From an uncultured SAR116 cluster alpha proteobacterium (GTDB lineage: Bacteria > Pseudomonadota > Alphaproteobacteria > Puniceispirillales > Marisalimonadaceae): a DNA stretch of 64,000 nt. A program made the translations under genes and the position numbers. The stretch's first letter is position 1, and each line of letters starts with the position of its first letter. Below are positions 1 to 64,000 of this stretch, piece after piece. Under the pieces are notes generated by a model that was given only the letters and a program-made list of their open reading frames with translations, searched no databases and was not told the origin of the DNA. The stretch is taken from contig CACCZR010000007.1 in assembly GCA_902550555.1 (NCBI GenBank), forward strand, positions 1 to 64,000, written 5' to 3'.

Positions 1-528
1 AAAATTAATTTTTTCTTTTGTAATATCATCCAATTTTTTTATGGTGATAACGCTTTTTCCATTGTCTGAAGGTGTGTTTGAAGTGTCATCAGAATATTCA
101 CTAAATTTATAATTTTTGTTTTTTGATCCTAAACCAAAGTTATGAGCTTGAATAATCTGTGAATAGTTGTTTATTTCAATATTTTTTTTTAAATATTGAA
201 ATATCTTTAAACTAGGTTCAAAACTTTTAACTTTTCCAGTAATGCCGACAATTCTTGCACAAGCCAAAGACACTGTTCCAATATTTGCGCCGACATCAAA
301 AACGTTATCACCTTTTTTTAAAAAAGAGCAAATGAAATTTTCTTCTTTAACTCTCTCATTTTTGTTGACCCACATAGATAAAGTTAGTGAGGATGGGTTA
401 AGTTGTATTTTATAAGAATTCCGAAAAAATGAAAAATTTTTTAAAACACCTGTTTTAATAAATAATCTAGATAATACGAATCTTATTTTAAACTTTTGGT
501 ATTTTAAAATTTTTATATATTTTAACAT
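1..528 (-). CDS. FkbM family methyltransferase, 3' end beyond the left edge
   Basis: An open frame runs leftwards from an ATG at 528-526 to position 1 without a stop, giving the first 176 residues. It contains a class I SAM-methyltransferase motif I (FDVGANIGTVSLA, about residue 85) followed by the acidic strand end SFEP, the pattern of FkbM-type O-methyltransferases. These typically methylate sugars or glycans in surface polysaccharide and natural-product loci. The neighbouring divergent gene is a probable glycosyltransferase, which supports a role in cell-surface glycan synthesis. The 109-base gap between the two genes must hold both promoters; none is clear by eye. The C-terminal part and the exact substrate are unknown. 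The family is fairly secure, the function inferred. Confidence 0.8.
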   Translation of the reverse strand, partial: MLKYIKILKYQKFKIRFVLSRLFIKTGVLKNFSFFRNSYKIQLNPSSLTLSMWVNKNERVKEENFICSFLKKGDNVFDVGANIGTVSLACARIVGITGKVKSFEPSLKIFQYLKKNIEINNYSQIIQAHNFGLGSKNKNYKFSEYSDDTSNTPSDNGKSVITIKKLDDITKEKINF

Positions 529-637
529 CAGAGCTTCAATTTTTTAAATTTAATTTACTATATTTTATATCTTAAGTTGTAGAATTTTAAAATTAACATT
601 AAGGTCAATTAAAATAAATTTAGTTTCTAGTAATAAA

Positions 638-1729
638 ATGAATAATATACATATCCTTACAAATTGGTTCAAAAGTCCAAATGAAACTGCTTTTTTATAC
701 CCTTTATTAAAATTTAAATCTCAACTTCTCAACAAAGGTTATAGTATAAAATTTTTTGATCAACCATCTGAAAAATTTACTGAATGTGATGTTATGATAA
801 TTAGTTCAAAGTTTTATTCTAACAGATGGTCAGAAAATTTAGTTCACAAAACATTACAAAAAATTTATGAATTGAAAAAAAATGGTGCTAAATTAATATA
901 CGCTAATATTAGTGATAGTAGTGGTGTTGTCCATTTTAAAATGCTAGAAATAGTTGATTTATATATTAAAAATCAACTTTATAAAAATAAAAATAATTAT
1001 CTAAAAAGTTTTTATGGATATAGAATATACACAGACTTTTATAATAGAATTTACAATGTAAAAGATAAAATACCTGCTTATTCAGAACCTATAACAAATA
1101 TTGATAATTTAAAAAAATTAACATTTGGCTGGAATTCAGCTTTAGGAAATTATGGAATTTTGGGCTTTTATTGTCAAAAAATAATAGGTAATTTAGGTTT
1201 GAAATTTCACTTGCCGTATCCAAAAAAAAATTAATACCTTTTAATTTAAAAAAAAAACACTGTTCAAGCTAGATTTTATTCAAATTATTCAAGGAATACT
1301 GTAGGTCACATGCGTAAAAAAATCATTGAAAAATTATCAGATTTTTATATTTACAATAAAAAATTAAACAGATTTTCGTATTATAATGAATTAAAGAAAA
1401 GTAAATTAATTTTATCTCCATTTGGTTTAGGAGAAATTACTTTAAAAGATTTTGAAACATTTATAACAGGTGGTATCTTATTAAAACCAAATATGAACCA
1501 TTTAGAAACTTGGCCGAACCTATATAAAGAAAATAAATTTGTTATTTTTCATAATTGGGATTTAAGTGATTTAATTGAAAAAATCGAATACTGTTTATCC
1601 AATGATAAGGCTATGAGAAAAATAGCTTTCGATGCTCAAGAAAATTATTTTTCTTATTTAAATGGACCAACTTCAGTAAAAAAATTTTTAAAACATTTTG
1701 ATACAATAATTGAAAAATTAAAATTATGA
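638..1729 (+). pseudogene. Glycosyltransferase-like gene with two compensating frameshifts
   Basis: Two open segments, 638-1234 and about 1250-1729, lie in the same frame but are separated by in-frame stops at 1232 and 1247. The coding signal between them continues in another frame: reading from TTA at 1231 gives LIPFNL, and shifting back within the next A-run gives NTVQARFYSNYSRNTVGH leading into the ATG at 1310. The two switch points are an A9 run (1222-1230) and an A10 run (1248-1257); one base added in the first and one removed from the second restores a continuous protein of about 364 residues. The C-terminal part (SPFGLGEI, GGILLKP, a helix ending in FDAQENYF) resembles the sugar-nucleotide side of GT-B glycosyltransferases. 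It may be a real lesion, a sequencing error, or transcriptional slippage. The exact family is uncertain. Confidence 0.6.
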
Positions 1730-1768
1730 TTCATTCTATGATAGAAGCCAAATCAAATCTAAAGATGT

Positions 1769-1844
1769 TGGTGATCCTACCAGGACTCGAACCTGGAATT
1801 AGGGATTAGGAATCCCTTGGTATATCCAGTTTACCTATAGGACC
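1769..1844 (-). tRNA. tRNA-Arg (anticodon CCT)
   Basis: The reverse complement folds as a complete 76-base cloverleaf: acceptor stem GGTCCTA/TAGGATC (one G-U), D stem GGTA/TACC, anticodon stem AGGGA/TCCCT with loop TTCCTAA, and T arm CCAGG-TTCGAGT-CCTGG. The discriminator is A and the CCA tail is encoded. The CCT anticodon reads the rare arginine codon AGG. The gene sits alone between the broken glycosyltransferase and the SDR gene. Confidence 0.95.
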
Positions 1845-1980
1845 ACACTTTTTTAAATTATATTTATATAAAGAAATATTGTAAATTATAATAATTATTA
1901 TTAAATATTAATTTAATTTATTTAATGTGATGTTAAATAAACATAATATCATTTGAAAGTGTTTGTTAAAAAGAGGTAAT

Positions 1981-2898
1981 ATGAGTGGTCTAGGATTAAG
2001 AGGTAAAGTTGCAATTGTTACAGGATCAGGTGGAGGAATTGGAAGAGAAATAGCGATAGCTCTTGCCAATGAAGGTGTAAAAATCATAGCAAATGACATA
2101 GGCGTATCTCTTTCTGGGAAAGGCGGTTCAATTCAACCTGCAGAGGAAACTTGTGGATTAATTACACAAAAAGGAGGTGAAGCTATTCCGGATACTAATA
2201 GTGTTACTTCATGGAGTTCCGCTTCAAAAATAATTGAAAATGCTTTAGATAATTTTAAGCAAATTGATATTGTTGTAAATAACGCAGGTATTTTAAGAGA
2301 TGTAATTTTTCATAAAATGGATCCAAAAGATTGGACAGATGTTCTTGATGTACATTTAAATGGTAGTTTTTATATTAGCAGAGCAACAGCACCATTTTTT
2401 AGAGAGCAAAACTCAGGTTCTTATGTGCATATGACAAGTACTTCTGGTTTAATAGGTAACTTTGGACAGGCTAATTATTCTGCAGCAAAATTAGGGATTG
2501 CTGGATTATCAAAATCAATATCTTTAGATATGAAGCGTTTTAATGTAAGATCAAACTGTATTGCTCCATTTGCTTGGAGTAGAATGACAAATTCAATACC
2601 CTCAACAACAGAACAAGAAAAAGCTAGAGTCGAACGTCTAAAAAAAATGACTCCCGAAACAAATGCTCCACTTGCAGTATACCTTTCATCAGAACATGCA
2701 AAGGATATTACAGGACAGATTTTCAGCTCAAGGTTAAATGAATTATTTATTTATAACCAAAATAGACCTATAAAAAGTGTCCATAACAATGAAGGATGGA
2801 ATCCACAAAAAATAATGGAAATAGCGATGCCAGCATTTAAGCCTTATTTAACTCCTTCAGAAAGAAGTGGTGATGTGTTTAGTTGGGATCCCTTATAA
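1981..2898 (+). CDS. SDR-family oxidoreductase, (3R)-hydroxyacyl-CoA dehydrogenase-like
   Basis: A 305-residue short-chain dehydrogenase. The nucleotide-binding motif TGSGGGIG is near the N-terminus, followed by NNAG, the catalytic serine region (TSTSG) and YSAAK with the Tyr and Lys of the active site. The long insert after the second strand (NDIGVSLSGKGGS) and the extended C-terminal tail resemble the dehydrogenase part of peroxisomal multifunctional enzyme 2 and its bacterial relatives, so a beta-hydroxyacyl-CoA substrate is likely but not proven. The ATG at 1981 is chosen over the upstream TTG at 1963 because AGAGG lies five bases before it. The 3' end overlaps the convergent gph gene by six bases. 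Confidence 0.8.
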   Translation: MSGLGLRGKVAIVTGSGGGIGREIAIALANEGVKIIANDIGVSLSGKGGSIQPAEETCGLITQKGGEAIPDTNSVTSWSSASKIIENALDNFKQIDIVVNNAGILRDVIFHKMDPKDWTDVLDVHLNGSFYISRATAPFFREQNSGSYVHMTSTSGLIGNFGQANYSAAKLGIAGLSKSISLDMKRFNVRSNCIAPFAWSRMTNSIPSTTEQEKARVERLKKMTPETNAPLAVYLSSEHAKDITGQIFSSRLNELFIYNQNRPIKSVHNNEGWNPQKIMEIAMPAFKPYLTPSERSGDVFSWDPL

Positions 2899-3558
2899 AT
2901 TTAAAACTGATTTTAACTCAGATATATTATTTAGGTAAAAATCTGCACCTAAAGATTTACAATCCTCATTTGTATAACCACCATCAACTATTACAGAACT
3001 AATTCCTGCATTTTTTGCTGCTAAAACATCTACCTTTGTATCTCCAACCATTATAAATTCATTTTCATCACTGTCATATTGATTACATATAAAGTCTATC
3101 ATTTGTCTTTGAGGTTTGAGTGGAACATTCTCTTTTGCACCAACAATAAAATCAAAATTATCAAATAAATTCATTAATTTTAAAATTTTCTCTGCAACAT
3201 GTTGTCTTTTGTTTGTACATATATTTATGCGAATGTTTTTATCTAATAAATGATTAAGTATATCTCTAACACCTGGCATTAAAGTAGTAAGGTAATACGG
3301 ATTTTCAGAATATTCTTTTCTATACATTAAGAAGAAGTCATCTATTAAATTCAAATTGGCTCCTGAAAATTTAAGTACATTCTCAGATAATTTCAACATA
3401 CCTTCGCCAACGAACTCTTGAAGTTTTGCCTCTGTTATTGATTTTAATTTAAATTGCTCTAATGTTTTATTCATAGCAACACACATATCTGGTATTGAAT
3501 GAATTAAAGTTCCATCTAAATCAAAAATGATTATTTTGTTTGAAGTCTTCTTTGACAT
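2893..3558 (-). CDS. gph: Phosphoglycolate phosphatase (HAD family)
   Basis: A 221-residue HAD hydrolase with the nucleophile motif FDLDGTLIHS at the N-terminus, the TNK motif about halfway, and the GDTKVDVLAAKNAG motif that holds the metal-binding acidic residues. The helical cap between motifs I and II fits the Gph/PGP type. It would dephosphorylate 2-phosphoglycolate, which arises in DNA repair and oxidative side reactions. It is the last gene of the fbp-tkt-pgk-gap-rpe-gph operon, three bases after rpe; the rpe-gph pairing is widespread in proteobacteria and supports the call. HAD proteins are often promiscuous, so substrate assignment rests largely on context. Confidence 0.85.
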   Translation of the reverse strand: MSKKTSNKIIIFDLDGTLIHSIPDMCVAMNKTLEQFKLKSITEAKLQEFVGEGMLKLSENVLKFSGANLNLIDDFFLMYRKEYSENPYYLTTLMPGVRDILNHLLDKNIRINICTNKRQHVAEKILKLMNLFDNFDFIVGAKENVPLKPQRQMIDFICNQYDSDENEFIMVGDTKVDVLAAKNAGISSVIVDGGYTNEDCKSLGADFYLNNISELKSVLNL

Positions 3559-3561
3559 AAT

Positions 3562-4218
3562 TTATCTCAAAGAAGCTATTCTTTCCTTATAAATACTTTT
3601 ATTCTGTCCAGAAAATATAAAAGATCCAGAAACAAGAATATTTGCACCAGCATTTTTAACAAGAGTTGCTGTTTTATCATCTATGCCACCATCAACCTCA
3701 ATATCAATATTAAAGTTTTGTACTAATTCTTTTATTTTTTTAATTTTTTGAATTGATGAGTTTATAAACTTTTGTCCTCCAAAACCTGGATTTACTGACA
3801 TAACTAAAATTAAATCAATCTTATCTAAGACATACTCTAACCCAGAAATATCAGTGCCAGGATTGATTGAAACACCAGCTTTACATCCTGTATTTTTTAT
3901 TGATGATAAAGTTTTATCTAAATGTCCACAAACTTCTTTATGAACAGTAATTATATCTGAACCAGCATTTTTATACTGTTCTATATACTCATCAGGGTTT
4001 GATATCATTAAATGAGTATCAAAACATTTTTTGGTTTTTTTTCTAATACTAGAAATAACAGAAGGACCAAAAGTTAAATTTGGAACAAAATGTCCATCCA
4101 TTACATCTAAATGGATCCAATCAGCTCCAGCTTCATCAATATCATTAACTTCTTGACCAAGGTTACTAAAATCAGCAGATAAAATTGATGGTGCAATAAT
4201 TATGTTTTTTGAAGACAT
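3562..4218 (-). CDS. rpe: Ribulose-phosphate 3-epimerase
   Basis: A 218-residue TIM-barrel epimerase that interconverts ribulose 5-phosphate and xylulose 5-phosphate. Diagnostic segments are APSILSADF at the N-terminus, HLDVMDGHFVPN with metal-binding His and catalytic Asp, the second metal His in DTHLMI, MSVNPGFGGQ, and EVDGGI with the second catalytic Asp. Full length. It starts three bases after the gap stop codon, so the pair is almost certainly cotranscribed and coupled. With transketolase in the same operon it supplies the non-oxidative pentose phosphate reactions. Confidence 0.96.
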   Translation of the reverse strand: MSSKNIIIAPSILSADFSNLGQEVNDIDEAGADWIHLDVMDGHFVPNLTFGPSVISSIRKKTKKCFDTHLMISNPDEYIEQYKNAGSDIITVHKEVCGHLDKTLSSIKNTGCKAGVSINPGTDISGLEYVLDKIDLILVMSVNPGFGGQKFINSSIQKIKKIKELVQNFNIDIEVDGGIDDKTATLVKNAGANILVSGSFIFSGQNKSIYKERIASLR

Positions 4219-4221
4219 AAA

Positions 4222-5229
4222 CTATATATATTTTCCTATTTCTAATGCAGTATCACACATTCTATTTGAAAAACCCCATTCATTATCATACCAACTCAAA
4301 ATTCTTACAAATTTCTTATTCATAACTTTTGTTTGATCAGAATGAAATATTGAAGAGGATGGATTATGATTAAAATCACTTGAAACAAGTTTTTTATCAT
4401 TAAAACTTAAAATATTTTTTAATTCATTTTCAGATGCAACTTTTATTGCCTCATTAATTTCTTCAATCGAAGTTTCTTTCTTTGAATTAAACTTAAAATC
4501 AACAACTGAAACATTTTGTGTAGGAACTCTAATTGCAACACCATCAAGTTTACCATCTAGTTCAGGTAAAACTAACCCAACAGCTTTAGCTGCGCCTGTT
4601 GATGTAGGTATCATATTAGCAGCTGCAGCCCTTGCTCTATAAAGATCACTATGCATTGTATCTAATGTTGGTTGATCTCCAGTATAAGAATGTATTGTGG
4701 TCATAAAACCATTTTCTATACCTATAGATTTATTTAATACATATGCTAAAGGTGCAAGACAATTAGTCGTACACGAAGCATTTGATAAAATTTGATGTTC
4801 ACTTGAAATTTTTTTATGATTTACACCATACACGACAGTAAGATCGACTCCACTCGCAGGAGCAGATATAAGAACTTTTTTTGCACCCGCAGTTATGTGT
4901 TGTTGAGCCTTTTCTTTACTAGTAAAAATTCCCGTACATTCTAAAACAACATCCACATCTAATTCTTTCCAAGGTAAATTTTCTGGATTTCTTTCTGCAG
5001 TGACTTTAATTGGTCCTGTTCCAACATCTAGATCACTACCATTAATTATAACATCCACATTAAGAATACCATGAACGGAATCATATTTTAATAAATGTGC
5101 ATTTGTTTCTATAGGACCTAAATCGTTAATGCCAACTACTTTGATATTGTGATTTTTATTTTCTATAATAGACCTAAGTATATTTCTACCAATTCTTCCA
5201 AATCCATTAATTGCTACTTTGACTGACAT
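4222..5229 (-). CDS. gap: Glyceraldehyde-3-phosphate dehydrogenase, type I
   Basis: A 335-residue GAPDH. The N-terminus has the Rossmann motif NGFGRIGRN, the acidic residue after the second strand (GINDLG) favours NAD, and the active-site SNASCTTNCLAP carries the catalytic Cys. The C-terminal WYDNEWGFSNR is conserved. Full length without indels. It catalyses the reversible step between glyceraldehyde 3-phosphate and 1,3-bisphosphoglycerate and lies directly downstream of pgk, the next enzyme in the pathway. In this operon, led by fbp, the likely physiological direction is gluconeogenic, but that is inference from context. Confidence 0.96.
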   Translation of the reverse strand: MSVKVAINGFGRIGRNILRSIIENKNHNIKVVGINDLGPIETNAHLLKYDSVHGILNVDVIINGSDLDVGTGPIKVTAERNPENLPWKELDVDVVLECTGIFTSKEKAQQHITAGAKKVLISAPASGVDLTVVYGVNHKKISSEHQILSNASCTTNCLAPLAYVLNKSIGIENGFMTTIHSYTGDQPTLDTMHSDLYRARAAAANMIPTSTGAAKAVGLVLPELDGKLDGVAIRVPTQNVSVVDFKFNSKKETSIEEINEAIKVASENELKNILSFNDKKLVSSDFNHNPSSSIFHSDQTKVMNKKFVRILSWYDNEWGFSNRMCDTALEIGKYI

Positions 5230-5246
5230 TATTTTCCTTTCGTAAG

Positions 5247-6437
5247 TTAACTTATAGGTTCGATACCTGGCAATACTTTACCTTCTAACCATTCTAAAAA
5301 TGCTCCACCTGCAGTGGATACATAACTAAAATCATTCAATACTTTTGCATTGTTCAATGCAGAAACTGTATCACCTCCACCTGCAACACTCAAAATCTTT
5401 TTTTGTTTTGTAAGGCTTGAAACATGCGAAGCGACTTTATTAGTACCTTTATCGAATGGGTAAGTTTCAAAAGCACCTAATGGTCCATTCCATAAAATAG
5501 TTTTACAATTATTAATATTTTTATTTATAAGCTCTATCGATTTTAGGCCAATGTCTAGTGCCATCATATTATGTGGCAATGAGTCAAAATTAGCAGTTGT
5601 ATATTCAGCATTTTTTTTTAAATTTTTAGATACAATAAAATCTGTTGGCAAAATTAAATTACAATTATTATTTTGTGACTTTTCTATAAGCTCTTTAGCT
5701 AAATCAATGCATTCTTTCTCAAATAAACTTTTACCCACATCAAGACCTTTTGCAGCAACAAAGGTATTAGCCATAGCTCCACCAATAATAATCATATCCA
5801 TTTTTTTGAGTAAAAAATTTATTACATCTATTTTAGTTGAAACTTTTGACCCTCCAATTATTGCAGCTACAGGTTTATTAGGATTATTTAAAACACCCTC
5901 TAAAGCTTTAATCTCTTTTTCTAAGTGAGTTCCCATAAAAGAGGGTAAAAAATTTGTTACACCTACTGTACTAGAATGCCTTCTGTGGGAACATGAAAAA
6001 GCATCATTAACAAAATAATCAATCCCCAGAGTTAAATCTTTCGAAAAATCTTTATTGTTAGTTTCTTCTCCCTTATGAAATCTTAAATTTTCTAAAAGTA
6101 AAGTTTGACCCTCTTTAAGATTATTTTTTAGTTCTTCTGCTTCTGGCCCAATGCAAGTTGGTGAAAAAATAATAGGACAATTCAATGCTTTTAACAAAGG
6201 TTCTAATAATGGTTTTAAACTGTACTTTTTATTATATTCACCATTAGGTCTTCCAAAGTGACTACAAAGTACTACCTTGCCACCTTTTTTAATAATTTCT
6301 TGAATAGTCGGTAAAACAGATTGAAGCCTTGTTTCATCTTGAACGACTCCATTTATTACAGGCAAATTCAAATCAACCCTTACAAGAATCAATTTATTCT
6401 TTAAATCTAATTTAAAAAATTCTTTTGAAGAAGGCAT
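5247..6437 (-). CDS. pgk: Phosphoglycerate kinase
   Basis: A 396-residue two-domain kinase. Recognisable blocks are RVDLNLPV near the N-terminus, the substrate-site HFGRP and LLENLRFH, NDAFSCSHR, the hinge region GGSKVSTKI, and the C-terminal nucleotide loop SVAGGGDTVSAL. Length is normal for bacterial Pgk. It interconverts 3-phosphoglycerate with 1,3-bisphosphoglycerate using ATP. Its start lies four bases after the tkt stop and it is followed after 17 bases by gap, the partner enzyme. No internal promoter or hairpin separates it from its neighbours. Confidence 0.97.
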   Translation of the reverse strand: MPSSKEFFKLDLKNKLILVRVDLNLPVINGVVQDETRLQSVLPTIQEIIKKGGKVVLCSHFGRPNGEYNKKYSLKPLLEPLLKALNCPIIFSPTCIGPEAEELKNNLKEGQTLLLENLRFHKGEETNNKDFSKDLTLGIDYFVNDAFSCSHRRHSSTVGVTNFLPSFMGTHLEKEIKALEGVLNNPNKPVAAIIGGSKVSTKIDVINFLLKKMDMIIIGGAMANTFVAAKGLDVGKSLFEKECIDLAKELIEKSQNNNCNLILPTDFIVSKNLKKNAEYTTANFDSLPHNMMALDIGLKSIELINKNINNCKTILWNGPLGAFETYPFDKGTNKVASHVSSLTKQKKILSVAGGGDTVSALNNAKVLNDFSYVSTAGGAFLEWLEGKVLPGIEPIS

Positions 6438-6441
6438 AAAC

Positions 6442-8433
6442 TTATGTATTAATTTTACCTAAAATTTTTTCTCTAATCTTATCTGAACTTAATCCAAAAT
6501 GTTCAAATAAATGATTTGCAGGTGCTGATGCTCCAAATGTTTTCATTCCGATAAAAATACCATTTGATCCTATATATTTATGCCAGCCTAATTCTGAACC
6601 CGCTTCTACACCAACTTTTAATTTTTCTCCAAGAACATTTAATTTATATTCTTCTGATTGTTTTTCGAATATCTCCCAACATGGTAAAGATACCACTGAT
6701 GCTTTAATATTATCTTTTAATAATAGATCCGAAGTTTCTAATGCAATCTCAACCTCAGAACCTGTGGCAATTATTGTTAAATCTCTTTCATTTCCAAAAT
6801 CTTTAACGAGATATCCCCCTTTACTTGTAAGATTATCATTCCCTTTTTCGTCTCTAAATGTTTTTAAACCCTGTCTAGATAAAGCCAATATAGATGGTCC
6901 ATCATATTTTAGTGCAAGTTCCCATGCTTCTGCTGTTTCAACTGCATCAGCAGGACGAAATACATTAAGGTTAGGAGTTGCTCTCAGCATTGCTAAATGC
7001 TCTACTGGTTGATGAGTTGGACCATCTTCACCCAGACCAATTGAGTCATGTGTTAAAACATAAATCACTTTAGTTTTCATGAGAGCTGACAACCTAATTG
7101 AACTTCTCATATAATCACTAAAAACTAAAAAAGTTCCACCATATGTTATAAAACCTTTATGAAGAGCTATTCCATTCATAACAGCTCCCATCATGTGTTC
7201 TCTAATTCCATAATGAATATAATTAGCTTTAAATTTTTTTGGTTTTACAGAATTCATATCTGGGGTTTTTGTCAAGTTTGATCCTGTTAAATCAGCTGAG
7301 CCTCCAGCAATATTATCTACATTAGATGACAAAACTTTTAAAAATTCTAAACTTGCCTGTCTTGTAGCTAATTTAGGTTTTTCTAATTTCAATTTTTGAA
7401 TATGAGATTTTAAATTTTTATCAAAGACTTGGGATAAATTGTTTGAATTATTTTTAATAAATTTATTTTTTTTAGGACTTTTATTAAATCTATCTTCCCA
7501 TTCCTTTCTAATTTTTAACCCTCTTTCAACTGAAGCTCTCCAATTACTAAGTATGTCTTTAGGAACTTCAAATGGGTTACTTTTCCAATTTAATTCTTCT
7601 TTAACTTTTTTAACTTCATCATCCCCAAGTGGTGCTCCATGTGTTTTTTCAGTGCCCGCAAGATTTGGTGAACCAAATCCAATTATAGTTTTACAAGCAA
7701 TAAATGAAGGTTTATTGGTTTTTTGTGCATTTTCAATCGCCTTTGATATTTGATCAAAGTCGTGTCCATCAACTGATTGAGTATGCCAACCTGATGCTTT
7801 AAATCTAGCTATTTGATTACTTGAATTTGACAAGTTGGTATTGCCATCAATCGAAATTGAATTATTATCCCAAAGAACAATTAATTTTGCTAATTTTAAA
7901 TGTCCAGCAAATTCTATTGATTCATGACTTATACCCTCTTGGAGACACCCATCACCAACAATGACATAAGTAAAATGATCAACAAGATTTTTTCCAAACT
8001 TTGCATTAGACATTCTTTCGGCTAAAGCCATACCAACAGCAGTACCTAAACCTTGACCCAGAGGCCCTGTTGTAGTTTCAACTCCTAAAGTATCACCGTA
8101 TTCAGGGTGACCAGGTGTATTAGAATGTAGTTGTCTAAAGTTTTTTAAACTTTCAATGTTCATATCAGAATAACCTAAAAGGTAATTTAGAGCATATATA
8201 AGCATTGAACCATGACCAGCTGACAAAACAAATCTATCTCTGTCTGGCCAGTCAGGTTTGTTTACATCAATATTCAAATATTTGGAGAATAAAATTGTTG
8301 CAACGTCAGCAATACCCATGGGCATACCAGGATGACCTGAGTTTGCTTTTTGGACCCCTTCAGCTGCAAGTACTCTAATTGCATTAGACATTCTTTTTAA
8401 TGTTTCCATATTTAATTCTGATGTTTTAGACAT
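6442..8433 (-). CDS. tkt: Transketolase
   Basis: A 663-residue thiamine-diphosphate enzyme moving two-carbon units between sugar phosphates. The N-terminal domain has GHPGMPMG, SAGHGSML and the ThDP/metal motif GDGCLQEG; the middle domain has YGIREHMMG with the catalytic Glu, and the phosphate-binding region THDSIGLGEDGPTHQP; the C-terminal domain has LSRQ and a final ASAPANHLFEHFG. The ATG at 8433 is preferred over one five codons upstream because GAGAGA precedes it at proper spacing. It follows fbp by 27 bases. Together with Fbp, Rpe, Gap and Pgk it allows triose- and hexose-phosphates to be turned into pentoses. Confidence 0.96.
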   Translation of the reverse strand: MSKTSELNMETLKRMSNAIRVLAAEGVQKANSGHPGMPMGIADVATILFSKYLNIDVNKPDWPDRDRFVLSAGHGSMLIYALNYLLGYSDMNIESLKNFRQLHSNTPGHPEYGDTLGVETTTGPLGQGLGTAVGMALAERMSNAKFGKNLVDHFTYVIVGDGCLQEGISHESIEFAGHLKLAKLIVLWDNNSISIDGNTNLSNSSNQIARFKASGWHTQSVDGHDFDQISKAIENAQKTNKPSFIACKTIIGFGSPNLAGTEKTHGAPLGDDEVKKVKEELNWKSNPFEVPKDILSNWRASVERGLKIRKEWEDRFNKSPKKNKFIKNNSNNLSQVFDKNLKSHIQKLKLEKPKLATRQASLEFLKVLSSNVDNIAGGSADLTGSNLTKTPDMNSVKPKKFKANYIHYGIREHMMGAVMNGIALHKGFITYGGTFLVFSDYMRSSIRLSALMKTKVIYVLTHDSIGLGEDGPTHQPVEHLAMLRATPNLNVFRPADAVETAEAWELALKYDGPSILALSRQGLKTFRDEKGNDNLTSKGGYLVKDFGNERDLTIIATGSEVEIALETSDLLLKDNIKASVVSLPCWEIFEKQSEEYKLNVLGEKLKVGVEAGSELGWHKYIGSNGIFIGMKTFGASAPANHLFEHFGLSSDKIREKILGKINT

Positions 8434-8460
8434 AATTTCTCTCAACAATTTGATTTAGAC

Positions 8461-9408
8461 TTAATTAGTATTTAAAAAAATTTCAACCTCTTCTTTAGAA
8501 CCAAAAATAAAAGGTACACGTTGATGTATTTCATTCACTTCTACGTTTAAAATATCAATTGAACCATTTGTAGCTTTTCCTCCGGCCTGACTTATTAAAA
8601 AAGATATGGGATTAGCTTCATAAGTTAGCCTTAGTCTTCCACTTTTATTTTTTTCTCTTTTATCTTCTGGATAAAGAAAAATTCCACCTCTTTCAAAGAT
8701 TCTACTCGCGTCTGCAACTAATGATCCTACCCACCTCATATTAAAATTTTTTTCTCTTATTCCATCACTTCCATCTTCACAATTTTTTATGTAATTTTTT
8801 ACCTTGTCATTCCAAAATCTTCTATAAGAAGAATTGATAGAAAATTCAGATGTTGATTTTGGAATGATTATATTTGAATTTAATATATTAAATTGACTAT
8901 TTTTATTATCAAAATAAAAAGAATGTACTCCTTTACCAAGTGATAAAATAAGAGTTGTCTGAGGCCCATAGACAAAAAAACCTGCACATAATTGAGAATT
9001 GCCATTTTGTTTTAAAGAATTCTCAATTGAATCATTATAAAAAGGAAGAATTGAAAAAATTGTTCCTATTGATATGTTATTACCAATATTTGATGATCCG
9101 TCTAATGGATCACAAAATATCAAATATTTTCCATTTTTATCTATAGTTGTCATTCCATCTTGTTCTTCAGAACAATAGGCAGCAACCGAGCTGTTATTTA
9201 AAGACTCAAAAACACATTCATCAGCGAAAATATCTAATGGTTTTTGTTTGTCACCATCAGCATTTTGAGAAGTTTCTTTCTTATTTTCTAATGTATAATT
9301 ATTTCTTATTGAGTTTGATATTTTAATCGCTGCATTTGATAAATCTAATATAACCTTATTTAAAGAATCTATTGAATAGTTCTTTTCAAGAAAGGTTTTT
9401 AAATCCAT
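8461..9408 (-). CDS. fbp: Fructose-1,6-bisphosphatase, class I
   Basis: A 315-residue class I FBPase. The metal-binding core is present: SEEQDG followed by FCDPLDGSSNIGNN, and the C-terminal GGIFLYPEDK and SFLISQAGGKATNG segments bind sugar phosphate and metal. It hydrolyses fructose 1,6-bisphosphate to fructose 6-phosphate, the committing gluconeogenic step. It is the first gene of the leftward operon and is divergent from the GlnE-like gene across an 86-base A/T-rich gap that must hold both promoters. No strong Shine-Dalgarno sequence precedes the ATG. Fructose-bisphosphate aldolase, which would make its substrate, is not in the window. Confidence 0.95.
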   Translation of the reverse strand: MDLKTFLEKNYSIDSLNKVILDLSNAAIKISNSIRNNYTLENKKETSQNADGDKQKPLDIFADECVFESLNNSSVAAYCSEEQDGMTTIDKNGKYLIFCDPLDGSSNIGNNISIGTIFSILPFYNDSIENSLKQNGNSQLCAGFFVYGPQTTLILSLGKGVHSFYFDNKNSQFNILNSNIIIPKSTSEFSINSSYRRFWNDKVKNYIKNCEDGSDGIREKNFNMRWVGSLVADASRIFERGGIFLYPEDKREKNKSGRLRLTYEANPISFLISQAGGKATNGSIDILNVEVNEIHQRVPFIFGSKEEVEIFLNTN

Positions 9409-9494
9409 TTTAATTGCAACTTTCGTATATTTTGTTTTATAATTTTAATAACATTTTTTTTGTATAAAAAAAGATTTAATTTAAAGTATTCACG

Positions 9495-11060
9495 TTGAAC
9501 TATATAAATAAAATTCAATTGCCAGAAAATATTTCATCAATAAATGATGTAAATGAATATTATGATCAAAACATAAATGATTTAATAATCTATCTTTTTA
9601 AAAAAACAAAATTCAATAAACATGATATTTTAAATTATTATAAAGCTTACTTTAAAAATATTATTCATAAAAAAATACAAGATGATTACATAGACTTAAT
9701 TGAAAAGTTTTCTAATTCTATACTACCTATAATTTTAAAGTCTAAATATCCTAGACAAGGCACTTATCAGCTTCTGAGATTTATAGATGCTATACAACCC
9801 AATTTTGAATTTATTGAGATGGCGATTTTAAATTCTTTTTCTCACAAAAAAATAACAGATATTCTTACCTTCTCAGGACATGCTACAAATCTTTTGTCTA
9901 AAGATATTAGGTTGCTAGAAATATTAGATCCTTATTACGAAATAAAATTAAATAAGAATATTAATATATATCAAAAAGAATTTAATAAAATAAGTATTAA
10001 TGAAGATGAAGAAACAATCTTAAATAAATTAAGAAAGACTCATAGACAACTTAAATTTCAAATCATTGTATCAATTATAACTGATGAATTAAAAGTAGAA
10101 GATGCTGCATATGAATTTTATCTATTAGCTCATTGTACTCTACAAAAAGTTCAAAAAATTGCTGTTCATTTAATATCTAAAGAAAAAAAATTTGATCCAA
10201 CTGCTTTAGATGATTTTGGAATCTTGTCATACGGAAGATTTGCTCAACATTTGATGACATCAAACTCTGATTTAGATCTAGTGTTTATTTTTCCAGATAG
10301 AAACCAGAGTTTTCAGAATCAGAAAACTTATCATTTTATTTTGTCACTTATTGCACAAAAAATGATTTCAATATTAAGTTCAAAAACATCTCAGAATCTA
10401 ATTTATGAGATAGATACTAAACTTGGACCTAAGGTAAGTATTAGTTCAAACGCTTGTACATTATCTGAATTTAAATCATTTCATGAAAACGAGACTTTTT
10501 CATGGGAAAAAATGGCATTAATGAAAAGTAAATTAGTTTTTAAAGATAGTAATTTTCAGAATGAATTAGAAAAAGTTATTCAAAAATTTAAATTACAAAC
10601 AATTAATAGTAAAAATTTAATTCAAGAAATTAATGAAATGAGAAAAATAGTCATAAAACCTGAAACAAAAAAGAAGAATGAAAAACAAAGTAATTTGAAT
10701 ATTTCTGAAAATGTAGAAAACAAAATTCATTGGTACGAAACTAAATATTCTTTAGGCGGGCAAAGAGATATTGAATTCTTAGAATTTTTTTTCAACAATT
10801 CAAAATGTTATGAAATAATAGAAAATTTAGAGGAGAAAAAATACTTCATTAAAAAAGCAAAAATGTTTTATTTTATTATTGATCAATATGTAAATCTTAC
10901 ATATTCAAATCAAAAACCTAGCAGATTAACAAATCAAATTTTAGAAAAGCTTCAGAGAAATCTAAATATTAAAGATTTAGGTTCCCTAAAAATGAGTCTT
11001 AAAAAGACTAAAAATGAAATTAATAAATATTTATCACTCATCCTTGAGCACAGTTTATAA
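9495..11060 (+). CDS. Half-length GlnE-like glutamine synthetase adenylyltransferase
   Basis: A 521-residue protein matching only the C-terminal, adenylylating half of GlnE, which is normally about 950 residues with two nucleotidyltransferase domains. The N-terminal helices read like the region before that domain (FIEMAILNSF, LLEILDP, then LRKTHRQLKFQI). The catalytic core is SYGRFAQHL followed by SDLDLVFIFPD (Asp259, Asp261), with a third Asp in EIDTKLGP (Asp307), SWEKMALMKSKLVF, and GGQRDIEFLEFF in place of the usual GGxxDIEF. The three metal-binding Asp residues therefore look intact although the classic GKLGG loop is altered. The start is a TTG with no good Shine-Dalgarno; no in-frame ATG lies between it and an upstream stop at 9477. 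It lies 146 bases before amtB, supporting a nitrogen-control role. The deadenylylating half is absent here. Confidence 0.75.
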   Translation: MNYINKIQLPENISSINDVNEYYDQNINDLIIYLFKKTKFNKHDILNYYKAYFKNIIHKKIQDDYIDLIEKFSNSILPIILKSKYPRQGTYQLLRFIDAIQPNFEFIEMAILNSFSHKKITDILTFSGHATNLLSKDIRLLEILDPYYEIKLNKNINIYQKEFNKISINEDEETILNKLRKTHRQLKFQIIVSIITDELKVEDAAYEFYLLAHCTLQKVQKIAVHLISKEKKFDPTALDDFGILSYGRFAQHLMTSNSDLDLVFIFPDRNQSFQNQKTYHFILSLIAQKMISILSSKTSQNLIYEIDTKLGPKVSISSNACTLSEFKSFHENETFSWEKMALMKSKLVFKDSNFQNELEKVIQKFKLQTINSKNLIQEINEMRKIVIKPETKKKNEKQSNLNISENVENKIHWYETKYSLGGQRDIEFLEFFFNNSKCYEIIENLEEKKYFIKKAKMFYFIIDQYVNLTYSNQKPSRLTNQILEKLQRNLNIKDLGSLKMSLKKTKNEINKYLSLILEHSL

Positions 11061-11062
11061 AT

Positions 11063-11077
11063 GACTAATTATTAGTC
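11063..11077. repeat. 15-base perfect palindrome between glnE-like gene and amtB
   Basis: GACTAAT-T-ATTAGTC, two bases after the glnE-like stop codon and 129 bases before the amtB start. It could form a short seven-pair hairpin at the end of the upstream transcript, but no T-run follows. It could equally be a dimeric operator site for amtB. The rest of the gap is A/T-rich; I see no clear sigma-54 or NtrC-type site. Confidence 0.4.
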
Positions 11078-11206
11078 GTTTACATAATTTGATATCATTT
11101 TGTGCATATAATTTAGTCATAAATGAATTTCCAGCTTTATTTATAAATCATATATTTCAATTAAATATCGTCACCTTTATGAAAGATTCAAACGTAAGGA
11201 GTTTTT

Positions 11207-12487
11207 ATGAAAAGATTTTTAAAATTAGGCTTGTTATCAAGCTGCTTGTTTGCGTCTTCTATAGCAAACGCAGCAGTTGATTCTGAAGTCGCTTATATTT
11301 TCAACTCATTTTCCTTTTTGGTTCATGGGTTCTTAGTGATGCTTATGGCAGCTGGTTTCTGTATGTTGGAAACAGGTTTGGTTAGAGCTAAAAATGCAGT
11401 TGTCCAATGTGCTAAGAATATTGGATTATATTCTATTGCTGGAATAATGTTTGCAGTTGTTGGATATAATCTTATGTATATGGATGTTTCAGGTTGGATT
11501 GGCTCATTTGCAATATGGGGCCCTTCTGATAAACTTGACCCGCTTGAGGGTGATTATTCATCAGGATCTGATTGGTGGTTTCAAATGGTTTTTTGTGCTA
11601 CAACTGCCTCAATTGTAAGTGGTGCAGTAGCTGAAAGAGTTAAATTATCAAGTTTTCTTATTTTTGTAATATTCTTAACAGCCTTTATATACCCAATTCA
11701 AGGCTCATGGTCTTGGGGTGGTGGATACCTAAGTGAAGCGGGTTTTCTTGATTTTGCTGGATCCTCAATTGTGCATGGTGTTGGTGGCTGGGCTGCTTTA
11801 ACCGGTGCAATAATATTAGGTGCTAGAAAAGGTAAATATGCATCAGACGGTAGTGTTAATCCAATGCCAGGTTCTAACTTACCATTAGCAACTTTAGGTA
11901 CTTTTATCTTATGGTTTGGATGGTTTGGTTTTAATGGTGGATCACAATTAGCAATGGGATCTGCTGCTGATGTCGCCGCTATATCAAACATATATATAAA
12001 TACTAATCTTGCAGCAGCGGCTGGAGTAGTTGTAGCAATTGTATTTACAATGGCTTTTTATAAAAAAACTGATCTTACAATGGCCTTAAATGGTGCATTG
12101 GGTGGATTGGTAGCAATAACTGCAGAACCTCTTGCTCCAACTCCAATGTTAGCAATATTTATTGGTGCTGTTGGTGGATTGATTGTAGTGCTTGCTATAC
12201 CAATGTTAGATAAATTCAAAATTGATGACGTAGTAGGAGCTGTACCAGTTCACTTATTTGCTGGTATTTGGGGAACAATAGCAGTTGTTTTTTCAAACTC
12301 TGATGCAAATATTGGGTCTCAGTTATACGGAATATTAGCAATTGGTGCTTTTACAGTAATTGCATCTTCAATCGTATGGTACGCCATAAAGTTAATTATT
12401 GGTATTAGAGTATCTGAAGAGCAAGAACTAGAAGGTGTCGATGTAAGTGAGGTAGGCATGGAAGCTTATCCTGACTTTAGAAAATAA
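11207..12487 (+). CDS. amtB: Ammonium transporter, Amt/MEP family
   Basis: A 426-residue integral membrane protein with a hydrophobic N-terminal signal sequence ending near IANAA, followed by about eleven membrane segments. Family blocks include MAAGFCMLETGLVRAKN, WGGGYLS, DFAGSSIVHGVGGWAAL with the first pore histidine, FGWFGFNGGS, and VHLFAGIWGT with the second pore histidine. It conducts ammonium/ammonia across the inner membrane. The ATG is preceded by AAGGAG. It lies between the GlnE-like gene and convergent glutamate dehydrogenase, forming a small nitrogen-assimilation block. No glnB/glnK gene, the usual amtB partner, is next to it. A strong terminator follows. Confidence 0.96.
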   Translation: MKRFLKLGLLSSCLFASSIANAAVDSEVAYIFNSFSFLVHGFLVMLMAAGFCMLETGLVRAKNAVVQCAKNIGLYSIAGIMFAVVGYNLMYMDVSGWIGSFAIWGPSDKLDPLEGDYSSGSDWWFQMVFCATTASIVSGAVAERVKLSSFLIFVIFLTAFIYPIQGSWSWGGGYLSEAGFLDFAGSSIVHGVGGWAALTGAIILGARKGKYASDGSVNPMPGSNLPLATLGTFILWFGWFGFNGGSQLAMGSAADVAAISNIYINTNLAAAAGVVVAIVFTMAFYKKTDLTMALNGALGGLVAITAEPLAPTPMLAIFIGAVGGLIVVLAIPMLDKFKIDDVVGAVPVHLFAGIWGTIAVVFSNSDANIGSQLYGILAIGAFTVIASSIVWYAIKLIIGIRVSEEQELEGVDVSEVGMEAYPDFRK

Positions 12488-12502
12488 TCTTATTACCTCC
12501 CC

Positions 12503-12536
12503 AAAAAAAGGCAGTCTATATAGACTGCCTTTTTTA
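12503..12536. terminator. Bidirectional rho-independent terminator
   Basis: A GGCAGTCTA / TAGACTGCC stem (12510-12518 with 12521-12529) is flanked by an A-run on the left and a T-run on the right. It can therefore terminate amtB rightwards and gdh leftwards; it lies between their facing stop codons. Confidence 0.92.
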
Positions 12537-12548
12537 TTTTTGTTTGCT

Positions 12549-13970
12549 CTATAACCCTAATGAATGATAGCTATCCATTACTCTTTTAACGGAAACCATC
12601 ATAGCAGATGTCCTTAAATCATTTGCATTAGGATTATTATTCCAAACATTACTTATTACATCATAAGTATTCCTCATAGTGTCTTCTAACCCAGATCTAA
12701 CTAAATCAATTTCTGCTGAACCCTGCATTACTAATTCTTTGTATTCATCTGGGAATTTAGAACCTGTCATCTTTTCTAGTGCTTTTATCATTAATGAAGT
12801 TTGGTTTTCCTGAGCTCTTCTTTGAAGTCTTCCTAAACGAATTCTACTTAAGTTTTTAATCCATTCGAAATAACTAACTGTAACTCCTCCTGCATTAGCA
12901 TAAAGATCTGGGATTATAACAACTCCTTTTTTACTCAACATTTCATCAGCTTCACTAGACACAGGACCATTTGCAGCCTCAATTATTAATGGCGTTTTAA
13001 TTTTTTCGGCATTTCCTTTATTAATTACTAATTCCATTGCAGCAGGAATTAAAATATCAGCATCCTCTTCTAATATTTCAGAACCTTTATCAACAAATCC
13101 TTCAAAACCTTTGACCCCACCATTTTTGAAAATATGCTCTCTTAACTCTTTTATGTTTACTCCTCTTGGATTTACAACTGAACCATCTCTTTCGATAACA
13201 TGAGTGATTAGGCATCCATCTTCATTGGATAAAAATAAAGCTGCGTGGTAGCCAACATTTCCTAAACCTTGAACTATTACTCTTTTACCCTTTAAACCTG
13301 GTGTAAGACCTGTTTTTTTTACATCATTTGGATGATCAAAAAATGCTCTTAAAGCGTACTGAACTCCTCTTCCAGTCGCTTCTGTCCTTCCACCAATTCC
13401 ACCCTTATTTACTGGTTTTCCAGTTACACATGCCCAAGCATTCAAATCTGTAGGATTTAATTTTCTATACTCATCTGCCATCCAAGCCATTTCTCTTTCA
13501 CCTGTACCTACATCAGGTGCTGGAACATTTTGAGAAGGGTGAATTAAATCTCTTTTGGCTAATTCTTGAGTAAATCGTCTTGTTATTCTTTCTAGCTCTT
13601 CTTCTGTCCAATCTCTAATATTTATTTCAAGACCACCTTTAGATCCTCCAAATGGAACTTCAACTAATGAACATTTGTAGGTCATAAGCGCTGCTAAAGC
13701 TTCTACTTCATCTTGGTTTACTTCTACATCATATCTTATACCACCCTTAACAGGTTCAAAATGATCAGAATGAACAGATCTGTAGCCAGTGAAAGTATAT
13801 ATAGTTCCACGTAATCTTACACCAAATCTTACCACATAAGTAGAATTTGCCGTCATTATTTGGCCTGCTAATTCATCTGTATAACCTTCTTTTCCTTCAG
13901 TTTTTTGTAAGCATTCAACTGCTTTTTTGTAATTCACCTCAATTGATTCTAAAAACTCATGACCTGCCAT
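12549..13970 (-). CDS. gdhA: Glu/Leu/Phe/Val-family dehydrogenase, probable glutamate dehydrogenase
   Basis: A 473-residue amino acid dehydrogenase. The active-site segment PFGGSKGGLEI carries the catalytic Lys, PAPDVGTGEREMAWM includes the catalytic Asp, and the nucleotide-binding motif GLGNVGYHAA lies in the second domain. The N-terminal FRVRLRG-type segment (FGVRLRGTIYTFTGYR) and the HSDHFEPVKGGIRY region are typical of GDH-like members. It would interconvert 2-oxoglutarate plus ammonium and glutamate. A GGGGAGGT Shine-Dalgarno precedes the ATG. Neighbouring amtB suggests use in ammonium assimilation; a catabolic direction is also possible. Leucine dehydrogenase activity cannot be excluded from sequence alone. 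Confidence 0.88.
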   Translation of the reverse strand: MAGHEFLESIEVNYKKAVECLQKTEGKEGYTDELAGQIMTANSTYVVRFGVRLRGTIYTFTGYRSVHSDHFEPVKGGIRYDVEVNQDEVEALAALMTYKCSLVEVPFGGSKGGLEINIRDWTEEELERITRRFTQELAKRDLIHPSQNVPAPDVGTGEREMAWMADEYRKLNPTDLNAWACVTGKPVNKGGIGGRTEATGRGVQYALRAFFDHPNDVKKTGLTPGLKGKRVIVQGLGNVGYHAALFLSNEDGCLITHVIERDGSVVNPRGVNIKELREHIFKNGGVKGFEGFVDKGSEILEEDADILIPAAMELVINKGNAEKIKTPLIIEAANGPVSSEADEMLSKKGVVIIPDLYANAGGVTVSYFEWIKNLSRIRLGRLQRRAQENQTSLMIKALEKMTGSKFPDEYKELVMQGSAEIDLVRSGLEDTMRNTYDVISNVWNNNPNANDLRTSAMMVSVKRVMDSYHSLGL

Positions 13971-13997
13971 TTAATACCTCCCCAAAAATGATTTATT

Positions 13998-14027
13998 AAT
14001 ATAATTGCATTTATTTAAATCTGTAAA
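13998..14027 (-). promoter_or_regulatory. Candidate sigma-70-type promoter for gdhA
   Basis: On the minus strand TTTACA (-35, 14027-14022) is followed after 18 bases by TATATT (-10, 14003-13998), placing transcription start about 20 bases before the gdhA ATG. This is a by-eye match in a very A/T-rich region and so is only suggestive. Confidence 0.4.
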
Positions 14028-14074
14028 TTGATTTTTAATAAAATTAAGTCTTTAATATTTAAAAAGGAAAATAT

Positions 14075-14521
14075 ATGTTTCAAAATTTAAAAAATATCTT
14101 TGATAAAGTTAAACAAGAAAATAATTCAGAAGTGGAGATTATTGAAGAAGAAATTTATGCTGTTTTATCTCTTTTAATTGAAGCATGCAAGGTTGATGGA
14201 ATAGTTTCAGACGATGAAATAGAAAAAATTACAGGCTTACTAATTAATAAATTTCATCTTGAACCTAGCAAAGCAAAAAATGCAATTAATTTTGTTTTAG
14301 AGAAAGCAAATGAAAAAGTTGAAATCTTTTCAGATATAAAAGTCATTCTTGATACAATGGATCATGAGGAGAGAATAAAAGTCATTGAAATGCTATGGGG
14401 CGTAGTATTAGCTGATGGAAATATAGATGATTATGAATCAAACCTCATGAGAAAAATATCAAGCTTACTTCATGTATCAAGCTTTGAAACAGCTGAAGCT
14501 AAAAACCGCGCTATGAATTAA
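14075..14521 (+). CDS. TerB-like (tellurite resistance TerB family) protein
   Basis: A 148-residue, all-helical acidic protein with two TerB signature turns: [17 protein letters not shown] near residue 50 and [19 protein letters not shown] near residue 115, the latter with the acidic metal-binding pattern. The C-terminal end AEAKNRAM is typical of the short alphaproteobacterial TerB family. Despite the name, most stand-alone members have no shown tellurite role; they are thought to act in metal-linked stress or membrane-associated functions. It is preceded by AAGGAAA and ends four bases before ivd, so it is probably the first gene of the leucine-degradation transcript. Its role there is unknown. 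Confidence 0.75.
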
Positions 14522-14525
14522 AATT

Positions 14526-15689
14526 ATGTATGACAAAACTCTTAACTTTGGATTTAACCAAGATCTAAATCAATTAAAAGATACTGTATATAAATTTGCT
14601 CAAAATGAAATTGCTCCATTAGCAAAAAATGTTGATGAAAATAATGAATTTCCAAATTTTTTGTGGGAAAAATTCGGGGAATTAGGATTGCTAGGCATCA
14701 CAGCTGATGAAGATTATGGAGGTACTGGATTAAACTATTTGTCACATTGCATTGTTATGGAGGAAATCAGTCGGGCTAGTGCTTCAATAGGATTATCTTA
14801 TGGAGCATTTTCAAATTTATGTGTGAATCAAATTAATAGAAATGGAAATCATGAGCAAAAAAATAAATATTTACCAGAATTATGTTCTGGAAAAAAAATA
14901 GGTGCTTTAGCAATGAGTGAGCCAAACTCTGGATCTGACGTTGTCTCTATGTCATTACATGCTGAAAAACAAGGTAATAAAACATATCTATTGAATGGCA
15001 CAAAAATGTGGATAACAAATGGCCCAGATGCTGATGTTCTAATAATATATGCTAAAACAGATCCTTCTGCCGGTTCAAAAGGAATAACAGCATTTATAGT
15101 TGAAAAGGATATGGTAGGATTTTCTGTAGGAAAAAAAATTGATAAACTTGGGATGCGTGGTTCAAACACATCTGAATTAATATTTGATAATTGCGAAGTA
15201 CCTGAAGACAATATTTTAGGAAATCCTGGAGATGGTGCATCAATATTAATGAGTGGTTTAGACTTTGAGAGAGTTGTATTGGCTGCAGGTCCCTTGGGAA
15301 TCATGGCATCTGCACTGGATACTGTTATCCCTTATACACAAGAAAGAAAACAATTTGGAAAATCAATTGGCCAATTTCAACTAATCCAAGGTAAGATTGC
15401 AGATATGTATACCACACTAAATGCTTGTAGATCATATGTTTATGCCGTCGCATCTGCTTGTGATAGAGGTGAAACAACAAGAAAAGATGCTGCAGGTTGT
15501 ATTTTGTATGCTGCGGAAAAAGCAACAAGTATTACTTTAGATGCTATTCAAATTTTAGGTGGTAATGGCTATACGAAAGATTATCCAGTTGAAAGATTAT
15601 TAAGAGATGCAAAATTATATGAAATTGGTGCGGGAACTTCTGAGATAAGAAGAATGTTAATTGGGAGAGAAATATCAGAAGGAAATTAA
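14526..15689 (+). CDS. ivd: Isovaleryl-CoA dehydrogenase
   Basis: A 387-residue acyl-CoA dehydrogenase. Family signatures include [11 protein letters not shown] and the C-terminal [20 protein letters not shown]. The catalytic base lies in GLDFERVV, the position used by isovaleryl-CoA dehydrogenases rather than the more C-terminal position of other ACADs. It oxidises isovaleryl-CoA to 3-methylcrotonyl-CoA in leucine degradation, passing electrons to electron-transfer flavoprotein. The next genes encode the carboxyltransferase and hydratase of the same pathway, which makes the specific name likely. Two bases separate its stop from the mccB start. Confidence 0.92.
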
Positions 15690-15690
15690 T

Positions 15691-17292
15691 ATGAGCATCT
15701 TAAAATCTAATTTATCAGTAACTAGTGATATTTTTTTAAAAAATAAAAATGAAATGCTATCGAAGATTGATGAAATCAAAAAGGTAAAAGATTTTGCTTT
15801 TAAAGGTGGTGTTAAAAAGTTTAATAAAAAAACTTCTAAGGAAAAAAAATTGCTCCCTAGAATGCGAATTACTCAATTACTAGACAAAAACTCTACTTTT
15901 TTAGAAATAGGAGCATTAGCTGGACATGACCTTTACGACAACGAATGTCCTGGAGGTGGCATAATTACAGGCATTGGAAAAGTTCATGACTTGAATGTAA
16001 TGATAATTTGCAATGATTACACGGTAAAAGGTGGAACATATTACCCCATTACTGTGAAAAAACATTTAAGAGCTCAAGAAATTGCAATGCAAAATAACTT
16101 ACCTTGTATTTATCTGGTTGATTCAGGAGGAGCAAATCTTCCAAATCAAGACGAAGTGTTTCCTGATAGAGATCATTTTGGGAGAATTTTTTATAATCAA
16201 TCAAAAATGTCTTCTAAGAATATAATGCAAGTAGCAGTAGTTATGGGAAGTTGTACTGCTGGTGGAGCGTATGTCCCAGCAATGTCTGATGAAACTATTA
16301 TTGTAAAAAACCAGGGTACTATTTTTTTAGCAGGGCCGCCTCTAGTGAAAGCAGCAATTGGTGAAAACATCTCCGCTGAGGATTTAGGAGGTGGTAAAGT
16401 TCATACAGAAATTTCAGGTGTTGCTGACTATCTTGCAGATGATGATTATCATGCTTTAGAATTAACTCGCCAATGCATTAAAAATGCAAATATTACTCAA
16501 AAAAAATTTGATCATAAAACAAAGTTACCACTATATGACAATGAAGAATTAGTTGGAATTGTCCCAAGTGATTTGAAGAAGCCATTTGATATAAGTGAAA
16601 TTATAATGAGGATAATTGATGATTCTAATTTAGATGAATTTAAACCAAACTATGGAAAAACTCTTGTAACAGGCTTTGCAAAAATAAACCAAATCAGTTG
16701 CGGAATAATAGCTAATAATGGCGTTTTATTTTCTGAGAGTGCACAAAAAGGAACTCATTTTATTCAACTTTGTAGTAAGAGAAAAATACCCATTATATTT
16801 TTTCAAAATATTACCGGTTTTATGGTTGGTAAACAAGCCGAACATACTGGAATTGCTAAGAACGGCGCTAAATTAATTAATGCTGTTTCAAATTCAAAAT
16901 CTCCTAAAATAACTGTTATCGTAGGTGGTAGTTTTGGAGCTGGTAATTATGGTATGTGTGGAAGAGCGTTTCAGCCTAATTTTTTATGGATTTGGCCAAG
17001 TTCAAAAATATCAGTCATGGGTGGAGAACAAGCAGCAAATGTTTTACTTCAGCTTAAAAAAATAAATGTTAAAAAGAAAAACGAAGACTGGAATGAAAAG
17101 ATAGAAAAAGAGTTTTTTTCAAAATTGGTCAAACAATTTGATTATCAATCAAATCCACTTTATTCATCTTCAAGATTGTGGGATGATGGAATTATAGACC
17201 CAAGAGATACTAGAAATATACTTTCAGAGTGTCTAGAAATAAGTTTGAACTCAAAAATTAAAGAAACAAAATTTGGTCTTTTTAGAATGTAG
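15691..17292 (+). CDS. mccB: Methylcrotonyl-CoA carboxylase, carboxyltransferase (beta) subunit
   Basis: A 533-residue two-crotonase-fold carboxyltransferase. Typical stretches are LVDSGGANLPNQDEVFPD, FLAGPPLVKAAIGE, and the C-terminal half GFMVGKQAEHTGIAKNGAK and GGSFGAGNYGMCGRA, which match the MCC beta family rather than propionyl-CoA carboxylase. It transfers CO2 from biotin to 3-methylcrotonyl-CoA. The ATG at 15691, preceded by AGAAGGAAAT, is chosen over an earlier in-frame codon inside ivd. The biotin-carrying alpha subunit, usually encoded in the same operon, is not found in this window and must be elsewhere if the enzyme works. Confidence 0.93.
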   Translation: MSILKSNLSVTSDIFLKNKNEMLSKIDEIKKVKDFAFKGGVKKFNKKTSKEKKLLPRMRITQLLDKNSTFLEIGALAGHDLYDNECPGGGIITGIGKVHDLNVMIICNDYTVKGGTYYPITVKKHLRAQEIAMQNNLPCIYLVDSGGANLPNQDEVFPDRDHFGRIFYNQSKMSSKNIMQVAVVMGSCTAGGAYVPAMSDETIIVKNQGTIFLAGPPLVKAAIGENISAEDLGGGKVHTEISGVADYLADDDYHALELTRQCIKNANITQKKFDHKTKLPLYDNEELVGIVPSDLKKPFDISEIIMRIIDDSNLDEFKPNYGKTLVTGFAKINQISCGIIANNGVLFSESAQKGTHFIQLCSKRKIPIIFFQNITGFMVGKQAEHTGIAKNGAKLINAVSNSKSPKITVIVGGSFGAGNYGMCGRAFQPNFLWIWPSSKISVMGGEQAANVLLQLKKINVKKKNEDWNEKIEKEFFSKLVKQFDYQSNPLYSSSRLWDDGIIDPRDTRNILSECLEISLNSKIKETKFGLFRM

Positions 17293-17299
17293 AATTTTT

Positions 17300-18085
17300 A
17301 TGAATTTCAAGAAGATTATAGTTACAAAAATTAATAATATTGCTACTGAAATTAGGTTAAACGATCCAGATGTTCATAACGCACTTACGCTCGATATCAT
17401 AAACGAGTTAAGCCTTTGCATTGATGAGTTATCACAAGACAAATCATCTCTTATTTTAATTTCAGCAAACGGAAAGAGTTTTTGTGCTGGAGGTGATTTA
17501 TCATGGATGAAAAAACAACTATCTGCACCAAGAGAAAATAGAATTAAAGAAGCATCTAAACTTGCTGACTTACTTCTAAAACTTTACAATTGTCCTAAAA
17601 CTATTATTGGCAAAGTAGAAGGTAATGCCTTTGGTGGTGGTATTGGGATCATGTCAATTTGTGATTTTGTTTTTTCAGTTAAAGATATTAAGATGGCATT
17701 AACAGAAGCAAAACTTGGTCTTATACCAGCAACAATAAGTCCTTATGTGGTAAGAAAAATTGGTGAAAAAAACTCAATCCACTTATTTACATCTGCAAAA
17801 ATTTTTGCACCTGAAGATGGAGTTAAATTTGGGTTGATTGATTTTATATATGAAAAAAATGAAATTAACTCTAAAGTATCAGAGTTTTTAGACAGCTTTA
17901 AGAATTCAGCTCCGAATTCAATTTTAGAATCAAAAAAACTAGTGAGAGATTTATCTTATCCTATAGATCAAAATATTGTAGATCTTACAATTAACAAATT
18001 AGCAGATATATGGGACACTAAAGAAGCTAAAGAAGGTATAAACGCTTTTTTTAATAAGAAAAAACCTAATTGGATTAAGGAGTGA
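17300..18085 (+). CDS. liuC: Methylglutaconyl-CoA hydratase-type enoyl-CoA hydratase
   Basis: A 261-residue crotonase-fold protein with the oxyanion-hole segment GKSFCAGGDLSWMKK, the second oxyanion region GNAFGGGIGI, and EAKLGLIPATISPYV, a block seen in LiuC-type methylglutaconyl-CoA hydratases. It would hydrate 3-methylglutaconyl-CoA to HMG-CoA, the step after the MCC carboxylase. The ATG at 17300 lies seven bases after the mccB stop; an upstream in-frame start overlaps mccB and is less likely. The following gene starts within three bases of its stop. Confidence 0.85.
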   Translation: MNFKKIIVTKINNIATEIRLNDPDVHNALTLDIINELSLCIDELSQDKSSLILISANGKSFCAGGDLSWMKKQLSAPRENRIKEASKLADLLLKLYNCPKTIIGKVEGNAFGGGIGIMSICDFVFSVKDIKMALTEAKLGLIPATISPYVVRKIGEKNSIHLFTSAKIFAPEDGVKFGLIDFIYEKNEINSKVSEFLDSFKNSAPNSILESKKLVRDLSYPIDQNIVDLTINKLADIWDTKEAKEGINAFFNKKKPNWIKE

Positions 18086-18087
18086 TA

Positions 18088-18684
18088 ATGACTAAAATAC
18101 CAAGACAATTGGCAAAAAATAAAATCACAAGTTTAAATCTTAAAAATAAGAAAAAAACTAAAGATGATTTAAATGCTGAAAATTATTTAAAAATTGTTAA
18201 GGAAAAAATTGGATTTATCCCAAATGTTTTAGCTGCATTTTCTAATTTTCCAAAACAGTTTGAAGGTTTTACCAAATTATACAATTCTATTATGTTAGGA
18301 GATTCTGGTTTAACAAAGTTAGAAAGAGAAATGATAGCAGTTACTGTTTCATCTTTAAATCATTGCTATTACTGTATAGTTGCACATGGGTCAGCTGTAA
18401 GAGAATTATCTGGAGATCCTCAGTTAGGAGAAAGATTAATTTCGAACTTAGAAGCAACAAATTTAGCAAAAAAGCACCAAGTAATGCTCAGATATGTTAA
18501 AGAGCTTACAAAAAATCCTTCTGACGTAAATAAAAAATCAAGGGATGAATTGAGTAAAAATGGTTTTTCTGACAGAGATATTTGGGACATAAGTTTAATT
18601 ACTGGTTTTTTTAACATGACAAACAGACTAGCTATCGCTACTGAAATGGAGCCAAATGACATTTATCACTCATCTCATAGATAA
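18088..18684 (+). CDS. AhpD/carboxymuconolactone decarboxylase-family peroxidase-related protein
   Basis: A 198-residue helical protein with the AhpD-like core TKLEREMIAVTVSSLNHCYYCIVAHGSAV; the CxxC pair and downstream His match the redox centre of AhpD-like proteins, and the length fits the uncharacterised peroxidase-related subgroup. The ATG at 18088 has AAGGAG six bases upstream and replaces a GTG two codons earlier that overlaps liuC. It probably has a thiol-disulfide or peroxidase role. Its place inside a leucine/acyl-CoA operon is unusual; it might protect flavin dehydrogenases that leak peroxide, but that is speculation. Confidence 0.8.
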   Translation: MTKIPRQLAKNKITSLNLKNKKKTKDDLNAENYLKIVKEKIGFIPNVLAAFSNFPKQFEGFTKLYNSIMLGDSGLTKLEREMIAVTVSSLNHCYYCIVAHGSAVRELSGDPQLGERLISNLEATNLAKKHQVMLRYVKELTKNPSDVNKKSRDELSKNGFSDRDIWDISLITGFFNMTNRLAIATEMEPNDIYHSSHR

Positions 18685-18689
18685 TTTTC

Positions 18690-19856
18690 ATGCCATTTGA
18701 ACTAACAGAAACACAAAAAAATATTGTTGAAGCAGCTAAAAAAATTTCATCAAAATTTGATGATAATTATTGGTTAGATTTAGATTTAAAATCAGAGTTT
18801 CCTTTTGAGTTCTATAATGAAGTTGCTAAAAGCGGTTGGTTAGGCATGTGTATGCCTGAAGAATATGGAGGAGCTGATTTAGGCATTCAAGAAGCCGCTC
18901 TTTTTATGCAAAATATTACTAGAAATGGTGGCGGCATGTCTGCTGCATCATCAATACATATTAATATCTTTGGACCACACCCTATTGTTGTGCATGGGAC
19001 TAAAACACAAAAAAAAAATTGGTTACCTAACTTAATTTCTGGAAATGATAAAACATGTTTTGGAGTTACAGAACCTGATGCAGGGTTAGATACTGGAAAA
19101 ATAAAAACTACAGCAAGTAAGATCCAAGGTGGATATTTAATAAACGGACAAAAAATTTGGACATCAACAGCAAAAATTGCGAATAAAATTCTACTTTTAG
19201 CAAGAACTTCTGAATTAGGAGAAACAAAAAATAATATTGATGGATTGACTTTATTTTACACAGATTTTGACAGAACAAAAATTGAAGTAAGAGAGATAAA
19301 AAAAATGGGGAGAGGGTCTGTTGATAGTAATCAAATCTTTTTTGATAATTTAGAAATATCTGAAGAAGACCGAATTGGAGAAGAAGGCAAAGGCTTTAGA
19401 TATATATTAGATAGCTTAAACCCTGAAAGAATATTAATTGCAGCAGAAGCTCTAGGCATTGGAAAAGATGCTTTAGACAAAGCTGTAAAATATGCTAATG
19501 AAAGAATTGTATTTGATAGACCGATTGGTAAAAATCAAAGTATTCAACATCCTCTAGCTGAATTGTGGATAGAACTTGAGGCTGCCGAATTGTTAATATC
19601 TAAAGCTGCCTATCAATATGATAAAGGTCAAAATTCTGGAGGACTTGCAAATGCTGCAAAATATTACGCTGCAGAAGTAGCATTTAAAACAGCAACACAA
19701 GCTGTTGTAACTTTAGGAGGGATGGGTTATGCAAAAGAATATCATGTTGAAAGATTATTAAGAGAATCCTTGATACCAAAATTAGCACCTGTTAGTTCAC
19801 AAATGGTATTAAATTACATATCAGAAAAAATACTTCATTTACCAAGATCATACTAA
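18690..19856 (+). CDS. Acyl-CoA dehydrogenase
   Basis: A 388-residue ACAD. It has FGVTEPDAGLD in the flavin-binding beta domain, GQKIWTSTA, the catalytic base position in LNPERILIA, the dimer-contact segment FDRPIGKNQSIQHPLAE, and TLGGMGYAKEYHVERLLRE near the C-terminus. It should oxidise a short acyl-CoA using FAD and ETF. The substrate is not clear; it is not a duplicate of ivd by motif detail. It follows the AhpD-like gene by five bases and precedes a class III CoA-transferase by 20 bases, suggesting activation of an acid by CoA transfer followed by dehydrogenation. Confidence 0.88.
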   Translation: MPFELTETQKNIVEAAKKISSKFDDNYWLDLDLKSEFPFEFYNEVAKSGWLGMCMPEEYGGADLGIQEAALFMQNITRNGGGMSAASSIHINIFGPHPIVVHGTKTQKKNWLPNLISGNDKTCFGVTEPDAGLDTGKIKTTASKIQGGYLINGQKIWTSTAKIANKILLLARTSELGETKNNIDGLTLFYTDFDRTKIEVREIKKMGRGSVDSNQIFFDNLEISEEDRIGEEGKGFRYILDSLNPERILIAAEALGIGKDALDKAVKYANERIVFDRPIGKNQSIQHPLAELWIELEAAELLISKAAYQYDKGQNSGGLANAAKYYAAEVAFKTATQAVVTLGGMGYAKEYHVERLLRESLIPKLAPVSSQMVLNYISEKILHLPRSY

Positions 19857-19876
19857 TCAAAACCATAGGAAATAAA

Positions 19877-21073
19877 ATGAAACATGCTTTGGAAAATTTA
19901 AAAATAATAGACCTAACTAGAGTTCTTGGAGGACCTTATGCAACTCAAATTCTTGCTGATCATGGAGCCGATGTTATAAAAGTAGAAGCTCACATAGGTG
20001 ACGAAGTAAGAGGATGGGGCCCACCATTCTTAAATGGAATGGCGTCATATTTTATAAATGTAAATAGAAATAAAAGATCAATTGCAATTGATTTATTATC
20101 AGATAAAGGAAAAGAAATATTAATTAAACTTCTGGAAGATGCAGATGTTCTTATTGAAAACTTTAAAACAGGGACAATGGAAAAATGGGGTTTAGGATAT
20201 GAAGAAGTTTTAAAAGAAAAATTTCCAAAACTTATTCATTGTAGAATTTCTGGCTTTGGTCAAGAGGGTCCACTAGGTGGAGCACCTGGTTATGATGCAA
20301 TTGTTCAAGCGATGACTGGAATGATGTCTATAAATGGAACACCAGAAAGTGGTAGTGTAAGAATGGGAGCACCCTTCGTAGATATGGGCACTGGTTTATA
20401 CTCTGCAATTGGAATATTAATGGCTTTACAAGAAAGAAACATCTCCAATAAAGGCCAGTATCTTGACATGACATTATATGACTCTTCTCTAGCTTTAATG
20501 CATCCTCACAATGCAAATTTTTTTCTAAGTAAAAAGCCTGGAAAAGCAACAGGAAACTCTCACCCTAACATATCTCCATATGACAAATTTGATACAGCTA
20601 CTAATGAAATTTTTATGGGAATAGGAAACGATGCCGGATTTGCAAGACTCTGTAAAGCACTCAATTTGGATAACTTAATTGACGATGATAGATTTAAAAC
20701 TAATGCAGATAGAGTTAAAAATAGATTAGAATTAACAGATTATTTACAAAATGCACTTAAGGATGTTGATGGAAACTCTTTTTCAGAAAAACTCTTAAAT
20801 GCTGGTGTTCCAGCTGGTCCAGTAAGGAACATGGAAGAAGCTATTAGTCATCCTCAGACAAAAGAGAGACAAATGATTCTTCATAAAGATGAATATCAAG
20901 GTATAGCTTCTCCAATAAAGTTCAGTAGATCAAAATCAGTTGGCGTTAAAAATATACCACCTCAAATTGGTGAACATACAAATGAAATTTTATTAGAGTT
21001 AAATTATACAAAAGGTGAAATAGAAAATTTAGTTAGCTCTAATGTAGTAAAATTGTCACTATCAAGTGATTAA
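19877..21073 (+). CDS. CaiB/BaiF family (class III) CoA-transferase
   Basis: A 398-residue protein with the family N-terminus LKIIDLTRVLGGPYATQILADHGADVIKVE, the NRNKRSIAIDL region, GYDAIVQAMTGMMSING, and GAPFVDMGTGLYSAI in which the Asp is the catalytic residue that forms the acyl anhydride. It moves CoA between carboxylic acids, e.g. succinyl-CoA to a C4-C6 dicarboxylate or related acid. AGGAAAT precedes its ATG. Last gene of the rightward cluster; its 3' end overlaps the convergent aroE-like gene by 12 bases. The substrate is unknown. Confidence 0.92.
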   Translation: MKHALENLKIIDLTRVLGGPYATQILADHGADVIKVEAHIGDEVRGWGPPFLNGMASYFINVNRNKRSIAIDLLSDKGKEILIKLLEDADVLIENFKTGTMEKWGLGYEEVLKEKFPKLIHCRISGFGQEGPLGGAPGYDAIVQAMTGMMSINGTPESGSVRMGAPFVDMGTGLYSAIGILMALQERNISNKGQYLDMTLYDSSLALMHPHNANFFLSKKPGKATGNSHPNISPYDKFDTATNEIFMGIGNDAGFARLCKALNLDNLIDDDRFKTNADRVKNRLELTDYLQNALKDVDGNSFSEKLLNAGVPAGPVRNMEEAISHPQTKERQMILHKDEYQGIASPIKFSRSKSVGVKNIPPQIGEHTNEILLELNYTKGEIENLVSSNVVKLSLSSD

Positions 21074-21913
21074 CTTTTTAAAATAATAATCTCTTAAATT
21101 GTCATAATTAATCATGATTTTTTTTCTTAATTTTTCTTGTTCTGTAAAAATTATAAATGATTCTATTCCTTGGAATAAAAAAAGATCAATGCCAGTAATT
21201 ATTTTTGCCCCACTATTCTCTGAATTTTTTAAAAAAGTTGTCATAGCAGGCGTGTAAACTACATCAAAAGACCATTGATTACTATTTAATTTCAACCCAT
21301 CAAATGGGTTTCCAGGAGTGTTAATATGACCCTGCTCAGAGCAATTTAAAAATCCATCAAATTCATGCTGATTTTCTATCAACTCACCTAACTTTATTGA
21401 ATATACCTGTTTGTTTTGTTTCTTTAAATCCTTTATTAATTTTTCTAATTTAATGTGATCTTTTTCAATTATGTAAAGTTCTTTAACTCCTAATTTTAAT
21501 AAAGCAAAACAAACTGATTTTCCAACTCCACCACCTCCTAAAACAACTAATTTTGAAGGTTCTTTATTAAAATTAAATTTATAAGTGTTAAGAAAACCAG
21601 TGAAATCTGTATTATGTGCAGTCATACTTTCATTGATTAAAATAAGATTGGTTGATTTTACTAACTTTGTTTCTTCGCTTAATTTAATTGAATGCTCTAA
21701 TGCTAGTTCTTTAAAAGGGTAGGTAACATTAACCCCAGAAATATTCTTTTCTTTTATTTGGCTTAAAAATTTTTTGAAATTAAAATTTGATTTTGAAGCT
21801 TGATCAAAAAGTTCGTACTTAACATCAAACCCAAATTCATTTCCTAATTTTGTGATAAGATTAGGCATTTCAGATCTTGATATATTGTTTCCTAATAAAC
21901 CTAATTTAATCAT
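21062..21913 (-). CDS. Shikimate dehydrogenase-family oxidoreductase
   Basis: A 283-residue AroE-family protein. VNVTYPFKE carries the catalytic Lys, HNTDFTGF the catalytic Asp, and VVLGGGGVGKSVCFALL is the nucleotide-binding loop. The N-terminal substrate loop reads GNNISRSEMPNL rather than the usual GxPIxHSxSP, and the residue pattern after the second strand (EKDHIKLEKL) is not the NRT of typical NADP-using AroE, so it may be a quinate/shikimate-like paralogue using NAD. Thirteen bases behind NrtS on the same strand, so possibly cotranscribed. Canonical aroE is not excluded. Confidence 0.72.
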   Translation of the reverse strand: MIKLGLLGNNISRSEMPNLITKLGNEFGFDVKYELFDQASKSNFNFKKFLSQIKEKNISGVNVTYPFKELALEHSIKLSEETKLVKSTNLILINESMTAHNTDFTGFLNTYKFNFNKEPSKLVVLGGGGVGKSVCFALLKLGVKELYIIEKDHIKLEKLIKDLKKQNKQVYSIKLGELIENQHEFDGFLNCSEQGHINTPGNPFDGLKLNSNQWSFDVVYTPAMTTFLKNSENSGAKIITGIDLFLFQGIESFIIFTEQEKLRKKIMINYDNLRDYYFKKLIT

Positions 21914-21925
21914 AAATAATAATTA

Positions 21926-22153
21926 TTACATTACAGATATGTTCTGTTCTTTTTTAATTGCCATTACAGATGAAAATGAAGAAACACAGTACGGAACACA
22001 AAAGGTAATTATTATTTTGATCCAGTTGTTGCCAGTCATCTCACCCTTAATGATATGATCTCCATGATTTATTCCAGCTAAAATAACACCAACAATTAAA
22101 GCAATTTTAAAAGCCCTAAATGCAACGTCTTTTCTTACAAATAATTCTACCAT
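21926..22153 (-). CDS. nrtS: Small nitrate/nitrite transporter NrtS-like membrane protein
   Basis: A 75-residue protein with two membrane segments. The first contains FKIALIVGVILAGINHGDHI, the second IIITFCVPYCVSSFSSVMA; the INHGD and VPYCVS blocks with a gap of about 25 residues match the NrtS family, described as a nitrate/nitrite transport component first recognised in a cyanobacterium. The ATG at 22153 is preceded by GAGGA at good spacing; an earlier ATG twelve codons upstream has no ribosome site. Single copy here, with no nitrate or nitrite reductase gene nearby. It is divergent from the next small gene. Confidence 0.8.
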   Translation of the reverse strand: MVELFVRKDVAFRAFKIALIVGVILAGINHGDHIIKGEMTGNNWIKIIITFCVPYCVSSFSSVMAIKKEQNISVM

Positions 22154-22172
22154 AATGTCCTCAATTTTTGTA

Positions 22173-22214
22173 ACCTTACTATAGATCATAATATTTAAAA
22201 ATAAAGTGTAAGGT
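22173..22214. promoter_or_regulatory. Inverted repeat in the nrtS upstream gap
   Basis: ACCTTAC (22173-22179) and GTAAGGT (22208-22214) form a seven-base inverted repeat with centres 35 bases apart between the divergent nrtS and the small unknown gene. The right arm overlaps the ribosome site of the rightward gene. It may be an operator or chance. Confidence 0.25.
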
Positions 22215-22220
22215 AATCGT

Positions 22221-22529
22221 ATGTTAGTAAAAATATTTGTTAGAACATTTTCAAGTAATGAAGACTGTGAACTTTTTGAGTCTATGCTAGAAACAAAATG
22301 GCCATCTCTACTTCAAACTGTTAAAGGTGTAAGATTTAGATCGTTGAAAAATCCAAATACACCTAATGTAAGTGTAGTTATATGGGAATTTCCAGACAAA
22401 GAAATTATGAAAAATATTGAAAAACTTATTCAAGAAAATATTCAAAAGTATGTAAAGACCCTAACACCCAAAACTATTGAATTTACTGGAGTTGTTACAC
22501 AAGATCTTGGAGACTTGTCATTTAATTAA
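22221..22529 (+). CDS. Unknown 102-residue protein
   Basis: A short soluble protein with an alternating strand-helix pattern (MLVKIFVRTF, then a helix, VRFRSLKN, VSVVIWEFPD, a long amphipathic helix, and TIEFTGVV), which suggests a small ferredoxin-like or dimeric alpha/beta-barrel fold as in ABM-type proteins; I do not recognise a specific family. TAAGG lies seven bases before the ATG. Divergent from nrtS and ending four bases before the convergent livF stop. No catalytic motif is evident. It is likely a real gene because of its ribosome site and snug fit between neighbours. Confidence 0.6.
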   Translation: MLVKIFVRTFSSNEDCELFESMLETKWPSLLQTVKGVRFRSLKNPNTPNVSVVIWEFPDKEIMKNIEKLIQENIQKYVKTLTPKTIEFTGVVTQDLGDLSFN

Positions 22530-22533
22530 AATT

Positions 22534-23223
22534 TTAAACAGATAAATATTTCTTAACAATCTGATCAGTTAATAAATAAGGTTTTCCATTCCAAGCATTT
22601 TCTCCTCTGTCAAGAATATATAACTTATCTGCAATTTGTTTTATTTTGTTCAAGTATTTATCTACTAAAATTATTGAAACATCCTTTTTTTTAATTTCAG
22701 AGATAATTGTCCATATCTCATTTCTTATATTTGGTGATAGGCCTTCGGTTGCTTCATCTAAAATTAACATCTTTGGATTAGTCATAAGAGTTCTTGCAAT
22801 TGCTAACATTTGCTGTTCACCACCAGATAAAGAATTTGACATTTGAGTTAAACGTTCAGATAACCGTGGAAAAATTTTTTTAATTTTATTTAGATCCCAA
22901 TAACCTTTTCTGGAAGCTACAATCAAGTTTTCTTCAACAGTAAGATTTGAAAAAATCCTTCTGCCTTCAGGCACTAAACCGATACCTAATTTAGATATTT
23001 CGTAGCTTGGTAAATTTGAAATTAAATTATTTTTAAAAAATATTTTACCTGAAACTTTTTCGATTATCCCACATACTGAATGTAAAGTAGTTGTTTTTCC
23101 CATTCCATTTCTACCCAGTAAAGCAACAATTTCTCCTTCTTTAATTTCAATATCCACTTCATTTAGTACACGGGTATCACCATACCAAGCACTTAATTTG
23201 TCAATCCTAAGAAGTATACTCAA
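22534..23223 (-). CDS. livF: Liv importer 1, ATP-binding protein LivF-like
   Basis: A 229-residue ABC ATPase with Walker A GRNGMGKTTT, signature SLSGGEQQML and Walker B MLILDEATEGLSP, typical of LivF. The start is a TTG overlapping the livG stop in the form TTGA, with GGGGAT upstream; no ATG fits the N-terminus. The post-Walker B Asp/Lys pattern (VDKYL instead of the usual VEQN) is slightly unusual. Last gene of the leftward SBP-livHMGF operon. Powers uptake together with LivG. Confidence 0.88.
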   Translation of the reverse strand: MSILLRIDKLSAWYGDTRVLNEVDIEIKEGEIVALLGRNGMGKTTTLHSVCGIIEKVSGKIFFKNNLISNLPSYEISKLGIGLVPEGRRIFSNLTVEENLIVASRKGYWDLNKIKKIFPRLSERLTQMSNSLSGGEQQMLAIARTLMTNPKMLILDEATEGLSPNIRNEIWTIISEIKKKDVSIILVDKYLNKIKQIADKLYILDRGENAWNGKPYLLTDQIVKKYLSV

Positions 23224-23969
23224 TTTTCATCCCCAAGATAAACTTCCTGAACTTTAGCATTTGACTTTATTTCTTTTTCATTTCCAGAAGCAATTAAACT
23301 TCCATAATCTAAAACTGATATCCTGTCAGCTAATGCAAATACTGATTCCATATCATGTTCTATAAGTAAAATCGGAGCTTTAACTTTTAATTTTTTAAAC
23401 AATTCAATCATTAGTTGTGATGATGTTTTATCTAATCCAGCCATTGGCTCATCAAAAAGTAATAACTTTGGATTCATTGATAATGCTAAACTTATCTCAA
23501 GTTTTCTTTTATCACCATGACTTAAAGTACTTACTAAATCATTAGCCTTATTTGTTAAATCAACAATTTTAAGTAAATCAAATGCTTCATCGCTATAATC
23601 TTTATTTCTATAGATATTATTTAATGGATTTAAATAACCTCCATCTCTACCCATTAGGGATAATCTTAAATTATCAATAACTTTAAATGAATTTATAACA
23701 GAAGAAATTTGAAAACTTCTAGCAATACCCATTCTTGACCTATTTTCAGCTGAATAATTGGAAATATTAATTTCTTCAAGATAAATTTGACCACTATCTT
23801 GTTTTAAAAATCCTGAAATTTGTTTTACTAATGTTGACTTACCAGAACCATTGGGACCTATTAAGGCATGAATTTCATTTTTAAATAGATTTAAATTTAA
23901 GTTATCATTAGCTTTTACAGCTCCGAATGATTTGCTTAGGTTATCAATTTTAAGAACTGGTTTTTTCAT
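23220..23969 (-). CDS. livG: Liv importer 1, ATP-binding protein LivG-like
   Basis: A 249-residue ABC ATPase with Walker A GPNGSGKSTL, the Q-loop region ARSFQISSV, a degenerate signature TLSHGDKRKLE in the LivG style, Walker B LLLFDEPMAGLD and the switch IEHDM. It overlaps livM by 20 bases at its start and livF by four at its end, so the four genes are translated as a coupled unit. Substrate not inferable from the ATPase. Confidence 0.9.
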   Translation of the reverse strand: MKKPVLKIDNLSKSFGAVKANDNLNLNLFKNEIHALIGPNGSGKSTLVKQISGFLKQDSGQIYLEEINISNYSAENRSRMGIARSFQISSVINSFKVIDNLRLSLMGRDGGYLNPLNNIYRNKDYSDEAFDLLKIVDLTNKANDLVSTLSHGDKRKLEISLALSMNPKLLLFDEPMAGLDKTSSQLMIELFKKLKVKAPILLIEHDMESVFALADRISVLDYGSLIASGNEKEIKSNAKVQEVYLGDEN

Positions 23970-24942
23970 CGTATTTATCTCTTATTAAAAAGCTCATTAT
24001 CCCTGCCTTTGCGTAAAGCACTTCTAAAAGAATTATAAAACCCAGCCAAAATTGCCAATTTTCTGTAATACCACCAAGAAATTGTTCTAATATAATATAA
24101 AAAAAAGCACCCAAAATTGGCCCATAAAGTCTAAACATTCCACCTAAAATTACTAAAATCATAATTTCACCAGACATTTGCCAACTTAAAATTGTTGGAC
24201 TTACAAATCTATTAAGATCAGCGTATAAAGAACCAGCCAAACCTGTTATTGCTCCGGATATTATAAATGTAATTAATTTAACTTTTTTAGGGTTAATTCC
24301 AACTGATCTAACTCTATCCTCGTTTTCTTTGCTGGCTTTTAATGAGATTCCTAATGGAGAATTTAAAATAAATTTTACAATTATAATTGTTATAATTAAC
24401 CATACATAACAAATATAAAAAAAAGTAATAGGATCCATTGTGTTAAGAAAAGGTATTTGATTTCTAAGTGAAAGAGACAATCCATCTTCTCCACCATAAG
24501 TAGGCCAACTTATTGAAAAATAATATAACATTTGAGCAAATGCTAATGTTATCATTATGAAATATACACCTGATGTTCTCAATGAAAAATAACCAATAAA
24601 GAAAGCTAATATAGATGAAAAAATTAAAGTAAAAATCCAGATCAATAATAAATGATTTGTTCCTTCAAACTCAAAAACTAATATTTGGATAGGTTCGTAA
24701 TTATTAAAATGAAAAGCTAAAATTCCTGTAACATATCCACCTAAGCCAAAAAAAGCAGCGTGGCCGAAGGAGACCATGCCTCCATATCCCAATATTAAAT
24801 TAAGACCAATACCTGCAATAGCTAGAATAACAATCTTTGAAAATAATGTTGTTATATAAATATCATTTAAAAGAATTGAAAATAACGGTACTAAAAACAA
24901 AAATATTAGAATTAAAAAATTTAATTTCTTTTCAGATATCAT
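23950..24942 (-). CDS. livM: Liv importer 1, permease LivM-like
   Basis: A 330-residue polytopic membrane protein with about nine to ten hydrophobic segments. The N-terminal GIGLNLILGYGGMVSFGHAAFFGLGGY and central SLRTSGVYFIMITLAFAQM blocks, and the SPLGISLKASKENEDRVRSVGIN cytoplasmic loop that contacts the ATPase, are LivM hallmarks. It forms the channel with LivH. Start overlaps the livH stop by four bases. Confidence 0.92.
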   Translation of the reverse strand: MISEKKLNFLILIFLFLVPLFSILLNDIYITTLFSKIVILAIAGIGLNLILGYGGMVSFGHAAFFGLGGYVTGILAFHFNNYEPIQILVFEFEGTNHLLLIWIFTLIFSSILAFFIGYFSLRTSGVYFIMITLAFAQMLYYFSISWPTYGGEDGLSLSLRNQIPFLNTMDPITFFYICYVWLIITIIIVKFILNSPLGISLKASKENEDRVRSVGINPKKVKLITFIISGAITGLAGSLYADLNRFVSPTILSWQMSGEIMILVILGGMFRLYGPILGAFFYIILEQFLGGITENWQFWLGFIILLEVLYAKAGIMSFLIRDKYDEKTSS

Positions 24943-25862
24943 GCTGATCTCTCACCAAACAAACCTGATGGCTTAAAAATTAAAACGATTGCCATTAGTA
25001 TATATATTGACATTGAGGCTATCGATGATCCAATTAAATTTGCATCAGCATTATCAAAAAATAATTTAAATAACTCAGGAAGTAAAAAACGTCCTAACGT
25101 GTCTGTAACTCCTACTAATAAAGCCCCAACAAAAGCACCTTTAATTGAACCAATTCCACCAATGATAATTACTACAAATGCCAATATTAGAACTGGTTCA
25201 CCCATACCGACCTCAACAGATTGTATCGCACCGATCAATGCTCCAGATAAACCAGCTAACGCAGCTCCTAATGCAAAAACGATTGTATAAAGAGTTTTAA
25301 TATTTACTCCCAAAACAGAAATCATTTCCCTATCGTTTTGTCCTGCTTTTATTCTTATTCCTAGTAAAGTTTTAGAAGTTAAAATATATAAGAAAAATGC
25401 TATTAAAATTCCAATTGCAATTATTAAAAGTCTGTATTTCGAATAAATAATTTCTAAAGGGAGAGAAACACTAGCATTGAGTTCTGAAGGTATGTTTAGA
25501 TAAAGAGGATATGCTCCAAAAATCCATCTTATACCTTCAGAAAAAATTAAAATTAAAGCAAAAGTTGCTAGCACTTGATCTAAGTGATCTTTTTTATATA
25601 GCTTTCTAATAACTAAAATTTCAGTTATTACACCTGCAAACATAGCAACAATAAAACTACATATTAATCCAATAAAAAAAGAACCTGTAATTTCGGCAAG
25701 AAGAGCTGCTCCAAAAGCACCAATCATGTAAAAGGAACCATGCGCAAGATTAATCAATCCCATAACACCAAACACTAAAGTCAAACCAGCAGACATAAGG
25801 AACAACATTGTTCCAAATTGTAAACCGTTTAATAGCTGTTCAATTAATAATTGAAATTCCAT
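24939..25862 (-). CDS. livH: Liv importer 1, permease LivH-like
   Basis: A 307-residue polytopic membrane protein. LNGLQFGTMLFLMSAGLTLVFGVMGLINLAHGSFYMIGA at the N-terminus and the cytoplasmic loop GIRIKAGQNDREMISVLGVN are typical of LivH. It is separated from the upstream binding-protein gene by a 43-base gap carrying a hairpin, while the downstream genes overlap one another. Partner of LivM. Confidence 0.9.
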   Translation of the reverse strand: MEFQLLIEQLLNGLQFGTMLFLMSAGLTLVFGVMGLINLAHGSFYMIGAFGAALLAEITGSFFIGLICSFIVAMFAGVITEILVIRKLYKKDHLDQVLATFALILIFSEGIRWIFGAYPLYLNIPSELNASVSLPLEIIYSKYRLLIIAIGILIAFFLYILTSKTLLGIRIKAGQNDREMISVLGVNIKTLYTIVFALGAALAGLSGALIGAIQSVEVGMGEPVLILAFVVIIIGGIGSIKGAFVGALLVGVTDTLGRFLLPELFKLFFDNADANLIGSSIASMSIYILMAIVLIFKPSGLFGERSA

Positions 25863-25870
25863 GTGATGAT

Positions 25871-25899
25871 AATAAGTGAGTTAATAAAACTCACTTATT
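25871..25899 (-). terminator. Intercistronic hairpin after binding-protein gene of Liv importer 1
   Basis: An 11-pair stem AATAAGTGAGT / ACTCACTTATT (25871-25881 with 25889-25899) with a seven-base loop, seven bases after the binding-protein stop and nine bases before livH. It lacks a long T-run in the leftward direction, so partial termination or mRNA protection is more likely than full stop. Confidence 0.65.
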
Positions 25900-25905
25900 T
25901 ATTTT

Positions 25906-27048
25906 TTATTTCAAAGGACAATCTTTAACGTAAGCATTTGATCTATTTTTAAGCCCAGTTGAGATAATTTTATTTGTTAAAATTTTTCCCTCTTTGATCA
26001 CTTCTCTTACATAGATGTCTTGAATAGGATGTTGATTTGTATCAAATTTAAATGAACCACGGGTACTTTCAAAATTAGCATTTTTCAATGCACTTCTGAA
26101 TTTATCTTGATCTTTAACGTCTGCCGCATTTAAAGCTGAAATTAACAATTTTCCAGTATCATATCCCTGAGATGCATATAAAGATGGTAATCGTCCGTAC
26201 TCTTTTTGAAAATCTTGAACGAATTTCTTATTTGCTTTGTTATCAAGATCTTTTGACCATTGAGAAGTGTTTTTAACTCCTAAAGCAGCATCACCAACAG
26301 CTTTTAAAATACCTTGGTCAAATGAAAAAGCTGGTCCAATGACTGGAACATTTATACCTGATTGAGATAATTGTTTCATAAATGAAATACCCATTCCACC
26401 AGGTAAAAAGAAGTAGATACTATCAGCTTTAGATGATCTTATTTGAGCGATTTCTGCTGCATAGTCTTTTTGACCGAGTTTGGTATATAATTCTTTTTCA
26501 ATTTTACCTTTAAAAAATCTCTTATATCCAGTTAACGCATCTTTACCTGCTGGATAGTTAGGAGCAAGTATAAATGAGTTTTTATACCCTGCTGTGTTTC
26601 CATATCCACCAGCCGCTTCATGCAAATTATCATTTTGCCAAGCAACGTTAAAATAATTTTTATGACAACCTTTACCTGCTAATTTAGAAGGTCCTGCATT
26701 TGGAGACAAATAGAATTTTCCTTGTTTAACTGCAGCAGGAACTACAGCCATTGCTAGATTTGACCAAATAATTCCAGTAAGAACATCTACTTTATCTGAT
26801 TGGATCATCTTGTCAGCAATTTGGACAGCAATATCTGGCTTTCTTTGATCGTCTTTTACTATAACTTCAAAATGGTTATCACCTTTAACTGCTAGTAAAA
26901 AACCATCTCTTACGTCAATTCCAAGACCTGAGCCTCCTCCAGATAAAGTAGTAATCATACCTACTTTTATTTTTTTATGCCCATTAGCAAAAACAGGGTT
27001 TATAAATAAACCGAGTATTGCAATTAAACTTATAATATATTTAATCAT
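25906..27048 (-). CDS. Liv importer 1, periplasmic substrate-binding protein
   Basis: A 380-residue type I periplasmic binding protein. A signal peptide (MIKYIISLIAILG...PVFA) precedes the mature start NGHKKIKVGMITTLSGGGSGLG. Internal features such as GIIWSNLAMAVVP, GCHKNYFNVAWQND and the late YASQGYDTGKLL are typical of Leu/Ile/Val-type or amide/aromatic-binding members; which ligand is unknown. The ATG at 27048 with AAGAGGAAA upstream replaces an earlier codon 18 codons upstream that would mask the signal peptide. First gene of the operon. Confidence 0.9.
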   Translation of the reverse strand: MIKYIISLIAILGLFINPVFANGHKKIKVGMITTLSGGGSGLGIDVRDGFLLAVKGDNHFEVIVKDDQRKPDIAVQIADKMIQSDKVDVLTGIIWSNLAMAVVPAAVKQGKFYLSPNAGPSKLAGKGCHKNYFNVAWQNDNLHEAAGGYGNTAGYKNSFILAPNYPAGKDALTGYKRFFKGKIEKELYTKLGQKDYAAEIAQIRSSKADSIYFFLPGGMGISFMKQLSQSGINVPVIGPAFSFDQGILKAVGDAALGVKNTSQWSKDLDNKANKKFVQDFQKEYGRLPSLYASQGYDTGKLLISALNAADVKDQDKFRSALKNANFESTRGSFKFDTNQHPIQDIYVREVIKEGKILTNKIISTGLKNRSNAYVKDCPLK

Positions 27049-27119
27049 TATTTTTCCTCTTAAAACTTTATATAACTTAACTAAAAATAACTTTAAAATC
27101 AAAAAATTAGTTTTCTTGA

Positions 27120-27299
27120 TTAAAAATCTACATCCATACCATTTATAGAATAAGTTTTCCCATTAAACCCTTTATCCATTTTTTCAATATCAGTCATTTT
27201 TTCTGAATCAACTCTTTTAAATGGATTTTTTTTCATTTGTTCTAAACGTTTTTTATTTTGAAACTTTCCAAAGAGTTTATATTTTATTTTGTTAAGCAT
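27120..27299 (-). CDS. Small basic protein of 59 residues, unknown
   Basis: A short frame starting at ATG 27299 within the last codons of the DCC gene (eight-base overlap ATGCTTAA) and ending at 27120. The predicted protein is basic in its first half (MLNKIKYKLFGKFQNKKR) and acidic in its second (VDSEKMTDIEKMDKGFNG), soluble, without membrane segments or Cys. The overlap implies translational coupling to the DCC protein. I do not recognise a family. It fills the 190 bases between the DCC gene and the binding-protein promoter region and has ordinary codon use for this genome, which supports a real gene. Confidence 0.5.
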   Translation of the reverse strand: MLNKIKYKLFGKFQNKKRLEQMKKNPFKRVDSEKMTDIEKMDKGFNGKTYSINGMDVDF

Positions 27300-27660
27300 T
27301 GTTCTTACTCACAATACAATGTTCTAATTTGTTAAATCTATAGTAAGCAAATTTCTTATAGATTATAGACAATAAACTTTTTATTATTGGCAAAGACACA
27401 ATAAAAGCTAAAAATTTCCAGTAAGTTAGATTTTTCCAAATTAAAATAAAGGCATCAAGTCCGATATATTGTTTATTTTTAGAATCAAATGCATGCAGAT
27501 ACAAAAGTGCGTCTGATTGTTTAATATTAAATTCTTTTAAATCTTTAGGGTTATTAGCAATATCTAACCATTTAAAATTTTTATTATTGGCAATCTTTTT
27601 ATAATAATTGATCTCTTTATTACATAATCCACACTTACCGTCATAAAGAACTTTTATCAT
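27292..27660 (-). CDS. DCC-family thiol-disulfide oxidoreductase-like protein (DUF393)
   Basis: A 122-residue protein beginning with VLYDGKCGLCN, the family-defining YDGxCxxC motif with a CxxC pair, followed by a conserved D-x-x family pattern and a hydrophobic stretch (FLAFIVSLPIIKSLLS). Proteins of this family are predicted thiol-disulfide oxidoreductases; substrates are unknown. It lies four bases after coq7 in the same direction and overlaps the following 59-residue gene. Confidence 0.85.
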   Translation of the reverse strand: MIKVLYDGKCGLCNKEINYYKKIANNKNFKWLDIANNPKDLKEFNIKQSDALLYLHAFDSKNKQYIGLDAFILIWKNLTYWKFLAFIVSLPIIKSLLSIIYKKFAYYRFNKLEHCIVSKNNA

Positions 27661-27664
27661 ATTA

Positions 27665-28231
27665 TTAAACTAACTTTGAAACATTTACTGCCATATTAGA
27701 ACCTGACCCAACAATTTTTTTCCAAAAATTGATAAATGTACTTTCATCTTTTTCTAATACTTTTGATCTCGCATCTTGTTGGTGTTCAATTTCTTCATCA
27801 CAACATTTTTTTAATACCATTGCTAACTTATAATTTAGATTATTATTTAATAAATAATCAATTTGTTCATTGTAATGCTTCTCAACAAAAGTTTCGACTG
27901 CATCTACAGTAATGCAAAAAAATTTATGGCCAAATAGTGCTGACAAAAATCCTAAAACAAAACCCATAATTCTCCATAAAAAAAGTAGTTTGCTTTTTTC
28001 ATTAGAAGTTAAAAGATTTTCCATAACTATCAGATGATTGGTTTCAGTTAAAATATGTTCTTTTGACATCTTTGATATTTTTTTATTCCAGAAAATACAA
28101 CTTGCACCTCTATAAATCCAAACTGCTCCTGTTTCTCCAGCATGGTTTGACCTCATCCATTTAATCATAAATTTTGGAATATTAATTCCAACTGCATTGT
28201 ATTTTTTTAAAATATTTTCCACTAAAATCAT
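27665..28231 (-). CDS. coq7: Demethoxyubiquinone hydroxylase, Coq7 type
   Basis: A 188-residue di-iron hydroxylase. The ligand set is visible: Glu in SNHAGETGAV, Glu and His in ETNHLIVME, Glu in DAVETFVEKHYNEQ, and Glu/His in DEEIEHQQDA. It adds the C6 hydroxyl group in the late steps of ubiquinone synthesis, at the membrane. Start overlaps the DUF2805 gene stop by four bases (ATGA). It supports aerobic respiration with ubiquinone and is frequent in alphaproteobacteria. Confidence 0.93.
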   Translation of the reverse strand: MILVENILKKYNAVGINIPKFMIKWMRSNHAGETGAVWIYRGASCIFWNKKISKMSKEHILTETNHLIVMENLLTSNEKSKLLFLWRIMGFVLGFLSALFGHKFFCITVDAVETFVEKHYNEQIDYLLNNNLNYKLAMVLKKCCDEEIEHQQDARSKVLEKDESTFINFWKKIVGSGSNMAVNVSKLV

Positions 28232-28440
28232 CCATAAATATTATTTATTTTACTATGTTTGGATTTTCTTCCAGATACTCTTTCACGCCAAAGTTTAAAA
28301 CTTCTAGGCTTAAGATTGCTTCTCATCAATTTTATAACCTGCTTTTCGTTTAAACCAGTTTGTTCTTTAATTGAATCAAAGCTGACTTCATCTGCCCAAG
28401 CAAAATCAATTACTTTATTTAGATACTTTTCATTTAACAT
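28228..28440 (-). CDS. DUF2805/TIGR03643-family small protein
   Basis: A 70-residue helix-turn-helix-like protein with the family pattern VIDFAWADEVSFDSIKEQTGL, followed by EKQVIKLMRSNLKPRSFKLWRERVSGR and a basic tail. The function is not known; the HTH-like pattern and basic tail would permit nucleic-acid binding. It overlaps pdeM by 11 bases at its start and coq7 by four at its end, so it appears coupled to both. Confidence 0.85.
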   Translation of the reverse strand: MLNEKYLNKVIDFAWADEVSFDSIKEQTGLNEKQVIKLMRSNLKPRSFKLWRERVSGRKSKHSKINNIYG

Positions 28441-29101
28441 TTTTTTTCAAATCTAAAGAAGAAAATTTATATACATTTTTTTCATTACATATATATGCAT
28501 TAAAACCAGATTTTAAATAAGGCTTAAATATTTTATTGTTAATCGATAACCCTCCAGTATATTTTCCAAATGAAGGAAGAATTAATTTATTTTCAGTTTG
28601 CAAGATACATTTTTCAGTTACTCTTTTTCCATTCAATTTAACAGATAAAGTTGGATGATAATGTCCAGAAATCTGATGTCTATCATCAACAATTGCTTCA
28701 TGAATAAACTCAATATCATTTAGTCGTAAAATTTTATGACTTGGGATTTCATACATTATATTTTTATCATGATTTCCTTCAATTAAAATGAATTCATAAA
28801 GATTAGTTAATGATTTTAATTTCTTTTGAGTATTGATATTCATTCTATTTAATGAATTTTTATCGTGAAAAGTATCACCTAAAAAAATAATTTTTTTAAT
28901 TACATAGTTTGATAAGATTTTTTCTAATTTGATTAATGTTTCTAAACTGTCATATGGAGGAATATATTGCCCATACTTAGCGTAACTTGAGCCTTTTTCT
29001 AAATGTAAATCTGAAACAATTGCAGTATTAAACTTTGACCAAATGAGAATTCCGTGTGGATCTATATCAAAAGTATTTTGACAAAACTCTAATTTTTTCA
29101 T
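28430..29101 (-). CDS. pdeM: Ligase-associated DNA-damage-response phosphoesterase PdeM (MPE)
   Basis: A 223-residue calcineurin-like metallophosphoesterase with all metal motifs: VSDLHLEKG, FLGDTFHD, EGNHDKN and GHYHPT. Related proteins in other bacteria are Mn-dependent phosphodiesterases/DNA endonucleases encoded with an Lhr-type helicase, an MBL exonuclease and an ATP-dependent ligase, exactly the set found here. ATG overlaps the helicase stop (ATGA). Confidence 0.9.
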   Translation of the reverse strand: MKKLEFCQNTFDIDPHGILIWSKFNTAIVSDLHLEKGSSYAKYGQYIPPYDSLETLIKLEKILSNYVIKKIIFLGDTFHDKNSLNRMNINTQKKLKSLTNLYEFILIEGNHDKNIMYEIPSHKILRLNDIEFIHEAIVDDRHQISGHYHPTLSVKLNGKRVTEKCILQTENKLILPSFGKYTGGLSINNKIFKPYLKSGFNAYICNEKNVYKFSSLDLKKNVK

Positions 29102-31521
29102 GAAAAACCAATTTCCCTAAGTAATTCATTTTCAAATTCTTCAAGATAATATTCATTAAGCTCATCTTTATTAATTGTTTCTCTATTTATTTCGAGCAAA
29201 AGAGGTACTGCTAATGGGGATATTTTTTGTAATTTTTTAAATAAAATTTTATTTTGAATTCTCTTCATTAGTTTTCCTAACCTATCAATTGAAATTAAAC
29301 CATTTAATGAATCTTCTTTAGCAACTTTTAGAAGCAAATGATTACCTTCATGTTTCTTAAGTACATCATAAATCAAATCTGTATTAAATAAAATTTGCTT
29401 CGATGTTTTTGTCAAACCAGGTATTTTTCTTTCAATTAATCCTGAAATAATCGCCGCATCTCTAAAATTTTTTTTCATTAATGGAGTGTCATCTAACCAT
29501 TCATACAAATCACTTATCATTAAATCTTCATTAAATAAGGATTTAACATCATTGATTTCTTCCATGCTCCAAATAGCGAGTGCATAGTCAGTTGCAACAA
29601 ATCCGAGTGGTTTAAGATTATATCTTTGCATTCTCTTCGAAATTAAAAAACCTAAAGTCTGATGAACATTTCTTCCTTCAAAGGCATAACAAATTAAAAA
29701 ATGTCTTTTTTTATTCCCCATTTTTCTAGGAAAAGTTTCAATTAAAACTTTATCATACATTGGTAAAATTGACTTTTGAGATTGTAAAATTAACCAATCT
29801 TTTATCTGTTCAGGATAACAATTTAAAGACTGTTTTTTGCTTATTAACTTTTTTACTTGTGACGCCAACTCAGAAGTTAAAGGCATTCTTCCCCCAGCGT
29901 AAGATGGTATTTTAGGCCTATTATCTTTTGTTAAAGCTACATGAACTCCCTTCTCTGATATATTTAAAAACTTTAAAACTTTCCCCCCAAACAGAAAAGT
30001 ATCACCCTCTGTCAAACCTTCAATGAACCATTCTTCTATATTACCTAAGGTTTTATTTCGAAGCTTCACTTTAAGCATATACGATTCAACAATAGTGCCA
30101 ATATTCATTTTGTACTTCTGTCTAACTGTCTTATTTTTGATTGCAAACTGATTATTTTTATTTAATCCGATTTTAGAATATTTCTGGTATTGTCTTAGTG
30201 AATAACCACCGCTTTGAACAAACTCCAAGGTTTGGGTAAAATCTTCTACTGAAAGTTTTCTGTAAGGCCAAGCGGTTTTAACATTTTTATAAAGTTTGGT
30301 TTTATCAAACGGATTACTACAAGCAACACCTAATATATGCTGAGCTAGAACATCAAGACTACCAGATTTTAAATTATCTCCATCTATGATGTTTTCTTTT
30401 ATAGCTTCTATTGCAGCCAAACATTCAAGATATTCAAATCTATTTCCTGGAACTAATAAAGCCTTTGATGGCTTATTTAAAGTATGATTACTTCTGCCAA
30501 TTCTTTGTAATAATCTTGAAACACCTTTTGGAGCACCAACTTGAATAACTAAGTCTATTTTTGCCCAATCAATTCCGAGATCTAAAGAACTTGTAGCAAC
30601 AACACAATCAATTTCTCCTTTGGACATTTTCTGTTCGACTTTTCTCCTTATTTCTCTTTCAAGGCTTCCATGATGAACAGCTATTTTTAAATTAGATTTA
30701 TTTTCAAGCCATAAATTATGAAAAATTAACTCAGCTTGTGCTCTTGTATTAACAAAAATTATACTCATTTCTGCTTTTTCAATTTTTGTATATAATGTCT
30801 TGATAGAATAGGTTGCCATATGACCTGACCAAGGTATTCTGTTATCAGTCATTAAAATTTCTACTTTTGGCTTATTTAAAGATGGAATATCGATAATTTT
30901 TCTTTGTTTATTTTGAGATAAAAAATTCAAAACATTTTCTTTATCTTTAATAGTCGCCGATAACCCAATTTTAGTATAATTCGAAGCTAATTGATTTAAT
31001 CTTGCTATATTAAGTGATAATAAATCGCCTCTTTTAGAATTTATCAATGTATGAATTTCATCAATAATTAAAAATTTAATACTTTTAAAATAATCTTCAG
31101 CATTTTCATCTGACATCAACAAAGCAAAAGACTCAGGAGTTGTCATAAGCATTTGAGGTGGCGATATCTTTTGCCTTCTTTTTTTTGCGTATGGAGTATC
31201 ACCAGTTCTCGTCTCAACAGTAATATTTAAAGATTGGTCATTTATTGGTTGAACCAAATTTCTTTGTACATCAACAGTAAGTGCTTTTAGTGGTGAAATA
31301 TAAAGCGTATGTAGAAAATTATCTTTATATTTTTTTTCAATTAAATCTGTAATTGCCGGCATAAATCCAGCAAGAGTTTTCCCACCTCCCGTTGGTGCAA
31401 CTAACAATATGTCATATCCTTTTGTAGCCTCTTCTAGAGTGTCAATTTGGTGTTTGTGATAACTCCAACCATTTTTATTTAACCACTTAGTAATAGGATG
31501 AGACTTTAATTTTGGTATCAT
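29098..31521 (-). CDS. Ligase-associated DEXH-box DNA helicase, Lhr-core type
   Basis: An 807-residue superfamily 2 helicase of the Lhr-core length. Motif I is APTGGGKTLAGF, motif II IDEIHTL, motif III SATI, motif V SSLDLGIDW and motif VI QRIGRSNH. After the two RecA domains come the Lhr winged-helix and Lhr-type C-terminal segments (IEEWFIEGL, GDTFLFGGKVLKFL, GGRMPLTSELA). ATP-driven 3'-5' translocation is known for this family. It is divergent from the exonuclease gene by only 17 bases. Confidence 0.93.
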   Translation of the reverse strand: MIPKLKSHPITKWLNKNGWSYHKHQIDTLEEATKGYDILLVAPTGGGKTLAGFMPAITDLIEKKYKDNFLHTLYISPLKALTVDVQRNLVQPINDQSLNITVETRTGDTPYAKKRRQKISPPQMLMTTPESFALLMSDENAEDYFKSIKFLIIDEIHTLINSKRGDLLSLNIARLNQLASNYTKIGLSATIKDKENVLNFLSQNKQRKIIDIPSLNKPKVEILMTDNRIPWSGHMATYSIKTLYTKIEKAEMSIIFVNTRAQAELIFHNLWLENKSNLKIAVHHGSLEREIRRKVEQKMSKGEIDCVVATSSLDLGIDWAKIDLVIQVGAPKGVSRLLQRIGRSNHTLNKPSKALLVPGNRFEYLECLAAIEAIKENIIDGDNLKSGSLDVLAQHILGVACSNPFDKTKLYKNVKTAWPYRKLSVEDFTQTLEFVQSGGYSLRQYQKYSKIGLNKNNQFAIKNKTVRQKYKMNIGTIVESYMLKVKLRNKTLGNIEEWFIEGLTEGDTFLFGGKVLKFLNISEKGVHVALTKDNRPKIPSYAGGRMPLTSELASQVKKLISKKQSLNCYPEQIKDWLILQSQKSILPMYDKVLIETFPRKMGNKKRHFLICYAFEGRNVHQTLGFLISKRMQRYNLKPLGFVATDYALAIWSMEEINDVKSLFNEDLMISDLYEWLDDTPLMKKNFRDAAIISGLIERKIPGLTKTSKQILFNTDLIYDVLKKHEGNHLLLKVAKEDSLNGLISIDRLGKLMKRIQNKILFKKLQKISPLAVPLLLEINRETINKDELNEYYLEEFENELLREIGFS

Positions 31522-31538
31522 AATGATATATAAAAAAT

Positions 31539-32534
31539 ATGGATTGGGTTAATAAACATTTACAAATAGAACCAATAAATACCTTTATTGATCCAATTTT
31601 TCCAGTTGAAAATGCAATCATAACTCATGCTCATGCTGACCATGCAAAACCTGGGCATAAGAATGTTCTTGCAACAAAACATACAATAAAAATTATGCAA
31701 ATTAGATATGGTGAGAATTGTGCAAATAATTTTCAAGAATTATCATTTAATTCTCCATTAAATATTAATGGTGTCAAAGTTACTTTTTTTCCAGCTGGAC
31801 ATATATTAGGAAGTACTCAAGTTTTACTTGAATATCAAAAAGATAAAATAAATTTTACTGGTGATTTTAAAATAACGAAAGATGATACTTGTGAAAACTT
31901 TAGACCTGTCACATGCGATACATTAGTAACTGAAGCTACATTCGGCCTACCTATATTTCAACATCCAGATCCAGAAGTTGAAATAAATAAATTAATAAAT
32001 TCATTAAAAATATTTTCAAATCGTCCTCATTTAATTGGTGTTTATGCTCTTGGAAAAGCCCAACGTTTAATTAAATTATTAAGAAATAAAGGATATGATG
32101 AAACAATTTTTATCCATGGAGCATTAGAAAAGATTTGTGATTATTATATTCAGTCTGGAATAAATTTAGGAAATTTGTCCAAAGCTCTTATTAAAGGTGA
32201 AAAAAAAGATTTTAATGGAAAGATAATCTTAGCACCACCATCAGCTTTAAAATCAACGTGGTCAAGAAGATTTATAGATCCTATATTGTCTCACGCTTCT
32301 GGATGGATGTCAGTAAAACAAAGAGCAAAACAGAGTTTAGTTGAATTACCATTATTAATATCAGATCATGCTGATTGGAATGAATTAACTTCGAATATAA
32401 ATAATAGTTTAGCAAAAAATATTTTAGTAACACATGGTCGAGAAGAAGCTTTAGTACATTGGTGTAAAAAAAGAGGCTTAAAAGCATCTGCATTATCTAT
32501 TCAAGGTAGAGACGATAGTGGAGAAGAAATTTGA
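31539..32534 (+). CDS. Ligase-associated DNA-damage-response exonuclease (MBL fold)
   Basis: A 331-residue beta-lactamase-fold/beta-CASP-like nuclease. The metal motif is ITHAHADHAKPGH near residue 30, with further ligands in PAGHILGS, FTGDFKI and SDHADWNE. It resembles the SNM1-like exonuclease found in the ligase/Lhr/MPE DNA repair cluster. ATG is 17 bases from the divergent helicase start, and its stop overlaps the ligase start (TTGA). Confidence 0.92.
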   Translation: MDWVNKHLQIEPINTFIDPIFPVENAIITHAHADHAKPGHKNVLATKHTIKIMQIRYGENCANNFQELSFNSPLNINGVKVTFFPAGHILGSTQVLLEYQKDKINFTGDFKITKDDTCENFRPVTCDTLVTEATFGLPIFQHPDPEVEINKLINSLKIFSNRPHLIGVYALGKAQRLIKLLRNKGYDETIFIHGALEKICDYYIQSGINLGNLSKALIKGEKKDFNGKIILAPPSALKSTWSRRFIDPILSHASGWMSVKQRAKQSLVELPLLISDHADWNELTSNINNSLAKNILVTHGREEALVHWCKKRGLKASALSIQGRDDSGEEI

Positions 32535-34102
32535 GAGAGTTTAGCCAATTAATTAATCAATTAATTCTTACTAGATCAAGAAACAGAAAAATTGAGCTAT
32601 TAAACCATTATTTTAAAAATACCGAAAATCCTGACAGAGGATTAGTATTAGCTATTTTGACAGGAAATTTGAAAATTAAAAATATTTCTATTTCAAAAAT
32701 TAAAGAACTAATCAAAAAAGAAGTTGATCCTGAATTGTTTGATTTATCATATGATTATGTTGGCGATCTTGCTGAAACAATAGCTTTAATTTGGCCTTAT
32801 AAACAAAAAGGTAAAGTGCCAAAATTAAACTTCATTATAGATGAGCTAGAAAATTCAAGTACTACAAATATAACCAAATTAATAAAAAAATATCTTTCAA
32901 TTTTTTCAGAAAATGAGAGATGGGCATTTATCAAACTTTTATCTGGTGGTTTAAGAATTGGTGTTTCAACAAGGTTAACAAAACTTTCATTAATTCATAA
33001 CACAACTATTGAGATCTCAGAAATTGAACAAATTTGGCATGGTGTAGTTCCTCCCTACAATAAATTATTTAATTGGATTTTTGGAAAAGATGCTAAACCC
33101 GAGATAGAAGTTGAAAAAGTATTTCATCCTTTAATGCTGGCACACCCCATTGAAAAAAAAGATTTCAATAACTTAAACCCAACCGAATTTTTTGCAGAAT
33201 GGAAGTGGGATGGAATAAGAGTACAATTAGTTTTATTTAATTCCAAAATCAGAATCTTCTCTCGAACTGGAGATGATATATCAAACACCTTTCCAGAAAT
33301 TCAGAATAATGAAAATGACTTAGTTGTTTTGGATGGTGAACTTTTGGTAGGAAATAATTTTAAACCTTTTAAATTTAACAAATTACAACAAAGATTGAAT
33401 AGAAAAAAAGTATCAAAAAATCACTTAGAAAATTTTCCAGCATTTGTAAAACTTTACGATATTTTGTTTTTAAAAAATAAAGATTTAAGAAGCTTAGATT
33501 TTTCTGAAAGACGGAATATTTTATCTGAATGGCATAATAAAATTCAAAATAGATTTTTTGATCTCTCAGAAATTTTTGAATTTAAAACCTGGGAAAACCT
33601 AAAAAATATTAAGTCCAAAAAATTAAATAAAAGTGTACATGAAGGTTTAATAATCAAAAGAAAAACTAGCTCTTACATTTCAGGAAGACCAAAAGGTTAT
33701 TGGTATAAGTGGAAAAATGACCCTTTGGTGGTTGACGCTGTTATGATGTATGCACAAAGGGGCCATGGTAAGAGAAGCTCATATTATTCAGATTTCACAT
33801 TTGGTCTTTGGGATCAAAATAATATAGTTCCAATTTGCAAAGCTTATTTTGGATTTAGCAATGAAGAATTAGAAATTTTAGACAAGTTTGTTCGGAGTAA
33901 TACCATTAATAAATTTGGACCAGTTAGAGAAGTTGAAAAAAAATTTGTAGTTGAGATAGCATTTGATTCTGTAGATTTTAGCAAAAGACACAAATCTGGC
34001 GTAGCTTTACGTTTTCCAAGAATCAAACGTTTAAGACGAGATAAACCTATCAATGAAGTAATAAACATCGACTTATTTAAAGAAAATTTTATAGATAATT
34101 AA
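32531..34102 (+). CDS. ATP-dependent DNA ligase (ligase-associated repair cluster)
   Basis: A 523-residue ligase. The adenylation motif is WKWDGIRVQL with the nucleophilic Lys, followed by RTGDDISNTFPE, VVLDGELLV, HEGLIIKR and the motif V region YWYKWKN. The N-terminal ~190 residues form the helical DNA-binding domain. Start codon is TTG, in the form TTGA overlapping the exonuclease stop. This is the LigB/C-type accessory ligase, distinct from replicative NAD-dependent LigA. A short hairpin follows the stop codon. Confidence 0.93.
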   Translation: MREFSQLINQLILTRSRNRKIELLNHYFKNTENPDRGLVLAILTGNLKIKNISISKIKELIKKEVDPELFDLSYDYVGDLAETIALIWPYKQKGKVPKLNFIIDELENSSTTNITKLIKKYLSIFSENERWAFIKLLSGGLRIGVSTRLTKLSLIHNTTIEISEIEQIWHGVVPPYNKLFNWIFGKDAKPEIEVEKVFHPLMLAHPIEKKDFNNLNPTEFFAEWKWDGIRVQLVLFNSKIRIFSRTGDDISNTFPEIQNNENDLVVLDGELLVGNNFKPFKFNKLQQRLNRKKVSKNHLENFPAFVKLYDILFLKNKDLRSLDFSERRNILSEWHNKIQNRFFDLSEIFEFKTWENLKNIKSKKLNKSVHEGLIIKRKTSSYISGRPKGYWYKWKNDPLVVDAVMMYAQRGHGKRSSYYSDFTFGLWDQNNIVPICKAYFGFSNEELEILDKFVRSNTINKFGPVREVEKKFVVEIAFDSVDFSKRHKSGVALRFPRIKRLRRDKPINEVINIDLFKENFIDN

Positions 34103-34125
34103 CAAGTAAAATTTATTGTTACTTG
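34103..34125 (+). terminator. Weak hairpin after DNA ligase gene
   Basis: CAAGTAA / TTACTTG, seven pairs with a nine-base loop, begins immediately after the ligase stop. No good T-run follows, so it may be a weak terminator. Downstream lie A/T-rich TATAAT-like elements (about 34150-34165) that could be the tctC promoter, but no convincing -35/-10 pair could be chosen. Confidence 0.35.
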
Positions 34126-34183
34126 ACTCTCTTTGTTTTACTTAGAATAGTATAATTATTATATAAATTCTCGGGAGGAATTA

Positions 34184-35161
34184 ATGATTAATAAAAAAAC
34201 ACTTATGAGCATTGGTTCAGGTTTGACTGTCCTTACAGGATTAATTGCCTTTACAACTGCTCCAAGTTTCGCTCAGAAAAAACCTGCCATTGAGGTTGTT
34301 ACTCATGCTGGTGCAGGGGGTGGGACAGATGTTAACTCTAGAATGATGATGTTAAGATCTAGAAGAACTCTAAAACAAGATATGGTTGTTGTTAATAAAA
34401 GAGGTGGTGGCGGAGCTGCTGCTATGAATTATTTTATGACAAGGCCTGCAGATGGAAATACAATCCTAACTTTTACAGTAGGACATGCTATTACAATGGC
34501 AATGGGTAAAACTAAGTTAAAAGTTAGTGATATGGCTCCAATAGCAAGAGGAACTAATGACCCACAAATTTTAATGGTTAATTGTAAAAAGAGTCCGTAC
34601 AAAACACCTGAAGATTTTGTTGCTGGAATGAAAAAAGGTGACAAAATGACATTTGGAGGAACTCATACTGGTACTATTGATCATATTACAGTTTATTTAT
34701 GGGCTAAAAAATTAGGTCAAAAAATGCCAAAATATATTCCATTCAAGGGTGGTGCTGAGTTAGCAACAAGATTAGTTGCAGGAGAAGTCGATGTAGGAAC
34801 ACTTAATTTATCTGAAGCAGCGGCACCTGTTGAAGCTGGTGATGTTTGTCCATTAGTAATATTAGGTGAAAATGCAATGGCTCCTATTCCAAAAGCTAAA
34901 ACAGCTAAATCTCTTGGAATAGATCTAGTTCTTTCAACAACAAGAGGTTTCGTAACTCACGCTGGCGTTGATAAAGCTAGAGTTGCAGAACTCGAAAAAG
35001 GAATGGCAAAAGCTATGAAACATTCTATGTATCAAGCTTATTTAGCTAATTCTGGATTAGATAACACTTCACCTCAACCTTCAGGACCTTGGGGAAAGCA
35101 AATTGCTTTTATGGTTGGTGAATTTGGACCAGCTCTTAAAGAAATGGGCTTAATTAAGTAA
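34184..35161 (+). CDS. tctC: Tripartite tricarboxylate transporter substrate-binding protein, TctC family
   Basis: A 325-residue periplasmic protein. A signal peptide ends near PSFAQ; the mature N-terminus IEVVTHAGAGGGTDVNSRMM and VVVNKRGGGGAAAM are typical of the TctC/Bug family, as are PYIPFKGGAEL-like (IPFKGGAELATRLVAGEVDVG) binding-site segments. It captures an organic acid in the periplasm for the TctAB channel. GGGAGGA precedes the ATG. The substrate is unknown; the family binds tri- and dicarboxylates and other acids. Confidence 0.92.
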   Translation: MINKKTLMSIGSGLTVLTGLIAFTTAPSFAQKKPAIEVVTHAGAGGGTDVNSRMMMLRSRRTLKQDMVVVNKRGGGGAAAMNYFMTRPADGNTILTFTVGHAITMAMGKTKLKVSDMAPIARGTNDPQILMVNCKKSPYKTPEDFVAGMKKGDKMTFGGTHTGTIDHITVYLWAKKLGQKMPKYIPFKGGAELATRLVAGEVDVGTLNLSEAAAPVEAGDVCPLVILGENAMAPIPKAKTAKSLGIDLVLSTTRGFVTHAGVDKARVAELEKGMAKAMKHSMYQAYLANSGLDNTSPQPSGPWGKQIAFMVGEFGPALKEMGLIK

Positions 35162-35170
35162 ACATTTATT

Positions 35171-35198
35171 AATGCCCTCTTTATTATAAGAGGGCATT
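35171..35198 (+). terminator. Intercistronic hairpin between tctC and tctB
   Basis: An 11-pair stem AATGCCCTCTT / AAGAGGGCATT (35171-35181, 35188-35198) with a six-base loop, ten bases after the tctC stop. It lacks a strong T-run, so it likely lowers read-through or protects the tctC message, raising binding-protein yield relative to the membrane parts. Confidence 0.75.
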
Positions 35199-35210
35199 TA
35201 ATTAAACATT

Positions 35211-35672
35211 ATGTCTAATAAATTTTATACAGTTCCATTATTCCTTACAATATTTTCAATTATTGTAATTGGAATATCTTTACAGTTAGATACTTCACCT
35301 GAAATGATTGTAGGTGATAGTATGCAAGCTAGATCTTTTCCAATTTTTTTAATGGTCCTGATGCTTGTTTTAATAGCTGTATTAACATTCCAATATAAAG
35401 CAAATAATCCAGCCCCTATTAAACTAGAAAAATTTCCTACTTGGGGCAGTATGGGCTTATTTTTAATTTTTTATCTATTAACAGTTTATACAGATATGTT
35501 TATTGGAATTTTTGTAGTGATGTTATTAATGGGTTTATTGTGGGGTGAAAAGAGAATTTGGCTTTCTTTTTTAACTGCAACTTTAACCCCCTTATTAATT
35601 TTTTTATTGTTTGATTTTGTATTAAAAATTAGATTTCCAAGAGGAATTTTAATGGATTTGTATTATGGATAG
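35211..35672 (+). CDS. tctB: Tripartite tricarboxylate transporter small membrane subunit TctB
   Basis: A 153-residue protein with four predicted membrane helices (starting FYTVPLFLTIFSIIVIGISL and ending with LTPLLIFLLFDFVLKIRFPRG). Low in diagnostic motifs, but the C-terminal FDFVLKIRFPRG and the position between tctC and tctA are decisive. It is the small accessory subunit of the importer, in the inner membrane. Eleven bases separate it from tctA. Confidence 0.88.
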   Translation: MSNKFYTVPLFLTIFSIIVIGISLQLDTSPEMIVGDSMQARSFPIFLMVLMLVLIAVLTFQYKANNPAPIKLEKFPTWGSMGLFLIFYLLTVYTDMFIGIFVVMLLMGLLWGEKRIWLSFLTATLTPLLIFLLFDFVLKIRFPRGILMDLYYG

Positions 35673-35683
35673 AGTACTAGGTT

Positions 35684-37165
35684 ATGTTTGAACAAGGGTT
35701 AATGGCAATGCTTTCAGTTGCGACTGATCCTTATTTGCTTTTTTTAATTTTTGTTACAACGATTTTAGGAGTTGTAATAGGAGTATTGCCAGGTTTAGGT
35801 GCGACCACTGGAGCCGCACTACTATTACCTTTTACTCTAACTATGGACCCTGTTCACGCTATAGCAGTCCTTGCAACCATTTATGTCTCAGCAACTTTTG
35901 CTGGATCAATAACTGCAATATTAATTAATACACCCGGAACTTCTGCAGCTGCAGCAACAACATTTGATGGTTATCCTCTTGCTCAAAAAGGTGAAGCGGG
36001 AAGAGCGCTAGGTATTGCTGTGATTTCAAGTACCGTTGGTGGAGTATTTTCTGTAATAGTTTTATGTTTTGCGGCACCTTTATTAGCTAGAGTAGCTTAC
36101 GAATTTCGGTCACCGGAATATTTTGCTTTAACAGTGTTTGGATTATCAATGCTTGCTAGTATTAGTGCTGGTGGAGCAGTCAAAAATTTAATAGGTGGAA
36201 TATTTGGAGTTTGGTTATCAACAATTGGAGCAGAACGAGTTACAGGGATTGAAAGATTTATGTTTGGTAATTACGAACTCTATGAGGGTATTCATTTTGT
36301 TCCAATCTTTATTGGACTTTTTGCCATTTCTGAGCTTTTAGTGCAATCTAAAACAGTCAATAAAATTGTAAATACTGTAAGTATGAAAGCTGTCAAACTA
36401 CCAACAAAAGAAGATTATAAGAAAATTTGGAAAACAATTTTGAGATCCTGTGGAATTGGTACTTTTATAGGTGTTTTACCAGCAGAAGGTGCTACTGTTG
36501 CATCAATGATTGGATATTCAGAAGCAAGAAGATGGTCTAAAAACAAAGAAGAATTTGGGAAAGGTTCTATAGAAGGCATAGCAGGGGCCGAAGCCGCAAA
36601 CAATTCAGCAACTGGTGGTGCGATGGTACCAACAATGGTTTTAGGTATTCCTGGAAGCGGAACTACTGCTATAATATTAGTTGGGTTAATGGTACACGGC
36701 TTAAGACCAGGAGTTTATTTATTTACAGAACAAGTTGAAAAAGTTTACCAAATTTTTGGTTCAATGTTTTTCGCAAATATTATGTTTATGCTTATGGGAC
36801 TATATGCTGCAAAGTTTTTTGCTAGAGTTTCACTTGTACCTAGAGCTATATTGTGGCCAATTGTTTTTGGTCTTTCTGTCATTGGTGCATATGCTTTCCA
36901 AGGCCAACTCTTAGATGTTTGGCTTGCTTTGATTTTTGGAGTAATTGGTTTCTTTGCACGAAGACATGGTTTTTCTGTTGCTCCAATTGCTGTAGGTTTA
37001 ATCCTAGGTGAAATGGTTGAAACAAATTTACAACATTCTCTTAAAATGTTTGATGGAGCATGGTGGATGATCTTTACTCAACCTCTTGCACTTATGTTTT
37101 TAATATTTGCATTTTTAGGGTTATGCGGACCATACATTTATTCATTAATTATGAAGAGAAAGTAA
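35684..37165 (+). CDS. tctA: Tripartite tricarboxylate transporter large permease TctA
   Basis: A 493-residue membrane protein with about eleven helices. GVLPGLGATTGAALLLPFT near the N-terminus and NTPGTSAAAATTFDGYPLAQKGEAGRAL are hallmark TctA segments, repeated in the second half as GVLPAEGATVASMIGY and GIPGSGTTAIILVGL. It is the secondary, ion-driven channel. Ends overlapping the convergent TauE/SafE permease gene by 17 bases. Confidence 0.94.
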   Translation: MFEQGLMAMLSVATDPYLLFLIFVTTILGVVIGVLPGLGATTGAALLLPFTLTMDPVHAIAVLATIYVSATFAGSITAILINTPGTSAAAATTFDGYPLAQKGEAGRALGIAVISSTVGGVFSVIVLCFAAPLLARVAYEFRSPEYFALTVFGLSMLASISAGGAVKNLIGGIFGVWLSTIGAERVTGIERFMFGNYELYEGIHFVPIFIGLFAISELLVQSKTVNKIVNTVSMKAVKLPTKEDYKKIWKTILRSCGIGTFIGVLPAEGATVASMIGYSEARRWSKNKEEFGKGSIEGIAGAEAANNSATGGAMVPTMVLGIPGSGTTAIILVGLMVHGLRPGVYLFTEQVEKVYQIFGSMFFANIMFMLMGLYAAKFFARVSLVPRAILWPIVFGLSVIGAYAFQGQLLDVWLALIFGVIGFFARRHGFSVAPIAVGLILGEMVETNLQHSLKMFDGAWWMIFTQPLALMFLIFAFLGLCGPYIYSLIMKRK

Positions 37166-37919
37166 AATCATAATTTAAAGATCCATTAAGTATTAAATAT
37201 ACTGAAATGATTGTTAAAATTGAGTTAAGAAATATCTTAAAGTATTTTTGACCAAATTTAATCAAAAGTTTTTTACCTATATATGTACCTATGAAACCTG
37301 AAATTATCATTAATAAAATGATGTAAAAATAATCTGAAAAACTAAATCCCATAAATCCAAATACTAAAACTTTTATAGCATGCTGCATTGACATCAGCGC
37401 TGCATGAGTTGCTGTATGACTTAGTGGATTTAATTTCATCGTCTTAACCATGCCAGCAATAAAAGGACCAGTAGCTCCAAAAAACATAGTTAAAAAACTT
37501 GAAAAAACACCTCCTAAAATAATATATCTTGATTTAATTGCAGGTATCTTTCCATAAACTGTCCACAAAATAAAAAAACCTACAATCAACTGAATAAACC
37601 AACCTGGAAACTGAATAAAAGTGTAGCCTCCAAATAAACTCCCTATAATTGTCCCAATAAAGAAAGGTAAAATTGGTTTTTTATAAACATCTTTAATCAT
37701 GAGAAGCATTCTTCCAAAATTAGATGCAATTTGAACAGAGCCATGAACAGGTAGTAAAGCTATTGGATTTAGAAATATTGCTAACAAACCTAAAAATACA
37801 GCCCCTCCTCCTATTCCAAATGCTGCAGATATAAAAGAAGTGAACATACTTGAGAAAATAAGAAAAATAATACTAAAATCAGATAACTCTTTTGGAAAAG
37901 TGATATAAAGAAGATCCAT
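37149..37919 (-). CDS. TauE/SafE family sulfite/anion permease
   Basis: A 256-residue membrane protein with about eight helices. The duplicated family pattern is visible: FISAAFGIGGGAVFLGLLA with LLPVHGSVQIASNFGRM in the first half, FLTMFFGATGPFIAGM with SHTATHAALMSMQHAIKV in the second. Family members export sulfite, sulfoacetate or other small anions. ATG at 37919 lies just after the ThDP-enzyme stop (37927) in the same direction, so the two are cotranscribed; the upstream ATG lies inside that gene. Substrate is unknown. Confidence 0.88.
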   Translation of the reverse strand: MDLLYITFPKELSDFSIIFLIFSSMFTSFISAAFGIGGGAVFLGLLAIFLNPIALLPVHGSVQIASNFGRMLLMIKDVYKKPILPFFIGTIIGSLFGGYTFIQFPGWFIQLIVGFFILWTVYGKIPAIKSRYIILGGVFSSFLTMFFGATGPFIAGMVKTMKLNPLSHTATHAALMSMQHAIKVLVFGFMGFSFSDYFYIILLMIISGFIGTYIGKKLLIKFGQKYFKIFLNSILTIISVYLILNGSLNYDFTFSS

Positions 37920-37926
37920 GTAATCT

Positions 37927-39579
37927 TTACTTTTCTGTAAAAGGTGGTGGTATAAAATACCGTGGTAATTCCCCAATACTATTTATATCAATTTCTAATA
38001 ATACAGGACCAGGTAAATTAAACGCTTTTTTTAAAATATTTTCAAATTCACTTGAAGACTTTACAATTAAATATTTCATCTTAACAGTATCTGCAAGCTC
38101 TTTGAAATTTGGGACTTGTAAGTCTGCAAAATTTCTTCTTCCTCCATATAAACTATCCTGAATATGTTTTATAACTCCATAACCTTTATCATTCATTACC
38201 ATAAAAATTATATTGCTGTTGATTTCAACTGCTGTCCACAATTCAGAAACGTTTAACATAAACCCACCATCACCACACATAGCAATTGATTTTACTTTTT
38301 CTTCTGTAGCTAAAGATGCACCGATTCCAAGAGACATCCCAGGGCCTATCCCTGCTCCAACTGGATAAATGTTTTGATACCATTTTTGTACTGGCATTAA
38401 CCTATTTCCCCAAGTACTGTTGGATATGGTTACATCTCTGATCCATCTGGCGTTTTTAGGTAAATTTGTCTCTATTATTTCAGGGAATTCTCTATAAATT
38501 TTAAGAAATTCTTTATAATCTTTTTTAATTTCTTTTTTTAAAGATTTTACTTCATGTATCCAATTTTCATCTATATTTTTTATATCATGTAATCTTTCAT
38601 AAAGATTTTCTAAGACCTTTTTTCCTTCACCTAAATGAAATGTTTTTGAAGGATAAGTTCTATTTTCTGCGTTTGGATCTATATCAATTTGTATAAGGTT
38701 TTCAGGTAGTCTTAATGACATGTCTTTTGTTTCATGTCCTCTTAATCTACTTCCAACAACAATCATTAAATCAAGAGAAGAATAAAATTTTTCAACTTTT
38801 GGAATTGCATTAAATGAACCTAAACACATCTCATGATTTTCATCTATAACGCCTCTTCCTTGAGTACTTGTTATGACCGCAAAGCCCAAATCAACAAACT
38901 TTTCAACTTCAGAGGTAAATTTTTTTCCACCATTACCAATCCATAATATTTTTCTTTTTGATTTTCTAATTTCTTGTTCGATAAGATCTAATGATTTCAA
39001 ATCTCCTAAAGAGATGTTTTTATCGTTGACAATTACTTTATTAAATATTTCTTGCCTATTAATAATTGTACGTTGAACATCTATTGGAACCTCAATTGAT
39101 ACTGGACCTGTTGGAGGCGTCATCGCCTCTTCCAAAGCTTTTTCTAATACCTCTAAAACATTTTTGGAAGATGATATTCTATAAGCATTTTTTGAAACAG
39201 ATTTCATCATTTCAAGTTGATTTGGAACATCATGAACAGTTCCTTGATTTTTATCCAAATTTTCTGTAGCAGTTTGACCAGTTATATGAAGTAATGGTGT
39301 TCCAGCAAATCTTGCTTCAACTAGAGACCCTACAACATTTGCTGCACCGGGACCAGTACTTGTAATAACAACTCCTACTTTGTCAGAAGATCTGGCAAAA
39401 CCATCTGCCATATGACCTGCTCCCATTTCACCTCTTGCTGGTACAAATTTTATTAAATTTCTTTTTGCAATAGCATCCAAAATAGGAATATTATGGACTG
39501 AAACAACACCAAAAACGGTCTTCAAATCATTTTCAAATAAAAAATCTGATATTAAGTCACCAACATTGTACTCATTCAT
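37927..39579 (-). CDS. Thiamine-diphosphate enzyme, acetolactate synthase-like
   Basis: A 550-residue enzyme with three ThDP-family domains. N-terminal domain: FGVVSVHNIPILDAI and ARGEMGAGHMADGFAR, in which the Glu activates the cofactor; middle domain: LIVVGSRLRG and IQIDIDPN; C-terminal domain: the ThDP/Mg motif MCGDGGFMLNVSELWTA ... MNDKGYG. Decarboxylase, carboligase or sulfoacetaldehyde acetyltransferase-like activities are all possible; biosynthetic IlvB is less likely as no small subunit follows. The downstream TauE/SafE gene hints at an acidic or sulfonate-linked product. Divergent from the rhodanese gene. Confidence 0.82.
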   Translation of the reverse strand: MNEYNVGDLISDFLFENDLKTVFGVVSVHNIPILDAIAKRNLIKFVPARGEMGAGHMADGFARSSDKVGVVITSTGPGAANVVGSLVEARFAGTPLLHITGQTATENLDKNQGTVHDVPNQLEMMKSVSKNAYRISSSKNVLEVLEKALEEAMTPPTGPVSIEVPIDVQRTIINRQEIFNKVIVNDKNISLGDLKSLDLIEQEIRKSKRKILWIGNGGKKFTSEVEKFVDLGFAVITSTQGRGVIDENHEMCLGSFNAIPKVEKFYSSLDLMIVVGSRLRGHETKDMSLRLPENLIQIDIDPNAENRTYPSKTFHLGEGKKVLENLYERLHDIKNIDENWIHEVKSLKKEIKKDYKEFLKIYREFPEIIETNLPKNARWIRDVTISNSTWGNRLMPVQKWYQNIYPVGAGIGPGMSLGIGASLATEEKVKSIAMCGDGGFMLNVSELWTAVEINSNIIFMVMNDKGYGVIKHIQDSLYGGRRNFADLQVPNFKELADTVKMKYLIVKSSSEFENILKKAFNLPGPVLLEIDINSIGELPRYFIPPPFTEK

Positions 39580-39623
39580 TTTATCCTCTAATATGGAAAA
39601 AAATTTAGATTATTTTAAGTATA

Positions 39624-41180
39624 GTGAAAAAATATATTAAAGCAAAAGACGTTAAAAAGTTATATGCAGGCACATCTGAATTCTCTTTAATTGACATAAG
39701 AGAAATTGGACAACATACAGATGGACACCCTTTTTTTTCAATATCAATTCCATATAGTATTTTTGAAAACAGGATTATTGATCTAATACCAAGTAAAGCA
39801 ACGTTAATAATTTTAATGGATCACAATGACGGTTTGTCTGAAATAGTTGAAGAAATTGCATCCAATCTTAGATATAGAAATATCCAAATTCTTAAAAATG
39901 GAGTTTTTGGATGGAAAAAAGCTGGTTTTTTTTTATTTAAAGGAATACATGTTCCAAGCAAAGCCTTTGGTGAATTAGTAGAGTTAAAAAAAAATACTCC
40001 TCATATTAAACCTTCAGAACTAAGAAAAAAAATAAACAGAAAAGATGATATCATTGTTATCGACGGAAGACCTTTTGAAGAATTTAAAAAAATGAATATT
40101 CCAACAGGTGTATGTTGTCCTAATATGGAAATACCCTTACGAATTCAAAATGAAATTCATGATAAAACTGAAATAATTATCAATTGTGCTGGTAGAACTC
40201 GTTCAATAATCGGAGCGCAAAATTTAATCAACTTTGGTATTAAAAATAAAGTAAGAGCTCTTGAGAATGGGACTCAAGGTTGGACATTATCTGGATATAA
40301 ACTTGAAAATAATAAAAAAAGAGCATTTAACTTAGATAAAATTGAATCTCAAAAAAGTAAGTATCAAAATTCTTCAAATAAAATTATTAATAAATTTAAT
40401 TTAAAAAAAATTAATCTTAAAACATTAAATTCTTTTCTCGAAGAAAAAACAAAAAATACTTTTATATTTAATATAACTGCCAATCAAAATTTTTCTGAAA
40501 ATAAAATGTATTTGAAGCATGCACCTGGAGGACAACTCATACAAGCTACTGATAGTTTTGTTGGAGTTTTAAATGGTAAAATTGTTTTGATTGATGATGG
40601 AGAACTATTACGCGCTTCATTAACAGCCTCTTGGCTGAAACAAATGGGTTTTGATGTTTATATTTTTGACGATGATATCAATTACTTAAAAAATTTTTTT
40701 GATCAGAAAAAAAAATTTACAATTCCAAAATCAAAAATTGTTGAAAATGATAATTTAACTAATTTTTTAAAATTGAATTTGTTAGATATTAGAACAAGTC
40801 ATGAATTTAAAAAAACTCATATAAAAAGATCTAAGTGGATAAATAGAGCAAACTTAAGATTTCATAACTTTAATAGAAACAAGGATTTTTTGATAATTTA
40901 TAATGATTTATCTAAAGCAGAACTAATTTATAAAGATATTACATCTAAATATAAAACTTCAATATATTTTTATAAATTTGATCAAAATTTTAAACGATTA
41001 AGCGAATTTTGTACGAAAAAAGAAACTTTTATGAAAAAAGAAATTTGTATAGATTTTGTTTATCATACCTATAAAAGGCACCTTGGAAATAGATCTCATG
41101 CCTTGGCTTACTTAAGTTGGGAAAAAGACTTATTAAATCATATGGACGAAGAAGAAATAATTAGATTTAAAGTTCTTTAA
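39624..41180 (+). CDS. Four-module rhodanese-domain sulfurtransferase-like protein
   Basis: A 518-residue protein made of four rhodanese-like modules at about residues 1-110, 125-230, 270-365 and 375-470, then a C-terminal tail of about 45 residues with an additional helical pattern (YHTYKRHLGNRSHALAYL). Only the second module keeps the catalytic Cys (INCAGRTRS, Cys188); the equivalent loops of the others read MDHNDG, IDDGELLRAS and YNDLSKAE and lack Cys. Start is GTG. Likely binds or moves sulfane sulfur in the cytoplasm; the inactive modules may bind partners. The gene converges with a cysteine-dioxygenase-type cupin, overlapping by 14 bases. Confidence 0.85.
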   Translation: MKKYIKAKDVKKLYAGTSEFSLIDIREIGQHTDGHPFFSISIPYSIFENRIIDLIPSKATLIILMDHNDGLSEIVEEIASNLRYRNIQILKNGVFGWKKAGFFLFKGIHVPSKAFGELVELKKNTPHIKPSELRKKINRKDDIIVIDGRPFEEFKKMNIPTGVCCPNMEIPLRIQNEIHDKTEIIINCAGRTRSIIGAQNLINFGIKNKVRALENGTQGWTLSGYKLENNKKRAFNLDKIESQKSKYQNSSNKIINKFNLKKINLKTLNSFLEEKTKNTFIFNITANQNFSENKMYLKHAPGGQLIQATDSFVGVLNGKIVLIDDGELLRASLTASWLKQMGFDVYIFDDDINYLKNFFDQKKKFTIPKSKIVENDNLTNFLKLNLLDIRTSHEFKKTHIKRSKWINRANLRFHNFNRNKDFLIIYNDLSKAELIYKDITSKYKTSIYFYKFDQNFKRLSEFCTKKETFMKKEICIDFVYHTYKRHLGNRSHALAYLSWEKDLLNHMDEEEIIRFKVL

Positions 41181-41667
41181 TTTTTGACCTTTCTACATTA
41201 TCTAAATTTTTTCCTTCAATTCTAAGCAGTCTTACAGGCTCTTTTCTTATTGGTGAATGAACATCGCCAACATTATAAAATTTAACATCACCTGGTTTCA
41301 TTACATATTTTTTTTTTTCTTTAACGAGCTTAATATCATTTTCTTTTTTTACGATTTCCCACTCTGTCATTTCTGTTTCTCCAGCAGCTTGACCGTATAC
41401 AGCCCAGCTTGATCCATGATCGTGAGGTGACCCATTAGCCTCTTGATTATAGACATGTCCACAAACACAAAACCCAAGCTCAGGATCTTCATAAAGAATT
41501 TCTCTTGGATTTTGGTCATCTCTATCTTTTAAATTATTTTGAATAAAATTTTGATCCATTAATGCTTTTTGAACATAATAACAAACTTTATCTGAACCTT
41601 CTTGAATGCCATGGTCTTTTAAAATATCTTTAATATCTTTAGCTAACTCATCTAGTGAATATGGCAT
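41167..41667 (-). CDS. Cysteine dioxygenase-type cupin (thiol dioxygenase-like)
   Basis: A 166-residue cupin. The metal-binding pattern is PHDHGSSWAVYG (HxH) with a third His in VGDVHSPI, as in the 3-His thiol dioxygenases; strand order and length fit bacterial cysteine or 3-mercaptopropionate dioxygenases. The neighbouring rhodanese supports a sulfur role, since thiol dioxygenase and rhodanese genes often occur together. It could also be another small cupin. Sixteen bases precede the next gene (lyase); AGGAGGC lies before its ATG. Confidence 0.75.
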   Translation of the reverse strand: MPYSLDELAKDIKDILKDHGIQEGSDKVCYYVQKALMDQNFIQNNLKDRDDQNPREILYEDPELGFCVCGHVYNQEANGSPHDHGSSWAVYGQAAGETEMTEWEIVKKENDIKLVKEKKKYVMKPGDVKFYNVGDVHSPIRKEPVRLLRIEGKNLDNVERSKIKEL

Positions 41668-41683
41668 AAAAGCCTCCTTATAA

Positions 41684-42598
41684 TTATAATCCCCATTTCA
41701 TAGCAATTAAATTGTAATTATTTGCTAAATCTAATAATCCCTTCTTTGTATTTTTATCCAAACTTGGAATTGGATGACGGCAAACGTCTGATTTGATAAC
41801 TCCGCCTTCTTTAAATACTGTTTTGGTAGCTCTAAATCCACATTGTCTATTTTCATAATTTATGAGTGGAAGTACTCTATTATATTCATTCTCTGCTTCT
41901 TTTTTATTTCCTGTAATGTAATTTTTAACCAAAGGTCCAATCAAATCTGGTAGCATAGCTGAACTCATATTTCCTTTTGCGCCAGCTTCCAAATCCGCAA
42001 ATAATGTTATTCCTTCTTCACCATCAAATGGACCTTCTATAGCACTCCCACCTTTATCAATTAATGCCCTAAGTTTGTTTGCTGCTTGTGCACACTCTAT
42101 TTTAAAACATTTAACATGCTCTATTTCTTTTGCCATTTTTACGAGAAGGTCAACTGAAAGATCAACTCCAGATAAAGGGGCATCTTGAACCATAATTGTT
42201 ATTCCGGCTTCGCTCACTTTTCTAAATTGTTCGAAAGTTTGGTCAGCATTTCCTTTTAACAAAGCACCATGATATGGAGGCATCATCATGACCATATTTG
42301 CTCCAACATCTTTTGCTAACTTAGCTCTTTTAAACGCAATATCTGTAGAAAAATGGCTTACAGTTACAATTATTGGAACCTTTCCAGCAACATGTTCAAT
42401 ACACAGTTTTGTTAAAATTTCTCTTTCATCGTCAGATAACAAAAATTGTTCCGAATAATTTGCTAAAATACAAATGCCATCTACTTTTTGATCAATCATG
42501 CAATCTAAAACTCTTTTCATTCCCTCAAGATCTAAATCTTCATTTTCTTTAAATGGTGTTGGTGCAACTGGCCAGCACCCTATAAAGTTATTAGTCAT
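41684..42598 (-). CDS. Dihydrodipicolinate synthase (DapA)-family lyase
   Basis: A 304-residue TIM-barrel Schiff-base lyase. The N-terminal GCWPVAPTPFKENEDLDLEGMKRV, MMPPYHG and CFKIECAQ with the Schiff-base Lys mark the DapA/NAL superfamily; MVQDAPLSG replaces the usual catalytic YNxP tyrosine region. The catabolic setting suggests an aldol-type lyase or dehydratase for a keto acid rather than lysine biosynthesis. The ATG at 42598 follows GAGAGG; an in-frame upstream ATG is ten codons earlier. Confidence 0.85.
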   Translation of the reverse strand: MTNNFIGCWPVAPTPFKENEDLDLEGMKRVLDCMIDQKVDGICILANYSEQFLLSDDEREILTKLCIEHVAGKVPIIVTVSHFSTDIAFKRAKLAKDVGANMVMMMPPYHGALLKGNADQTFEQFRKVSEAGITIMVQDAPLSGVDLSVDLLVKMAKEIEHVKCFKIECAQAANKLRALIDKGGSAIEGPFDGEEGITLFADLEAGAKGNMSSAMLPDLIGPLVKNYITGNKKEAENEYNRVLPLINYENRQCGFRATKTVFKEGGVIKSDVCRHPIPSLDKNTKKGLLDLANNYNLIAMKWGL

Positions 42599-42628
42599 AA
42601 AACCTCTCTCATAGTTAAAGAGTAGCAA

Positions 42629-44194
42629 TTAAAGATTATTTTTCCAAGTATCATTTGTAATGCCCTCAGTTCTTAATGCATGTTTTATAATTTTACCTGT
42701 TTGTGTTTTTGGAAAATTTTTCATAACACGTAAATATAAAGGTATTGCAAATTTTGCCAGGTCAGCACTTACTTTATTTATCCATTTGGAGTATTCAATT
42801 TTTGATCCTTTGATTATCATTAAAGCAACCATAACCTCATCTTCTTGTCCATGATCTTTTGCAGGCACGGCGAATGCCGCCGCCTCAGCAATCTGAGGAA
42901 TTTTTAAAAAAGCTTGCTCAACCTCATAAGAAGATATGTTTTCACCTCTTCTTCTTATACAATCTTTAATTCTGTCAACAAATATTAATTGATTTTTTTT
43001 ATTAAAAAAACCTGCATCACCAGTATGAAACCAGAAATTTCTGTAAGCTTCAAAAGATTTATCTGGCATACCTAAATAACCTTGCATGAATCCAAATGAT
43101 ATTTTAGGTCTAACCATTATTTCACCAACTGCACCATTTTTTAATTTCCCATCTGTATTAGTGTCTCGTACCTCCACATCAAAATACTTGGAATATACTT
43201 CTCCGCATGTTCCATTTCCCTTTTTTCCTAATTTTCCATAAACAGGAATATTAACTTCAGTCATGCCATATAAAGGTAACACTTCTTTAACACCAAATCG
43301 TTTTCTAAAGATATTTTCAGGCTCCTTTGGCAAAGGAGCAGAGCCGATTACTTTTAACTTATGCCTTTTATCAAATTTTGTTGGCGATTGTGCTACTACA
43401 AAAGCAGCAACAGCACCTAACATATTCGTATGAGTAATTTTATAATTGATTATATCATTTAACCAATTACTAACTGAAAACTTCTCTCTTATTACGGCCT
43501 TTGTTCTATTTATAATGCAAGCTAGAAGTTGCATAAATAATCCATTTGCATGAAATAAAGGTAAACAAATATAAAAAATATCTTTTTTATCCAAAATATA
43601 ATTTTCAATAGTTCCAATAGCAAATAAAACGCAGTGAGCATTTGGCATAATTACACCTTTTGCAGGGCCAGAAGTTCCACTAGTAAACATTACACAAGAA
43701 ATATCTTCCATCTTTGACTGATGAATTTCAGAAATTAATAATTCTTTTGATAGAAGAATTTTATCATGATTTAAAATATTTAAATTTTTTTTACCCCAAT
43801 TTATTTTTTTGAAGTACTTAAAATATATATTTTCAGTTATAATTAATTTAGGTTTTGAAATTTCAATTTGATGTTTAAGAACATCTCCTCTTAAAGCTGT
43901 GTTAAGTGCAACAAACGTAATTCCAATAAAACACGCTCCTAACCATATTGGAATAAAGACCTTTGGATTATCAATCATAACGACTATTGAGTCACCATTT
44001 GTTAAACCATTCTTTTTTAATCTAAATGAAGCTTTTAGACCTTTTGACAAAATATCTTCATAAGTCCATTTTTCATTATCAATGAATTCAATAATATTAA
44101 ATTTTGGGAATTTTTTAGCTTGCTTTAATATTAAATCTGAAATAATCCAATTTTTATGATCATTTAAATTTAATTCTTTTAAACTATTACTCAT
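42629..44194 (-). CDS. AMP-forming acyl-CoA ligase (ANL superfamily)
   Basis: A 521-residue adenylating enzyme. The P-loop is VMFTSGTSGPAKGVIM, with LPLYGMTEVNIPVYG, FHTGDAGF, FVDRIKDCIRRRGENISSYEVE, and the C-terminal catalytic Lys in TQTGKIIKH. Resembles crotonobetaine/carnitine- or propionate-type CoA ligases such as CaiC. It makes acyl-CoA from a free acid and ATP. Start overlaps the hydrolase stop by one base (TAATG). The substrate is unknown. Confidence 0.9.
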   Translation of the reverse strand: MSNSLKELNLNDHKNWIISDLILKQAKKFPKFNIIEFIDNEKWTYEDILSKGLKASFRLKKNGLTNGDSIVVMIDNPKVFIPIWLGACFIGITFVALNTALRGDVLKHQIEISKPKLIITENIYFKYFKKINWGKKNLNILNHDKILLSKELLISEIHQSKMEDISCVMFTSGTSGPAKGVIMPNAHCVLFAIGTIENYILDKKDIFYICLPLFHANGLFMQLLACIINRTKAVIREKFSVSNWLNDIINYKITHTNMLGAVAAFVVAQSPTKFDKRHKLKVIGSAPLPKEPENIFRKRFGVKEVLPLYGMTEVNIPVYGKLGKKGNGTCGEVYSKYFDVEVRDTNTDGKLKNGAVGEIMVRPKISFGFMQGYLGMPDKSFEAYRNFWFHTGDAGFFNKKNQLIFVDRIKDCIRRRGENISSYEVEQAFLKIPQIAEAAAFAVPAKDHGQEDEVMVALMIIKGSKIEYSKWINKVSADLAKFAIPLYLRVMKNFPKTQTGKIIKHALRTEGITNDTWKNNL

Positions 44195-44991
44195 TATTTC
44201 AAAGAGATAAGATAATTTTTAATAAGAGCGTTTAGTTCCTTAGGTTTTTCAATTGGAAGAAAATGACCACATTCTAAAATTTTATAATCACACTGCTTAA
44301 TATTTTCTACCATTTGAAGACCTTTTTTTAGGGGTGTCATCATATCAAATTTTGCTAAAACAGCTAAACAATTTATATTTATTTTTGAAGCAGCTTGTTT
44401 ACCGTTTTCATATAAATTACATGACTTTAAATCCGTCGATAATACTGAAGGATCATTCATTTTCATGACCGCGTTACCTTCAGCTAAATGATTATGCCCA
44501 GGCCAATCCGATATAGAAAAAGAGCCATAACTATCTTGTCCCCAAGTAACCATAAAATCATACGCCTTTTCTGGATTATTAATTGAAGTATCAATTAAGA
44601 AATCATTTACAGGAATCGACATTGCTCCAGCTACGAATACTAAACCCATTACAAGTTCAGGTTTTTTTTCTGCTAATTCAAGAATAGTTAAACATCCCTG
44701 TGAGTGACCAATAAAAGTAGCTTTTTCAATCTTAAGAAATGCTAATAATTCGGCAAGCCATAACATATCTTCTTCAATTGAAGTAGTTTGATTACCTTCT
44801 GAAAAACCATGACTAGGAAAATCAGGAGCTACAACGTTATATCCTTGACTAACAAAATATCGAATTTGTTGTGTAAATGAATAATGATTTTGTCCAGCTC
44901 CATGAACAAAACATAATGTTTCCTTATCATTTACTAAATTTAAACCTCCAGTTGAAAAATAAACTTTATTGCCTTTGAAATCTTTATACAT
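44194..44991 (-). CDS. Alpha/beta hydrolase
   Basis: A 265-residue alpha/beta hydrolase with the oxyanion segment CFVHGAGQNHYSF, nucleophile elbow IGHSQGCLTI, the acid in AKFDMMTPLKKG and the catalytic His in CGHFLPIEKP. It probably cleaves an ester, lactone or C-C bond of the compound processed in this operon. The start is immediately after the PLP-enzyme stop. No signal peptide, so cytoplasmic. Confidence 0.88.
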   Translation of the reverse strand: MYKDFKGNKVYFSTGGLNLVNDKETLCFVHGAGQNHYSFTQQIRYFVSQGYNVVAPDFPSHGFSEGNQTTSIEEDMLWLAELLAFLKIEKATFIGHSQGCLTILELAEKKPELVMGLVFVAGAMSIPVNDFLIDTSINNPEKAYDFMVTWGQDSYGSFSISDWPGHNHLAEGNAVMKMNDPSVLSTDLKSCNLYENGKQAASKININCLAVLAKFDMMTPLKKGLQMVENIKQCDYKILECGHFLPIEKPKELNALIKNYLISLK

Positions 44992-46296
44992 TTAACTTCT
45001 CTTACTTAAAATTTTGGCAGCGGCCTTAAAGCCTTTTTCAAAATCAATTTTGATATCTTCAATATCTTCTAAACCAACAGAAAGTCTTATCATGTCATCA
45101 GTTAGCCCAGACATCTTCATTGCTTCAGAACTTAAATGTGAATGTGTCGTGCTTCCAGGGTGAATGAGCAATGTTTTTGCATCGCCAACATTTGCCAAAT
45201 GAGAAGAAAGTTTAACATTTTCAATAAATGCTTTACCAGCGTCTCTTCCACCTTTAATGCCAAATACAATTATTGATCCAGATCCTAATGGCAAGATTTT
45301 TTTTGCAATTTTATGATCTGGGTGATTTTCTAAATCGGGATGCCTTAACCAAGATACAGCTTCATTTTCTTTTAAAAATTCTAGCATCATTTTTGTGTTT
45401 TCTATATGCTTCTTCATTCTTAATGAAAGTGTTTCTATTCCTTGTAAAATATAAAAAGCATTATTTGGAGATAATGATGGTCCAAAATTATACATGCCTT
45501 CAGCTCTAATTTTGGCAGTTAGTGCAGATGGTCCAAATTCTTCCCAAAAACTTATTCCATTCATAGCAAAATGGGGTCCTGATATTGTTGGAAATTTTTC
45601 TTTATTTCCCCAATCAAAGTTTCCTCCATTTATTACAGCACCTCCAATTGCAATACCATGTCCACCTATCCATTTTGTTAACGAATGTATAACTATATTT
45701 GCTCCATGTGAAATAGGCTTCATTAAGAAAGGAGTATTAAATGTAGCATCTATTGCTAGAGGAACATTTTTTTTCTTACATATTTTAGCAACCTCAGGTA
45801 CGTTCATTACATCTAATCCAGGATTGCCAATAACTTCTCCAAATACTAATTTAGTGTTTGGTTTTATTGCTTTTTCAATTTCTTCTAAATTATTTGGATT
45901 TACAAATTCTGTTTCAATTCCAAACCTTGTCATCGTATGCTGAAGTAAATTAATATTAGCGCCATACATTTTATTTGATGCTACAATATGATCTCCATTT
46001 GAACATATTGCTGTTACAACTAAATGCATCGCAGCCATTCCACTTGAGCAAGCAACGCAACTTACACCTCCATCCAAAGAGGCTAATCTCTGCTCCAAAG
46101 TCGCAATTGTTGGGTTTGAAATTCTTGTATATAAATGTCCCCCTACTTCCATATTATATAGTGCAGCAGCTTCGTCGGTATCCTTAAAAACATAAGATGT
46201 AGTTTGATAGATGGGAACAGCTCTTGAACCAGTTTCCTTATCTGGCACGTGACCTGAATGTAAAGACATAGTATCGAATCTATATTTTTCGCTCAT
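44992..46296 (-). CDS. PLP-dependent O-acetylhomoserine sulfhydrylase / methionine gamma-lyase-type enzyme
   Basis: A 434-residue Cys/Met-metabolism PLP enzyme. The Schiff-base Lys lies in IHSLTKWIGGHG; other blocks are QTTSYVFKDTDEAA, YTRISNPT, CSSGMAAMHL and LATHPxxTTHSxL-type LIHPGSTTHSHLS. The length of 434 and IGGHGIAIGG fit OAH sulfhydrylase (MetY) rather than the shorter gamma-lyases. It could capture sulfide or methanethiol into homocysteine or methionine, or cleave methionine. AGAGGT lies before the ATG, within the end of the upstream ligase gene (17-base overlap). Confidence 0.88.
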   Translation of the reverse strand: MSEKYRFDTMSLHSGHVPDKETGSRAVPIYQTTSYVFKDTDEAAALYNMEVGGHLYTRISNPTIATLEQRLASLDGGVSCVACSSGMAAMHLVVTAICSNGDHIVASNKMYGANINLLQHTMTRFGIETEFVNPNNLEEIEKAIKPNTKLVFGEVIGNPGLDVMNVPEVAKICKKKNVPLAIDATFNTPFLMKPISHGANIVIHSLTKWIGGHGIAIGGAVINGGNFDWGNKEKFPTISGPHFAMNGISFWEEFGPSALTAKIRAEGMYNFGPSLSPNNAFYILQGIETLSLRMKKHIENTKMMLEFLKENEAVSWLRHPDLENHPDHKIAKKILPLGSGSIIVFGIKGGRDAGKAFIENVKLSSHLANVGDAKTLLIHPGSTTHSHLSSEAMKMSGLTDDMIRLSVGLEDIEDIKIDFEKGFKAAAKILSKRS

Positions 46297-47944
46297 TTTT
46301 TACCTCTATATGATTTTTCCTTATTAAATTTCTTTTAATTTTTCCAGTTGTTGTCAATGGTAATTCCTCTACAAATTCTATAAGCCTTGGGTATTCATGA
46401 GCTGCTAGATTTTGTTTCACATGTTCTTTAATTTTGTACTTTAAATTTTCATTTTTGTTTTTTAATAGAGCTTTGTCTCTTGGTACAACTACAGCTTTTA
46501 TTATTTCTCCTCTTAATTCATCTGGAACACCAACAACCGCTACCATTTCGACTTCTTGAAGTGATAATATAGTGCTTTCTATCTCACTTGGGCCTATCCT
46601 ATATCCAGAACTGTTAATTAAATCATCTTTTCTTCCTTTAAAATAAAAATATCCTTCATCATCAACTGTAGCATAATCGCCTGTGTGTAACCATCCATCA
46701 ATAATTTTCTTCTGAGTTTCTTTATCATTATTCCAATAACCTGAAAAAATTGATGGGGAATTACTTTGAACAACTATTTCACCCTCATCATCACTTTTTG
46801 AAATAAATGTTCCATCATCTTTCATTAATTTTACTTTATGTCCTGGTACAGGTCTTCCAATTGAACCAAGTTTTTGCTTCATTATTAGTCCATTATTAGA
46901 AACAGTTAAATTACATTCTGTCTGACCGTAAAATTCATTGATCCCAACATTCAAAATTTCTTTTCCCCAATTTAATAACTCTTCACCTAAAGCTTCACCA
47001 CCTGAACCTACAGTTCTTAAATTGAGTTTATCTCTTGATTTATACAGATTAAATGATTTCATCATTTTTAAAGAGGTTGGTGGCAAGAAGGTATTTTTAA
47101 CTTCATACTTTTCCATTAAATCAAATGCGAATTCTGGATCAAATTTTGAACTTCTATGAGAAAGAACAGGTATGCCAAAATAAAGAGAAGGTAATAAAAC
47201 ATCAAACAACCCACCTATCCACGCCCAATCCGCAGGTGTCCAAAAACAATCATTATTTGAAGGGTCAGACGATAAAAATTCGTGAGGCATTTCTACACCA
47301 GGTAGATGACCTAATAATGTTCTATGTGGTAGAAGAGCTCCTTTTGGATCACCAGTTGTTCCAGATGTATAAATAATTAAAGCAGGATCTTCAGAATTAG
47401 TATTAACATTTTTATATTCGTCTTTAGATCTATTTAACAAGCCATCAAAAAATAATATGTCGTTGTCACTTTCTTTTTTGTCAGTACATATGATATGTTT
47501 TAATGACGGAAGATCATGTTTAATATTCATTAATTTTTCTAGTCCATCTTTATCACATATAACAGCTGATGCTGATGAATCAATAAGTCTAAATTTCAAA
47601 GCATCGATTCCAAATAAATTAAACAAGGGGATTGAAATTTTTCCACTTTTAAAACATGAAATATGACTTATTAAAGTTTCAGGACACTGTCCTAAGATAA
47701 TACCAACTCTATCATTTTTATTTAAATTCAAATTATCTAAAGCATTAGCTAATTGGTTGGATTTTTTCTGAATAAATCTAAAAGATAAATTTTCAAACTC
47801 TCCATTATATTTTAAGTTTTTTAAAGCTATACGATTTGTGTTAGCAAATTTATCAATAGTGGCACTTGCTATATTAAACTTATAGGGGATATTTAAATTA
47901 AATGTGTTATAAAGATGATCATAATTTAGAGATTTTGGTAACAT
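46280..47944 (-). CDS. AMP-forming acyl-CoA synthetase (acetyl-CoA synthetase-like)
   Basis: A 554-residue adenylating enzyme with P-loop LIIYTSGTTGDPKGALLPH, the distinctive FWTPADWAWIGGLFD, GINEFYGQTECN, LHTGDYATVDDEGYFYFKGRKDDLINSSGYRI, and C-terminal Lys in TTTGKIKRN. This subfamily resembles the medium-chain/acetyl-CoA synthetase-like enzymes of alphaproteobacteria. Divergent from the indolepyruvate oxidoreductase gene across 77 bases. Operon continues to the PLP enzyme, hydrolase, second ligase and lyase. Substrate is unknown. Confidence 0.9.
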   Translation of the reverse strand: MLPKSLNYDHLYNTFNLNIPYKFNIASATIDKFANTNRIALKNLKYNGEFENLSFRFIQKKSNQLANALDNLNLNKNDRVGIILGQCPETLISHISCFKSGKISIPLFNLFGIDALKFRLIDSSASAVICDKDGLEKLMNIKHDLPSLKHIICTDKKESDNDILFFDGLLNRSKDEYKNVNTNSEDPALIIYTSGTTGDPKGALLPHRTLLGHLPGVEMPHEFLSSDPSNNDCFWTPADWAWIGGLFDVLLPSLYFGIPVLSHRSSKFDPEFAFDLMEKYEVKNTFLPPTSLKMMKSFNLYKSRDKLNLRTVGSGGEALGEELLNWGKEILNVGINEFYGQTECNLTVSNNGLIMKQKLGSIGRPVPGHKVKLMKDDGTFISKSDDEGEIVVQSNSPSIFSGYWNNDKETQKKIIDGWLHTGDYATVDDEGYFYFKGRKDDLINSSGYRIGPSEIESTILSLQEVEMVAVVGVPDELRGEIIKAVVVPRDKALLKNKNENLKYKIKEHVKQNLAAHEYPRLIEFVEELPLTTTGKIKRNLIRKNHIEVKNERKI

Positions 47945-48021
47945 TTTTAATTATCATGTGACTTAATATATAATTTTATTGTAATATGTTAATAAGTTAA
48001 AACAAGCTTGTTAATTTTATT

Positions 48022-51000
48022 ATGAAAAATAAAAAACTTCAAAATTTAAATACTATTGAACTTTCAGATTGTTATACTAAATCATCAGACTTAGCTCTTA
48101 TGAATGGAGTGCAGGCACTTGTTAGACTTTTATTAGAACAATCACGTATTGATAAAGAAAAAGGGTTTAAGACACAAGGTTACGTCAGTGGCTATCCTGG
48201 TTCACCCTTAGGAACTTTGGATTTAGAATTAAATAAAGCTAAAAAATATTTAAATGATGAGGGCATAGTATTTCAACCTGGCGTAAATGAAGAATTAGCT
48301 GCAACAGCTGCTTGGGGCACCCAAATGATACAGTTGTATGATCAACCAAAAATTGATGGGGTCTTTTCACTTTGGTATGGCAAAGGACCTGGGTTAGACA
48401 GAGCCATGGATGCAATTAGACATGCAAATATGGGAGGTTCCTCGAAACTGGGTGGAATGTTATTAGCAGTTGCTGATGACCCAATAGGAAAGAGTTCTAC
48501 ATTAGCATATCAATCCGAACAATCTTTAATATCTGCTGGCATTCCAATATTTTATCCTGCCAATGTCCATGAAGTCGTCCCTTTGGGACTTCAAGCATAT
48601 CAATTGTCAAGATATGCTGGAATTTGTGTTGGATTAAAAATAACAGCTGATACAGCAGACTCGAGTGCTGTTGTTGATCTAACATCATTAAGACCAAAAT
48701 TTAAAAATCTCTTAAATATTGAAAATGTTCATATTCAAAAACATGAATCGGCTCTTGATAGAGAAGAAACTTTATTTACTAAAAGATTGCCAGCTTCAAA
48801 AAATTTTATTTTTCAAAATAAGATTAATAAAATTATAAGGGACCCTAAAAATAAAAATCTTGGAATAATTGCTGTAGGAAAAGCATGTACAGAAACTATA
48901 GATGCTTTAGAGAGTATTGGTATTACAGATCCTGAAAAAAATGGTATTGGAATTTTTTCTTGTAAAGTTCCATGGCCATTAAATGGAGAGGAAATAAAAA
49001 ATTTCATTAATGGATATAAAGAAATTTTTGTTATTGAAGAAAAAAGGGCTGTTGTTGAAGAACAAGTTGCCCATATTCTTTACAACCATAATCAAACACC
49101 CATCCTTTCAGGTAAATTTGATGGGAAAACTCAAGAAAAATTAATACCTGAAATTGCAGAACTTTCTAGTGATATTATAGCTGATGCATTAATAAAAAAA
49201 ATTAACTTAGACAATAATATCAGTTTAAAAAAAGTAGAAAAAAATGAATTGATCGGAGATAATCTTCCGTCTGTGGCAACGAGAAGTCCCTGGTATTGCG
49301 CTGGATGCCCTCATAACTCTGGGACTAAAATGATGGATGACGAAATTGTAGGTATAGGAATAGGTTGTCACTCGATTGGCTATTTTTTACATCCTGACAA
49401 ATTAACAAATTTTAGTCAGATGGGAGGTGAAGGTGGTCATTGGATTGGAAGATCACCCTTTTCAACAAAAAAACATTCTTTTCAAAATATTGGAGATGGT
49501 ACTTATGCTCACTCTGGATCACTCGCTATTAGAGCAGCAGTTTCAGCAGGAACTAATATAACTTTTAAAATTCTTTATAATGATGCCGTTGCAATGACTG
49601 GTGGACAATCAGCTATAGGAGGAGGAACTCCATGGAATATTTCAAAGCAACTTACCGCTGAAGGAGTTAAAAAAGTTTTTGTCATATCAGATGAACCAGA
49701 ACAATTCTCTGAACTAAAGCTTTTTGCTGATGAAGTGACTATCGCACATAGAGATGAAATGATCCCAATTCAAAAACAACTTAGAGAAATTGAAGGTGTT
49801 ACAGCAATTATTTACGTACAAACATGTGCCACAGAATTAAGACGTCGACGAAAGAGAGGTTATGTTGAAGATCGTGAAAGAAAAATTTTTGTTAACCCTG
49901 ACGTTTGCGAAGGCTGTGGTGATTGTGCAGAAAAATCGAATTGTGTTGGGGTGAAACCTCTAAAACATTTTGATGGAGAAAAAAAACAAATTGATCAAAG
50001 CATTTGCAATAAAGATTATTCTTGCATAAAAGGATTTTGTCCTAGTTTTGTAAGCATTCCTCAAAATGAAATTTTTACGGAAAACAAAAAATCTTATCCA
50101 GCTTTACCAATCTTAAAAAAATATTTTCTTGAACCAAATATATTGAATAAAGATATCAATCTAGTAATGGCTGGTATTGGTGGGACTGGAGTTTCAACTG
50201 TTTCAGCGATAATTGTTATGGCTTGTAGAATAGAAAATAAATGGGCTCAAACTATGAATTTTACAGGATTAGCTCAAAAAAATGGGGCTGTGACAAGCCA
50301 AATAAGAATTAGTTCTAGAAAAAACTTATATGAAAAATCAGCTAGACTACCTAACAAATCTGCAGATTTATTATTAGGTTGTGATGCTGTTGTTTCAGTA
50401 TCCCCATTAATTACGAGAACACTAAATTTGAATAAAACTAAAGCAATTATAAATGGTAGAGTCGAACCTGTAGGAGTTTCTGGCGTTTATACTGGAACAA
50501 CAGTTGATGATCAATTATTAAAAAAACATTTAGAAAACCATTTAAACTCAGAAAATATTGAATTTATTAATATGTCTGACCTTGCAGAAAAACTTGTTGG
50601 AGACACTGTTTCTGCTAACATAATGTTATTAGGATACGCATTGCAAAAAGGTTTTCTTCCAATCTCAAACCATGCCCTAGAAAAAGCTATAAAGCTAAAT
50701 GGGGTTTCAATACAGCAAAATTTAGATGCATTTAATTGGGGAAGGCTTTTAGTGTCAAATCGATCTTTAGTTTTCAAAAAAGCTGGTCTATTAGTCGAAA
50801 AATTAAGTGATGATGACCCAAAAGTTCAAATCAAAAAATTTCATAATATATTATCTAATTATCAAGATGATAAATATGCTAAAAGATATTTAGATACTAT
50901 TGAAAAATTGTACGCTAAGGAGAAATTACTGTTTAAAAACAAATTTGATTTTAGTTTAACAAAAAATTCTGCATTAATGTTATTTCGTTTTATGAGATAT

Positions 51001-51471
51001 AAGGATGAATATGAAGTAGCTAGGCTTCATACATCTGGCGAATTTGCTAATAGTTTTTTAAATAAAAACATGAAAAAAAATATAAATTTTTATCTTGCTC
51101 CTCCTTTATTAAATATTAGAGACAAAAATACAGGTCATTTAAAAAAAATTAAGTTTGGTTCATGGATGTTTTATGTTTTTAAACTTTTATCAAAATTAAA
51201 ATTTTTAAGGGGAACAAAATTTGATTTTTTTGGACAAACAAACGAAAGAAAAAAAGAAGTAGCTTTATCTAAAAAATCATTATTAACAATCGATATAATC
51301 ATTAAAAATATTACAATAACAAATTATAATATTTGTGAAGATTTAATAAATGCTGCTTTAAATATTAAAGGATATGGTCACGTAAAAGAAAAAAATATTA
51401 AGATTTACGAAGAGAAATGGAATTCTTTTCTAAGAAAAATTGACCTAAACTCTGTCAAAAAAGTTAGTTAA
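48022..51471 (+). CDS. Indolepyruvate/arylpyruvate ferredoxin oxidoreductase, fused subunits
   Basis: A 1149-residue fusion typical of aerobic proteobacteria. The N-terminal part carries GYPGSPLGTLD; the ThDP domain has WYCAGCPHNSGT, GIGCHSIGYF and NIGDGTYAHSGSLAIRAAV (about residue 490); 4Fe-4S ligands are in CEGCGDCAEKSNC (about residue 630) and CNKDYSCIKGFCP; a gamma/IorB domain starts at VMAGIGGTGVSTVSAI; a long C-terminal region follows. It oxidatively decarboxylates aryl- or branched 2-oxo acids to acyl-CoA with a ferredoxin-like acceptor. Full length. Its stop abuts the convergent DmdB-like stop with no gap. Confidence 0.93.
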   Translation: MKNKKLQNLNTIELSDCYTKSSDLALMNGVQALVRLLLEQSRIDKEKGFKTQGYVSGYPGSPLGTLDLELNKAKKYLNDEGIVFQPGVNEELAATAAWGTQMIQLYDQPKIDGVFSLWYGKGPGLDRAMDAIRHANMGGSSKLGGMLLAVADDPIGKSSTLAYQSEQSLISAGIPIFYPANVHEVVPLGLQAYQLSRYAGICVGLKITADTADSSAVVDLTSLRPKFKNLLNIENVHIQKHESALDREETLFTKRLPASKNFIFQNKINKIIRDPKNKNLGIIAVGKACTETIDALESIGITDPEKNGIGIFSCKVPWPLNGEEIKNFINGYKEIFVIEEKRAVVEEQVAHILYNHNQTPILSGKFDGKTQEKLIPEIAELSSDIIADALIKKINLDNNISLKKVEKNELIGDNLPSVATRSPWYCAGCPHNSGTKMMDDEIVGIGIGCHSIGYFLHPDKLTNFSQMGGEGGHWIGRSPFSTKKHSFQNIGDGTYAHSGSLAIRAAVSAGTNITFKILYNDAVAMTGGQSAIGGGTPWNISKQLTAEGVKKVFVISDEPEQFSELKLFADEVTIAHRDEMIPIQKQLREIEGVTAIIYVQTCATELRRRRKRGYVEDRERKIFVNPDVCEGCGDCAEKSNCVGVKPLKHFDGEKKQIDQSICNKDYSCIKGFCPSFVSIPQNEIFTENKKSYPALPILKKYFLEPNILNKDINLVMAGIGGTGVSTVSAIIVMACRIENKWAQTMNFTGLAQKNGAVTSQIRISSRKNLYEKSARLPNKSADLLLGCDAVVSVSPLITRTLNLNKTKAIINGRVEPVGVSGVYTGTTVDDQLLKKHLENHLNSENIEFINMSDLAEKLVGDTVSANIMLLGYALQKGFLPISNHALEKAIKLNGVSIQQNLDAFNWGRLLVSNRSLVFKKAGLLVEKLSDDDPKVQIKKFHNILSNYQDDKYAKRYLDTIEKLYAKEKLLFKNKFDFSLTKNSALMLFRFMRYKDEYEVARLHTSGEFANSFLNKNMKKNINFYLAPPLLNIRDKNTGHLKKIKFGSWMFYVFKLLSKLKFLRGTKFDFFGQTNERKKEVALSKKSLLTIDIIIKNITITNYNICEDLINAALNIKGYGHVKEKNIKIYEEKWNSFLRKIDLNSVKKVS

Positions 51472-53103
51472 TTATTTAATTAACTCTCTTAATTTAAACT
51501 TTTGGATTTTACCAGTACTTGTTTTAGGAATTTCAATAAATTGAAATTCACTTGGAACTTTAAAGCCAGCTAGAATGTTTTTGCAATGTATTTTTAATTC
51601 ATCGCTGGTAACTTTTGAACCCTCTCTTAATTCGACGAAAGCACAAGGTGTTTCGCCCCACTTTTCATCATGTTTTGCAACAACACCAACAGCCACTATA
51701 TCAGGATGTTTGTAAAGAGCGTCTTCAACTTCTATAGATGAGATATTTTCTCCACCCGAAATGATGATGTCTTTGGATCTATCTTTTAATTGAATATATC
51801 CATCTTCATGCCAAACACCTAAGTCACCAGTATGAAACCATCCATCTTCAAATGATTCTTTTGTAGCTTTTTCATTCTTCAAATATCCTCTCATAGTAAT
51901 GTTTCCTCTCGTAAAGACCTCACCTATTGTTTCACCATCTTGAGGTACATTTTTTAATGTTTTAGGATCGACTATTTTTATATCTTCTTGAACAGAATAA
52001 GGCACACCTTGTCTAGCCTTCATTTTGGCTTGTTCATCTGGACTTAAATTATTCCATTCTGTTTTCCAAGCACAAACAACTGAAGGTCCATAAGTTTCAG
52101 TTAATCCATATACATGAATTACATCTATGCCACATGATTTCATTTTGCCTAAAACAGCTTCAGGTGGAGGAGCTCCAGCTGTCATCATTTTAATCTCTTG
52201 AGTTAAATCAATATTATTACTAATCAAATGATCTGCTATCATTTGCATAATTATTGGTGCACCACTTAAATGAGATACTTTGTGTTTAATTAAGGCATTT
52301 ACGATCAATTCTCCAGCCGGTTGTCTAAGACAAACATGCGTCCCCGCTCTTTCAGTAATAGTCCACGGAAAGCACCAGCCATTACAATGAAACATAGGTA
52401 GTGTCCATAAATATTTTGGAAACATCGGCATTTCCCAAACAAGAGTATTTCCAATAGCATTTAAATATGCTCCTCTGTGATGATATACAACGCCTTTAGG
52501 ATTGCCAGTAGTTCCTGATGTATAATTTAAAGCAATAGCATCCCATTCATTTTTGGGTAATTGATAATTTATTTCTAAATCAGAAAATTTATTAAGTTCA
52601 TTCTCATAATTAAGAATTTTTTGACTTTCAGAAAATTCTGAATTTTTTAATCCAGCAACTTTATCAACAACTTCTAAAAGAATTGGTTTGTTTTCAATAT
52701 TTTGAACAGCTTTTTCTACAATGTCAGAATATGAAGAATCATAAATAAAAACCTTAGCTTCCCCATGACCTAAAATAAAATTAATAGTGTTATAATCTAA
52801 TCTAGTATTGATAGCATTTAAAACGGCTCCTGCCATTGGAATTCCATAATGACACTCCCACATTTCTGGAATATTTGGAAGCATCACAGCTACAGTGTCA
52901 TTTTTATGAACATTATAACTTTTTAATAACTCGGATAGGGCATTACATCTTTTTGCTGCTTGTTTATATGTAAGTTTATAATCTTCATATTCTATCGCAA
53001 TTTGATCTGGAAAAGTTTTTCTAGATCTTTCAAGAAAAGATAATGGACTTAAAACTGTATAATTAGCTAAATTTTGATCTAGATTTGTTTCATAAATGCT
53101 CAT
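51472..53103 (-). CDS. Acyl-CoA synthetase, DmdB-like (3-methylmercaptopropionate/fatty acid-CoA ligase)
   Basis: A 543-residue adenylating enzyme. Its N-terminus MSIYETNLDQNLANYTVLSPLSFLERS matches the DmdB clade; P-loop LNYTSGTTGNPKGVVYHH, LPMFHCNGWCFPWT, HVYGLTETYGP, FHTGDLGVWHEDGYIQLKDRSKDII and TSTGKIQKFKLRE follow. DmdB activates 3-methylmercaptopropionate in DMSP demethylation; close relatives use other medium-chain acids. ATG at 53103 has AAGGAG upstream. It is divergent from a DmdC-like dehydrogenase across 84 bases, which favours the DMSP-linked reading. Confidence 0.78.
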   Translation of the reverse strand: MSIYETNLDQNLANYTVLSPLSFLERSRKTFPDQIAIEYEDYKLTYKQAAKRCNALSELLKSYNVHKNDTVAVMLPNIPEMWECHYGIPMAGAVLNAINTRLDYNTINFILGHGEAKVFIYDSSYSDIVEKAVQNIENKPILLEVVDKVAGLKNSEFSESQKILNYENELNKFSDLEINYQLPKNEWDAIALNYTSGTTGNPKGVVYHHRGAYLNAIGNTLVWEMPMFPKYLWTLPMFHCNGWCFPWTITERAGTHVCLRQPAGELIVNALIKHKVSHLSGAPIIMQMIADHLISNNIDLTQEIKMMTAGAPPPEAVLGKMKSCGIDVIHVYGLTETYGPSVVCAWKTEWNNLSPDEQAKMKARQGVPYSVQEDIKIVDPKTLKNVPQDGETIGEVFTRGNITMRGYLKNEKATKESFEDGWFHTGDLGVWHEDGYIQLKDRSKDIIISGGENISSIEVEDALYKHPDIVAVGVVAKHDEKWGETPCAFVELREGSKVTSDELKIHCKNILAGFKVPSEFQFIEIPKTSTGKIQKFKLRELIK

Positions 53104-53187
53104 ATTAAACTCCTTACATATAGTTTTAATATTTACACTTGATTTTATCAATATGTAATGGCATTTCTTTATTAGGAGATATTTGAT

Positions 53188-54897
53188 ATGAATTATGTTT
53201 CACCTGTAAAAGATACGAAATTTGTTTTAGAAAATTTATTAAATAATCCTTCAGCAATTGAAAGTGATTTAATGAATTCAATTCTTGAAGAGGCTGGAAA
53301 ATTAGCTAACGAAAATCTAGCGCCCTTAAACCATGAAGGCGATAAAAACCCACCTAAGTTAAGGCAGGACAATGAAGTTGAGACTTCACCAGGATTTAAA
53401 AATGCATTTAAAAAAATAGCCTCAGGTGGATGGATAGGAGTTTCGAGTAATACTGATTATGATGGGATGGGATTGCCATTCCGAATGGCTGCTGCAGTGA
53501 GTGAATACTGGCAAGGTGCAAATATGTCATTTGCATTGTGCAACCTTTTAAGTCAAGGCCTCATAGACGCCTTAAACTTAGTTGGTACAAATAAAGAAAA
53601 AGAATTATATCTACCAAAATTAATAAATGGTTCTTGGACAGGTACTATGAATTTAACTGAACCCCAATCTGGAACAGATTTAAGTACCATAAAAACGAAA
53701 GCCATTAATGACGGGAAAAATTGGAGAATAAAAGGTCAAAAGATATACATAACTTATGGTGAACACGATTTCTCTGAAAATATTATTCACTTAGTTCTTG
53801 CAAAAACTGAAGGAGCGCCTGACGGAATAAAAGGTATATCTACATTTATTATACCAAAGTATTTAATTAATGAAGACGGTTCTTTAGGCGAAAGAAATGA
53901 TTTAAAATGTATTTCTCTAGAACATAAACTAGGAATTAAAGCAAGCCCAACTGCTGTGATGTCATATGGTGATGACAAAGAAGGTGCCATTGGCTATATG
54001 CTTGGTGAAGAAGGCAAGGGAATTGAATACATGTTTATAATGATGAATAGAGCAAGATTCGATGTTGGATTACAAGGTATGGCGATTGCTGAAACTGCAA
54101 GACAAAAAGCAATTCAATATGCTAAAACACGGGTACAAGGCATACCTTTGAACAAGACAAAAGGGACACCAATAATTGGTCATGGTGATGTAAAAAGACA
54201 GTTATTAATTATGCGTTCATTAACTGAGGCCATGAGAGCACTTATTCTAGTTTCAGCTGAAATAATGGAAGAAGCCGAAAAAGAAATAAGTAAAATGAAC
54301 TTAGAAGCTTTTTTAATCCCTATTATAAAAGGATGGTGTACAGAATTAGCCCAAGAAGTAACAAGTTTAGGCGTTCAGATACACGGTGGAATGGGTTATA
54401 TAGAAGAAACTGGAGCTGCTCAGATAATGAGAGATGCAAGAATTTTACCTATATATGAAGGAACAAATGCTATACAAGCCAATGATTTAATGTTCAGAAA
54501 AACACTTAAAGATAGTGGAGAGACAGCTCAACAAATTCTCACTATCATAAAAGATGAAGTTCAATCTGATGGGGAAATATTGCAAGCTGTTTATAAATGC
54601 GAAGAAGTGTTAGGTTTTATTTTAAATAACAGAGATGACAAAGAAGCACTCTCATGTATAAGTTATGATTTTATGATGGGTTTTGGATATCTCATTGGTG
54701 CCTGGCTCATGCAAAAATCTAAAATTAAAGCTGAAGAAAAGATAAACAATCAAAATGAAGATACAAATTTTTTAATGTCTAAAATAATTTCTTCTAATTT
54801 TTATAATAAACATATTTTGCCTAGATGTTTTGGTCACTTTGATATTGTTTTGGACGGATCAAAAATTATTTCCGAAACAGAAGAAGAATTTGTCTAA
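53188..54897 (+). CDS. Acyl-CoA dehydrogenase, DmdC-like (3-methylmercaptopropionyl-CoA dehydrogenase)
   Basis: A 569-residue ACAD with the long DmdC-type architecture. N-terminus MNYVSPVKDTKFVLENLL, TMNLTEPQSGTDLSTIKTKA for flavin binding, KLGIKASPTAVMSYG, GVQIHGGMGYIEETGAAQIMRDARI and the catalytic-Glu region LPIYEGTNAIQANDL. A C-terminal extension of about 140 residues is characteristic. DmdC makes methylthioacryloyl-CoA from methylmercaptopropionyl-CoA, but family members also oxidise longer acyl-CoAs. AGGAG precedes the ATG. A small hairpin covers its stop. Confidence 0.82.
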   Translation: MNYVSPVKDTKFVLENLLNNPSAIESDLMNSILEEAGKLANENLAPLNHEGDKNPPKLRQDNEVETSPGFKNAFKKIASGGWIGVSSNTDYDGMGLPFRMAAAVSEYWQGANMSFALCNLLSQGLIDALNLVGTNKEKELYLPKLINGSWTGTMNLTEPQSGTDLSTIKTKAINDGKNWRIKGQKIYITYGEHDFSENIIHLVLAKTEGAPDGIKGISTFIIPKYLINEDGSLGERNDLKCISLEHKLGIKASPTAVMSYGDDKEGAIGYMLGEEGKGIEYMFIMMNRARFDVGLQGMAIAETARQKAIQYAKTRVQGIPLNKTKGTPIIGHGDVKRQLLIMRSLTEAMRALILVSAEIMEEAEKEISKMNLEAFLIPIIKGWCTELAQEVTSLGVQIHGGMGYIEETGAAQIMRDARILPIYEGTNAIQANDLMFRKTLKDSGETAQQILTIIKDEVQSDGEILQAVYKCEEVLGFILNNRDDKEALSCISYDFMMGFGYLIGAWLMQKSKIKAEEKINNQNEDTNFLMSKIISSNFYNKHILPRCFGHFDIVLDGSKIISETEEEFV

Positions 54898-54906
54898 AAA
54901 GACAAA
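54889..54906 (+). terminator. Small hairpin at the end of the DmdC-like gene
   Basis: TTTGTC / GACAAA, six pairs, loop TAAAAA, spans the stop codon. No T-run follows. Downstream, TATAAT at about 54940 may be the -10 of the next operon's promoter, but a matching -35 at standard spacing is not clear. Confidence 0.3.
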
Positions 54907-54985
54907 CTTTAGGTTGATTTTAATATTTACATCGCTAGCCTATAATTAAATTGGGTTTTAAAATTTTTTTTGGGAGGAGGAATTC

Positions 54986-56929
54986 TTGAAAGCCAATACA
55001 TACCAATATCCAGATTTTGATAAATTTAACACTTTTCCAAAATTGTTAAAGCATAGATCTGAAATCATGCCAGATGAAGTTGCTCTAAGAAATAAAGACT
55101 TAGGAATATGGAATGAAATTACTTGGAGTGATTATAATAAAATTGTTTCAGAATTATCTATCGGACTAAAATCTATTGGTTTCAAAAAAGGAGATGTACT
55201 TGCTTTAATTGGAGATAATAAACCCGAATGGGTATTTTTTGAACTTGCCTGTCATGCTAATGGTGGAATGAGTCTTGGACTTTACAGAGATACTTTAGAT
55301 GAAGAAGTTGGATATTTAGTAAAATCAGCAAAAGTTAAATTTGCTTACGCAGAAGATCAAGAACAGGTTGATAAGTTAATTAATGTTCAAAAAAAACTAA
55401 AAACTAAAATCAAGGTTATCTATGATGACCCAAGAGGACTTGAGAAATTAAAAAATCCAAATGTAATTAACATGAAAGACCTTGCTAGTGAAGGCAAAAA
55501 ACAATTAGATAAAAATAATAAACTCTATGAAAATTTAATAAATAAAGTTTCTGGCGAGACCGTCTCTGTTTTATGCACAACTTCCGGCACAACATCTAAC
55601 CCAAAGTTAGCTATGCTACCTGCTAATAAATTTATAAATCACATTTCAAATTATCTTAAAGTTGATCCTAAATCTTACCTAGATGAATATGTTTCGGTTT
55701 TACCTTTTCCCTGGATAATGGAACAAACTTATGGTGTTGGCTTTAATTTATTAAGTGGAATGAAAGTAAATTTTCCTGAAAACTCTGAAACTGCAATGGA
55801 TGATTTAAGAGAAATTGGACCAACTTTTATGTTAGGTGCACCAAGATTATGGGAACAAATTTCTGCTGATATGAGAGCAAGAATTCTTGACTCGTCAAAA
55901 TTGACCCAATGGTTATTTAACAAAATGGTTGATAGAGGCTTAGATGCAGTTGACAAAGGCACTAGAGACTTTTGGGCTGACAAACTTCTTTTCTCGAGTT
56001 TAAAAGATAGACTTGGTTTTAGCAAAGTTACATCCGCCGCTACAGGAGGATCTGCAATAGGCCCAGAAACATTCAAATTTTTTCTTGCAATGGGTATCCC
56101 ACTAAGACAACTGTACGGTCAAACTGAACTAATGGGAGCCTATACTTTGCAAGACCCTCCTTCTGGAGAAATGGATTGTGAAACAGTTGGTATAGCTTTT
56201 CCAGATGCTGAAATAAAAATTCTTAATCCTGATGCAAATGGTCTAGGAGAAATTATTACAAAACATCCAAATATGTTCTCTGGCTATTTTAACAATAAAA
56301 AAGCTTATACCGAATCTATTAAAAAAGGTTGGATGCATACAGGAGATGCTGGATTTATTGATAATAAAAATCGCTTAACTGTGCTGGATAGAGTTGATGA
56401 CATAGCAGTTAAATCTGATGGTATAAAATTTTCCCCCCAAAATATTGAGAATAAATTGAAATTTTCACCTTATGTTGGTGAAGCTGTAATCCTAGGTTCT
56501 AAGAAACCTTATCTTACAGCAATTATATGTATCAGATTTTCTATAGTCTCTAAATTAGCAGAAAAGTGGCAACTAGCTTTCACCTCATACACTGGACTAG
56601 CAGCAGATAAAAAAATTTATGATTTAATTGAAGAAGAAATAAAAAAAGTTAATAAAAAACAACCAGAGAACTTAAAAATTACCAAATTTTTACTTTTGTT
56701 CAAGGAACTTGAAGCAGATGATGGCGAATTAACTAGAACAAGAAAAGTTAGAAGGTCAGTTGTAAATACAAGATATAAACCTTTAATTGATGCATTATAT
56801 AAAGATGTTAAACAAGCAAATATTAATACGGAAGTTACATATGAAGATGGTCGTAAAGGTAAAATTAAAGCTTCAATGGAAATAAGAGAAATAATTAAAA
56901 ATAAAAGTACAAAAAAGAAAACAAAATGA
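54986..56929 (+). CDS. Long-chain-type acyl-CoA synthetase (AMP-forming)
   Basis: A 647-residue ANL enzyme of the long-chain FadD15/ACSL type. P-loop LCTTSGTTSNPKLAMLP, GAPRLWEQI, RQLYGQTELMGAYT, MHTGDAGFIDNKNRLTVLDRVDDIA, and a long C-terminal region ending in a lysine-rich tail. The start is TTG, set by a very strong GGGAGGAGG eight bases upstream; no ATG nearby. It is the first gene of a seven-plus gene operon that encodes Liv importer 2, so the ligase may act on imported acids. Its stop overlaps the ABC ATPase start by four bases (ATGA). Confidence 0.88.
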   Translation: MKANTYQYPDFDKFNTFPKLLKHRSEIMPDEVALRNKDLGIWNEITWSDYNKIVSELSIGLKSIGFKKGDVLALIGDNKPEWVFFELACHANGGMSLGLYRDTLDEEVGYLVKSAKVKFAYAEDQEQVDKLINVQKKLKTKIKVIYDDPRGLEKLKNPNVINMKDLASEGKKQLDKNNKLYENLINKVSGETVSVLCTTSGTTSNPKLAMLPANKFINHISNYLKVDPKSYLDEYVSVLPFPWIMEQTYGVGFNLLSGMKVNFPENSETAMDDLREIGPTFMLGAPRLWEQISADMRARILDSSKLTQWLFNKMVDRGLDAVDKGTRDFWADKLLFSSLKDRLGFSKVTSAATGGSAIGPETFKFFLAMGIPLRQLYGQTELMGAYTLQDPPSGEMDCETVGIAFPDAEIKILNPDANGLGEIITKHPNMFSGYFNNKKAYTESIKKGWMHTGDAGFIDNKNRLTVLDRVDDIAVKSDGIKFSPQNIENKLKFSPYVGEAVILGSKKPYLTAIICIRFSIVSKLAEKWQLAFTSYTGLAADKKIYDLIEEEIKKVNKKQPENLKITKFLLLFKELEADDGELTRTRKVRRSVVNTRYKPLIDALYKDVKQANINTEVTYEDGRKGKIKASMEIREIIKNKSTKKKTK

Positions 56930-57726
56930 GTTTAGATAAAATTCAATCAATTCCTTATGGAAAAGAAATAATTAAAATCAAAAATATTAGTCTTGCATTT
57001 GGAGGAGTAAAAGCACTTACGAATGTTTCTTTTGAAGTAAAAAAAGGGGAAGTGTTTGCCATAATCGGACCAAATGGAGCAGGAAAATCATCCATGCTTA
57101 ATGTTATAAATGGTTTTTATAAACCTACTTCTGGTCAAATTAATTTTGCTGGAGAAGATCGAAAGGAGATGATACCAGAATTCGCTGCCAAGAGTGGCAT
57201 AGCAAGAACATTCCAAAATATTGCTCTATTCAAAGGAATGAGCACATTGGACAACTTGATGACTGGACGTTTATTAAAACAAAAACAAAATTTTTTAATG
57301 CAAGCATTATATTTTGGACCTGTTCAAAAAGAAGAAGCTTATCATAGAGATAAAGTTGAAAGAGTTATTGATTTTTTAGATCTACAAGCAATTAGAAGAA
57401 CTCCTGTTGGGTCATTACCTTATGGACTTCAAAAAAGAGTTGAGCTTGGCAGAGCTCTTGCCATGGAGCCAGAAATATTGTTACTTGATGAGCCCATGGC
57501 AGGAATGAATGTAGAAGAAAAACAAGATATGAGTAGATTTGTTTTAACAGCAAATGATGAGTTTAAAACTACAATTGTTCTTATTGAACATGATATGAGT
57601 GTTGTAATGGATATTTCAGATAGAATTGTAGTTTTAGACTATGGGAAAAAAATTGGTGAAGGTAAACCTTCTGAAATTTTAAAGAATAAAGCTGTAATTG
57701 ACGCCTATTTAGGTGTAGCAGATTAG
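56926..57726 (+). CDS. livG: Liv importer 2, ATP-binding protein LivG-like
   Basis: A 266-residue ABC ATPase with Walker A GPNGAGKSSML, ARTFQNIALF after the Q-loop, signature-like SLPYGLQKRVELGRAL, Walker B LLLDEPMAGMN and switch LIEHDMSVVM. A short N-terminal extension precedes the domain. Coupled to the upstream acyl-CoA synthetase and followed after nine bases by livH. Powers uptake of an unknown ligand. Confidence 0.92.
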   Translation: MSLDKIQSIPYGKEIIKIKNISLAFGGVKALTNVSFEVKKGEVFAIIGPNGAGKSSMLNVINGFYKPTSGQINFAGEDRKEMIPEFAAKSGIARTFQNIALFKGMSTLDNLMTGRLLKQKQNFLMQALYFGPVQKEEAYHRDKVERVIDFLDLQAIRRTPVGSLPYGLQKRVELGRALAMEPEILLLDEPMAGMNVEEKQDMSRFVLTANDEFKTTIVLIEHDMSVVMDISDRIVVLDYGKKIGEGKPSEILKNKAVIDAYLGVAD

Positions 57727-57735
57727 AGGAAAAAC

Positions 57736-58740
57736 ATGAGTGTTGAATTATTAAACTTTATTGAAACTGTAATTAATGGATTAATGTCTGGGATAATGTA
57801 CTCTCTAGTTGCATTAGGTTTTGTTCTTATTTTTAAAGCTTCGGGTGTTTTTAATTTTGCTCAAGGAGTTTTTGCATTATTTGCTGCACTAACATTAGTT
57901 GGATTTCAAACTGGTCAAGTACCATTTTCGCATTTAATTAATGAATTGTTTGGAACAAACTTTCACAACTGGTATCCATCATTACATAGTTTCTTTGCCA
58001 TAATTCTAACTATAATTACAATGATAGTTCTCGCTTGGCTTATAGAAAAACTAGTTTTAAAACACCTAGTTAACCAAGAACCAATAATACTATTTATGGC
58101 TACAATTGGGTTAGCATTCGTGCTGGAGGGTGTTGGTGATTTAATGTGGGGGTCAGATGTTAAAGTCTTAGATGTCGGAATACCGAGTGGTGGTTCTGAA
58201 TGGTTAGAAAAAACTACAATAGGTTGGGCTTCTGAAGGAAGTGAATATTATGGAATGTATATTGATGTGTTGAATGTATGGGCTACAATAATTGCCGTCA
58301 TACTTGTTACCGCATTAGCTTTATTTTCTCAATATACAAAAACTGGAAGAGCTTTACGAGCAGTTGCTGACGACCACCAAGCTGCTTTATCAGTAGGTAT
58401 TTCACTCAGAAGTATTTGGGTATTAGTTTGGGCAATTTCAGGCTTCATCGCTATGGTTGCAGGCATAATGTGGGGAACAGAATCTGGTGTACAATTTTCA
58501 CTTTCTTTAATTGCTTTAAAAGCACTACCAGTATTAATATTAGGTGGGTTTACATCTATACCAGGCGCAATCATTGGAGGTCTTTTAATTGGTCTTGGTG
58601 AAAAACTAGCTGAAATATACATTGGTGGTTTATTAGACATTGGAGCAATCGAAAACTGGTTTGCTTACTTCATGGCATTAGTATTTTTACTTTTCAGGCC
58701 ACAGGGTTTATTTGGTGATAAGATTATAGAGAGAGTGTAA
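57736..58740 (+). CDS. livH: Liv importer 2, permease LivH-like
   Basis: A 334-residue polytopic membrane protein. NGLMSGIMYSLVALGFVLIFKASGVFNFAQG is the LivH N-terminal block; the cytoplasmic loop TGRALRAVADDHQAALSVGI contacts the ATPase. Preceded by GAGGAAA. Its stop overlaps the next start as TAATG. About eight to nine membrane helices. Confidence 0.92.
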   Translation: MSVELLNFIETVINGLMSGIMYSLVALGFVLIFKASGVFNFAQGVFALFAALTLVGFQTGQVPFSHLINELFGTNFHNWYPSLHSFFAIILTIITMIVLAWLIEKLVLKHLVNQEPIILFMATIGLAFVLEGVGDLMWGSDVKVLDVGIPSGGSEWLEKTTIGWASEGSEYYGMYIDVLNVWATIIAVILVTALALFSQYTKTGRALRAVADDHQAALSVGISLRSIWVLVWAISGFIAMVAGIMWGTESGVQFSLSLIALKALPVLILGGFTSIPGAIIGGLLIGLGEKLAEIYIGGLLDIGAIENWFAYFMALVFLLFRPQGLFGDKIIERV

Positions 58741-59819
58741 TGATTTACAAAGAAACAGGACAATTTAAATCTACATACGAATCAGACCATTCCATTTTTC
58801 CTTTGATTCAAGATAAAATAGCTTTCAATATACTTATGTTAGTAGCTTTTTTAGTAGTGCCCTTTTTTATAGACAGCTATTGGGAAAAAGCAATTTTAAT
58901 TCCTTTTCTAATCTATTCTATGGCAGCAATTGGTTTAAATATTCTTACAGGATATTGTGGCCAGGTTTCATTAGGAACAGGTGGTTTCATGGCTGTTGGA
59001 GCCTTTGCTACATATAAAATAATGACCTTTTTTCCTGATTTAAACATAATGATAATTGTATTGTTATCTGGAGTAATTACAGCCTTTGTCGGAATTTTAT
59101 TTGGCTTACCTTCTTTAAGAATCAAAGGATTTTATCTAGCAGTAGCTACATTGGCATCTCAATTTTTTATAATTTGGTTATTTAATAAAGTACCTTGGTT
59201 TTATAATTATTCTGATACTGGACAGATTACAGTTTCAGAAAGAACAATGTTTGGAGTTGCAGTAACTGGTGCAAATGCTCCACCTTACGCAACGTATCTT
59301 TTTTGCTTGATATTAGTTGTTGTATTAGGATTTGCTGCAAAAAATATGATTAGAAGTAAAATTGGCAGGTCTTGGATGGCTATTAGAGATATGGACATAG
59401 CCGCAGAAATTATTGGCGTTCCTCCTTTAAAGACTAAATTATCAGCTTTTGCCATTAGTTCTTTTTATATAGGTATAGCTGGATCGCTTTATTTTGCTGT
59501 GTACTTAGGTGCCTTAGAAGTTACAGAATCATTTGATATTATGGCTATCTCATTTCCAGTTTTATTTATGATTATAATTGGGGGCTTAGGGTCTATGCTA
59601 GGTTCTTTTTTAGGAGCAGCTTTTATAGTTCTTCTTCCAATATTTCTTAAAAATGTAATGGTGGATCTGATTGGACTTTCAGCTGTAACAGCTAAACATT
59701 TCGAAATTACTATATGGGGACTATTAATGGTCGTTTTTTTGATTTTAGAACCACATGGTTTAGCAAGATTGTGGTCTATTGCAAAAGAAAAATTAAGAAA
59801 ATGGCCTTTCCCATATTAA
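58740..59819 (+). CDS. livM: Liv importer 2, permease LivM-like
   Basis: A 359-residue polytopic membrane protein. AAIGLNILTGYCGQVSLGTGGFMAVGAF and SLRIKGFYLAVATLASQFF are LivM blocks; IGRSWMAIRDMDIAAEIIGV is the ATPase-contact loop and IIGGLGSMLGSFLGAAFIVLLP lies near the C-terminus. Forms the translocation channel with LivH. Downstream after 47 bases is the binding-protein gene with its own strong ribosome site. Confidence 0.92.
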   Translation: MIYKETGQFKSTYESDHSIFPLIQDKIAFNILMLVAFLVVPFFIDSYWEKAILIPFLIYSMAAIGLNILTGYCGQVSLGTGGFMAVGAFATYKIMTFFPDLNIMIIVLLSGVITAFVGILFGLPSLRIKGFYLAVATLASQFFIIWLFNKVPWFYNYSDTGQITVSERTMFGVAVTGANAPPYATYLFCLILVVVLGFAAKNMIRSKIGRSWMAIRDMDIAAEIIGVPPLKTKLSAFAISSFYIGIAGSLYFAVYLGALEVTESFDIMAISFPVLFMIIIGGLGSMLGSFLGAAFIVLLPIFLKNVMVDLIGLSAVTAKHFEITIWGLLMVVFLILEPHGLARLWSIAKEKLRKWPFPY

Positions 59820-59866
59820 GATTTTAAGTTAAGCTTTATATATTAAATCTCAAAAAGGAGGAGAGT

Positions 59867-61162
59867 ATGGGATTAAAAAAAATGATGGTTGGATTTTTAG
59901 GTTCAGTCATTGCGATCGGTGGATTTTTAGAAGTCGCAACTGCTGACCTTAAGTTTCCAATGTTAGTTTACCGAACTGGAGCCTACGCACCTAACGGTAT
60001 TCCAAATGCAGACGGATTTGTTGATTATTACAAAATGATCAATGCAAGAGACGGAGGTATTGGTGGAGAAAAGATAGTTTTTCCAGAATGTGAAACAGGA
60101 TACAAAACCCAAGTTGGTGTAGAGTGCTACGAAAAGCATAAAGAAAATGCAATGGTTTTTCAGCCAATGTCAACAGGTATTACATATCAACTAATACCTA
60201 AAGCATCGGCTGATGGTGTTACGGTTTACTCCACTGGTTATGGAAGAACTTCTGCTAAAAACGGAAAAGTTTTTAAGTGGATATTTAATGCGCCTGCAAC
60301 CTATTGGGATGGAGCTTCTATTGCTGTAAGACATATTTTAAAACAGAATATGGGTAATATTAAGGGTAAAAAAATTGCACTTGTTTATCATAATTCAGCA
60401 TATGGAAAAGAACCAATTAGAACTTTGCAAGTTTTAGCAAAAAAACATGGCTATAAACTTATGTTGCTTCCAGTAGATCATCCTGGTCAAGAACAAAAAG
60501 CGACATGGTTAAAAATCAGAAAACAGAGACCTAATTATGTCCTAATGTGGGGTTGGGGTGTGATGAACCAAGTCGCAATTAAACAGGCCTCTTCAATAAA
60601 GTTTCCTATGGAAAACTTTATTGGAATTTGGTGGTCTGGATCTGAAAACGATGTAATGCCTGCTGGTGCTGGTGCACATGGTTATAAAGCCTTAACCTTC
60701 AACGCACCTGGTGATGATTACCAAGTTCATAAAGATATTAAAAAATATGTACATGACAAAGGTCAAGCATCTGGTGATGGATCACATTTTGGAACTGTTC
60801 TTTATAATAGAGGTTTATTCCAAGCTATGGTTCAAGTGGAAGCTGCAAGGGTAGCTCAGAAAATTCACGGAACATCTAAAATCACACCAGCAATGTATCG
60901 TGATGGAATGGAAAATGTTGATCTTAATGCAAAACGAATGGAAGAATTAGGATTTAAAGATTTTGCTCCTCCATTTAAAAATACTTGTGAAAATCATGGT
61001 GGAAGTGGTTTAGCTGCTGTACAGCAATGGGACGCTAAAGCTAAAAAGTGGAACATGATCACAGAGTATATGTATGGTGATGCTGCAGTAGTTAATAAGT
61101 TGATTGCTGAAGATTCTACTAAATATGCTAAAGAGCAAAAGATTGCAATGCGTTGTAATTAA
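59867..61162 (+). CDS. Liv importer 2, periplasmic substrate-binding protein
   Basis: A 431-residue type I binding protein, longer than usual LivJ/K. A signal peptide ends near EVATA; the mature start is DLKFPMLVYRTGAYAPNGIP. Ligand-region patterns such as TGYKTQVGVECYEK, STGITYQLIPKA and IGIWWSGSENDVM occur in a conserved subfamily found with acyl-CoA ligases; aromatic acid or fatty-acid-like ligands have been suggested for some relatives, but not shown here. AAGGAGGAGAG precedes the ATG. A hairpin follows the stop. Confidence 0.88.
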   Translation: MGLKKMMVGFLGSVIAIGGFLEVATADLKFPMLVYRTGAYAPNGIPNADGFVDYYKMINARDGGIGGEKIVFPECETGYKTQVGVECYEKHKENAMVFQPMSTGITYQLIPKASADGVTVYSTGYGRTSAKNGKVFKWIFNAPATYWDGASIAVRHILKQNMGNIKGKKIALVYHNSAYGKEPIRTLQVLAKKHGYKLMLLPVDHPGQEQKATWLKIRKQRPNYVLMWGWGVMNQVAIKQASSIKFPMENFIGIWWSGSENDVMPAGAGAHGYKALTFNAPGDDYQVHKDIKKYVHDKGQASGDGSHFGTVLYNRGLFQAMVQVEAARVAQKIHGTSKITPAMYRDGMENVDLNAKRMEELGFKDFAPPFKNTCENHGGSGLAAVQQWDAKAKKWNMITEYMYGDAAVVNKLIAEDSTKYAKEQKIAMRCN

Positions 61163-61169
61163 ATATTTT

Positions 61170-61198
61170 AAAAGAGAGTCTTAGGGCTCTCTTTTTTT
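61170..61198 (+). terminator. Terminator-like hairpin after binding-protein gene of Liv importer 2
   Basis: AAAAGAGAG / CTCTCTTTT (61170-61178 with 61187-61195), eight-base loop, T-run extending to 61198, placed eight bases after the stop and eleven before the next gene. Because livF and the ligase follow with no other promoter visible, it likely reduces rather than abolishes read-through. Confidence 0.8.
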
Positions 61199-61209
61199 AA
61201 GGACTTTTT

Positions 61210-62040
61210 ATGAATGAACTTTCAAAAATTGATAAAAAAACAGCACAAAATATCTTGGAAGTAAATAATATAGAAGCTGTATATAATCATGTTATTTTAG
61301 TATTAAAAGGCGTTAGTTTAAATGTTAAAAAAGGTGGTATTACCACTTTGTTAGGTGGAAATGGGGCTGGAAAAACAACTACTTTAAAATCAATTTCTAA
61401 TCTTCTTGCCTCAGAAAGAGGCGAAGTTACAAAAGGCTCTATAACTTTTAATAACCAAGATGTTCATCAATTAGACCCATCTCAACTTGTAAAAATGGGG
61501 GTTATTCAAGTAATGGAAGGAAGACATTGCTTTGAGCATTTAACTGTTGAAGAAAATTTATTAACAGGTGGTTATACTAGAAAAAGTAATAAGGAAGTAA
61601 AAAACGATCTTGAAAGGGTCTATGAGTATTTTCCAAGATTAAAAGAAAGAAGAACTTCTCAAGCTGGCTATACTTCTGGTGGGGAACAGCAAATGGTTGC
61701 AATTGGAAGAGCATTAATGGCTAATCCTAAAATGATTTTGCTTGATGAACCGTCAATGGGCTTGGCTCCACAGTTAGTAAAACAAATTTTTGAAATTGTT
61801 TCTCAAATTAATAAAAAAGAAGGTGTAACAATTCTTTTAGCTGAGCAGAATACAAATATGGCTCTTCAATATGCAGAATACGCTTATATCTTAGAAAATG
61901 GTAGAGTTGTAATGGAAGGAACTGCAAAGTCCATGAGAGACAATGAAGATGTGAAAGAATTTTATTTAGGTATTTCTGGAGAAGGACGTCAGTCATACAG
62001 AGATTTTAAACAATATCGTAGAAGAAAACGTTGGCTATAA
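61210..62040 (+). CDS. livF: Liv importer 2, ATP-binding protein LivF-like
   Basis: A 276-residue ABC ATPase with Walker A LGGNGAGKTTTLK, signature TSGGEQQMVAIGRAL, Walker B ILLDEPSMGLAP and switch LLAEQNTN, the LivF pattern. It carries a C-terminal extension of about 25 basic residues (SYRDFKQYRRRKRW) beyond the usual end. Located after the hairpin and seven bases before the PaaK-like gene. Confidence 0.92.
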   Translation: MNELSKIDKKTAQNILEVNNIEAVYNHVILVLKGVSLNVKKGGITTLLGGNGAGKTTTLKSISNLLASERGEVTKGSITFNNQDVHQLDPSQLVKMGVIQVMEGRHCFEHLTVEENLLTGGYTRKSNKEVKNDLERVYEYFPRLKERRTSQAGYTSGGEQQMVAIGRALMANPKMILLDEPSMGLAPQLVKQIFEIVSQINKKEGVTILLAEQNTNMALQYAEYAYILENGRVVMEGTAKSMRDNEDVKEFYLGISGEGRQSYRDFKQYRRRKRWL

Positions 62041-62047
62041 AATAATT

Positions 62048-63289
62048 ATGAGTTCAATATTTTTTGATTCTAAAGAAGTTAGATCATCTGATAAAAGAGA
62101 AAATGATCATTTAGTAAGCTTAAAAAAACTTATTGAAAAAGCTAAAACAATTACTCTACATTCTGATCGTTTAAAAAATGAGATTTCTACTTTAACTGAT
62201 TTACAAAAAATTGATGTTTTTCGCAAAAGTGATTTAATTGAAATACAAAAGAAAAACCTACCATTTGGAAATTTAAATTTTACAGAACTTTCAGAATTTT
62301 CTCATATTTATAGATCACCTGGTCCAATATATGATTTAGATGGTTATGGTAACAATTGGTGGCGCTTCGCTAGAGCTTTAAATGCAGCAGGGTTTAATAA
62401 TAAAGACATTGTTCAAAATTGTTTTTCTTATCACTTTACACCAGCTGGCATGATGTTTGATGAGGCTGCAAAAATTCTTAAATGTACAGTCTTTCCAGCA
62501 GGTGGAGAAAACTCAGATATGCAAGCTGAAATAATGTCTGAAATAAATGCTACAGCATACGTTGGGATACCAGACTTTTTAAAAATTGTAATAGAAAAAG
62601 CAGAAAAAAATAAACTCCCAATAAATAATTTAAAAAAAGCTTTATTTTCTGGAGGACCTTTGTTTCCACAGGTCGCTAATTTTTTTAAAAGTAAAAATAT
62701 AAAATTTTATCAATGCTACGGAACTGCAGATTTAGGACTTATTGCATATGAAGCTGATGCTGATGATGGAATGATTATAGACGAAGATATTATTTTAGAA
62801 ATTGTAAAGCCAGGTACAAACGATAGAGTTCCAGATGGTGAAGTAGGAGAGGTCGTAGTTACAGTTCTAAATAATTACGAATTACCTTTAGTACGTTTTG
62901 CAACTGGAGATCTGTCAACAATTATAGAAGGTCAAAGTAAAACAGGCAGAACTAATAAAAGAATCAAAGGGTGGTTAGGTAGAGCAGATCAAACAACAAA
63001 AGTAAAAGGTATGTTTGTACAACCATCTCAAATTGCAAAAATAATTGATGAGTTGTTCGATGATAAACCAAAAGCAAAATTGATTGTAAGTAGAGATGAT
63101 AACCGTGATATTTTAACACTTCAAATAGAACATTTAGTTAATACAAATGAAAAAGATAATTTAAATAAAAAAGTTGTTGATGAAATGAAAAAAATTCTTA
63201 ATTTGAATGGTGAGGTTGAATTCGTCAATCAAGGCACTTTACCTAATGATGGTAAAGTAATTGATGATATAAGAGATTTTGGAGATTAA
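62048..63289 (+). CDS. Phenylacetate-CoA ligase-like protein with atypical P-loop
   Basis: A 413-residue member of the PaaK-type adenylating family: NCFSYHFTPAGMMFDEAA, YVGIPDFLKIV, ALFSGGPLFPQV, YQCYGTADLGL, LVRFATGDLS and a C-terminal LPNDGKVIDDIRD. The ATP-binding loop, normally SSGTTG, reads IYRSPGPIYDLDG at about residue 90, so ATP binding may differ or be lost. It is a conserved partner of this kind of Liv operon as far as I recall from other alphaproteobacteria. Function is inferred, not known. Confidence 0.8.
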   Translation: MSSIFFDSKEVRSSDKRENDHLVSLKKLIEKAKTITLHSDRLKNEISTLTDLQKIDVFRKSDLIEIQKKNLPFGNLNFTELSEFSHIYRSPGPIYDLDGYGNNWWRFARALNAAGFNNKDIVQNCFSYHFTPAGMMFDEAAKILKCTVFPAGGENSDMQAEIMSEINATAYVGIPDFLKIVIEKAEKNKLPINNLKKALFSGGPLFPQVANFFKSKNIKFYQCYGTADLGLIAYEADADDGMIIDEDIILEIVKPGTNDRVPDGEVGEVVVTVLNNYELPLVRFATGDLSTIIEGQSKTGRTNKRIKGWLGRADQTTKVKGMFVQPSQIAKIIDELFDDKPKAKLIVSRDDNRDILTLQIEHLVNTNEKDNLNKKVVDEMKKILNLNGEVEFVNQGTLPNDGKVIDDIRDFGD

Positions 63290-63290
63290 A

Positions 63291-64000
63291 ATGAAAATTA
63301 ATAAAGTAAATGCAGTTGTTACAGGTGGTGGAAGTGGTCTTGGTGAAGGGACTGCTAAATATCTAAAAGATAAAGGAGCAAATGTATTTCTAATTGATGT
63401 TAATGAAGAAAACCTAAAAAAAGTTTCTTCAGAGTTAGACGCTGAATATTTTGTTGGAGATGTTTCTGATCCAGATTTGATGTCTGAAGCAATTGGAAAT
63501 TTGGATAATATCAATTGCTTAGTAAATTGTGCAGGTATTGCTGTTGGATCTAAGGTAGTATCAAGTAGAGGAACACATGATCTCGGACTTTTTGAAAAGG
63601 TTCTAAAAATAAATCTATTGGGAAGTTTTAACTTAATTCGATTATGCGCAGATAAGATGCAGCATAATACACCTGACGAGGATGGTGAGAGAGGTGTCAT
63701 TATAAATACTGCGTCTGTAGCAGCTTTTGACGGACAAATTGGACAAGCCGCTTACTCAGCTTCAAAAGGTGGTATCGCAGGCATGACACTTCCAATTGCA
63801 AGAGAATTGGCAACCCATGGTATTAGAGTTAATACAATAGCACCAGGATTGTTTGGAACACCTATGTTAACTGGAATGCCTGACGAGGTTCAAAAAAGTT
63901 TGATTGCAACTACACTCTTTCCAAGAAGATTAGGTACATCTTATGAATATGCACTTTTAGTTGAGAGTATAGTTACAAATGTAATGTTAAATGGAGAAAC
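63291..64000 (+). CDS. SDR-family dehydrogenase, 3-hydroxyacyl-CoA dehydrogenase (HSD10)-like, 3' end beyond the right edge
   Basis: The first 236 residues of a short-chain dehydrogenase. TGGGSGLGEGTA is the nucleotide-binding motif, LIDVNEEN indicates NAD preference, VNCAGIA and NTASVAAFDGQIGQAAYSASKGG include the catalytic Ser, Tyr and Lys, and TIAPGLFGTPML follows. The pattern fits 3-hydroxy-2-methylbutyryl-CoA/3-hydroxyacyl-CoA dehydrogenases of the HSD17B10 type. Starts one base after the PaaK-like stop, same strand. The last residues are beyond the window. Confidence 0.88.
   Translation, partial: MKINKVNAVVTGGGSGLGEGTAKYLKDKGANVFLIDVNEENLKKVSSELDAEYFVGDVSDPDLMSEAIGNLDNINCLVNCAGIAVGSKVVSSRGTHDLGLFEKVLKINLLGSFNLIRLCADKMQHNTPDEDGERGVIINTASVAAFDGQIGQAAYSASKGGIAGMTLPIARELATHGIRVNTIAPGLFGTPMLTGMPDEVQKSLIATTLFPRRLGTSYEYALLVESIVTNVMLNGE

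Follow-up and report, generated by a model that had tools for sequence, protein, structure and literature searches.

The window analysed here is a stretch of 64,000 nucleotides from an uncultured SAR116 alphaproteobacterium, in which a half-size glnE gene lies between a divergent fbp, whose start is 86 bp away, and an ammonium transporter gene (Table 1). GlnE is the classic case of a covalent switch that works in both directions, a single chain carrying the adding and the removing activity. An earlier note on this DNA, made from the letters alone, had proposed that only the adenylylating (AT) half is present, that the half removing AMP from glutamine synthetase (GS), here the AR half, is absent, and that fbp and amtB flank the gene. 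Both neighbours are seen at the locus and are conserved in the family, in which the gene order tkt-fbp-glnE-amtB-gdh-terB-acad is maintained throughout; in the sister families, amtB, fbp, gdh and tkt do not adjoin glnE. The glutamate dehydrogenase at 12549-13970 scores best with archaeal-type GdhA models, yet below their cut-offs. In several relatives, putative pirin and FMN-binding (PaiB-like) genes are found between fbp and the half glnE (L155 2284-3848, L163 2187-3721, L113 5779-7354, and also L165, L168 and L179).

Table 1. Features of the half-size glnE locus, in window positions
Feature	Position	Strand	Remarks
Transketolase gene (tkt), conserved neighbour	6442..8448	-	named by sequence
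fbp, class 1 fructose-bisphosphatase, divergent neighbour	8461..9408	-	
Half-size glnE (regulatory-like N-terminal helical region + AT half)	9495..11060	+	521 aa, TTG start
Helical region, residues 36-117	9600..9845	+	aligned to E. coli GlnE from 471 onward (central regulatory region, then AT); model 37-520 on 3k7d 473-946
PF03710 GlnE nucleotidyltransferase domain	9846..10571	+	profile match
SDLDL motif, residues 258-262	10266..10280	+	catalytic Asp259 and Asp261
Third catalytic Asp307, in YEIDTKLGP	10413..10415	+	RLRP of relatives is KLGP here
GGQRDIEF block, residues 421-428	10755..10778	+	Asp as in AT halves, Arg before it as in AR halves
amtB, conserved neighbour; ammonium transporter of the marine subtype (TIGR03644)	11207..12487	+	
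Glutamate dehydrogenase gene, conserved neighbour	12549..13970	-	convergent to amtB

The 521-residue protein contains a single match to PF03710 (GlnE) in a profile search (residues 118-359, 5e-29; 101.9 bits versus a cut-off of 24), and all 31 family members compared match the same profile. Among the NCBIfam GlnE equivalog models, the C-terminal halves alone are covered, query residues 36-430 falling on 471-859 of 946 in one model and 74-519 on 536-984 of 986 in a second, while for the bifunctional equivalog (PRK11072/PRK14108) the score is 137 bits where the cut-off lies at 487, one half only being present. The alignment to E. coli GlnE begins at about residue 471, where the central regulatory region of that protein starts, and continues through its AT half. 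The domain layout used here (central regulatory region, AT half) is that of the literature as cited in PMC12409994.

The identity of the remaining half has been addressed with separate AR and AT models, built from 34 two-domain GlnE proteins of Alphaproteobacteria. Each of the 18 half proteins scores higher with the AT model, at 125-183 bits versus 52-88 for AR (a margin of roughly 70-105 bits), the window protein itself scoring 140 versus 62 bits. In the joint alignment, 18 diagnostic columns could be classified, of which 16 resemble AT and two AR. The Asp triad (D259, D261, D307) is kept in 18/18 halves, and SDLDL, D307 and GGQRDIEF are invariant or nearly so across the halves of the family; the three Asp positions, the SDLDL motif and the DIEF block described in the earlier note are all present. 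The RLRP that follows the third Asp is altered, with Lys replacing R309 in all halves and a variable residue at R311 (Gly in the window protein). The same note had singled out a loop reading YGRFAQH; the GRFAQH letters are there, but the loop is mostly ordinary and was largely rejected as a special feature, as Gly-Arg is common at this site in two-domain relatives (Arg instead of Lys in 17 of the 34 AT halves) and only the Gly-to-Ala change after the Arg is unusual, GG to GA being frequent among the halves.

Comparison with solved structures points in the same direction. The family profile has its best hit in 3k7d, the adenylylation domain of E. coli GlnE (1.6e-39), followed by 1v4a, the N-terminal domain of that protein (3.4e-20). 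The predicted structure of the half-GlnE monomer (pLDDT 84.8, pTM 0.87) superimposes on 1v4a with a Z of 28.4 over 388 residues and on 3k7d with a Z of 27.0 over 421 residues, residues 37-520 of the model lying on 473-946, so that the part preceding the AT domain is covered as well. The resemblance to both E. coli domains is expected, since the two halves are homologous. Profiles and structures alike return GlnE and argue against an unrelated nucleotidyltransferase family. In the tree, the halves group with AT, a placement fully supported by SH-aLRT, on a long stem of 2.53 changes per column; an AU test did not reject a grouping with the AR halves (p 0.255) and, since it leaves AR kinship possible, the assignment rests on the profiles and the diagnostic columns. 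Judged from these, the window protein is the AT (adenylylating) half of GlnE.

As the AR half is absent and the AT half alone is there, one-way control becomes a live possibility. Alternatively, the switch could still be two-way, a single site both adding and removing AMP, by pyrophosphorolysis or through a gained phosphorolytic AR activity, with PII and PII-UMP setting the direction. R424 of the GGQRDIEF block, invariant in the 34 AR halves and not among the commonest residues of AT halves, and the AR-like I426 would suit such a site, in which an AR-like Arg within an otherwise AT-like DIEF block would contribute; PII and GlnD are also retained, and reversal of the adenylyltransferase reaction was reported long ago (Mantel and Holzer 1970, as referenced in PMC12409994). 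Against this, AR-like residues occupy only those two of the 18 classifiable diagnostic columns, and the AR motifs near the nucleotide site (SSDID, RVDLRLRPDP) have not been restored in the halves. We regard a two-way switch of this kind as unlikely, and quite improbable the specific case of one GlnE active site that adds and removes AMP on GS under PII/PII-UMP control.

The half form is a trait of the whole family and not one odd gene. Of its 37 genomes, 30 gave a GlnE match, in every case with a single GlnE domain. The ORFs span 379-528 aa, and the two shortest (G008, G024) sit at contig edges; genomes 95-100% complete (G013, G014, G019) also carry the half form only. Other GlnE matches in the family are weak and lie in ORFs of 925-971 aa that are also found by the GlnD search. 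Of the seven genomes lacking a match, four (G001, G004, G011, G021) had a recognisable glnE-linked amtB, and in each of these the contig breaks off directly upstream of that gene. In the sister families, f2 and f4, 18 of 19 genomes encode a two-domain GlnE (914-1035 aa), and sampling of 386 alphaproteobacterial and 397 phylum-wide genomes indicates that intact GlnE essentially always has both halves, nearly all exceptions belonging to the window's family, to lineage f32 (where the second half scores below the cut-off) or to fragmented assemblies. In f3, a family of the same order, no GlnE above the cut-off was found in G038, G041, G044, G047 and G050, and likewise in G039 (f4), 99% complete. 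As a separate observation, the two f3 GlnA sequences read keep YDLP, and PII and/or GlnD remain in most of the GlnE-less f3/f4 genomes. Named records place the window's family (f1) in SAR116, with genomes from single cells and metagenomes, SCGC AAA536-G10 among them; a low-GC, uncultured, streamlined SAR116 subclade has been described (PMC8547437), and family f1 presumably corresponds to this AAA536-G10 subclade.

A truncated assembly, a frameshift or a chimera might be suspected, given that the window's genome (G000) is 69% complete. The same length, start region and neighbours recur, though, in dozens of single-cell and metagenome assemblies obtained independently, and the divergent upstream genes are intact; these independent genomes refute an artefact. 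The AR half was probably lost a single time, in the common ancestor of the family.

Nor does the missing half survive as a split gene in the genomes searched. No second GlnE half was found elsewhere in the 69% complete window genome, and an AR-half profile run on 13 family genomes, members 90-100% complete included, recovered only the half itself and weak matches of GlnD length, two two-domain controls scoring 668-748 bits. The absence of the AR half put forward in the earlier note is thereby upheld for the family. Some members have a further 1.6 kb between fbp and glnE; as a place for the missing half it was discarded, the ORFs there resembling pirin and an FMN-binding protein by sequence. 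An unrelated enzyme could still remove the AMP, the two activities being split over different proteins, since deAMPylases other than GlnE exist and RNase Z strips AMP from SelO substrates (PMC12663964). RNase Z itself was dropped as a candidate eraser because the E. coli enzyme is reported not to act on GlnA (PMC12663964), and with no AR-like gene detected in the family by the AR-half profile and no candidate in the conserved neighbourhood, where the additional fbp-glnE genes look like pirin and an FMN-binding protein, a separate eraser appears improbable.

The rest of the regulatory cascade is represented in the genome or its genus. The window's genome encodes one GlnA, adjoining a glnB (PII at G000:C1:14493), a second PII at C1:35886, and GOGAT; both PII proteins have the uridylylation tyrosine (TELYRGAEY). 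The earlier note was thus correct that no PII gene lies in the window, but the genome has two. GlnD was not found in the 69% complete G000; of the 12 other genomes in the genus, 11 have it, as do most of those in the family. The adenylylation tyrosine of GlnA is intact in all 23 family sequences (KDLYELP in G000:C1). Target, PII sensor and sensor-modifier are therefore kept in genome or genus, and the removing half alone is gone. The suggestion that switching might use another partner loses its ground, as PII, GlnD and a GlnA with an intact tyrosine exist in the genome or in genus-mates and no other partner need be invoked. Some family members (G021, G022, G026) have in addition a second amtB, of the glnK-linked type. 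With respect to the GlnA site, YELP, with Glu for Asp after the adenylylated Tyr, occurs in GlnA of f1, f20, f60, f131 and f136, unrelated alphaproteobacterial lineages with and without GlnE. Co-evolution of the target, suggested by YELP in the family versus YDLP in the sister families, was rejected, YELP also accompanying two-domain GlnE (f20, f131) and the GlnE-less f3 keeping YDLP.

The half-glnE is under purifying selection, its dN/dS of 0.13-0.28 between close relatives being above that of amtB and gdh and well below 1. This bears on a further explanation, namely that the half-GlnE modifies a different target or is a non-catalytic regulator. The long stem branch, the altered RLRP and loop, and the fact that the lowest GlnE scores of the family come from the window's own genus are consistent with a changed role; selection, the Asp triad invariant in all members, the conserved Tyr of GlnA and the linkage to amtB and gdh speak against it, and we consider it rather unlikely.

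The reading that we hold to be probable, if far from certain, is that of a naturally truncated GS adenylyltransferase, made of the central regulatory region and the AT half, steered by PII and glutamine and effectively one-way in its inactivation of GS; its catalysis, target, PII control and one-way behaviour are what we infer. In the general GlnE mechanism, AT adds AMP to GlnA under unmodified PII, that is, under nitrogen sufficiency, and AR removes it by phosphorolysis under PII-UMP (PMC12409994). The half-GlnE would transfer AMP from ATP to the conserved Tyr of the single type I GS (..KDLYELP..), triggered by unmodified PII and glutamine as signals of nitrogen sufficiency. Without the AR half, PII-UMP could not drive phosphorolytic AMP removal and would merely fail to stimulate AT, so that inactivation of GS would be effectively one-way. 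GS activity might then be regained by new GlnA synthesis, by dilution or by a slow PPi-dependent reversal of the AT reaction, and the adjacent ammonium transporter and glutamate dehydrogenase could offer ammonium another way in. There is laboratory precedent for such an activity, as GlnE cut down to its AT domain acts as a one-way adenylylating enzyme on GS in both Azospirillum and Azorhizobium; in Azorhizobium, even leaky expression nearly stopped growth on ammonium (PMC9249168). Since an unrestrained laboratory version is harmful, the natural half-GlnE is expected to be weak or tightly dependent on PII and glutamine and, by analogy, must be restrained in some way not seen here. The altered motifs shared by AR and AT (RLRP to KLxP, loop GG to GA), together with the long stem, imply that activity or specificity may have changed.

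The literature searched, which comprised non-subscription sources, yielded no account of a naturally occurring half-GlnE, and the main texts of two SAR116 papers (PMC8547437, PMC12262181) do not mention glnE. This family of open-ocean SAR116 bacteria has lost the half that removes AMP but still has the target, the sensor and the enzyme that modifies the sensor. Should the switch be one-way, it would show how streamlined bacteria living in nitrogen-poor water get by without rapid re-activation of GS, and the half-GlnE would be a natural, evolved counterpart to the truncated GlnE engineered for ammonia release; if a single site does both, a family of abundant ocean bacteria would run the cycle with half the enzyme. 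The half-GlnE also allows a direct test of whether the AR half is needed.

With the two-domain GlnE of E. coli (946 aa), the half-GlnE shares the AT fold, the Asp triad, the motif order, the central regulatory region and, in genome or genus, the GlnA, PII and GlnD partners; it differs in missing the whole AR half, in the altered RLRP and in the adjoining amtB, and is only 17-20% identical to full-length relatives of the same order. DrrA/SidM is likewise a single nucleotidyltransferase that adenylylates Tyr, but its fold match to the model is weaker (Z 16.9), it is not among the sequence matches to solved structures, and its Rab targets belong to an unrelated biology. An asymmetric reduction of GlnE in small genomes is also seen in f32 (G088, G359), alphaproteobacteria of 1.4 Mb, as a mirror image of the present case: in these proteins of 769-776 aa (L278, L279), the AR half is well conserved, and the AT half has eroded to the point of being barely recognisable. 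About the same architecture is found in the engineered unidirectional adenylyltransferase (uAT), an N-terminally truncated E. coli or Azorhizobium GlnE that likewise consists of the AT half only (PMC9249168); uATs, however, are man-made and shut GS down strongly, whereas the half-GlnE is native, conserved and under selection.
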